Assembly (NCBI GenBank): GCA_020349945.1
Contig: CP070704.1
Span: forward strand, 33,250 to 65,581
Direction: 5' to 3'
From: Deltaproteobacteria bacterium
Lineage (GTDB): Bacteria > Desulfobacterota > DSM-4660 > Desulfatiglandales > B25-G16
Length of the DNA: 32,332 nt
Numbering within the stretch: the stretch's first letter is position 1; every line of letters begins with the position of its first letter. A program made the position numbers and the translations under genes. This document shows positions 1 through 32,332 of this stretch, piece after piece. The notes beneath the pieces were generated by a model. It saw only the letters and a list, made by a program, of their open reading frames with translations, searched no databases and was not told where the DNA came from.

Positions 1-723
1 ATGGCTTACCTTGAAGAGAAGGGTAGCGGATTTGATGTTGGGGTAGCCCGGATTCCCATAGTGCCAACTGCTGCACTTTTCGATCTTAGAGTAGGCTCAG
101 CAAAGAGGAGACCTGACAAGGATATGGGGTATCTGGCATGTGAGCAGACATCTGATGGAAAGGCTGCTGAGGGCTCTGTAGGGGCGGGAACTGGGGCAAC
201 GGTAGGCAAGTTTTATGGGATCGAACAGGCAATGAGGGGTGGGGTAGGTATAGCAGCAGATGCACAGGACAGCGATCTAATCGTAGCGGCACTAGCTGTA
301 GTAAATGCCTTTGGAGATGTAAAAGACCCATCTACCGGAAGGATCCTGGCCGGAGCCAGAAAGGATAAGGATAGCAAGGAATTTGCAGATACAGCAGAAC
401 TCATGAGAAAAGGCGTTCGACGGCCCGTATCAGCGTTTCAGAATACTACGATTGGTGTCATTGTTACCAATGCAAAACTACATAGACAAGGTGCCTCAAC
501 TGTGGCAAGGATGGCCAGCCTTGGGATGGCACGGTCTATCAGCCCGGCGCAGACCCTCTATGATGGTGATATTGTTTTTGTATTGGCATCTGGTGAGATT
601 GAGGTTGATTACCATACGGTGGGACTCATGGCTGAAGAGACCCTCATAAGGGCGATAATCAGGGGGGTAACAAGGGCCAAAGCGGTAAAAGGGATACCAT
701 CATTTCTGAGCCTGAGACAGTAA
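1..723 (+). CDS. P1-family (DmpA/BapA-type) aminopeptidase, 5' truncated
   Basis: C-terminal about 240 residues of a P1-family self-processing peptidase (L-aminopeptidase/D-esterase group). Members of this family are usually about 320-350 residues. The ATG at base 1 is probably an internal methionine, because the peptide begins in what is normally the interior of the family, before the 'ARIPIVPTAALFDL' stretch; the true start lies left of the window. The autocleavage and nucleophile region is visible as 'NTTIGVIVTNAKL' (fragment residues 148-160), where a Thr takes the place of the DmpA nucleophile Ser. It is followed by the conserved 'ARMASLGMARSISPAQTLYDGD' type region, with both parts intact. 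The family cleaves N-terminal residues or beta-amino amides; the substrate here cannot be told. It converges on mtaD, with only 13 bases between stop codons and no visible terminator. Confidence 0.88.
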   Translation: MAYLEEKGSGFDVGVARIPIVPTAALFDLRVGSAKRRPDKDMGYLACEQTSDGKAAEGSVGAGTGATVGKFYGIEQAMRGGVGIAADAQDSDLIVAALAVVNAFGDVKDPSTGRILAGARKDKDSKEFADTAELMRKGVRRPVSAFQNTTIGVIVTNAKLHRQGASTVARMASLGMARSISPAQTLYDGDIVFVLASGEIEVDYHTVGLMAEETLIRAIIRGVTRAKAVKGIPSFLSLRQ

Positions 724-736
724 TTGAGAGAAGCCC

Positions 737-2056
737 CTACCTGCATTTCACCCATTGCCTTACCATGTTAGATTTTTCCCTTGATCGCCCCATGATATCT
801 TCCACATCTAAGGTAGAGAGCCTTCTGTCCTCCATAACAAGATTCCCATCTATGATCGAATGTTTTACATCATGACCACTCGCAGCATAGACAAGGTGCG
901 AATAGGGATTATACATTGGAATAAGATGGGGCCTATTGAGGTCAATCACTATCAGATCAGCCCTTTTGCCCACCTCCAGGGATCCGGTTATTTTCTCAAG
1001 CCCCAGGGCCCTGGCGCCATCTATAGTTGCCATCTTGATAAGAGTTTGGGCATCCATGACTGTAGGGTCGAGCTTATGTGCCTTATGTAGCTTAGCGGCC
1101 ATGTCCATTTCACCAAGAAGATCAAGGTTGTTATTGGAGGCACATCCATCAGTACCCAGCCCCACCGTTATGCCTCTGGCTATCATCTCAGGAACAGGGG
1201 CTATGCCTGAGGCAAGTTTCATATTGCTCTCCGGATTATGAACTACGCTTACCTTGTGTTCCGCGAGTAATTCTATCTCGGATTCGCTGACATGGACGCA
1301 GTGATCCAAGATGAGGTGGGGACCCAAAAGACCAAGATCTTCCAAGTGCTGAGCAGGTCTCTTTCCAAATCTTTCTTCTACACCCTCCAATTCATCTCTT
1401 GACTCTGAGAGGTGGAGGATAAGGGGAACACCCTTTCTAAGGGCCAAATCATTCGCCTTGAGTAACAGTTCGACCCCGCAGGTGAATAAGGAGTGTGGTT
1501 CGACTGCTATGTTTATAAGGGGATCCTCCTTCCATCTCTCAATCAATCCCTCTGTATAGATAAATCCCTTCTCTATTATTCCATAGTTTGGTGAGGGAAA
1601 ATCGTAGAGGACCTCTCCAACCAGACACCTTATCCCGGCCTGCTTCGCTGCCCTGGCTACCTCCTCCTCAAAGAGATACATATCACAGAATGTCGTAGTT
1701 CCTGACATTATCATCTCCGCGCAGGCCAAGAGGGTTCCAACCCTAACAAAATCACCATCCATCTTCCCCTCAGCAGGAAAAATGTAATTATGCAACCAAT
1801 CCATAAGGGGAAGATCATCGGCTAGGCCCCTGAAAAGGGTCATAGCTGCATGGGTATGCCCATTTATGAGACCAGGAAGTATCAGGCCACCTTCGGCATC
1901 AAGCTCCTTTTCTGCACTTATTGAGCCCTTTTTATCCTTTCCGATATAATCTATCGTATTGCCTGATATGGTTAAAAGACCATTGGGGATAACCCTATCC
2001 TGATCATCCATGGTAAGAAGAGTCCCGTTATATACCAAGATATCTGCCCTGGTCAT
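737..2056 (-). CDS. mtaD: 5-methylthioadenosine/S-adenosylhomocysteine deaminase
   Basis: An amidohydrolase of 439 residues, the usual family length, expected to deaminate 5'-methylthioadenosine and/or S-adenosylhomocysteine in the cytosol. The metal ligands are visible: H67 and H69 in 'GLINGHTHAAMTLFRGL', later His residues in 'LILHLSESRDE' and 'LDHCVHV', and the catalytic Asp in 'GLGTDGCASNNNLDLLGEM'. That last motif is characteristic of the MtaD/TrzA-like branch. The ATG overlaps the stop of the upstream phosphorylase gene by four bases (ATGA), so the two are almost certainly co-translated. Together they could convert MTA to methylthioinosine and then to hypoxanthine plus methylthioribose-1-phosphate; that coupling is inference. 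Guanine or atrazine-type deaminases are more distant alternatives. Confidence 0.92.
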   Translation of the reverse strand: MTRADILVYNGTLLTMDDQDRVIPNGLLTISGNTIDYIGKDKKGSISAEKELDAEGGLILPGLINGHTHAAMTLFRGLADDLPLMDWLHNYIFPAEGKMDGDFVRVGTLLACAEMIMSGTTTFCDMYLFEEEVARAAKQAGIRCLVGEVLYDFPSPNYGIIEKGFIYTEGLIERWKEDPLINIAVEPHSLFTCGVELLLKANDLALRKGVPLILHLSESRDELEGVEERFGKRPAQHLEDLGLLGPHLILDHCVHVSESEIELLAEHKVSVVHNPESNMKLASGIAPVPEMIARGITVGLGTDGCASNNNLDLLGEMDMAAKLHKAHKLDPTVMDAQTLIKMATIDGARALGLEKITGSLEVGKRADLIVIDLNRPHLIPMYNPYSHLVYAASGHDVKHSIIDGNLVMEDRRLSTLDVEDIMGRSREKSNMVRQWVKCR

Positions 2057-2868
2057 TTGTCCAGATCCATGACGATCTTCGTGAGTAATCTAGCTAAGGA
2101 TGGGGACGCCTTTGTGGCATTAGCAATGACCTCCTCAATCGAGATGGGGGTCATATCAGGGATGTTGATATTGGTGATAGCTACAATTGCCAATACCTTT
2201 AGTCTGGAATGAACAGCCACGATAACCTCATGAACAGTTGACATCCCTACCGCATCCGCACCTATATTCCTTAGGAATCTTGTCTCAGCAGGTGTTTCAA
2301 GGCTTGGGCCGGTTATACCCACATACACACCTTCATTCAGATTGACCCCTTCTTCTATCGCCTTTTTCCTGGCTAAGGCTATCAGATCCTTATCGTAGGC
2401 AGAGGTCATATCAGGAAACCTGGGCCCAAATTCCCCCAAATTTTCCCCGATAAGGGGATTATGCCCGGTTAGGTTTATGTGATCTGTCACGAGCATCAAT
2501 TCTCCTGGTGCAAAATGAGGGTTTAATCCGCCAGCAGCACTGGAAATAAAAAGGTACTTCACCCCTAGGGCCGCCATAACCCTGACTGGAAATGTAACCT
2601 CATGAACCGTATATCCCTCGTAGATGTGAAATCTTCCCTGCATGGCAAGGATTGGCCTTCCGGCTATACTGCCAGAGACAAGGATACCAGCATGGCCAGC
2701 AGCAGTTGATCTTGGAAAATGAGGTATCTCTTCATAAGAAATCTCTTGATCCATCTCCATGGTGTCGGTCAGGCTCCCAAGACCCGTACCCGTAATCATC
2801 CCTATAAGGGGTTTCCTCTTTATTTTCTCCCGTATAGAATCGGCTGCCTCGGTTATCTTCTGAAACAT
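2053..2868 (-). CDS. Purine nucleoside phosphorylase (PNP/MTAP superfamily)
   Basis: A trimeric-type (NP-I, PunA-like) purine nucleoside phosphorylase of 271 residues; the family is typically 265-290. The phosphate-binding loop 'TGTGLGSLTD' lies near residues 26-35, and 'STAAGHAG' and 'GRFHIYEGY' follow. The base-binding Glu is in 'GPSLETPAETRFLRNIGADAVGMSTVHE', quoted here only as a position marker (about residues 168-195), and 'AITNIN' carries the Asn that in PNPs reads 6-oxopurines; MTA phosphorylases usually have Asp there. The enzyme should therefore split inosine, guanosine or methylthioinosine rather than adenosine or MTA. It is the first gene of a two-gene operon with mtaD and has its own promoter just upstream. 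Substrate choice between inosine and methylthioinosine cannot be settled from sequence. Confidence 0.9.
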   Translation of the reverse strand: MFQKITEAADSIREKIKRKPLIGMITGTGLGSLTDTMEMDQEISYEEIPHFPRSTAAGHAGILVSGSIAGRPILAMQGRFHIYEGYTVHEVTFPVRVMAALGVKYLFISSAAGGLNPHFAPGELMLVTDHINLTGHNPLIGENLGEFGPRFPDMTSAYDKDLIALARKKAIEEGVNLNEGVYVGITGPSLETPAETRFLRNIGADAVGMSTVHEVIVAVHSRLKVLAIVAITNINIPDMTPISIEEVIANATKASPSLARLLTKIVMDLDK

Positions 2869-2895
2869 CCTGCTTTCACCACCAAATCTGTAAAC

Positions 2896-2924
2896 TAATT
2901 AGATTAGATAGATAATAAAGTCAA
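2896..2924 (-). promoter_or_regulatory. Sigma70-like promoter for the PNP-mtaD operon
   Basis: On the minus strand, TTGACT (2919-2924) is followed after 17 bases by TAATTA (2896-2901). The expected transcript would start near 2889, about 20 bases before the PNP ATG. It lies back to back with the plus-strand promoter at 2946-2974. Confidence 0.55.
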
Positions 2925-2945
2925 CACGGCTTACCAATTTTATCC

Positions 2946-2974
2946 TTGACCCACCCCCAATAGCCCTCTACTAT
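2946..2974 (+). promoter_or_regulatory. Sigma70-like promoter for the COG2187/COG0645/nadK gene run
   Basis: TTGACC (2946-2951), a 17-base spacer and TACTAT (2969-2974). Transcription would begin near 2981, leaving a very short leader before the GTG at 2993 or about 45 bases before the ATG at 3027. Confidence 0.55.
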
Positions 2975-2992
2975 GCCCTAAACAAGGAAATT

Positions 2993-4027
2993 GTGAGGGT
3001 TAACCTTTCTATTGATGGGCAAAAAATGCATTCTATGATCCATGATCTCTTAGATCCAGCCCTTCTTCCGGATAAAACGGAAAAGGTATCCCTTATTCAG
3101 ACGCATATCTCTGTTGTTATGATTGCAGATGAATTCGTATATAAGATAAAAAAGCCGGTCAATTTTGGATTTCTAGACTTTTCAACCCTCAAGAAAAGGC
3201 GCTATTACTGTCATCAAGAGATCATACTGAACAGGCGATTATCAAAGGACATATATATAGGCGTGCTGCCAATATTCTATGATGGCAAAGTCTACACGAT
3301 GGGAAGAGGGAAGGGGAGGATTGCGGAATACGCAGTTAAAATGAAAAGGCTCCCTGATGAAATGCTCATGAAATCGGTATTTCTTCGGGGAGAACTAAGG
3401 GGTGAAGATCTAAGAAAGATTGCCACGGTACTTGCAAGATTTCACCGAGGTGCCCGAAATTCCTCTTCTATTGACACATTTGGTGAGCCGGAAAGCTTCA
3501 AGGTAAATACCGATGAGAATTTTGCACAGACCCAGAAATACATTGAAACAACAATTCAAAGAAAAGACTTCGATGCCCTCAGGAGATGGACAACAGGCTT
3601 CTACCATTCAAACAGGGAACTTTTCCTGGGGAGGATAAAGGCCAAAAAGATCAGGGACTGCCATGGTGATCTTCACATGGAACATATCTGCCTTACAGAG
3701 GGCCTGCCGATATTTGATTGTATTGAATTTAACAGGAGATTCAGATATAGTGATCGTGTCTCCGACATTGCCTTTCTCTTGATGGATCTGGAATATCACG
3801 GAGGGAATGCCTTTTCTAGGGTGCTGTGGGATCTCTACAAGGAAATGGCAGGCGAAGAGGCCAAGGTAGATTCCTTGCTGACCTTTTATAAGGTTTATCG
3901 GGCCTTTGTCCGGGGAAAGGTGAGCAGTTTTCAGCTTGACGACGAAGGCATAGGAATAGAAAAAAAGGAGGAGGCTATACAGGTAGCAAGGAGATACTTC
4001 GGTCTTGCAAGGTCTTATGTGGGATGA
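2993..4027 (+). CDS. COG2187-type aminoglycoside-phosphotransferase-like kinase
   Basis: 344 residues with a protein-kinase-like phosphotransferase fold, cytosolic, physiological substrate unknown. The catalytic loop 'RDCHGDLHMEHICL' (HGDxHxxH type) lies near residues 221-234. The metal-binding region 'IFDCIEFNRRFRYSDRVSD' follows, and the N-terminal family signature 'VYKIKKPVNFGFLDFSTL' is at about residues 48-65. In many bacteria this domain is fused to a C-terminal COG0645 P-loop kinase; here the two are separate overlapping reading frames. The GTG at 2993 has AAGGA five bases upstream; the ATG at 3027 would remove 11 residues and cannot be excluded. The name 'aminoglycoside' reflects homology only and does not imply drug resistance. 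Confidence 0.85.
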   Translation: MRVNLSIDGQKMHSMIHDLLDPALLPDKTEKVSLIQTHISVVMIADEFVYKIKKPVNFGFLDFSTLKKRRYYCHQEIILNRRLSKDIYIGVLPIFYDGKVYTMGRGKGRIAEYAVKMKRLPDEMLMKSVFLRGELRGEDLRKIATVLARFHRGARNSSSIDTFGEPESFKVNTDENFAQTQKYIETTIQRKDFDALRRWTTGFYHSNRELFLGRIKAKKIRDCHGDLHMEHICLTEGLPIFDCIEFNRRFRYSDRVSDIAFLLMDLEYHGGNAFSRVLWDLYKEMAGEEAKVDSLLTFYKVYRAFVRGKVSSFQLDDEGIGIEKKEEAIQVARRYFGLARSYVG

Positions 4028-4034
4028 GCTCATT

Positions 4035-4637
4035 ATGAAAGAACCTTTTGTAGATTTTATGAAGGGGGAATTGGTGCCTGACACGGTACTGATAGCGTGT
4101 GGGCTTCCAGGCTCCTACAAAACAGAAACCACAGAGGTTATCGCTGAACTTAAGGGGTATACGATATTAAGGACCGACCTCATTAGGCTTGAAGTGTTAA
4201 AAGATGAGGACATCTTTGATGAGAAGGTTGCATCCAATATGAAAAAAAGGGGGCTTGTCTATGACACAATGTTTTCCCGTGCAGATAGGCTTGCAGGCAA
4301 AGATGAAGGGATCATCCTGGATGCCACCTTTATCACCCAGGCGCTCAGAAGGAGGGCTGCCGAGATAGCTGCAAGACATAACAAGGTCTTTGTCATCCAA
4401 CAAACACAATGTCCTCAAGCTGTTTCTCTGAAAAGGATATCAGAAAGAACCAGGGAAAACTATGAATCAAATGCCCTGACCGAACAGGCATATCTCAATA
4501 ATAAAAAGAGATTCCAGCCAGTTGATCTGGAGGACTTGAAAGGCCTATATCCCTCACTAAACATCATACATCTGCTGGTGGATACTACCTCTGATCTGGT
4601 TGATGAGTGGTCAGTAATTGGCAAGGTAACACGATAG
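4035..4637 (+). CDS. COG0645-type P-loop kinase with altered Walker A
   Basis: About 200 residues from the ATG at 4035. Earlier in-frame starts exist (TTG 4005, ATG 4017), which would overlap the upstream gene. The protein matches the AAA-type small kinase domain normally joined to COG2187. The Walker A region reads 'GLPGSYKTE', with Tyr where the Gly before the catalytic Lys is normally found. 'GIILDATF' is the Walker B-like strand. Because the domain follows directly on COG2187 and is translationally linked, it probably works in the same complex or pathway. Whether ATP binding is intact is uncertain given the Tyr. There is no recognisable ribosome-binding site beyond GGATGAG at 4022-4028. 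Function unknown. Confidence 0.8.
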   Translation: MKEPFVDFMKGELVPDTVLIACGLPGSYKTETTEVIAELKGYTILRTDLIRLEVLKDEDIFDEKVASNMKKRGLVYDTMFSRADRLAGKDEGIILDATFITQALRRRAAEIAARHNKVFVIQQTQCPQAVSLKRISERTRENYESNALTEQAYLNNKKRFQPVDLEDLKGLYPSLNIIHLLVDTTSDLVDEWSVIGKVTR

Positions 4638-4708
4638 AAAGTATCACAAAAAGGTAGCATGATAAAAACATGGGTAAATCTTGGGATCTTGAGTTGTAAG
4701 AACGGACA

Positions 4709-5605
4709 ATGATGGCGATAACAAAATTACCTAAATCAGTAGGGATAATCTTTAAGCACAATTTCGAGCCTGCACGAACGGAGTGTCAACGCCTAAAGGA
4801 TTGGTTTACACAAAGAGGAGTGACCGTCTATACAGAAGAAATGGCATCCAGGTCCTATCTAAGCCAATGTCTTGAGGAGGAAACAGGTATACCGGACACA
4901 GTCGACTGGGTTGTGGTGTTGGGTGGGGATGGGACATTGCTGGGGGCTGCCCGGAAGGTCGGGCGATATGGTGTACCTATCTTGGGCATTAATCTTGGAG
5001 GCCTAGGTTTTTTAACGGAGATACCCTTAAAAAGGCTCTATAAGGACATGGAAAAGCTTATCGCCGGAGAGATAGAGATTGAAACCAGGCTTATGTTGGA
5101 GGCCAGTGTCTTAAGGGATAACGAGGAAAAGTGTCGGTTTTCGGTCTTAAACGATGTAGTTATCAACAAGGGTGCATTGGCCAGAATTATCGATCTTAGG
5201 GTTTCTATCGATGGTCGGTTTCTGAGCACCTTTAGGGCAGATGGGCTGATAGTATCATCTCCCACGGGCTCAACAGGTTATAACCTTTCTGCTGGAGGCC
5301 CGATACTGTACCCAAATTTAGAGGCATTGATATTGACACCGATATGCCCCTTTGCATTGACGCAGAGGCCCATTATTTTACCATATACATCAGTCATAGA
5401 GATTAAGATGGGAGAAAATAGCGAGGAAGTAACCCTTACCTTTGATGGCCAGGTTGGCTTCGATCTAATGGATAATGACAGCATCATTGTCTCTAAGTCA
5501 AAGAAGAAGCTCAAACTCATTAAATCTCCTGATCAGGACTATTTTGATATTCTGAGGACAAAACTGAAATGGGGTGAATCCTCTTACAACAAGACAAGCG
5601 GGTAA
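4709..5605 (+). CDS. nadK: NAD kinase
   Basis: Phosphorylates NAD to NADP in the cytosol using ATP or polyphosphate. 298 residues, normal for the family. The catalytic 'GGDGTLLGAAR' motif starts at residue 72, the NAD-binding 'GINLGGLGFLTE' follows near 94-105, and 'SPTGSTGYNLSAGGPI' with the conserved 'P..P' loop is about residues 187-202. Two consecutive ATGs (4709 and 4712) are available. The upstream sequence has no strong Shine-Dalgarno match, so the exact start is uncertain by a few residues. The 3' end overlaps the next gene (DUF4911) by 32 bases, pointing to a nadK-DUF4911-miaB transcript. Confidence 0.95.
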   Translation: MMAITKLPKSVGIIFKHNFEPARTECQRLKDWFTQRGVTVYTEEMASRSYLSQCLEEETGIPDTVDWVVVLGGDGTLLGAARKVGRYGVPILGINLGGLGFLTEIPLKRLYKDMEKLIAGEIEIETRLMLEASVLRDNEEKCRFSVLNDVVINKGALARIIDLRVSIDGRFLSTFRADGLIVSSPTGSTGYNLSAGGPILYPNLEALILTPICPFALTQRPIILPYTSVIEIKMGENSEEVTLTFDGQVGFDLMDNDSIIVSKSKKKLKLIKSPDQDYFDILRTKLKWGESSYNKTSG

Positions 5606-5816
5606 GTACACCTTGTTTATAGATAGGAAGGAAATATGTTATTTACAATGGATAATAGAGTCTTATGATGGGATGGCCTCCATGAGAACTATTAATCCCA
5701 CAAATGGGGAGGTTGAGATCTCCATATCCCCAGGGTGCAAGGAAGAAATCTCTTCACTTATCAAATATCTAAAGGAGGAGGGGAGCATTCATGTTAAGGC
5801 AGGAGAGATAGGTTGA
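5574..5816 (+). CDS. DUF4911 domain protein
   Basis: 80-residue protein from a GTG, overlapping the end of nadK by 32 bases and the TTG start of miaB by four. The pattern 'FIDRKEICYLQWIIESYDG' followed by 'PGCKEEISSLIKYL' is what I know as the DUF4911 family: a short protein with an initial basic strand, a helix and a terminal Cys-containing helix. No catalytic motif is visible. Its place between NAD kinase and MiaB recurs in my recollection of Desulfobacterota genomes, but this is memory and not checked. Codon pattern and frame continuity support a real gene even though the start is a GTG without a clear ribosome-binding site. Function unknown. Confidence 0.75.
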   Translation: MNPLTTRQAGKYTLFIDRKEICYLQWIIESYDGMASMRTINPTNGEVEISISPGCKEEISSLIKYLKEEGSIHVKAGEIG

Positions 5817-7135
5817 CCGAGTTATTTTACATAAAGACCTTCGGCTGTCAGATGAATAAGCATGATTCCGACTCCATGAGCCAGATCCTTATTAACCAAG
5901 GGTATAGGCAAACCGAGAGCATTAAAGATGCTCACATTATCTTGGTCAATACCTGCGCAGTCAGAGAGAAGGCTGAAGAAAAGGCACTGAGCCTTATTGG
6001 TCGATTGTCTCATTTAAGAACAAAGAAACCGAATTTGATTACCGGGGTCATTGGATGTGTAGCCCAGGAAAGGGGCGTAAATCTCTTAAAACACTTCCCC
6101 TATCTTGATCTAATCTTGGGCCCACGAAATATCTATCAAATAGACAAATTGCTCTCTCAGATCAAGAAAGAAAGGGAGAGGATTTCCTCTCTCGATTTGG
6201 CCTGTGAGCTCACCTCATTTCCCAAGTGCAACGGTTATTTCAAAGGAAGGGTTACAAGCTTTTTAAAGATCATGGAAGGATGTGATAACTTTTGTACCTA
6301 TTGCATTGTTCCTTTTGTTAGGGGTAGGGAGACAAGCCTGCCAGCAGAAAAAATTATTGATGAGGCTAAACATTTAGTGAGTCAAGGTATAAAGGAGATC
6401 ACCCTTATAGGACAGAATGTAAACTCCTACAACGTGAGAGACAAGGCTTTACCAACATTTCCTGGCTTACTCAATGAGCTGGATAGTATATCAGGCTTAG
6501 AAAGGCTTCGGTTCACAACTTCTCATCCCAAGAATTTGTCCGATGAACTGATAGATCTCTTTGCAGGATCAAAAAGCCTCTGTGCGCACATGCACTTGCC
6601 GGTTCAATCAGGCTCGAATAACATACTGAAGCTTATGAGCAGGGGATATACCAGAGATAAATATATTGATTTGATAGAACGCCTCAGAAAAACAAGGCCT
6701 GGTATAACAATTACAAGCGATATGATTGTTGGTTTTCCAGGGGAGACGGAAAAAGATTTTGAAGATAGTTTAAGGTTGATAGACGAGATAGGATTTGATA
6801 ATCTATTTTCCTTTAAATATTCCGAAAGACCAGGAATTAAGGCATTAGAATTACCGGGAAAGATCGGGGAAAACGAGAAGCAGAGACGCTTGTCTATATT
6901 GCAAGAGAGGCAAAGAGGAATAACCTTATCGAAAAATAGGTTACTTGAAGGAACAATTCAAGAGATTCTGGTAGAGGGTCCTGCCAAAAGAGGAGATAAT
7001 CAGCTAACTGGAAGGACCCGAGGAGACAAGGTGGTCAATTTCCCCTCGGCAAACAATCTTAAGGGGCGATTGGTGATGGTCAGGATTGTTAAAGGTTTTC
7101 AGAACTCACTGCTCGCTGAATTAGTTGATGGATAG
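5813..7135 (+). CDS. miaB: tRNA-2-methylthio-N6-dimethylallyladenosine synthase MiaB
   Basis: Radical SAM methylthiotransferase that adds the 2-methylthio group to i6A37 of tRNA. 440 residues, full length. The N-terminal UPF0004 domain carries the three auxiliary-cluster cysteines C12, C48 and C82. The radical SAM cluster is C157/C161/C164 in 'GCDNFCTYCIVPFVRGRE', a MiaB signature. The C-terminal TRAM domain occupies roughly the last 65 residues. The start is TTG at 5813, overlapping the DUF4911 stop as TTGA, with AGGAGAG at 5801-5807 as ribosome-binding site. The family also includes RimO and MtaB; 'FVRGRE' and the TRAM ending favour MiaB. Confidence 0.95.
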   Translation: MTELFYIKTFGCQMNKHDSDSMSQILINQGYRQTESIKDAHIILVNTCAVREKAEEKALSLIGRLSHLRTKKPNLITGVIGCVAQERGVNLLKHFPYLDLILGPRNIYQIDKLLSQIKKERERISSLDLACELTSFPKCNGYFKGRVTSFLKIMEGCDNFCTYCIVPFVRGRETSLPAEKIIDEAKHLVSQGIKEITLIGQNVNSYNVRDKALPTFPGLLNELDSISGLERLRFTTSHPKNLSDELIDLFAGSKSLCAHMHLPVQSGSNNILKLMSRGYTRDKYIDLIERLRKTRPGITITSDMIVGFPGETEKDFEDSLRLIDEIGFDNLFSFKYSERPGIKALELPGKIGENEKQRRLSILQERQRGITLSKNRLLEGTIQEILVEGPAKRGDNQLTGRTRGDKVVNFPSANNLKGRLVMVRIVKGFQNSLLAELVDG

Positions 7136-7164
7136 AATTAGAAGATGAGTGAGGTTATCTCAAG

Positions 7165-8025
7165 ATGGCAAAAAAATACGATTATGGGAAAGAAAATCTC
7201 TTGATCGTAGACCATGAGATAGAAATAGGGAAAGGCCTGACGGATTCACTATCAAATTTAGGGTTTAATGCTGATTTCGTCAGTAACGGAAAAAATGCAT
7301 TACAGGAACTCAGAAATAAAAAATATACCTTTCTGATTACCGATATAAATATGCCAGCAGTTAAGGGCATTGAATTAATAAAGACAGTGAAGAAAGAAAC
7401 TCCCCATATCAATATAATCGCCATGACTGGGTGTGATAAAGGCTGTACATTTATAGATCTCATCGATGCGGGAGCAAATGATTTTATTAGTAAGCCGTTT
7501 GACACTGATGAGATGGAGGCCAAGATCAAGAGAATCTTGATAGAAAGAAAGATTAGAGATGAGTTGGCTCGGTTATCAATAACCGACAATCTTACTGGTC
7601 TCTTTAATCAGCGACATTTTTATAACAGACTAAAAGAGGAGATTGGCAGGACAAACCGCCTGAACCATCCATTATCCTTAATCTTTTTGGATCTGGATAA
7701 TTTCAAACGTTATAACGATCAATATGGTCATCTCGCAGGCGATAAGATGCTCGCTAGATGTGGAAAGATTATTCTTTCAAACATCAGGGAGAATGTGGAT
7801 ATTGCCTTTAGATACGGAGGTGATGAGTTCGCAGTTATTCTCATTGAGGCGGATAATACTATTGCTCAAAGCATAAGCGGAAGGCTTAAAATGGGATTTG
7901 AAGATGATGGTGTTGTAACAGCGAGTATAGGCATTGCAACATATTCAGAGGAAATGAATGAAAAGGATCTTATTGCATTAGCTGATAAAGATCTTTATAA
8001 GAGAAAAAATAGGGACGATTCGTAG
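7165..8025 (+). CDS. Response regulator with GGDEF diguanylate cyclase output
   Basis: 286-residue two-domain signalling protein. The receiver domain (about 10-125) has the phospho-acceptor D60 in 'LITDINMP', T88 and K110 in 'ISKPFD'. The GGDEF domain (about 140-284) has the intact 'RYGGDEF' at 216-222 and D176 in 'FLDLDNFKRYND', so it should make cyclic di-GMP. The usual inhibitory RxxD site five residues upstream is not intact: D212 is present but Glu209 stands where Arg is expected (Arg is one residue off at 208). GAGG at 7151-7154 serves the ATG. No histidine kinase is nearby, so its input is unknown. The gene follows miaB by 29 bases and may be co-transcribed. Confidence 0.92.
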   Translation: MAKKYDYGKENLLIVDHEIEIGKGLTDSLSNLGFNADFVSNGKNALQELRNKKYTFLITDINMPAVKGIELIKTVKKETPHINIIAMTGCDKGCTFIDLIDAGANDFISKPFDTDEMEAKIKRILIERKIRDELARLSITDNLTGLFNQRHFYNRLKEEIGRTNRLNHPLSLIFLDLDNFKRYNDQYGHLAGDKMLARCGKIILSNIRENVDIAFRYGGDEFAVILIEADNTIAQSISGRLKMGFEDDGVVTASIGIATYSEEMNEKDLIALADKDLYKRKNRDDS

Positions 8026-8147
8026 GTTTTAAGGGAAAAATTAGGTCTGATAATATATATTATGTAAACTCAAGCTAATGTCCCTTCATTTTTGCCCCTA
8101 CTGTATCGTTTCCTAACCCTATTAAATCGCCGGAGGTTATCAATTCC

Positions 8148-8240
8148 ATGAGCAGCGTTGTAAAAAAAAGAAGAAAAAAGATAAGAAAACATAAGTATAG
8201 GAAGCTAACCAAATCCATGCGGCATAAAAATAAGAGATAG
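8148..8240 (+). CDS. COX24/AURKAIP1-domain mini-protein (probable small ribosomal protein)
   Basis: 30-residue, very basic peptide: 'MSSVVKKRRKKIRKHKY' followed by 'RKLTKSMRHKNKR'. The core 'KKRRKKIRKHKYRKL' matches the AURKAIP1/COX24 domain known from mitochondrial ribosomal proteins and from a widespread family of about 30-35-residue bacterial proteins. The bacterial members are thought to be ribosome-associated. The ATG has GGAGG at 8132-8136, eleven bases upstream. It stands alone between the GGDEF gene and a convergent dehydrogenase gene and is followed by a possible terminator. Its composition is Lys/Arg throughout and has no membrane segment. Ribosomal location is inferred from family knowledge. 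Confidence 0.8.
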   Translation: MSSVVKKRRKKIRKHKYRKLTKSMRHKNKR

Positions 8241-8258
8241 CATTTGGTTGCTTTTTTT
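8202..8258 (+). terminator. Possible intrinsic terminator overlapping the end of the COX24-type gene
   Basis: The arm AAGCTAACCAAAT (8202-8214) pairs with ATTTGGTTGCTT (8242-8253), with one bulged T; the T run 8252-8258 follows. The 27-base loop is long for an intrinsic terminator and contains the stop codon, so the 5' arm is inside the coding region. The T run also abuts the stop of the convergent hbd gene. Confidence 0.4.
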
Positions 8259-9108
8259 ATTTATACCATCCCTCAGCCGTTTTTTTGCCGAGTTTACCTG
8301 CCCTCACCATCGTCTTTAATAGATTGGGAGCAACCCATTTGTTTTCTTTGTTAAGCTCTTTATAGAGGTATTCACTTACAAAATAGGCTATATCAATACC
8401 TGTCAAGTCCATCAATTCAAATGGGCCCATGGGATAATTAAGGCCATTTTTTACCGCTGTATCCACATCCTCAATCGAGGCAATACCTTCCTCGACGATC
8501 TTTATAGCCTCAAGAAAATGGGGAATCATTATCCTGTTAACTATAAACCCAGGTGAATCCTTTTTTACCTCTACGGTTGTCTTGCCCATTTTCTCGGCTA
8601 ATTCTATAGTAGTCCTTATTGTGGCATCACTCGTTGAGTAGCCTCTAATTACCTCCACCAGTCTCATCAGAGGAGCAGGATTAAAGAAATGCATTCCACA
8701 AACCTTATCAGGTCTCTTAGTGCTTGCTCCTATTTCTGTAATAGACATGGACGATGTGTTTGTGGCTAGGACCACATCAGGCCTGCACAGCTCGTCTAAC
8801 TGCTTAAAAACCCTCTTTTTCAGATCCAGGTCTTCAATAACCGCCTCCACGACAAAGTCAACATCCTTGAGGTCGGCTATGTCCGTGGTGCCTTTGATGC
8901 GAGCTACAATAGCCTCTTTTTCCTTACCATCCATCTTTCCTTTTTCTACGCTTTTGGAGAGAAAACTGTTTATCTTTTTCATTCCTCCTTCTACAAACTT
9001 CATCTCAATATCCGTCATCACAACATCGCAGCCTATCTGGGCCGCTAGTTGAGCAATGCCGTTGCCCATGGTTCCAGCCCCAACAACGCCTATTTTTTTA
9101 ATCTGCAT
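8257..9108 (-). CDS. hbd: 3-hydroxybutyryl-CoA (3-hydroxyacyl-CoA) dehydrogenase
   Basis: NAD(P)-dependent dehydrogenase of short-chain 3-hydroxyacyl-CoA, 283 residues, full length. The N-terminal Rossmann motif 'GVVGAGTMGNGIAQLAA' begins at residue 7. The catalytic His is in 'VCGMHFFNPAPLMRLVEVI' and the NAD/CoA-binding Asn in 'SSMSI' and 'PGFIVNRI'. The C-terminal domain holds 'NYPMGPFELMDLTGIDIA', as in Hbd. There is no enoyl-CoA hydratase domain, so it is a standalone enzyme. A clear ribosome-binding site, AGGAGGT, sits just upstream of the ATG on the minus strand, and a plausible promoter lies at 9138-9166. Role: butyryl/crotonyl-CoA metabolism or beta-oxidation, common in syntrophic fermenters. 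Confidence 0.93.
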   Translation of the reverse strand: MQIKKIGVVGAGTMGNGIAQLAAQIGCDVVMTDIEMKFVEGGMKKINSFLSKSVEKGKMDGKEKEAIVARIKGTTDIADLKDVDFVVEAVIEDLDLKKRVFKQLDELCRPDVVLATNTSSMSITEIGASTKRPDKVCGMHFFNPAPLMRLVEVIRGYSTSDATIRTTIELAEKMGKTTVEVKKDSPGFIVNRIMIPHFLEAIKIVEEGIASIEDVDTAVKNGLNYPMGPFELMDLTGIDIAYFVSEYLYKELNKENKWVAPNLLKTMVRAGKLGKKTAEGWYK

Positions 9109-9137
9109 AATACCTCCTTTTTTAAGGTTTTACATTA

Positions 9138-9166
9138 ACATTACCTGCTAACTTATCAGAGAGCAA
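9138..9166 (-). promoter_or_regulatory. Possible promoter for hbd
   Basis: Minus strand TTGCTC (9161-9166), 17-base spacer, TAATGT (9138-9143). The transcript would begin near 9131, about 22 bases before the ATG at 9108. Confidence 0.4.
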
Positions 9167-9271
9167 TAGTTTTCACGAACAAGCACATACCGTGTTTCGA
9201 TGAGACTCCGCGTCAAAAACCGAGTTGCCTCTAACATATTTAGGGGCAGATAACAAGAAATTTGAATCAGT

Positions 9272-10366
9272 TTAATCAGGTACCAGGTTTCGAACCCTGC
9301 TGTCAAGGTAACTGCACAGATCAGCAGAACTTTCTGGAGACCATCCCAGAGATTGTCTCCAGATATCATCACTTTCCATACACAGATAAACTCCCAGATC
9401 ATCATGCCATTTTTTCAATCTTTGTGATAGCTTGCTATACATCTCTACCCGAATAGGCTTGAAATAACGGAATTTTCCATCCAAACCTGGGACAAATTCA
9501 CCATTAAAGATGCTTGTTCCCGGAAATCGTCTGTTAATGATCCATTTAAGATCTGGTAAGTATCTAAAAGAGCCCAAGCTTATCCAAATAACCGACTCTG
9601 GGTCAATGTATCTCTCTAAGAGCTCGAGTGTCTCTTGATACTCCTTTCCCCAGCCTGGATAATGGATTAGGGGATCAAAATGAAAGCTCAGCACAAATCC
9701 GGCTTTTTGGCATTTTTGAGCAGCAAGAATCCTACTCTTAAGACTCGCGGTCTTGTGCTCTTGATGAGCGATTATGCGAGGGGTATTGAGCGACCATGCA
9801 ATAACTATCCTTTTTCTATGCCTGCTCTTAATGATACGTTCAATAGAAGACGTCTTTGTCTTTAGCTCCAGTATAGAGTTCTTCTTACGAGAAAAGAACG
9901 GGAGTAAGAAATCAGTCCACCCTGTAATATAATCAAGGGAGAGGCTATCTGTAAATTCTCCGGTTCCAATCCTAAATATCCTATCAGGCGAACTGTCAAT
10001 AATCTCACCTATAACAGTCAGGTTATCCTCTAAGTTACTGAAAATTCGTAGTGATGGTTGATTAATATATGATTGAAGGAAGCAGTAACTGCAGTCCATT
10101 GGACAGTTAGTGCCTACATTGAGGATCTGGTAACCGCAGCAGATATATCCCCTTGTACCCGGGCATGGCTTGAGAAACTCCCCATTAAAACGCATGAGCC
10201 TGAGCGATTCCTTATCCATTCCTTTAATGTCTCCGCTTGGGGCCAATTCATCTGGTCCAACAGTTTCTATGGGTATATTCGGTAATCTTCGAAGTATCTT
10301 TTTGGCAAGAGGATCGTGTTCAGCCCCTTCCTCTATTAAGATTCGGCTGATATTGAATTGCTTCAT
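9272..10366 (-). CDS. SPL-family radical SAM protein (spore photoproduct lyase-like)
   Basis: 364 residues from the ATG at 10366, which overlaps the stop of the ParB-like gene as ATGA; a start seven codons earlier exists but would overlap more. The radical SAM cluster is C88/C92/C95 in 'NCPMDCSYCFLQSY', with the CX3CX2C spacing of spore photoproduct lyase (SPL). The C-terminal part contains 'VLSFHFDPLIHYPGW' and a helix rich in Trp and Cys ('YLCMESDDIW'), as in other SPL-like proteins. The Cys that donates hydrogen in Bacillus SPL (C141) is not present at the matching place; 'GTGEFTDSL' (134-142) lies there. So it is a SPL-like enzyme of unknown substrate, possibly nucleic-acid directed. It is translated together with the ParB-like protein. 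Confidence 0.85.
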   Translation of the reverse strand: MKQFNISRILIEEGAEHDPLAKKILRRLPNIPIETVGPDELAPSGDIKGMDKESLRLMRFNGEFLKPCPGTRGYICCGYQILNVGTNCPMDCSYCFLQSYINQPSLRIFSNLEDNLTVIGEIIDSSPDRIFRIGTGEFTDSLSLDYITGWTDFLLPFFSRKKNSILELKTKTSSIERIIKSRHRKRIVIAWSLNTPRIIAHQEHKTASLKSRILAAQKCQKAGFVLSFHFDPLIHYPGWGKEYQETLELLERYIDPESVIWISLGSFRYLPDLKWIINRRFPGTSIFNGEFVPGLDGKFRYFKPIRVEMYSKLSQRLKKWHDDLGVYLCMESDDIWRQSLGWSPESSADLCSYLDSRVRNLVPD

Positions 10367-11349
10367 CTGTGCTCTTTGCCTTTCCAAAAATCGGTGACCC
10401 CTTCTAATCCAGAAAAACGAGATAGTTCTGCCAGCTTGCCTTTAAGCTCCTGCCCTTTTGTAAAAACTATTTCAAGCCTGTAACCCACCCCTTCAAAGAA
10501 GGGAGGTGGGATTATTTTAACCCCTAAAGGAAGGGAAAGATGAGAAAGGCCTTTTCTGAATAGTTTTTCAGTCTCTACGAGAGTCGGAAACCGCCTGGCT
10601 CTTAGGGTTTTAACTATTGACCTCACCTTTTGGGGATTATTCATTCTTTGACTATTGAGAACTTCTGTGATCTCTCCTCCATCTATAACGTCTTTTATTG
10701 AGCACCCTTCCCTACTGGCAATCTCTATAATCCATTGAGTAGCTTCCCACTGTTGATTAAAGCTCCATTTTATGGATGTCAGCAGATCATTGATCCTTAA
10801 CCGATCATCCCTAGCAATACTCCTCATCAAACCAGCTACCCTTAGGGATAACCTTTCCATGGCAACGGAGGCCCTTATTGCCTCTTCTAACTCCTCGAGA
10901 CCTAAGAATAGTTCTAGCGTTTGTTTGTTTGCTCGGATACCAATGATGGGCATGAAATCGGCTATTATCTCTTCCCTTTTAAGGAAGCGGGTTAACCTTT
11001 TTAAAACCATGGCTTTTTCGATAGTATTTAGTTGACGATGAGTGATATTGTCACTCAAATTAAGCAAGAGTGCCTTAAAAGGGCGAAAAGTATCCGGCGC
11101 TATCTGGCAGAGTATATCTGTCCAGCCCAATTCCCTTACGGCCAGCAATCTTCGATATCCAGCAACCACTGTAAACCTGCTATCTGAGTTTTTAAGCAGA
11201 TATGGGGGATTGAGAACACCAAATCTATTGATGGAGGCCTTGAGTGGTTCCAGGTTAAAATGAAAGCTCATGCTGAATGGTCCTGGTGCTAAATCAATAT
11301 CTGATATCTCAACCTTTGAAGCTTTGCTTTTTAACAGTTCTCTTTCCAT
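10363..11349 (-). CDS. ParB/Srx-fold protein, partner of the SPL-like gene
   Basis: 328 residues. The N-terminal ParB/Sulfiredoxin-like domain covers about residues 14-90, with 'VVAGYRRLLAVRELGW' (62-77) as the ParB box. The usual 'GERRxRA' reads 'GYRRLLA', and the preceding motif is 'LNPPYLL' where ParB has 'QPIVV'. The middle part looks helical, with conserved-looking 'NTIEKAMVLKRLTRFL', as in KorB/ParB-type domains; the C-terminal region is unrecognised. There is no parA or origin nearby, so a chromosome-partition role is unlikely. The ATG is preceded by AGAGGAGAT on the minus strand. It overlaps the SPL-like gene by four bases (ATGA), pointing to a common function. Confidence 0.8.
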   Translation of the reverse strand: MERELLKSKASKVEISDIDLAPGPFSMSFHFNLEPLKASINRFGVLNPPYLLKNSDSRFTVVAGYRRLLAVRELGWTDILCQIAPDTFRPFKALLLNLSDNITHRQLNTIEKAMVLKRLTRFLKREEIIADFMPIIGIRANKQTLELFLGLEELEEAIRASVAMERLSLRVAGLMRSIARDDRLRINDLLTSIKWSFNQQWEATQWIIEIASREGCSIKDVIDGGEITEVLNSQRMNNPQKVRSIVKTLRARRFPTLVETEKLFRKGLSHLSLPLGVKIIPPPFFEGVGYRLEIVFTKGQELKGKLAELSRFSGLEGVTDFWKGKEHR

Positions 11350-11471
11350 GATAATCTCCTCTAAGAAGATTTATTCCTCACTTACCCTCCCCTCTTTTCG
11401 CCTGGTCAAGATCCCAAAAACACGTTCAAGACTCACCTTTCCAGTGGCTCCTTTTAAAAAGGCGTTTTAAC

Positions 11472-11499
11472 TTGCCAAACTTGTATCTATTACTATACT
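11472..11499 (+). promoter_or_regulatory. Promoter for the ABC importer operon
   Basis: TTGCCA (11472-11477), 16-base spacer, TATACT (11494-11499). The transcript would start near 11506, which leaves a 77-base leader to the ATG at 11583 and rules out a protein start at 11472. Confidence 0.6.
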
Positions 11500-11582
11500 T
11501 TTCCCAGCAAAAAACTCAAGAACTGGCGCAGGGGTTCATGGAAAAGAAACCATATTCCCGATCGGAAAAGGAGGGTGGCGTC

Positions 11583-12788
11583 ATGAGAAAACCAAACATG
11601 TTGATAGGATTTGCCCTACTAGTGTTCGTATGTTTCAGTTTCGGGGCATCTTTTTCTATGGCCGCCGACACAGTAAAGGTCGGCATTGTGCTTCCCCTAA
11701 CCGGCCCTCAGGCCAAATTTGGAGAAATCGAGAAAATCTCCTTTGATATGGCCCTTGATGAGATCAATGCAGCAGGCGGTATTCAGGGGAAGACATTGGA
11801 GTTAATCATAGAAGATGACACGGGACGACCGGAGGTAGGGCGTTCTGTTGTGGAAAAGCTTATCACCAAGGATAAGGTTGTGATGATTGGCGGGGGATAC
11901 AGCAGTTCAGTAACCTACGCTGTGGCTGGTGTCTGCCAGCAGAATCGAATGCCCTTTCTGGTCAATACCGGCTCCGCAGATAAGATCACCGCGTCAGGGT
12001 GGGATTATATCTTCCGACTAAATCCACCGGTAAGCGAATATGCAAGCGCAATCGAGTCCCTCCTTGGTCAAGTTATAAAGCCAAAAAGTATCGCCATTCT
12101 CCATGAGAATTCCCTGTTTGGGACCAAGGGAGCAAATTCCTTTGCAAAACGCTGCAAAAAATCAGGCTATAAGGTGGCTCTCAAGCAAGGATATGAGCAT
12201 GGCGGAATTGATTTTAAACCTGTCTTAATCAGGGTTAAGCAACTCAATCCTGATATCATCTATATGGTATCTTATATTATGGACGCCTCTCTGTTAATGA
12301 AGCAGTCAAAGGAATTGAAATTAACCCCAAAAATGTTCATTGGAGGGGCAGCGGGTTTTACCCTGCCAGAATTCGTTCAAAATGCAGGAGTGGCTTCCGA
12401 AAAAGTCATCTCAGCAACCCTCTGGCATCAGGTTCTTCCCTATCCAGGGGCCATGGATTATTATGACAAGTTCGTAGCCAGATTTAAAAAGCCAACCGAG
12501 TACCATGGGGCTGAGGCATATGCTGCGTGCTACGTAATAGCTGATGTCCTTGACAGAGCCCCGTCATTTACCAACATCGATATCAAGAAGGCACTTTCTG
12601 AAACGGACATAATGACAATCTTCGGGCCTGTCAGATTTGTATCGTACGGTAAGATGAAGAACCAAAATAGGTTACCAACCTATGTGGTACAGTGGATTGA
12701 TGGCAAACTAGAACTGGTTTGGCCAGCCAGGCTTGCTACTAAGAAGCTCGAATATCCTGTAGACTGGCTGAAAACCTGGGGCTACTAA
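11583..12788 (+). CDS. ABC transporter substrate-binding protein (branched-chain amino acid family)
   Basis: 401-residue type I periplasmic binding protein of the LivK/HAAT family. The ATG at 11583 has AAGGAGGG at 11568-11575. A Sec signal peptide is clear: basic 'MRKPNM', hydrophobic core to about residue 25, cleavage around 'FSMA/ADTVK'. The mature start 'VKVGIVLPLTGPQAKFGE' and the lobes with 'IEDDTGRPEVGRSVVEKLI' and 'HGAEAYAACYVIADVL' are typical. It would capture a branched-chain amino acid, amide or organic acid in the periplasm and deliver it to the LivHMGF proteins encoded next. Substrate cannot be told from sequence; the family also binds urea, aromatic acids and short-chain amides. 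An extended reading frame to 11472 exists but starts within the promoter. Confidence 0.9.
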   Translation: MRKPNMLIGFALLVFVCFSFGASFSMAADTVKVGIVLPLTGPQAKFGEIEKISFDMALDEINAAGGIQGKTLELIIEDDTGRPEVGRSVVEKLITKDKVVMIGGGYSSSVTYAVAGVCQQNRMPFLVNTGSADKITASGWDYIFRLNPPVSEYASAIESLLGQVIKPKSIAILHENSLFGTKGANSFAKRCKKSGYKVALKQGYEHGGIDFKPVLIRVKQLNPDIIYMVSYIMDASLLMKQSKELKLTPKMFIGGAAGFTLPEFVQNAGVASEKVISATLWHQVLPYPGAMDYYDKFVARFKKPTEYHGAEAYAACYVIADVLDRAPSFTNIDIKKALSETDIMTIFGPVRFVSYGKMKNQNRLPTYVVQWIDGKLELVWPARLATKKLEYPVDWLKTWGY

Positions 12789-12864
12789 GCACAGAAGAGA
12801 TTACAGAGTATGGTAAAAATGACCACATGAAGATATCCAAAAATCTTGGCGTAAGGAATATGAA

Positions 12865-13740
12865 GTGCTTGTCTTCGTCCAAACGATTGTAGCCGGAATT
12901 CTCATAGGTGGTATCTATAGCCTGATCGGAATAGGCATGACCCTGATTATGGGTGTAATGGGAATTATAAACCTGGCTCATGGGCAGTTGATGATGGTGG
13001 CTATGTATATTACGTTTGTTTTATCCAATTACATACATATTGATCCCTACCTTTCTCTTCTTGTTACTATGCCATCCTTGTTTGTCTTGGGTTGTTTTTT
13101 GCAAAAATCTCTCTTAAACCCATTGATGAAAAAGGAGTCCATTCTGCCTGAAAATCAGGTTCTGATGACTGTTGGCATAGGCATGGTGCTGGCTGAAGCA
13201 GCCAGGTTTATTTTTTCTTCAGATTATAAGACGGTTAAAACATCATACAGCTCCTCGGCTTTCTTCTTGGGTAATATCTCTTTTAATGTACCTATGTGTA
13301 TTGCCTTTATTTTTGCAGTTGCCTTTACGGTGGCGATTTTCTGGTTCTTGCTGAAGACGGACATTGGTCGTTCAATCCGAGCTACAGCCCAGGACAAGGA
13401 TGCTGCTACCTTGATGGGTGTAAACACGAGTAGGGTTACCATCATAACCTTTGGATTAGGTTCCTCATTGGCAGCAGCAGGTGGAAGTCTATTAATACCG
13501 ATCTTTTATCTCTTTCCTGATATTGGCGGCCCCTTTACCTTAAAGGCATTTGTCATTACTGTTCTGGGAGGCTTAGGAAGTACGGTAGGGGCAATATTTG
13601 GTGGACTTGTCTTGGGCATTGTGGAATCTCTCGGCGCCACGTATATCGGCCTGGGTTATAAAGAGATGATAGGTTTTGTGATATTCGTGCTTGTCTTGGT
13701 GTTCTTGCCTGGCGGTTTGAAACGCTTGACTAAGATATAG
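12865..13740 (+). CDS. livH: Branched-chain amino acid ABC transporter permease LivH
   Basis: 291-residue inner-membrane permease with about eight hydrophobic segments. The family opening 'GGIYSLIGIGMTLIMGVMGI' and 'INLAHGQLMM' is at residues 14-45. The EAA-like cytoplasmic loop is 'GRSIRATAQDKDAATLMGVN', which couples to the ATPases. The start is GTG with AAGGA at 12853-12857. It is separated from the binding protein by 76 bases and abuts livM with no gap (TAG followed by ATG). It forms the translocation pore with LivM. Confidence 0.94.
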   Translation: MLVFVQTIVAGILIGGIYSLIGIGMTLIMGVMGIINLAHGQLMMVAMYITFVLSNYIHIDPYLSLLVTMPSLFVLGCFLQKSLLNPLMKKESILPENQVLMTVGIGMVLAEAARFIFSSDYKTVKTSYSSSAFFLGNISFNVPMCIAFIFAVAFTVAIFWFLLKTDIGRSIRATAQDKDAATLMGVNTSRVTIITFGLGSSLAAAGGSLLIPIFYLFPDIGGPFTLKAFVITVLGGLGSTVGAIFGGLVLGIVESLGATYIGLGYKEMIGFVIFVLVLVFLPGGLKRLTKI

Positions 13741-14706
13741 ATGAATACAAAGAATATAGCATTTCTTGTTGCGGGGGTCGTTTTTCTGTCTTTTCCCCTT
13801 GTTATCCATTCGGATTACTATCAACATCTGGTCATCATCGCCCTCATGTGGGTTGTAATTGGGTCTTCATGGAACCTTCTGGCAGGCTATACCGGTCTGG
13901 TATCTTTTGGGCATGCTATCTTTTTTGGTACCGGCGCATATACCGCGGGAATATTGTTCACAAAAGTGGGAATATCTGCCTGGTGGGGTATGATGTTTGG
14001 TGGTATTGCCTCCATGGTGATTGGGCTCATTGTGGGCTGGGTCTGTCTCAGACTGAGGGGTCCTTATTTTGCCTTGGCCACCCTGGCTGGAGGTGAGATT
14101 TTTCGGCTCATTGCCACTAATTGGGAAAGTCTCACTGAAGGGATGGTTGGGATTCTCATTATCCAGACCTTTAAAAGCAAGATTCTTTATTACTACAGTG
14201 CCTTGGCTTTGGCTTTCCTCTGTGTCTATATCATTCATCTACTTATGAAAACCAAATGGGGATACTATTTTCTCTCCATACGGGAGGATCAGGATGCTGC
14301 GGAATCCTTGGGAATCAATACAACCCTTTATAAAAATCTGTCCCTGTTAATGAGCGCCTTTTTTACAGGGATGGCCGGTGCGTTTTATATGAATTATATG
14401 GCATTTATTGATCCAGAGGTCGTATTTTCTCTACACCACATCTCCATTATGGCTATCTTGGTCGGTATTGTGGGTGGTGTTGCCACCATTTTGGGTCCCA
14501 CTGTTGGGGCCTTTGTTATGGTGGGGGTTCAGGAGATATTCAGAAGTGCCTTTTTTGGGGCAGGGCCAAAATGGGTAAGTCAGGTTCACGCATTGGTTTT
14601 CGGCCTATTGGTTATATTTGTGATCATGTTCTTAGCAAAGGGTATCGTGGGTGATTGGCCAAAAATTAGGCGAGCCGTTTTTCGAATCGGGGAATCGACT
14701 CGATAG
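13741..14706 (+). CDS. livM: Branched-chain amino acid ABC transporter permease LivM
   Basis: 321-residue second permease subunit, with hydrophobic segments spread over most of the length. The signature 'LAGYTGLVSFGHAIFFGTGAY' spans about residues 48-68 (longer than usual quote limits, so only its ends are meaningful). The cytoplasmic loop 'IREDQDAAESLGINTTLYK' matches the LivM coupling loop. The ATG immediately follows the livH stop, so translation is probably coupled. An adjacent loop contains 'TNWESLTEGMVGI', the equivalent of the 'TGGxxG' stretch; the Gly-rich part is less conserved than usual. It pairs with LivH in the inner membrane. Confidence 0.93.
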   Translation: MNTKNIAFLVAGVVFLSFPLVIHSDYYQHLVIIALMWVVIGSSWNLLAGYTGLVSFGHAIFFGTGAYTAGILFTKVGISAWWGMMFGGIASMVIGLIVGWVCLRLRGPYFALATLAGGEIFRLIATNWESLTEGMVGILIIQTFKSKILYYYSALALAFLCVYIIHLLMKTKWGYYFLSIREDQDAAESLGINTTLYKNLSLLMSAFFTGMAGAFYMNYMAFIDPEVVFSLHHISIMAILVGIVGGVATILGPTVGAFVMVGVQEIFRSAFFGAGPKWVSQVHALVFGLLVIFVIMFLAKGIVGDWPKIRRAVFRIGESTR

Positions 14707-14726
14707 GGATCGAGGGGAGAGAATAT

Positions 14727-15452
14727 ATGGCGCTTCTTGAGGTAAAGAATCTCGTTAAGGCATTTGGAGGGCTCAAGGCAGTAAATAATGTTAGCTTCAA
14801 TGTAGAGGAGGGTGAGATTTTTGGCCTTATTGGGCCGAACGGCTCAGGCAAGACTACTATCTTTAATTGCATCAATAACTATTTTCCTGTTACTGCTGGG
14901 GATATCGTTTTCAAAGGAAAAACTATAACTGGGTTGAAGACTTATAAAATCTGCCATCTTGGTATAGGCAGGACCTTCCAAGTTGTAAAACCCCTCTCCC
15001 GTTTGACGGTTCTGGGCAATATAACAGCCTCAGCCTTCTGCCGCGTTAATAGCATAAGAGAGGCGCAAGATGAGGCGTATCGGGTTTTAGAATTTTGTGG
15101 TCTCTTAGATGAGAAAGACAAACTGGCAAAAAGTCTCCCCTTAGCGGGAAGAAAAAGGCTTGAGATCGCCCGTGCACTTGCTACAAAACCAGATCTTTTG
15201 CTTCTTGACGAGACTGCAGCCGGTCTGAATCCTACAGAGCTGGATAATGCCATTGAACTTATCAAGAAGATACGGGATAAGCGCATTACTATCCTAATTG
15301 TAGAGCATATCATGAAGGTAATTATGACCATATCGGATCGTGTCCATGTTCTTAATTTCGGCCAGACCATCGCTGAAGGCTCACCCAAGAAGGTCGCAAA
15401 AAATGCGGCGGTGATTGAGGCCTATTTGGGAGAGGGATATGCTCAAGGTTAA
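14727..15452 (+). CDS. livG: Branched-chain amino acid ABC transporter ATP-binding protein LivG
   Basis: 241-residue ATPase subunit. Walker A 'GPNGSGKTT' at about 37-45, Q-loop 'GIGRTFQVVKPL', Walker B 'DLLLLDETAAGLNPTE' and the H-loop 'LIVEHIMKVIM'. The ABC signature is 'LPLAGRKRLEIARAL', which departs from the canonical LSGGQ but resembles versions seen in part of the LivG family. The ATG has GAGGGGAG upstream. It overlaps livF by 14 bases. Acts on the cytoplasmic face with LivF. Confidence 0.94.
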   Translation: MALLEVKNLVKAFGGLKAVNNVSFNVEEGEIFGLIGPNGSGKTTIFNCINNYFPVTAGDIVFKGKTITGLKTYKICHLGIGRTFQVVKPLSRLTVLGNITASAFCRVNSIREAQDEAYRVLEFCGLLDEKDKLAKSLPLAGRKRLEIARALATKPDLLLLDETAAGLNPTELDNAIELIKKIRDKRITILIVEHIMKVIMTISDRVHVLNFGQTIAEGSPKKVAKNAAVIEAYLGEGYAQG

Positions 15453-16143
15453 CGGGATAGATGTATTTTATGGAGATATACAGGTTCTTTGGGGTGTTAC
15501 CTTTGATGTAAAGGAAAAGGAGATTGTGGTTCTGGTGGGTGCCAATGGGGCGGGAAAATCCACCACGATTAAGACTATATCCTCTCTGCTCACGCCAAAG
15601 CGGGGAACCATCCAGTATAATCATCTGCGTCTTGATCATTTGCCACCTCATAAGATTATTGAGCATGGCATCGTCCACGTTCCAGAAGGCAGACGTCTAT
15701 TCTCCGAAATGAGTGTGGAGGAAAACCTGATCATGGGATCCCTTTATGGTAAGGCCAAGGCTAACCGCTTTGAGACCCTGGAATATGTGTACAGGATTTT
15801 CTCGACACTAAAGGAAAGAAGAAGGCAGATGGCAGGATCCCTTTCAGGGGGTGAACAGCAGATGCTGGCTGTAGGCAGGGGGCTGATGTCACAGCCTAAG
15901 CTGATGATGTTTGATGAACCGTCCTTAGGCCTTGCCCCGGTACTCGTTCAGGTGATCTTCAATTTGGTGAAGCGGATCAATGAAGAAGGTGTCACGGTTC
16001 TCCTCGTTGAGCAGAATGTGATGCAGGCCTTAGCCATGTGTGACCGGGCCTATGTTTTAGAAAACGGGATGATCGTCCTTAAAGGTACAGGCCAGGAATT
16101 GATGGCAGACGATCACGTGAAAGGCGCCTACCTGGGCATATAG
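15439..16143 (+). CDS. livF: Branched-chain amino acid ABC transporter ATP-binding protein LivF
   Basis: 234 residues from the ATG at 15439. GGGAGAGG at 15428-15435 just upstream supports this over a TTG eight codons earlier. Walker A 'GANGAGKSTT' (about 35-44), signature 'GSLSGGEQQMLAVGRGL', Walker B 'KLMMFDEPSLGLAP' and H-loop 'LLVEQNVMQAL' are all intact. It begins inside the end of livG (14-base overlap) and closes the five-gene importer operon. No terminator is visible in the 69 bases to the convergent gene. Confidence 0.95.
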   Translation: MLKVNGIDVFYGDIQVLWGVTFDVKEKEIVVLVGANGAGKSTTIKTISSLLTPKRGTIQYNHLRLDHLPPHKIIEHGIVHVPEGRRLFSEMSVEENLIMGSLYGKAKANRFETLEYVYRIFSTLKERRRQMAGSLSGGEQQMLAVGRGLMSQPKLMMFDEPSLGLAPVLVQVIFNLVKRINEEGVTVLLVEQNVMQALAMCDRAYVLENGMIVLKGTGQELMADDHVKGAYLGI

Positions 16144-16212
16144 TTAGGACGAACGCAGGCTTAGGTCACCCCTTATGTGCGCACAGCTCTGAAATAGGTG
16201 GGATGATTGAGA

Positions 16213-16659
16213 TCACTTGTTTACCAGTTCCTGATATGCCTCCTGAATCTCCTTAAACTTCTCTTCTGCTAACCCCCTGAATTCCTCTCCCAGATGGATA
16301 ACCTTATCTGGATGGTATTTAGCAGCCAATTCTCTGTAGGCCTTCCTAATTTCATCTATTGAGGCCCCCCTATTTACGCCTAAGACCTGGTATGGATTTC
16401 GTTTTGAGAACCTTTTACCTGTTTGAGCCCTTTTCTGATCCCCTTGGTAGCTTTCGCTTCCTGTCCCCTCCCCTTTTCGAGAATAAGTCCTTTCTGATTT
16501 TGCCTTAATCTTGGCTGGCCGGTAGATGAAATGATACCAGTATAGTGCCCCCAATATTATTAAATCATCAATCCACCCTAGGCCCGCAAAAAAATCAGGC
16601 AAGAGATCATATGGGCATATGGCATAAAGTATCGGGATTAAATAGATCAAGATTCTCAT
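16213..16659 (-). CDS. DUF1232 membrane segment fused to a C-terminal J domain
   Basis: 148 residues from the ATG at 16659 (a GTG lies one codon earlier). The first 50 residues, '[20 protein letters not shown]' then '[20 protein letters not shown]', are two hydrophobic segments of the YkvA/DUF1232 type with the typical 'YDLLPDF..G..DD' motif. A basic linker leads to a J domain at about residues 91-148, with the intact HPD in 'AAKYHPDK', ending '[14 protein letters not shown]'. It should be anchored in the membrane and recruit a DnaK-type chaperone; the client is unknown. Ribosome-binding site is weak. A perfect inverted repeat lies about 55 bases upstream. Confidence 0.85.
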
Positions 16660-16713
16660 CACACGAAAACCCTAATTTTATTCTATCAATTCCAGTTATC
16701 CTTTTATAGAGTA

Positions 16714-16730
16714 TACCATATTGTATGGTA
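16714..16730. promoter_or_regulatory. Perfect 7+3+7 inverted repeat upstream of the DUF1232-J gene
   Basis: TACCATATTGTATGGTA, a perfect palindrome with a 3-base centre. On the minus strand its end runs into TATACT (16709-16714), a -10-like hexamer pointing to the DUF1232-J gene. This is the arrangement of a repressor operator, but no regulator gene is adjacent. Confidence 0.35.
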
Positions 16731-16765
16731 TTGCATAGGAGGAGACAAACAGCTTGGTGGTAAAT

Positions 16766-16799
16766 CTCCTTTACAGGCAGGACGATTTCTCTAAAGGAG
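16766..16799. repeat. Short inverted repeat in the gap between the J-domain and cyclase genes
   Basis: CTCCTTTA (16766-16773) and TAAAGGAG (16792-16799) are exact reverse complements, 18 bases apart. The 243-base gap 16663-16905 holds this, the palindrome at 16714 and otherwise nothing I recognise. Confidence 0.3.
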
Positions 16800-16905
16800 G
16801 GGAATATTGGGGCTGCCTTAAGCATATAAGCGGACTGGTCTTGGCTTCCCGGCACATCGCAAACGCCCACCGGAATGACACCGCCTTGATGAGTTCGGTC
16901 TCAGA

Positions 16906-18006
16906 TTACCCTTGGCCAACTCGGTATTGCACCACTTTTCTGCGTGCCTCCGGGTGGTCCTGATTCTGTGAGAGAATCTCCTCATAGGTATGCCGAGCTC
17001 GATCCATCTGTCCCATCATGTCGAGGATTCTAGCTTTGTGAAGGAGGGCGGCCTCATTTCCCGGTTCCAAACTGAGCGACTGGTCAAAGTAATGAAGCGC
17101 AAGCTCCAGATTGCGAACCCTCTGGCCATAAGTGCAGAACCATCCGAGCATGTTGTAGATCACCGTCTTGTATTCCAACACCTCCAGGGCCTGCTGGGCA
17201 AGCTCGATAGCATGGCTCTCAAGATATTCGTGCCTGCCTGAGGCGATCAGCGAGGCATGGTGACGCAACAGTGTGATAAAAATCCACGGCTCCGGATTGG
17301 GTTGGCTAACAGCGTATTCCATCTTATCGAGCAGGTTATTCTGCAGAAAGGCAGGCATTGAGGGCAGGATTTCGAAATTCACGAAAGAGACCAGCTCATA
17401 GACCGGTATCTTTTGACCCAGGCCTTTGAAGACAAGGCTTCGCGGCTTACTGAATACGACGTTGATAGCATTGCTCTCTTGGCACCTCCTGTATAGGCTA
17501 TCACCAACCATAATCTGATAAACATTACCCTCGCGCGAGACTGACTCTATCCGTTTGGTCACATTTATGGCGTAACCTTCAATATTAGGCTGTCTCTCTC
17601 CCATCCTCGCCCGCCACTCCCTCGTATCCTTGATGACCTTGCCGCAGTTGATGCCAGCGCCGATTCGCGAGACCAGGCGCCCTTCCTCCAAAACTCTCTC
17701 ATTGAAGCCAGAGGCCAACCAGGCGAGCTTAATCTTAGTCGAAAGGAGCAGGGCATTGCGCGCATCGAAGTGTACTGCCCCTGAATAGAGAAAAATCCGC
17801 AGTTCGTCTCCTGCGATAGACCAGTAAGAATCAAGCCCTTTGCCTACGTAGCCATAGGAGCTCAGATGGTGGGAAACGACCTCATACATGGTGCTCTGCA
17901 AATTAACGATCATCTCGTCGTATTCCTGGAGCGTGAGGTTCTTTGCCATTTCCGTAGAACTCATAAGATCGGCAAATACAATGGTGGCAACAATGCTCTC
18001 TTTCAT
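16906..18006 (-). CDS. Class III nucleotide cyclase-like domain with C-terminal TPR repeats
   Basis: 366 residues. The N-terminal half is an adenylate/guanylate cyclase catalytic-type domain: metal ligand D13 in 'TIVFADLMSSTEMAK', D67 in 'SIAGDELRIFL', then 'RIGAGINCGKVI' and 'IEGYAINVTKRIES', with the Asn and Arg that stabilise the transition state. The Lys that normally recognises adenine just before 'GD' is Ser63 here, so nucleotide choice and activity are uncertain. The second half carries TPR-like helices ('YNMLGWFCTYGQ', 'ALHYFDQSLSLEPGNEAALL', 'ARHTYEEILSQNQDHPEARR') for protein binding. No membrane segment. It starts three bases after the upstream coiled-coil gene and is likely co-transcribed with it. 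Base composition looks richer in G+C than the flanks. Confidence 0.82.
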   Translation of the reverse strand: MKESIVATIVFADLMSSTEMAKNLTLQEYDEMIVNLQSTMYEVVSHHLSSYGYVGKGLDSYWSIAGDELRIFLYSGAVHFDARNALLLSTKIKLAWLASGFNERVLEEGRLVSRIGAGINCGKVIKDTREWRARMGERQPNIEGYAINVTKRIESVSREGNVYQIMVGDSLYRRCQESNAINVVFSKPRSLVFKGLGQKIPVYELVSFVNFEILPSMPAFLQNNLLDKMEYAVSQPNPEPWIFITLLRHHASLIASGRHEYLESHAIELAQQALEVLEYKTVIYNMLGWFCTYGQRVRNLELALHYFDQSLSLEPGNEAALLHKARILDMMGQMDRARHTYEEILSQNQDHPEARRKVVQYRVGQG

Positions 18007-18009
18007 AGT

Positions 18010-18495
18010 TTACAGCTCGAGGTCAATGGTCCGTTCTCGTATATCGTCCTTCATCCTTTGAATTTCTTTGGAAAAATCGTTGAGCTCCTTTCTGATGTCC
18101 TTTATCTCTTTTTCATTCTCCAGGATAGTTTTTCTCAAACTGTCCTTGGTGGCTTTGACCTTATCCATGGTGTCATCAAGGGAGGCTCTTAGGGGCCTTG
18201 TCTTGTTGTCAATTTCCGACATCACTGCTTTATTACTTTTAAGAATTGCCTGGAGCTTTGCTATCAACTCGTTCGTCTTATCTAAGAAGGCCTTCTTGAG
18301 CGATACATACCTGTTATCCAGGCTTTGAAAGGCATCCCCCTGATATTTTTTCAGGGCGAGAATCTTTTTTTCCATTTCCTCTATCCGTTGTTCCAGTCTT
18401 CGTTGCACCTTAATACCACTAAACAATATGAAGCCGATCAATAGCAGGAGAGCAACATCTATATAACTTGCATTTGCAAATAGCTCACCAAGCAT
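18010..18495 (-). CDS. Membrane-anchored coiled-coil protein
   Basis: 161 residues from the ATG at 18495, which follows AGGAGG (18509-18514) at a rather long spacing of 13 bases; an upstream TTG would add eight residues and overlap the ribosome-binding site. One hydrophobic segment near the N-terminus ('YIDVALLLLIGFILFSGI', about 11-28) is followed by a long charged heptad-like helix to the C-terminus ('RRLEQRIEEMEKKILALKKY', 'KEIKDIRKELNDFSKEIQRM'). The likely topology is a short periplasmic start, one membrane helix and a cytoplasmic coiled coil. I do not recognise a named family. It directly precedes the cyclase-TPR gene and may anchor or regulate it; this is inference. Confidence 0.7.
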   Translation of the reverse strand: MLGELFANASYIDVALLLLIGFILFSGIKVQRRLEQRIEEMEKKILALKKYQGDAFQSLDNRYVSLKKAFLDKTNELIAKLQAILKSNKAVMSEIDNKTRPLRASLDDTMDKVKATKDSLRKTILENEKEIKDIRKELNDFSKEIQRMKDDIRERTIDLEL

Positions 18496-18770
18496 CGTGG
18501 CGCCGCCACCTCCTCTCAACTCAATCTTTTCTTCTGTAACGGGTTATCCTGTCGCCAGGTGAAGGTGATCTCATCCCTCAGAGCTCAAGCCGTGAGATTG
18601 CCCTTTATCAGGTAACCTCTCGTTAATCTGGCATAATTTCGAGCGAGAAGTCAAGGAAATTAGTGGTGTACACCGGTTCTCCCGCTAAACTGGGACTCTT
18701 GTGGGCTTACTAAGTGGAGCTTTAATTCCTCGCAGTCAAACTTTTTTCTTTGGCTAGGTCGGTTGAGCCA

Positions 18771-18813
18771 GCTTATTGCACAGGCAAGTTCACGTGGTTG
18801 CTTGCAAATAAGC
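18771..18813. repeat. Two-helix inverted repeat (possible structured RNA)
   Basis: Outer arms GCTTATT (18771-18777) and AATAAGC (18807-18813); inner arms GCAAG (18784-18788) and CTTGC (18801-18805) with a 12-base loop containing CACGTG. An asymmetric internal loop separates them. No U run follows, so it is not an obvious terminator. Confidence 0.35.
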
Positions 18814-18997
18814 CAGCCGCTGGAGACTTACGGGCGCTGATAATGGATAGGCACTGGATACAGATCTTGGCGGCTATATCAAGTGGATAAACCAGAAAGA
18901 TAAAAGCACCATCTTACTGAGCCTTGAAGCAGAGTTGTTATCAACAAGATCTCTCGGAGCATCCTCAATCAGGCCTGTTTTTCCATCCTTTTTTGCG

Positions 18998-19026
18998 TTG
19001 ACAGCGTTAGATCAATTTCGTAATGT
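18998..19026 (+). promoter_or_regulatory. Strong sigma70-like promoter for the MBL-fold gene
   Basis: TTGACA (18998-19003), exactly 17 bases, TAATGT (19021-19026). The -35 is a perfect consensus. The expected start is near 19033, giving a leader of about 107 bases. Confidence 0.65.
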
Positions 19027-19139
19027 GACACAAATTAATAAGAATCAGATATTTGCTAAGGCCTTATAGGAAGAAAGGTCATTATCTTTAAAGGAGATTC
19101 TCAAAAGTCTAAGACTTCCAGCCTTCTAGGGACAAGGAG

Positions 19140-19976
19140 ATGAAAGTCAAATTTTGGGGTACGAGGGGGTCTATACCGGCACCAGGAAAGGATACCATCA
19201 TCTATGGGGGGAATACTACTTGCCTGGAGATAAATCTCGATAACGGCAGAAAGGTAATCATAGACGCTGGGACGGGGATCCGGTCTCTAGGGAGGGAATT
19301 CGAATCCCGCGAAGACCATGTAGATATCCACCTTCTTATTACCCATATCCACTGGGATCATATTTTTGGTTTCCCCTTTTTTTCACCAATCTATAACTCG
19401 TCAACCAGAGTCCTGGTTGATGGATACAACTCATGCATGAAAGGCCTTCGATACAGCTTTGACAACAAAATGGGAGATGGGTTCTTCCCTGTCAGGTTTG
19501 ATGAACTCAAGGCAGACATAGAATTTATTAACAAATTGAGCCATGGCTCCTTGGACATTGATGGCACGACCATAGATAGCGCTCTCCTGCATCATCCCCA
19601 AGGAGGTTTAGGATTTAGGTTTCGTGAAGATAATAAAACCCTTGTCTTTTTGACCGACAACGAGCTCGATACTAAGGAAAAGTCTTTCAGTGATTTTATT
19701 ATCTTTTGCCAGGGGGCGGACATCCTGATCCATGACAGCCAGTACAGACCTGAAGAGATATCAGAACACAGGGGCTGGGGACATTCTGACTATCAATCAA
19801 CCCTTGACCTTGCCCTCAAGGCTAATGTTAAGAAGCTGGTGCTTTTTCACCATGCGCCGGAGAGAAAAGACAGCGATATAATGGAAATAACAGTCTCGTG
19901 TCAGAACTTGATCAAGGAAAAAAATTCACATCTGGAAATAGAGGCTGCTAAAGAAAATTCCGTTCTTGTGCTTTAA
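19140..19976 (+). CDS. MBL-fold metal-dependent hydrolase (PhnP/RNase Z-like, COG1235)
   Basis: 278-residue metallo-beta-lactamase fold protein, cytosolic. The N-terminus 'MKVKFWGTRGSIPAPGKDT' is the family start. The metal motif HxHxDH is 'LLITHIHWDHIFGFPFF' (about 69-85). Further ligands are likely in 'SALLHHPQGG', 'FLTDNELD' and 'VLFHHAPERKD'. Close relatives cleave cyclic phosphodiesters or phosphonates, but substrate is not known here. GGAG sits directly before the ATG with no spacer, so initiation may be weak or use AAGGAG at 19091-19096. It has its own strong promoter and stands alone; its 3' end converges with the MetE/UROD-like gene 12 bases on. Confidence 0.88.
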   Translation: MKVKFWGTRGSIPAPGKDTIIYGGNTTCLEINLDNGRKVIIDAGTGIRSLGREFESREDHVDIHLLITHIHWDHIFGFPFFSPIYNSSTRVLVDGYNSCMKGLRYSFDNKMGDGFFPVRFDELKADIEFINKLSHGSLDIDGTTIDSALLHHPQGGLGFRFREDNKTLVFLTDNELDTKEKSFSDFIIFCQGADILIHDSQYRPEEISEHRGWGHSDYQSTLDLALKANVKKLVLFHHAPERKDSDIMEITVSCQNLIKEKNSHLEIEAAKENSVLVL

Positions 19977-19988
19977 AAGATATAGTGA

Positions 19989-21044
19989 CTAAAGCGTAAG
20001 TTCAGACATGACAATTGATAGACTGGATAACAGTTCCAAGATTCTCTCCGCGTTATCCGGTTCTACTGTTCCTAGACCACAGGCAGGCGTAATAATCGAC
20101 CCTTCAGCAACAGTGCTTCTATTAACTCCCCATTCACAAAATCTATTAAGTCCCTTTTCCAACCGTATTCTAAGGCCACTAACGGTTTCCTTACCGCTAA
20201 AGGAAGCGGTAGGAGCCACACCCCATGCAACTGTCCCACAACCTTCCAGAAATCTTACGATCTCCTTCCTGTAAAGCAAAAAATAATCTATATAATCAAA
20301 TGAATCAAAACTTACTATATCAACTCCAGTCTCGATTATCATGGACCAGTCACTATTTCCACAGCAGTGAATCCCGATTAATGCGTTACTTCTGGATCTT
20401 AAGTAATCTATAATCTCTCTTATAAATATGACGACCTCTTCTCTCCGAACAGGCGTAAACGCTGAACCAAAGCCAGAAAGATACGGCTCGTCTATAAAAA
20501 TAACAGGCCTCTTATTACATATAGACATCTTTTTAACCAGCCACAGGGCCTTAATGGCTAAGCCCTTGACTATGGTGTCCATAATCTCGCTATTGTAAAG
20601 GGCAGATTTGCCTGCAGGATCTTTTACACTTCCTGCAAGGGTGATGGGTCCTACTATCTGACCCTTGATAAGAGACCCATAACGCTGAGGGCTTTTATCA
20701 ATCAATTCTAAGAGCTTATAGAGACCAGCTGCATATTCATGACCAACGGCAAAATAATCAGTATCCTCGGCTATAAAATGCTCATAAAAAGAGGTGAGTT
20801 CCCTGTCCTGATCCCCGGTAGCATGGATATGGATAGACTTTTTATCGTGATTTATTTCAAGCAGAGGTAGGCCTTGACTTGCCTGGAGGCACATATCTTC
20901 AAGATGGCTCCGTTTAACAAACTGGGGCCAAAAAGGCATATCCGGAAAAATCTTAAGGATGCGGTGGCAGGTACTATCAACATCTAAGAAAGGTACGCTC
21001 CCAATACCTGTAGCCATAAAATTGAAGGCAAAACCCTGTTTCAA
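19989..21044 (-). CDS. MetE/UROD-fold protein (COG0620-like)
   Basis: 351 residues. Resembles the C-terminal zinc domain of cobalamin-independent methionine synthase and uroporphyrinogen decarboxylase. 'TGIGSVPFLD' at the N-terminus, 'VIFIDEPYLSGFG' (181-193), 'LIGIHCCGNSDWSMI' (222-236) and 'ITPACGLGTVEPDNAERI' (318-335) match the MetE positions that carry zinc ligands His, Cys and the last Cys. Candidate ligands are H226, C228 and C322. No MetE N-terminal domain is present, so it may be a methyltransferase acting on another donor, such as a corrinoid protein. It starts with TTG overlapping the efp stop as TTGA and is the last gene of a six-gene run. Substrate unknown. Confidence 0.78.
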   Translation of the reverse strand: MKQGFAFNFMATGIGSVPFLDVDSTCHRILKIFPDMPFWPQFVKRSHLEDMCLQASQGLPLLEINHDKKSIHIHATGDQDRELTSFYEHFIAEDTDYFAVGHEYAAGLYKLLELIDKSPQRYGSLIKGQIVGPITLAGSVKDPAGKSALYNSEIMDTIVKGLAIKALWLVKKMSICNKRPVIFIDEPYLSGFGSAFTPVRREEVVIFIREIIDYLRSRSNALIGIHCCGNSDWSMIIETGVDIVSFDSFDYIDYFLLYRKEIVRFLEGCGTVAWGVAPTASFSGKETVSGLRIRLEKGLNRFCEWGVNRSTVAEGSIITPACGLGTVEPDNAERILELLSSLSIVMSELTL

Positions 21045-21613
21045 TTAGTTCTCTGCTCTACCCTCTCAATGTACTCTTTTGAGCGTGTGTCAACCCTAAC
21101 TGTGTCCCCGATATTTGCAAAAAGTGGAACCTGAATAACCGCCCCTGGCTCAAGGGTAGCTGGCTTGCTACCTCCAGTTACTGTATCTCCTTTAACCCCT
21201 GGCTCTGTTTGAACAATCTTTAAATCAACGAAATTTGGGAGTTCAACACCCACTACCCTATCATTGTATATCAACACCCTGGCGGTCATATTTTCTTTCA
21301 AAAATAGCTTATTTTCCTTTAGCTGTTCAGCTGTTAAAAAAACCTGATCATAGGTTTCAGTATCCATAAAACAAAATTCACCTTTGTCCTGGTAAAGATA
21401 TTGCATCTCCTTTTCCTGTACATTGGGCGGAGCAACCTTTTCCCCAGCCCTAAATGTCTTCTCCAATACCTGGCCGGTAATCAGATTTTTCAGTTTTGTC
21501 CTTACAAATGCCCCACCTTTGCCTGGCTTTACATGTAAGAATTCTATAATTGTAAATGGCTTTCCGTCCAATTCTATCTTTAATCCTGTTCTAAAATCCG
21601 CTGTTGAATACAT
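21041..21613 (-). CDS. efp: Translation elongation factor P
   Basis: 190 residues, full length, cytosolic. Relieves ribosome stalling at polyproline. The three beta-barrel domains are in place: KOW-like N-domain 1-65 with the modification-site loop 'KPGKGGAF' (K32), OB domain about 67-125 and C-terminal OB domain to 190 with 'VTGGSKPATLEPGAVIQVPL'. The loop Lys is conserved, but no EpmA/EpmB-type genes are visible in the window. ATG with AAGGGG upstream on the minus strand. It overlaps the MetE/UROD-like gene by four bases and follows a TPR gene by 63. Confidence 0.96.
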   Translation of the reverse strand: MYSTADFRTGLKIELDGKPFTIIEFLHVKPGKGGAFVRTKLKNLITGQVLEKTFRAGEKVAPPNVQEKEMQYLYQDKGEFCFMDTETYDQVFLTAEQLKENKLFLKENMTARVLIYNDRVVGVELPNFVDLKIVQTEPGVKGDTVTGGSKPATLEPGAVIQVPLFANIGDTVRVDTRSKEYIERVEQRTN

Positions 21614-21676
21614 TAGTTGCTTTTCCCCTTGTACAAAGGCTTTCCGGTAAAATTTCAGCCAGTCATAACAATAGTT

Positions 21677-22348
21677 TCAAGGCTGATGGAAAGGATTTGC
21701 AGCCCCTCTTTGCTCTATATCAGTCAGCCACCTTTCCAACACCCTCATCAGCTTTAAGTTTTTCTCTTTTAAGGGCTCTTTTTCAGCCTCTTTTATCTCC
21801 TTCAACTCATTCAGCCTTATTTTAGCCTTTTCATCATCAGGAAATGCCTTAACTGTCTGTTCATATATCTTTATGGCATCTTCTAACGCTCCCTGCTTGT
21901 AATAAATTTCCGCTAAGGTAGAGGTGGGAAGAATTGATGGTTCTTCTTTACGGCGAGAGCTCAACTGAGACAGAAGTTGGACTGCGTCCTTATCAGCACT
22001 GTGGTGTGCTAAATATAGCTTTAAGGAATCCATTGCCTCTTTAGTCCTATCTTCCTTTATAAAAAGCTCAGCTCGAAGTTTAAAAACAGATGATAATTCA
22101 TCGATCTGCTGGCATAATTTTTCTAATTCTTTCTCCGCAAGCTCAATAGATCCCTTTTCAAAATAGGTTTCTGCCAAGACCTTTCTTATGTCAATGTTAT
22201 CTGGGAAAAATTCTAATGCCTTAAGACATGCCTTTATCACCATCCCTGGTTTCCCATTTTCCTTTAATATCTTAATAAGCAAAAGGCTTGCCGTGGGTGT
22301 TACTGGTTTATTTAAAATTTCATTATAGATCTCACCTAGTGGTCTCAT
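21677..22348 (-). CDS. Tetratricopeptide-repeat protein
   Basis: 223 residues from the ATG at 22348, which has GAGGG six bases upstream; a TTG two codons earlier is an alternative. At least three TPR-like helix pairs are visible: 'VIKACLKALEFFPDNIDIRK', 'AEIYYKQGALEDAIKIYEQT' and 'AFPDDEKAKIRLNELKEI', with a looser middle part. No signal peptide or membrane segment, so a cytosolic scaffold is likely. Its final stretch 'LMRVLERWLTDIEQRGAANP' is not a TPR and may be a short interaction tail. It lies between ftsB and efp in the same transcript. Function unknown. Confidence 0.75.
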   Translation of the reverse strand: MRPLGEIYNEILNKPVTPTASLLLIKILKENGKPGMVIKACLKALEFFPDNIDIRKVLAETYFEKGSIELAEKELEKLCQQIDELSSVFKLRAELFIKEDRTKEAMDSLKLYLAHHSADKDAVQLLSQLSSRRKEEPSILPTSTLAEIYYKQGALEDAIKIYEQTVKAFPDDEKAKIRLNELKEIKEAEKEPLKEKNLKLMRVLERWLTDIEQRGAANPFHQP

Positions 22349-22401
22349 GTGCAACCCTCAATATCTGTCTAGGTTATCCCGCAGTCTCCCATTTTCTGTT
22401 T

Positions 22402-22719
22402 TCACTTCTTTCTTATTTCACTTGTGTCCCTTTTAAACCGGTAGATAATTTCATTCTCTTTTACCAGACCCAGTTCCTTGCGAGCCACTGACTCGAAGTA
22501 TTTTGGATCCTCCCTGAGTCGTCTGATCTCAGCAGTAAGTAGTCTGTTTTGTTCTTTAAGATCACTAATGATAGCGAGATATCTCTCTTTTTCTTTTTGC
22601 ATGTTATAAAGATCTATTAATCCATGTTGCCCAAAGCTTAACCAGGCCAACAAAAGGAAAGCAACAAACGAAATAATCAAAAAATGATTAAGATAATAAG
22701 TCTGTTTAAAAGACGCCAA
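22402..22719 (-). CDS. ftsB: FtsB/DivIC-type septum-formation protein
   Basis: 105-residue bitopic protein of cell division: an N-terminal cytoplasmic stretch, one membrane helix ('LIISFVAFLLLAWLSFG', about 14-30), a periplasmic leucine-zipper coiled coil ('KEKERYLAIISDLKEQNRLL') and the DivIC-domain ending 'DPKYFESVARKELGLVKENE'. The 'E..AR..LG.V...E' pattern is diagnostic. It begins with TTG two bases after the exbD stop. It would form the FtsQLB-type complex at midcell. Length matches the family (about 95-110). Confidence 0.88.
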   Translation of the reverse strand: MASFKQTYYLNHFLIISFVAFLLLAWLSFGQHGLIDLYNMQKEKERYLAIISDLKEQNRLLTAEIRRLREDPKYFESVARKELGLVKENEIIYRFKRDTSEIRKK

Positions 22720-22721
22720 AC

Positions 22722-23141
22722 TTAAAAGACCTTTTCAGGTTCCCACTCAGCAGATATAATAATGGACGCAACCCCGGCTTTCTTAGCCAAATCCATTATC
22801 CTAACAACATGGCCATGTTTAACATCTCGATCGGCCTGCAAAATCAAGTTTACCTTTTTTTGTTCGGTGTTCCCTCTAAGCCTAAGATAGAGATCCTTCA
22901 AAGTCACTTTTTCCTCTTTTAGATAACAATTACCTGCTTTATCTATAGCCACAATCATATTATCCGTTAACTCATCTGATCCTCTTTCAGAAATATCAGG
23001 TAATTTAATATCAATACCTGATATGATTTCAAAATGAGATGTTAAAAGGAAAAATATAAGGAGCAAAAAGACAATGTCGATCAAAGGAGCAATGCTTACG
23101 CCAAGACTGATCTCTTCTCTCTTTGGCTGACTAAAGCGCAT
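22722..23141 (-). CDS. ExbD/TolR-type proton-channel partner
   Basis: 139 residues, one N-terminal membrane segment 'IAPLIDIVFLLLIFFLLTSH' (17-36) with the conserved Asp (D22) that carries protons, followed by a periplasmic domain ending in 'ADRDVKHGHVVRIMDLAKKA'. It overlaps the upstream exbB/tolQ gene by one base (TAATG). No TonB, TolA, TolB or Pal gene is in the window, so Ton versus Tol function cannot be decided. Confidence 0.92.
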   Translation of the reverse strand: MRFSQPKREEISLGVSIAPLIDIVFLLLIFFLLTSHFEIISGIDIKLPDISERGSDELTDNMIVAIDKAGNCYLKEEKVTLKDLYLRLRGNTEQKKVNLILQADRDVKHGHVVRIMDLAKKAGVASIIISAEWEPEKVF

Positions 23142-23749
23142 TACTTCTTGTTACCCTCCATGGTGTCTACAAGTTTAATAGAGCTTTCCTCTATTTCAAA
23201 TATAAGAATCTGGGCCTTATCCATAAGATAACGATAGGCAACCAGTGTAGGTATGGCCACCAATAGACCTGTCGCCGTTGTAATTAAGGCCTCAGCGATA
23301 CCCCCTGCAAGGGGTGCAGTACCACCAACACCATGAACAGATATAGCATTAAAGGTTTTATACATACCCGAAACTGTACCAAGCAAGCCAAGCAATGGTG
23401 AGAGGTTAGCAATAGTTAATAAGACCCCTATGTTTCTCTCCAATATAACACCCTCTCTCCTTCCCTTCTCCTCTATGGCTTCTTTAACCAGCCACATCCC
23501 TCTGCCAGCATTTTTAAGGCCTGCCAAAAAGATCCTGGCAATTGAAGAGCTATTTCCTTGGCACAGGAAAACCGCCTCTGCTATCTTGTTTCGTTCTACA
23601 AGCTCTTCTACCTTAACAATAAAGGCCTTTGGTATGATCAATTTTCGCCTCAGTATCCATAACCGTTCCATAAATATGGCCAGGGAAATAATAGAGCAAA
23701 AGAGTATAGGGTACATAAAAGGTCCACCCTTAATGACAAGCTCAAGCAA
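23141..23749 (-). CDS. ExbB/TolQ/MotA-type proton-channel protein
   Basis: 202 residues, three hydrophobic segments: 'MYPILFCSIISLAIFMERLW' near 12-31, 'IGVLLTIANLSPLLGLLGTV' near 106-125, and 'GGIAEALITTATGLLVAIPT' near 147-166. The family core 'LGLLGTVSGMYKTFNAI' is intact. It starts with TTG, with GGAGAAGGAG directly upstream. It is the first gene of the run exbB-exbD-ftsB-TPR-efp-MetE-like. It powers outer-membrane import or envelope constriction by proton flow. Confidence 0.92.
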   Translation of the reverse strand: MLELVIKGGPFMYPILFCSIISLAIFMERLWILRRKLIIPKAFIVKVEELVERNKIAEAVFLCQGNSSSIARIFLAGLKNAGRGMWLVKEAIEEKGRREGVILERNIGVLLTIANLSPLLGLLGTVSGMYKTFNAISVHGVGGTAPLAGGIAEALITTATGLLVAIPTLVAYRYLMDKAQILIFEIEESSIKLVDTMEGNKK

Positions 23750-23814
23750 TCTCCTTCTCCGAGTTAATATGTACCTAAGATATTTAAGGATTCCTCACAA
23801 AAAACCTAGCAGTT

Positions 23815-23843
23815 AAAATACCCCTTAAAAACGTCAAAGTCAA
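23815..23843 (-). promoter_or_regulatory. Promoter for the exbB-to-MetE-like gene run
   Basis: Minus strand TTGACT (23838-23843), 17-base spacer, TATTTT (23815-23820). Transcription would begin near 23808, about 60 bases before the TTG start of the ExbB/TolQ gene. The rest of the gap 23750-24026 shows nothing else. Confidence 0.5.
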
Positions 23844-24026
23844 GAACACCCTTACCTGATACTTTTATCAAAGCCCTAAATACAATCTTTGGATTATCTT
23901 GAGGAGCTTGATAGATTCCTTTTTTACATTCAAAATAATTAAGTCTTTGGAATTAAAAAGATCGTGGTGCAGCAGATAGCTTTAAGCCATTATCAGAAAA
24001 CCTAGAAATCTGGGCACCTCGATAGT

Positions 24027-24677
24027 TTACTCAGGTCTGACAGAATGAAATTTTTTCCCTGGAAGCTCCAAACAGGTTAAGCAGTTTCCATAAACGGCCC
24101 CAGTATCAATGCCTATCTTATTTTTCATGATCATAGGGCTATGAAATGGGGTATGTCCAAAGATAACCAGCTTCCCGAAGTCATAATCAGAATAGATAAA
24201 TCCATCTCTAATCCAAATAATATCAGTAAGATCCTGATCCTCAATCCTTATGTTAGGGCGAAAACCAGCATGGACAATATAGTATTGCTCAAGCTCTATC
24301 ATGGGTAAAAGTGATGAAAAAAAGTCAAGATGAGGAGATGGAACAAGCGGATCCTTTTTGTTTTGCTTCACCTCTTTATAGCTCCTAAGGGTAGAGAGAC
24401 CTCCATTTAATATGAAGCTTTGGGGATCAATATCCGATAAATAGTCAAGAAACATCTGTTCATGGTTTCCAATAAGACACTGAACTAAGGGAGAATGCTC
24501 TTTCAATTTTAAGACAAAATCGACAACACCTTTAGAATCCTCCCCTCTGTCGATATAGTCTCCAATAAAAATGAGTCGATCATTGGATGGGTTCCATTCT
24601 ATTTTGTCAATAAGTCTTCTTAACATCTCTAAACAACCGTGAACATCCCCAACAATAAAGGTCCTTACTGCATTCAT
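24027..24677 (-). CDS. Metallophosphoesterase of the Ser/Thr phosphatase (PrpA/ApaH) type
   Basis: 216-residue calcineurin-fold phosphatase, cytosolic, with the metal and phosphate motifs 'FIVGDVHGCLEML' (8-20), 'FIGDYIDRGEDSKG' (about 37-50) and 'IGNHEQMF' (about 69-76). Later His ligands lie in 'YIVHAGFRP' and 'VIFGHTPFHSP'. The motif set fits bacterial PPP-type phosphatases, which act on phosphoproteins or Ap4A-like nucleotides; the choice cannot be made from sequence. It is single and divergent from rdgB. AAGAGG lies upstream of the ATG. Confidence 0.9.
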   Translation of the reverse strand: MNAVRTFIVGDVHGCLEMLRRLIDKIEWNPSNDRLIFIGDYIDRGEDSKGVVDFVLKLKEHSPLVQCLIGNHEQMFLDYLSDIDPQSFILNGGLSTLRSYKEVKQNKKDPLVPSPHLDFFSSLLPMIELEQYYIVHAGFRPNIRIEDQDLTDIIWIRDGFIYSDYDFGKLVIFGHTPFHSPMIMKNKIGIDTGAVYGNCLTCLELPGKKFHSVRPE

Positions 24678-24824
24678 AAAACAGCCTCTTAAAAGCCCAA
24701 AGTAATACTGCCAAATTTTCAGCCATTATAATAAAAGCTTTTAATAAATATTCAAGTAAGTTATTTTTTAGCGGCGGACTGACGACTTAATAAGTTGCTT
24801 GCTATGGTTACGAGGTGAAGACTT

Positions 24825-25442
24825 ATGTCAAAGATAGTGGTAGTTCTGGCAACCCATAATGAGGGCAAAAAGAGAGAGTATGAGCTCTTACTTAAGAAAT
24901 CTCCGATAGAGATTAAAGGGCTTTGTCATTTTCAAGGTATTCCTGAATTTGAAAAACACGGAAGGACATTTGAGGAAGTTGCTACAAAGAAGGCCCAATG
25001 TGTATCAAGAATGCTTGGCGTTCCTGCCTTGGCTGATGACTCGGGAATTGTAGTGGAGGCCTTAAATGGGTCCCCGGGTCTTTTTTCAGCGCGCTATGCC
25101 GGGGAATCAGCAGATGACTATCAAAACAACCTTAAACTTCTTAAGGAAATGAGAGGGAAAGAGAACAGGGATGCCAGCTTTTTTTGCGCTATTGCTATAG
25201 CGAAGCCAGCCGGGCAGGTTCTGAATTACACTGGAAGATGCTCCGGGATAATCTTAGATAAGCCCGTAGGGACAAATGGCTTTGGATATGACCCCATCTT
25301 TTATTATCCACCCCTTAATAAGACATTCGCACAGCTTTCGCCTGATGAAAAAAATACGGTAAGTCATAGGGGGCAGGCCATGAGAAAATTAGGCAATGAT
25401 CTTAACAGGATTTTGGCCTGGCTGGAAGGCAGAGAAATGTGA
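24825..25442 (+). CDS. rdgB: XTP/dITP diphosphatase
   Basis: 205 residues, the typical length of the HAM1/RdgB family, which removes non-canonical purine nucleotides (ITP, XTP) from the pool. Start 'VVVLATHNEGKKREY' carries the substrate-binding 'THN..K..E'. Also conserved are 'LADDSGIVVEALNGSPGLFSAR' positions (about 66-88), 'FGYDPIFYYP' and the ending 'SHRGQAMRKL'. GAGGTG precedes the ATG. The divergent gap to the phosphatase (147 bases) has TATAAT at 24727-24732 but no good -35. Confidence 0.96.
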   Translation: MSKIVVVLATHNEGKKREYELLLKKSPIEIKGLCHFQGIPEFEKHGRTFEEVATKKAQCVSRMLGVPALADDSGIVVEALNGSPGLFSARYAGESADDYQNNLKLLKEMRGKENRDASFFCAIAIAKPAGQVLNYTGRCSGIILDKPVGTNGFGYDPIFYYPPLNKTFAQLSPDEKNTVSHRGQAMRKLGNDLNRILAWLEGREM

Positions 25443-25460
25443 AACATCCCTAGATTTTTC

Positions 25461-25490
25461 TTGACCCTTAAAAAATTTTTAAAATAAAGT
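25461..25490 (+). promoter_or_regulatory. Promoter for the NuoEFG-like module
   Basis: TTGACC (25461-25466), 18-base spacer, TAAAGT (25485-25490). Start near 25497 leaves too short a leader for the TTG at 25503, which favours the ATG at 25521. Confidence 0.45.
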
Positions 25491-25520
25491 TAAACACTTA
25501 TTTTGAAAAAGTGTAAATCC

Positions 25521-26054
25521 ATGGATCATAAAGGCGAGATTGAGGAAAAGGCTCTGTTACATGATATGGCCTCAATCCTTACGAGTTTTGAAAAAGAAAG
25601 AAGTAATCTCATACCTATCTTACAGATGATTCAGGAAAAATATCACTACCTCTCTGCCCGTGCACTGCAAATAGTGGCCAAACATCTTGAGGTTTCTAGC
25701 TGTGAGGTTTATGGGGTGGCTACATTTTACAATCAGTTCAGGTTTTATCCTCCAGGTAAACATCAGATAAGAGTCTGCCTTGGGACAGCCTGCCACGTTA
25801 GGCGTGGGGATATAATCCTTGAAAATTTCGAGCGCAAGCTTGAAATCAAGGCTGGTGAAACAACGACGAACAGGGAATTTAGCATAGACAGGGTAGCCTG
25901 CGTAGGATGCTGTGCATTGGCACCTGTGACGACAATCGATGATACCGTTCATGGACATATGGCCCCAAGCAAGGTAGAGGGGCTTATCTTGGGTTTCGAG
26001 ATAGAAAAAGAACGACGAAAAAGAGAAAACCAGCAAGGTGAATCAAAACAGTAG
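25521..26054 (+). CDS. nuoE: NuoE-like [2Fe-2S] subunit of an NADH diaphorase
   Basis: 177 residues from the ATG at 25521; a TTG six codons earlier (25503) is possible but lies almost at the predicted transcript start. Thioredoxin-like fold with the four cluster cysteines C86 and C91 in 'VCLGTACHV', and C127 and C131 in 'ACVGCCALAPV'. The extra Cys at 130 is unusual. The N-terminal helical part contains 'LIPILQMIQEKYHYL', as in NuoE and HydA/HndA-type subunits. It passes electrons from the NuoF-like flavin subunit and overlaps its gene by 17 bases. Confidence 0.92.
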   Translation: MDHKGEIEEKALLHDMASILTSFEKERSNLIPILQMIQEKYHYLSARALQIVAKHLEVSSCEVYGVATFYNQFRFYPPGKHQIRVCLGTACHVRRGDIILENFERKLEIKAGETTTNREFSIDRVACVGCCALAPVTTIDDTVHGHMAPSKVEGLILGFEIEKERRKRENQQGESKQ

Positions 26055-27966
26055 AGGAAAACTAAACCAGGTATTTGCATCCATAAAAACGGAGGCAGAA
26101 AGACGCTTCCAGGAGATGAAGGGGCACAATACGCAGAATATCTTCATTGGCATGGCTACATGTGGCCTGGCATCAGGTGCAATGGAGGTAAAGGCAGCGT
26201 TTGAACAGGCGCTTTTAGAGAGAAAACTCAATGCCCATATTATTCCTGTAGGTTGTCTTGGTCATTGCTATGCCGAACCACTTGTTATAGTTGATAAGCC
26301 AGGATTCCCACCCATCCTTTACCATGATGTAACACCTGGAAAAGCAAGACTACTGGTAAAGGCCTTTTTAGAGGAAGGTGACCCGGTTTTCGAGCATGTA
26401 TTGGGGGCCCTGGAAGAAAGTGATACCATACCCTCAGTCTTGGAATTCCCACGGTTTAATCAAGAAAAAAAGGTAGTTATGGCCAACAGCGGCTTGATTG
26501 ACCCAGAGGATATCTATCAGTACATCCAGAAGGGAGGATATTCGGCCCTTGTCAAGGCACTCACCTTAGAACCAGAGAAGATCATAAAAGAGATTCAAGA
26601 ATCAGGTCTTAGAGGAAGAGGAGGTGCAGGCTTTTTAACTGGCATAAAGTGGCAACTTGTAAGAAATGCCAAGGAAAAGGATAGGATTATTATATGTAAT
26701 GCTGATGAAGGAGATCCAGGTGCTTATATGGATAGGGCTTTACTTGAAAGCAATCCCCATCTACTTATTGAAGGTATAGCCATCGCTGCCTATGCGGTTG
26801 GAGCAGAAACAGCGATCATTTATGTCAGGGCAGAATATCCCCTGGCAGGGAAAAGGATGAAAAATGCCATTGGCCAGTCAAGACAGATAGGGCTACTGGG
26901 AAAAGGGATACTGGGCACGGACTTTGATTTAGATGTAGCAGTATTTCAGGGCTCTGGGGCCTTTGTTTGTGGAGAAGAGACAGCCCTCATAGAATCAATT
27001 CAAGGGAAGCGAGGGATGCCTCAACCAAGGCCACCCTACCCTTCCCAAAGAGGTCTGTGGGGAAAACCAACCGTAGTAAATAATGTTAAATCTATGGCAT
27101 CGGTACCACCCATAGTAGGGAACGGGGCTCAGTGGTATAGAGGGATCGGTACTGAGAAAAGTTCTGGAACAGCAATATTCTCGGTGGTGGGAAACATTAT
27201 CCATGCCGGCTTAGTAGAAATTCCTATGGGAGTTACCCTTAGGACCCTTATCTTTGAAATCTGTGGAGGCATCCCAAATCAAAAGAAATTTAAGGCAGTT
27301 CAGATTGGTGGCCCTTCTGGAGGATGCTTACCGGAGTCTTCTCTAGATATCCCCATTGATTTCGATTCTCTAACAGAGGCTGGGGCAATGATGGGATCAG
27401 GTGGTATGGTGGTCATGGATGAGGATGCATGCATGGTAGATGTGGCCAGATATTTCCTTGACTTCACCCAAAAGGAATCATGCGGGAAGTGTACCTTCTG
27501 TAGAATAGGAACCAAACACCTCCTCGATATCTTGGAGAGGATAGCAAGAGGAGAAGGACGGAATGGTGACATAGAATTATTAGAGAATCTGAGTTTAGAC
27601 ATAAACGGAGGCTCCCTGTGTGGATTGGGGAAGACAGCACCCAATCCAGTTTTAACAACCGTTAAGTATTTCAGGGATGAATACGAGGCTCATGTCAGGG
27701 AAAAACGATGCCCTGCTATGATGTGTAGGGCACTGACAGCATATTATATCGATTTAGATACATGCTCAAGGGGCTGTGATGCCTGCGTTGGAAGCTGCCC
27801 CACAGAATCGATCTTTACTACCAAAAATAGAAAGAAGGCCATTGACCAATCCTCCTGTGTCAAGTGTGGGGAATGCATGAGCGCTTGTCCACCGGAGTAT
27901 GATGCAGTTAGGAAGGTTTCTCCCCCAGAACTGGCACCCAAAATTGAACGCCCGGAGGATGGGTAA
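26038..27966 (+). CDS. nuoF: NuoF-like NADH-binding flavoprotein with N- and C-terminal Fe-S domains
   Basis: 642 residues, longer than plain NuoF (about 430) and built like HydB/HndC. Domains: N-terminal thioredoxin-like [2Fe-2S]-type domain (about 30-120) with C42, C73 and C77 in 'ATCGLASGA' and 'VGCLGHCYAEP'. NADH and FMN core (about 180-470): 'GRGGAGF' at 193-199, 'NADEGDPGAY' 221-230 and 'GEETALIES' 312-320. [4Fe-4S] domain C482/C485/C488 plus C528. Two ferredoxin motifs at C576-C587 and C607-C617. The first, 'CSRGCDACVGSCP', has CX3CX2CX3C spacing. GTG start; ribosome-binding site not evident. This is the NADH-oxidising part of the module. Confidence 0.94.
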   Translation: MNQNSRGKLNQVFASIKTEAERRFQEMKGHNTQNIFIGMATCGLASGAMEVKAAFEQALLERKLNAHIIPVGCLGHCYAEPLVIVDKPGFPPILYHDVTPGKARLLVKAFLEEGDPVFEHVLGALEESDTIPSVLEFPRFNQEKKVVMANSGLIDPEDIYQYIQKGGYSALVKALTLEPEKIIKEIQESGLRGRGGAGFLTGIKWQLVRNAKEKDRIIICNADEGDPGAYMDRALLESNPHLLIEGIAIAAYAVGAETAIIYVRAEYPLAGKRMKNAIGQSRQIGLLGKGILGTDFDLDVAVFQGSGAFVCGEETALIESIQGKRGMPQPRPPYPSQRGLWGKPTVVNNVKSMASVPPIVGNGAQWYRGIGTEKSSGTAIFSVVGNIIHAGLVEIPMGVTLRTLIFEICGGIPNQKKFKAVQIGGPSGGCLPESSLDIPIDFDSLTEAGAMMGSGGMVVMDEDACMVDVARYFLDFTQKESCGKCTFCRIGTKHLLDILERIARGEGRNGDIELLENLSLDINGGSLCGLGKTAPNPVLTTVKYFRDEYEAHVREKRCPAMMCRALTAYYIDLDTCSRGCDACVGSCPTESIFTTKNRKKAIDQSSCVKCGECMSACPPEYDAVRKVSPPELAPKIERPEDG

Positions 27967-27969
27967 TAC

Positions 27970-28617
27970 ATGGTCAAATTGGTAGTGGATAATAAAGAAA
28001 TTGAAAGTGAAGAGGGAATAACTGTTCTTCAGGCATGCCTGGACAATGAAATCTATATCCCCAATCTCTGCTACCTAAAGGAAATGGATAATCCACCAGG
28101 TTCATGCAGACTGTGCTTTGTAGAAATTGATGGATCGAGACAACCTATAACCTCATGCACCGTAAAGGTTAAGGAAGGAATGGTTGTCAAGACCAATACA
28201 GACCATGTAAGAAGATTACAGAGAGCCGCCTTTGAACTTCTTCTTTCTGTCCACCATATAGATTGCCGGAATTGTCCTGCTAACAGAAAATGTGAACTTC
28301 AGCGGATTGCCAAGTTTTTAAAATTCGGCTTGAAGCCCAAGAGGCTTGAACAGCTTGAGAGAGAGGTAAAAACAGAGCAAGACCACCCTTGCTTGGAATA
28401 CGTTCCGAATAGGTGTATCTTGTGTGGTAGATGTGTCTTTGTATGCCGAAAAGAAAGTGGTCAAGCTATGATAAGCTTTGCAAAAAGGGGGCTCGATACC
28501 GTGATAAGTTTCTTTGGCGAAGAGGATAAGCCCAGGGCTACTTGCAAGGAATGTTATGCCTGTACAAGAGTTTGCCCTGTTAGTGCCATTTTAGTAAAAA
28601 ACAGTCATTGCCAATAA
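27970..28617 (+). CDS. NuoG N-terminus-like / HoxU-like Fe-S protein
   Basis: 215 residues. An N-terminal plant-type [2Fe-2S] ferredoxin domain (1-80: 'IPNLCYL', 'GSCRLCFVEI', 'PITSCTV') leads to the His-Cys3 cluster 'HHIDCRNCPANRKCELQ' (about 93-109). Two [4Fe-4S] motifs end the protein: 'CILCGRCVFVC' and 'CKECYACTRVCPV'. It lacks the molybdopterin or hydrogenase domain of NuoG or HydA, so it is an electron-wiring subunit only. It follows nuoF by three bases with GGAGGATGGG upstream. The trio NuoE-NuoF-this protein is the diaphorase part of bifurcating hydrogenases or formate dehydrogenases; the catalytic partner is not in the window. Confidence 0.9.
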   Translation: MVKLVVDNKEIESEEGITVLQACLDNEIYIPNLCYLKEMDNPPGSCRLCFVEIDGSRQPITSCTVKVKEGMVVKTNTDHVRRLQRAAFELLLSVHHIDCRNCPANRKCELQRIAKFLKFGLKPKRLEQLEREVKTEQDHPCLEYVPNRCILCGRCVFVCRKESGQAMISFAKRGLDTVISFFGEEDKPRATCKECYACTRVCPVSAILVKNSHCQ

Positions 28618-28643
28618 CGTAATCATCCTGAGGGGTTCTTCCG

Positions 28644-29309
28644 ATGATAAGGGAAAATGTGCAGCGTCTATTACATGAGCTACCCGAAGGTGTGACTCTG
28701 CTTGCAGCTGTCAAGGAAAGAAGTGCTGATGAAATATCTCAGGCAATAGAGGCAGGGGTTACAGTCATAGGGGAAAACTATCTGCAGGAAAGCCTACAGG
28801 TAATTAACGAAGTTAAAGGAGAGGCCCAATGGCACTTTATTGGACATCTGCAGACGAATAAGGTAAAAAGGGTAGTTGATATTTTCGACATGATCGAATC
28901 CGTTGATTCACTGAAGCTGGCCAAAGAGATAGCAAGATGCTCTAAGAGACGGGATAGAATCATGTCGGTATTGATTGAGGTCAACAGCGGCGAGGAAAAC
29001 CAGAAAAATGGGGTAGCCCCAAGGGATGTAGAACAACTGATAAGAGAAATCTCCTCTCTTGACTATATAAAGATCATGGGCCTGATGACCATGGGGCCCA
29101 GATTTGGAGATGCGGAGGAATCACGTCCGTACTTTAGAAAAACAAGAGAGTTATTTGAAAAATTCAAGGATTTTCACTTACCAAATGTAGAGATGAAATA
29201 TCTTTCCATGGGTATGACAAATTCTTACAAGGTTGCCATAGAAGAGGGGGCGAATTTGGTAAGGATAGGAACCAAGATATTTGGGGAGAGGGAAGGAAGC
29301 CATAATTGA
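28644..29309 (+). CDS. YggS/PLPBP-family pyridoxal-phosphate homeostasis protein
   Basis: 221 residues, alanine-racemase-like barrel that binds PLP without known racemase activity. The PLP lysine is K24 in 'LLAAVKERSADEI'. Conserved 'GENYLQE', 'WHFIGHLQTNKVKRV', 'IMGLMTMGPRF' and the phosphate-binding end 'YLSMGMTNSYKVAIEEGANLVRIGTKIFGER' positions (about 185-215) match the family. 'AAVKERS' and 'GMTNSYK' deviate slightly from the common 'VSKT' and 'GMSxDxx'. GAGGGG 5' of ATG. It regulates PLP and branched-chain amino acid pools in other bacteria. The next gene starts at its stop as TTGA. Confidence 0.92.
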   Translation: MIRENVQRLLHELPEGVTLLAAVKERSADEISQAIEAGVTVIGENYLQESLQVINEVKGEAQWHFIGHLQTNKVKRVVDIFDMIESVDSLKLAKEIARCSKRRDRIMSVLIEVNSGEENQKNGVAPRDVEQLIREISSLDYIKIMGLMTMGPRFGDAEESRPYFRKTRELFEKFKDFHLPNVEMKYLSMGMTNSYKVAIEEGANLVRIGTKIFGEREGSHN

Positions 29310-30028
29310 CCTATGTTGCTAAAGAGATGAAGCGACTTATGGGTAAGGCCATCTCCAACTTTCAAATGATAGGTGATGGAGACAGAATATTGGTAGCTGT
29401 TTCAGGTGGTCAAGACAGTTTATCCCTCTTATGGTTGCTAAGAGAACGGCTAAAGAGGATACCCATTAACTATAATCTTATAGCACTTTATGTAAACTTA
29501 GGTTTTAAACAAGGTACAGCGAAAAGCATGAAGGCATTTTTTAAGGGAAATGCCTTTGATTACCGTATTATTGAAAGCAGATTTGGTCCACGCGCACATG
29601 GAAAAGAAAACAGGGAAAATCCCTGCTTTTTGTGCTCACGTCTCAGAAGAAAGCTCATATTTGAAAAGGCGGCAGAACTCGAGTGCAACAAGATAGCTTT
29701 GGGACATCAGAAAGACGATTTCATAGAGACGTTCTTTTTAAACCTTTTCTTTGCGGGATCACTAGATACGATCCAGCCCATGCAAGAGTTATTTAATGGA
29801 AGACTTTCTATCATAAGGCCCCTTTGTCTTTTAAATAAGGACATTATCAAGAGATACGCGGATCAGATGGGATTTCCCGAGATAGACAGTGGCTGCCCTA
29901 CGGCAAGATCGTCAAAAAGGGCACAGATCAGATCCCTGCTTTTAGGCCTCTATCAAACAAATAGAAAGATAAGAGGCAATATATTTAATGCAGTACAGGG
30001 GATGGCTATTCTCAATAGTCGGAGGTAG
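29306..30028 (+). CDS. TtcA-like PP-loop tRNA-thiolation protein
   Basis: 240 residues with the ATP-pyrophosphatase loop 'AVSGGQDSLSLL' (31-42, SGGxDS type). C107 and C110 in 'NPCFLCSRLRRKLI' and C197 in 'DSGCPTARSSKRAQ' match the three cysteines that hold the [4Fe-4S] cluster in E. coli TtcA, which makes 2-thiocytidine 32 in tRNA. 'ALGHQKDDFIETFFLNLFF' is also conserved in TtcA. Length is slightly short for TtcA (250-310). TTG start overlapping the yggS stop (TTGA), with GAAGGAAG at 29291-29298 as ribosome-binding site. A TusA- or NcsA-related specificity cannot be excluded. Confidence 0.88.
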   Translation: MTYVAKEMKRLMGKAISNFQMIGDGDRILVAVSGGQDSLSLLWLLRERLKRIPINYNLIALYVNLGFKQGTAKSMKAFFKGNAFDYRIIESRFGPRAHGKENRENPCFLCSRLRRKLIFEKAAELECNKIALGHQKDDFIETFFLNLFFAGSLDTIQPMQELFNGRLSIIRPLCLLNKDIIKRYADQMGFPEIDSGCPTARSSKRAQIRSLLLGLYQTNRKIRGNIFNAVQGMAILNSRR

Positions 30029-30032
30029 GGAA

Positions 30033-31085
30033 ATGAAATTAGGCATCATTGGACTGCCTCAATCGGGGAAATTTACGATTTTCAAGGCCCTGACTGGTGC
30101 AAGGGGGATAAAAGGGGAGGAAAGGATCAAGAAGGGGGGTCAGTTGATTACAACGGTTAACGTACCTGATGAGAGGGTAGATTACCTTACGGAGATATAT
30201 AAGCCAAAAAAGACCATCTATTCCCAGGTAGAATACCTACTGCCGCCAAGAATGACGGATTCAGACCGTGCTAAAGGGGAAAAAGAGAATATAATCTTTA
30301 ATGCAGTAAGAACCTGTGATGGATTGATACATGTAGCAAAAAACTTTCAGCTCTTTGGGGGGCCTGCTCCGACCCCTGAACAGGATTTCTTCAAGCTCGA
30401 ATCAGAGATGATATTGAATGATCTTATGGTGGCTGAAAAGAGGATCGAAAGGATAAAATCAGACGAGAAGAAGGGAAAAGAGATAACTATCGAGGAATTC
30501 TCCCTACTGGAAAAGTGCAGGGATATTCTATCTGAAGAAAAGCCCTTGCGGGATAATACCCAAATAGCTACTTCTCCTCTTCTCAAGGGTTTTACCTTTT
30601 TATCTGCAAAGCCCATGCTTCTGATTTCTAACAATTCAGATGAGGATGAAGACCCTCCAAAAATGCCCCACATCCCTAAGAATGTCGAGGTTATGGTAGT
30701 TCGGGGTAAATTGGAGATGGAAATAGGAGAAATGGCTCCAGAGGAGGCAATGGAATTTCAATCTGCCTTTCATATCGAGAGATCCCTCATCGATAGGGTT
30801 ATCAAGCGGTCCTTTGTTGTGTGTAATCTTATTTCCTTCTTTACGGTCGTGGAAAACGAGGTAAGATCATGGACAGTTACCAAAGGTACATCAGCAGTAG
30901 AGGCCGCAGACCTTATCCATTCAGATATGAAAAAGGGATTCATCAAAGCTGAGGTCCTCCCTTACGATCAATTAGTGAGATATGGAAATTTTCCTGAGGC
31001 AAAAAAGGACGGCCATCTCCACCTTGAAGGGAAGGATTACCGAGTTCAGGATGGTGACATAATCAGGTTTAGATTTAGTGTTTAA
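30033..31085 (+). CDS. YchF/Obg-like protein with damaged nucleotide-binding motifs
   Basis: 350 residues from the ATG at 30033, which has GGAGG at 30021-30025; a longer frame begins at 29988 within ttcA. The architecture is that of YchF: an N-terminal G domain, a coiled region at about 145-185 and a C-terminal TGS-like domain (about 270-350: 'SFFTVVENEVRSWTVTKGT' and 'GKDYRVQDGDIIRFRFSV'). The P-loop reads 'GLPQSGKFTIFKAL' instead of 'GLPNVGKSTLF': the Mg-binding Ser is Phe. The switch II 'DxxG' step is missing between 'YSQVEYLLPP' and 'VRTCDGLIHV'. An 'NNSDED' resembles the G4 region. It probably does not hydrolyse GTP or ATP normally. Overlaps argC by eight bases. Confidence 0.83.
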   Translation: MKLGIIGLPQSGKFTIFKALTGARGIKGEERIKKGGQLITTVNVPDERVDYLTEIYKPKKTIYSQVEYLLPPRMTDSDRAKGEKENIIFNAVRTCDGLIHVAKNFQLFGGPAPTPEQDFFKLESEMILNDLMVAEKRIERIKSDEKKGKEITIEEFSLLEKCRDILSEEKPLRDNTQIATSPLLKGFTFLSAKPMLLISNNSDEDEDPPKMPHIPKNVEVMVVRGKLEMEIGEMAPEEAMEFQSAFHIERSLIDRVIKRSFVVCNLISFFTVVENEVRSWTVTKGTSAVEAADLIHSDMKKGFIKAEVLPYDQLVRYGNFPEAKKDGHLHLEGKDYRVQDGDIIRFRFSV

Positions 31086-32154
31086 TAAAACGCTCAAAAA
31101 GATAAGAGTCGGAATTATAGGTGCAGCAGGTTATGGTGGGGTTAGTTTAATTGAACACCTGATAAATCATCCCCATGTTACCATAGGTGCCCTTATAGAA
31201 AAGTATGATGTTAATAAGCCTATCAGTGTGATTTATCCCCACTTAAAAGGATTTTGCGATCTACCGCTTCTTGATCCAGCTGACCCTAAGTGCCCTGATG
31301 ATTTTGATATTGTTTTCTATGCTACTCCTGATGGAGTCGGTCAGAAGGAGGCAAGGAGATGGTTAGATAAGGGCATTAAAGTAATCGATTATAGTGGGGA
31401 CTTCCGATTTAATGATAAAGACAGCTATGCCTCTTACGCTATCAGAATTGGCAGGACAAAGGAACATGCTGATCCAGATCTTCTCTCCTCTTCTATCTAT
31501 GGCCTGCCAGAGCTTCATAGGGCTGAAATAGCCTGCTCAGATTTGGTCGGAAACCCAGGATGTTTTGCGGTAAGCAGTATCCTTGGGCTTGCACCTGCTC
31601 TAAAATCAGACCTCATAGATAGTAACGATATAATCTTTGATGCAAAAAGTGGTGTGTCTGGGGTTGGAAAAGCGCCATCGCCGCCGTTTCACTTCCCGGC
31701 CAGATATGAGGCTATGAATGCCTATAAGGTAGCTGGTCACCAACATGTATGTGAAATCGAGAGGGAATTAACCCTATTAGGCGGTAAACAAATAGAGATC
31801 ACATTTACGCCTCACGTTGTTCCCTTGTGCAGGGGGATTATTACAACTATCTATGCAAATCTTCGCCCGAATGTAAATATAAAGAGCTTGAGAGATGCCT
31901 ATACTAGCATGTATAGGAAGGAGCCATTTATCAGGGTCTTGAGCCATGGAGAGATCTCAAGTACCACTGACGTTAGGGGCAGCAATTTCTGTAATATTTC
32001 ACTCAATATAGATTCTAGAACCGGGAAACTAATCATTCTGAGCTTGATTGATAATTTAGTTAAAGGTCAGGCGGGCAATGCACTGCAGAATATGAACATC
32101 ATGATGCAAATCGAGGAAACTACTGGCCTCATGAGTCCTGGAGGCTTCCCTTAA
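31078..32154 (+). CDS. argC: N-acetyl-gamma-glutamyl-phosphate reductase
   Basis: 358 residues, full length. Reduces N-acetylglutamyl-5-phosphate to the semialdehyde with NADPH in arginine synthesis. Rossmann start 'VGIIGAAGYGGVSLIEHL' (11-28) and the active-site Cys C162 in 'VGNPGCFAVSSILG'. The catalytic His and 'KVAGHQHVCEIERELTLL' follow, plus 'FTPHVVPLCRGIITTIY' (about 241-257). The GTG start overlaps the YchF-like stop by eight bases; no strong ribosome-binding site. No other arg gene is in the window. Confidence 0.95.
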   Translation: MFNKTLKKIRVGIIGAAGYGGVSLIEHLINHPHVTIGALIEKYDVNKPISVIYPHLKGFCDLPLLDPADPKCPDDFDIVFYATPDGVGQKEARRWLDKGIKVIDYSGDFRFNDKDSYASYAIRIGRTKEHADPDLLSSSIYGLPELHRAEIACSDLVGNPGCFAVSSILGLAPALKSDLIDSNDIIFDAKSGVSGVGKAPSPPFHFPARYEAMNAYKVAGHQHVCEIERELTLLGGKQIEITFTPHVVPLCRGIITTIYANLRPNVNIKSLRDAYTSMYRKEPFIRVLSHGEISSTTDVRGSNFCNISLNIDSRTGKLIILSLIDNLVKGQAGNALQNMNIMMQIEETTGLMSPGGFP

Positions 32155-32163
32155 ACGACAAGC

Positions 32164-32332
32164 TTACATACAAACCTTCCTTACCTGCAGAAGATCGGTT
32201 TGACCAACAAATATCTTTCGTATCCCTTCTTGCATGAGGGTCGTCATTCCATCGGCGATGGCCTGTTGTCTAATCTCCTCCATCCGAGCCTTGTTTTGGA
32301 TCAGGGATTTCATCTTCGGTGTACCAGCCAAT
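32164..32332 (-). CDS. GspE/PilB-type secretion/pilus ATPase, C-terminal end only
   Basis: The last 55 codons of a minus-strand gene cut by the window edge; stop at 32164-32166. The peptide reads 'LAGTPKMKSLIQNKARMEEI', then 'RQQAIADGMTTLMQEGIRKI', then 'FVGQTDLLQVRKVCM'. The pattern of an 'I..A...GM.TL..DG..K...G.T....V' tail is the usual C-terminus of type II secretion ATPase GspE and type IV pilus ATPase PilB. The Walker and Zn regions are outside the window. It converges on argC with nine bases between stops. Confidence 0.7.
   Translation of the reverse strand, partial: LAGTPKMKSLIQNKARMEEIRQQAIADGMTTLMQEGIRKIFVGQTDLLQVRKVCM

Follow-up and report, generated by a model that had tools for sequence, protein, structure and literature searches.

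A spore photoproduct lyase-like radical SAM protein, a ParB-derived partner and a GT2 glycosyltransferase as a candidate nucleic-acid modification unit

The window analyzed here is a stretch of 32,332 nucleotides (G000:C1:33250-65581) from a 2.53-Mb single-contig genome, which related sequences and synteny assign to the Desulfobacterota. On its minus strand lie two overlapping genes, encoding a ParB paralog and a radical SAM protein of the spore photoproduct lyase (SPL) superfamily, with the following features.

9272..10366, minus strand: SPL-superfamily radical SAM gene, 364 aa, ATG start at 10366 (Pfam SPL, E = 2e-29)
10363..11349, minus strand: ParB paralog gene, 328 aa, with an Srx-type N domain, an HTH and helical region, and a C-terminal domain
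10363..10366, minus strand: ATGA stop/start overlap, seen in the sequence
10960..11325, minus strand: N-terminal (CTP-domain-like) part of the ParB paralog
10378..10818, minus strand: constant C-terminal half of the partner (alignment A3), with R253xP255, ending in a ParB-like dimerization-domain pattern
10136..10165, minus strand: extra Cys motif C68-PGTRGYI-C76-C77, with C68 and C77 invariant and C76 in 95 of 97 relatives
10082..10105, minus strand: radical SAM motif C88-PMD-C92-SY-C95, invariant in 97 relatives
9956..9958, minus strand: E137, aligned with the C141 hydrogen-donor site of B. subtilis SPL
9380..9382, minus strand: C329 of the YLCMES motif in the C-terminal extension, Cys in 96 of 97 relatives, with a gap in the remaining one

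Both open reading frames are intact, and the predicted overlap was confirmed at 10363-10366, where the TGA stop of the ParB-like gene (10363-10365) meets the ATG of the SPL-like gene (10364-10366); a mechanical open reading frame call started the latter at a TTG at 10387, which is less likely, and the ATG is preferred. No ParA or spore gene was recognized within the window, in keeping with the original prediction, and the genome carries its own canonical parA-parB at about G000:C1:1700450-1702215, some 1.66 Mb from the pair, so the ParB-like protein of the window is a paralog. The next gene on the strand of the pair encodes a 3-hydroxyacyl-CoA dehydrogenase, and its linkage to the pair is kept chiefly in close relatives. 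A MiaB-type methylthiotransferase gene near the pair (window positions 5813-7135) is conserved in close relatives, and a MiaB-like gene was also seen near the GT2 gene described below in two distant genomes (L198 and L199).

The SPL-like protein passed the curated cutoff of the SPL superfamily model PF20903 (102.9 bits versus 27) and failed both the spore photoproduct lyase equivalog TIGR04070 (120 bits versus a cutoff of 400) and TIGR03886 (a score of 38 versus a cutoff of 438). Its AF2 model, a predicted structure with a pLDDT of 94, had solved SP lyases as its six best Foldseek matches (TM 0.78-0.80), and the CX3CX2C motif (C88/C92/C95, invariant) on the TIM-type barrel of that model places the protein among the radical SAM enzymes. 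The likeness to SplB (PDB 4fhc and 4rh0) covers the fold of the whole barrel, this motif, the general layout, and Y97 of SPL, which corresponds to the invariant Y94 of the SPL-like family. Seven Cys residues were invariant or nearly so in the 97 relatives, namely the three of the radical SAM motif and C68, C76, C77, and C329. In the alignment, the C68/C76/C77 motif is missing from Bacillus SPL and from TIGR03886 members, and the C-terminal extension with YLCMES runs past the end of SPL. Given their conservation in sequence, C68, C76/C77, and C329 might possibly bind a second Fe-S cluster; one family (f7, L164) has no C68/C77 motif and retains the partner.

Several features set the protein apart from SplB. 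In an alignment with solved SPL, the donor-Cys column is occupied by E137, within GTGEFTD, and none of the 97 relatives has a Cys at the C141 site, which upholds the earlier observation that this Cys is missing. The Y99 relay site is F96 here; I, F, and V predominate at this site in the family, with counts of 36, 16, and 15 against 9 for Y among 76. The hairpin near residues 300-310 of SPL is lesion-binding, and its counterpart here is shortened by about six residues relative to Bacillus SPL (RRYKWGRYG) and TIGR03886. With C141 and the Y99 relay missing and the hairpin shortened, the SPL-like enzyme is probably not an SP lyase. The TIGR03886 proteins of cyanobacteria, Acidobacteria, Roseomonas, and Deinococcus belong to the same superfamily, and the Roseomonas a and Deinococcus forms also have no C141; however, several members keep C141, the aligned members keep a longer hairpin, and the extra Cys motif is found in none of them. 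The missing C141 need not mean that a hydrogen donor is missing. In a profile alignment, the invariant C68 maps to residue 76 of Geobacillus SPL and hence to the S76C site of the C140A/S76C mutant in PDB 4rh0; the SPL of C. acetobutylicum reportedly relies on C74, located across the pocket, instead of C141 (PMC5368176). An alternative hydrogen donor would therefore be available, so the absence of C141 alone shows neither donor loss nor new chemistry.

In the partner, GYRRLLA (residues 64-70) replaces the GERRxRA of ParB and NPPYLL occupies the place of QPIVV, both in agreement with the first reading of the sequence. The Pfam ParB_N match (E = 5e-5) was below its cutoff, and the cutoff of the ParB partition protein model TIGR00180 was not reached (35.6 bits versus 58.45). 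In profile and structure comparisons, hhalign matched the partner to 26 canonical ParBs over 256 columns (probability 99.7, E = 2.5e-25), a profile of 49 relatives matched ParB and Noc structures (E = 1e-24), and Foldseek returned ParB/Noc (E about 1e-8). The partner is collinear with the N domain, HTH, and C domain of ParB and belongs to the ParB superfamily; the match of its C-terminal end to the canonical ParB dimerization domain was weaker (hhalign probability 65.9, E = 5.7e-5). Residues of the CTP pocket are retained in the GxRR and [DE]N motifs: among the 49 relatives that possess the N domain, G64 and R67 occur in all 49, D or E at position 100 in 43, and N101 in 40.

Of the 105 adjacent partners, 43 have no N domain, and the partner consists of the C-terminal half only in the Binatota and in the Desulfobacterota family f40 (L112, L119, L122, and L130). 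Judged from these sequences, the N domain is dispensable, and what stays constant is the C-terminal half, marked by R253xP255 and its surroundings in alignment A3. The original prediction described the partner by its ParB/Srx fold; the homology to ParB is borne out, but this fold is absent in many lineages. The partner shares full-length collinear homology and the GxRR and [DE]N motifs with the CTP-dependent DNA clamps ParB, Noc, and KorB but differs from them in its score below the ParB cutoff, the absence of ParA beside it, its dispensable N domain, and its tie to SPL and GT2. Confusion with canonical ParB was excluded: in the genome that holds the window, the partner was the sole match of profile A3, and SPL-negative genomes have canonical ParB, yet no A3 match.

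Of 127 distinct loci, 105 have a conserved partner gene next to SPL and in the same orientation; the distance is within 50 bp in 90 loci, and 24 of the 105 adjacent pairs overlap by 4 bases. Both genes also occur in a cultured relative, Solidesulfovibrio alcoholivorans (L091). The adjacency is beyond chance, and the cross-genome neighborhood comparison, proposed earlier as a check, shows that the two families do co-occur. Co-occurrence was then scored in 148 Desulfobacterota genomes with a completeness of at least 90%, the same set serving for all profiles. The SPL profile matched in 88 genomes and the partner profile in 86, with both present in 83 and both absent in 57; the corresponding Fisher value of 4e-31 ignores relatedness and is a guide only. 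Part of the overlap for the partner profile stems from sequences drawn from some of the genomes scored, a selection that did not apply to the unlinked and negative ones. The two genes were not adjacent in 27 of the 83 genomes with both, lying on different contigs in 21 and 1.9-115 kb apart on the same contig in 6. Exceptions with one gene only mostly resolve. In the partner-only genomes G006, G088, and G173, the partner is at a contig edge, and in G173 an SPL gene starts there; in G200, SPL is at a contig edge. G083, G086, and G192 were rejected as SPL-only counterexamples, since the SPL genes there belong to other subfamilies, in which the extra Cys motif is missing. A natural fusion occurs in G195 (L140), where SPL and part of the partner share one reading frame.

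A third component emerged as one GT2 glycosyltransferase subfamily, which lies directly upstream of the partner in the Binatota, Syntrophia-like Desulfobacterota, and Methylomirabilota. It adjoins the partner without SPL in two genomes (G077 and G113) and SPL without the partner in four (G136, G202, G159, and G107). The PF00535 domain is present in the GT2 relatives (E 4e-31 to 4e-40), and the best curated models include mycofactocin MftF and the arsenosugar model TIGR04283, all far below cutoff. Genome-wide scores were bimodal: in 83 genomes the best match reached 313 bits or more, and the remaining listed matches did not exceed 228. The window's genome has one copy, outside the window.

G000:C1:1703551-1704372: GT2 gene, single copy, 403 bits with the subfamily profile

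Across the 148 genomes, all three genes were present in 77 and none in 55, and 16 were mixed. The single-contig, complete genome G071 has none of the three, while all are present in its congeners G107, G159, and G202. G155 has no GT2, an SPL gene broken into fragments in different frames, and a split partner gene. In L088, GT2 and the partner form one frame, a second natural fusion. No GT2 was detected in G061, G097, and G130, which retain SPL and the partner. Because the genes co-occur genome-wide even when unlinked, are found fused, and are lost jointly, it is strongly supported that the SPL-like enzyme, the ParB-derived partner, and GT2 constitute one three-protein functional unit. The shared function first suggested for the two neighbors is strongly supported on the same grounds; the two-gene unit is linked as described but is larger than predicted, with its third component unlinked, elsewhere in the genome. 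In a library of open-access papers, no relevant report turned up on SPL together with ParB, nor on SPL combined with a glycosyltransferase in a gene-neighborhood context, and the unit is provisionally regarded as a previously undescribed pathway.

The other gene neighbors of the pair are lineage-specific. A fourth component was sought and rejected, the neighbors of the unlinked genes being mixed housekeeping genes (IspH, Dus, RecG, PurC, and UbiA) with no common theme; GT2 often adjoins IspH/LytB or UbiA-type genes. A search of plasmids and phages found distant SPL relatives only and no close SPL-like copies, and spore-type repair in a phage or plasmid context was set aside, as the relatives there are distant and those read were without the extra Cys motif. 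Housekeeping neighbors and the absence of close plasmid or phage copies fit vertical inheritance and a constitutive role, not a mobile or defense function. Replacement of photolyase was also set aside, photolyases occurring in 8 of the 148 genomes, too few for testing.

Further arrangements were seen around the GT2, partner, and SPL genes. In the window's own genome, IspH, a Dus-type dihydrouridine synthase, and then GT2 follow each other on one strand (L197, G000:C1:1697000-1709000, positions 6531-10081), and IspH adjoins GT2 in several further genomes of the phylum. A small protein of about 117-131 aa, which we take to be Rho_N-like, recurs beside GT2 or partner genes in two separate lineages (L035-L050, L145-L147, and L163). 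In one lineage (L169, L170, L171, L039, L046, L048, and L052), SPL lies beside ThiI/NFACT-R-type sulfur-transferase-like and GalT-like genes.

With a probability of roughly 0.4, we propose that these proteins hypermodify nucleic acid (RNA or DNA) by radical chemistry, which we infer, with the ParB-derived protein as an adaptor. A nucleic-acid target is suggested because SPL, an enzyme acting on DNA thymines, is the one enzyme group that shares the overall fold, and because the partner is a full-length ParB homolog. Chemistry unlike that of SPL is suggested by the absent C141, the I/F/V/Y at the Y99 site, the shorter hairpin, the four extra conserved Cys residues, and the C-terminal extension, and a glycosyltransferase in the unit points to a lasting modification rather than repair. 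Of the nucleic-acid repair or modification first envisaged, repair lacks support, given the shorter hairpin and the lost Y99 relay, and modification is what may be retained. The ParB paralog would be a dimerizing adaptor that keeps the SPL-like enzyme on nucleic acid; the [4Fe-4S] cluster and SAM would yield a 5'-deoxyadenosyl radical, which would abstract hydrogen from a base that is probably a pyrimidine; the resulting radical would be quenched or used by Cys68 or by a second Fe-S cluster on C68, C76/C77, and C329; and GT2 would then attach a sugar. The product would be a constitutively made hypermodified RNA or DNA base, not a repaired lesion. More tentatively, the full combination may be an undescribed three-protein pathway of the Desulfobacterota, Binatota, and relatives, comprising an SPL-fold enzyme with a second Fe-S cluster, a ParB-derived adaptor, radical chemistry on a base, and glycosylation by a dedicated GT2.

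Several points count against hypermodification. Many lineages have a partner with no N domain, and there it may not bind nucleic acid; most GT2 enzymes make polysaccharides or glycolipids; the neighbors reveal no coherent pathway; the putative second cluster is deduced from Cys conservation only, and family f7, without C68/C77, keeps the partner; and three genomes keep SPL and the partner with GT2 not found.

Adaptor, radical SAM enzyme, and GT2 also recall in outline the mycofactocin-type pathways, from which they differ in having the SPL fold in place of SPASM and an adaptor derived from ParB; radical SAM and GT2 pairs occur in mycofactocin and arsenosugar synthesis, and PqqD-like proteins serve as scaffolds elsewhere. 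The product might accordingly be a small molecule, a peptide-derived cofactor, or a glycoconjugate, with the ParB-derived protein as a scaffold that holds a precursor for the radical SAM enzyme to modify and GT2 to glycosylate. MftF and TIGR04283 among the best GT2 models, however far below cutoff, the frequent IspH/LytB or UbiA-type neighbors of GT2, and a constant part of the partner that is not the ParB N domain are in line with such a product, which we consider somewhat less likely, given that the fold is that of SPL and not SPASM, that the Binatota operon has little space for a peptide gene, and that no transporter, protease, or precursor gene was found among the shared neighbors.

Alternatively, the partner could bind DNA as a regulator in the manner of KorB or Noc, acting on the genes of the unit or on a chromosomal site and leaving the chemistry to SPL and GT2 only. 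Its homology to Noc, KorB, and ParB and the CTP-domain residues retained wherever the N domain exists would suit such a role, but it is unlikely for a protein that has no N domain in 43 of 105 adjacent cases, forms fusions with SPL (L140) and with GT2 (L088), and accompanies SPL even when unlinked. Quite unlikely is repair of the SPL type, in which the ParB paralog would load the enzyme on DNA and a thymine lesion would be reversed with C68 as hydrogen donor: the SPL fold, C68 on the S76C site of 4rh0, the reported use of C74 in C. acetobutylicum (PMC5368176), and the rarity of photolyases in the phylum speak for it, whereas the shorter hairpin, the lost Y99 relay, and the TIGR04070 score speak against it, and direct reversal leaves no sense for a glycosyltransferase. 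Endospores are also not known from the Desulfobacterota. That the genes are chance neighbors with no common function, as the lineage-specific character of the pair's other neighbors might suggest, has a negligible probability and is already refuted by genome-wide co-occurrence, two fusions, and joint loss.

For the preferred hypermodification reading, the gene set is defined, and natural mutants and precise residues are available for testing. SPL has so far been a model of one enzyme with one substrate in spores; here, in nonsporulating phyla, its nearest fold relatives form a fixed unit with a ParB paralog and a glycosyltransferase, kept or lost jointly. If this reading is true, a ParB-family protein would act as an enzyme adaptor rather than in segregation, and a new kind of hypermodified nucleotide would be made. 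From SplB itself, the SPL-like protein is set apart by E137 in place of C141, the altered Y99 site, the shorter hairpin, the extra Cys residues, the C-terminal extension, the near-obligate partner, and the GT2 companion. Gene context has likewise placed an SplB-like enzyme in a DNA-related pathway in SOS contexts with ImuB-C (PMC3765255). The likeness lies in this DNA-related context; those genes differ in having no ParB-like or GT2 partner, and ParB is not mentioned in that paper (PMC3765255).

Two arrangements concern other SPL subfamilies. On the Roseomonas plasmid p546-2 (L190), two overlapping SPL-family genes come after repA-repB, and only one of them carries the donor Cys; RepB is a ParB-family protein, so this locus is a ParB/SPL neighborhood of a different SPL subfamily. 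In L138 (positions 1014-3107), a 698-aa protein has as its C-terminal part a distant SPL-like domain of a different subfamily with a C-terminal CxC, and its N-terminal part presumably resembles a TcmP-type partner protein.
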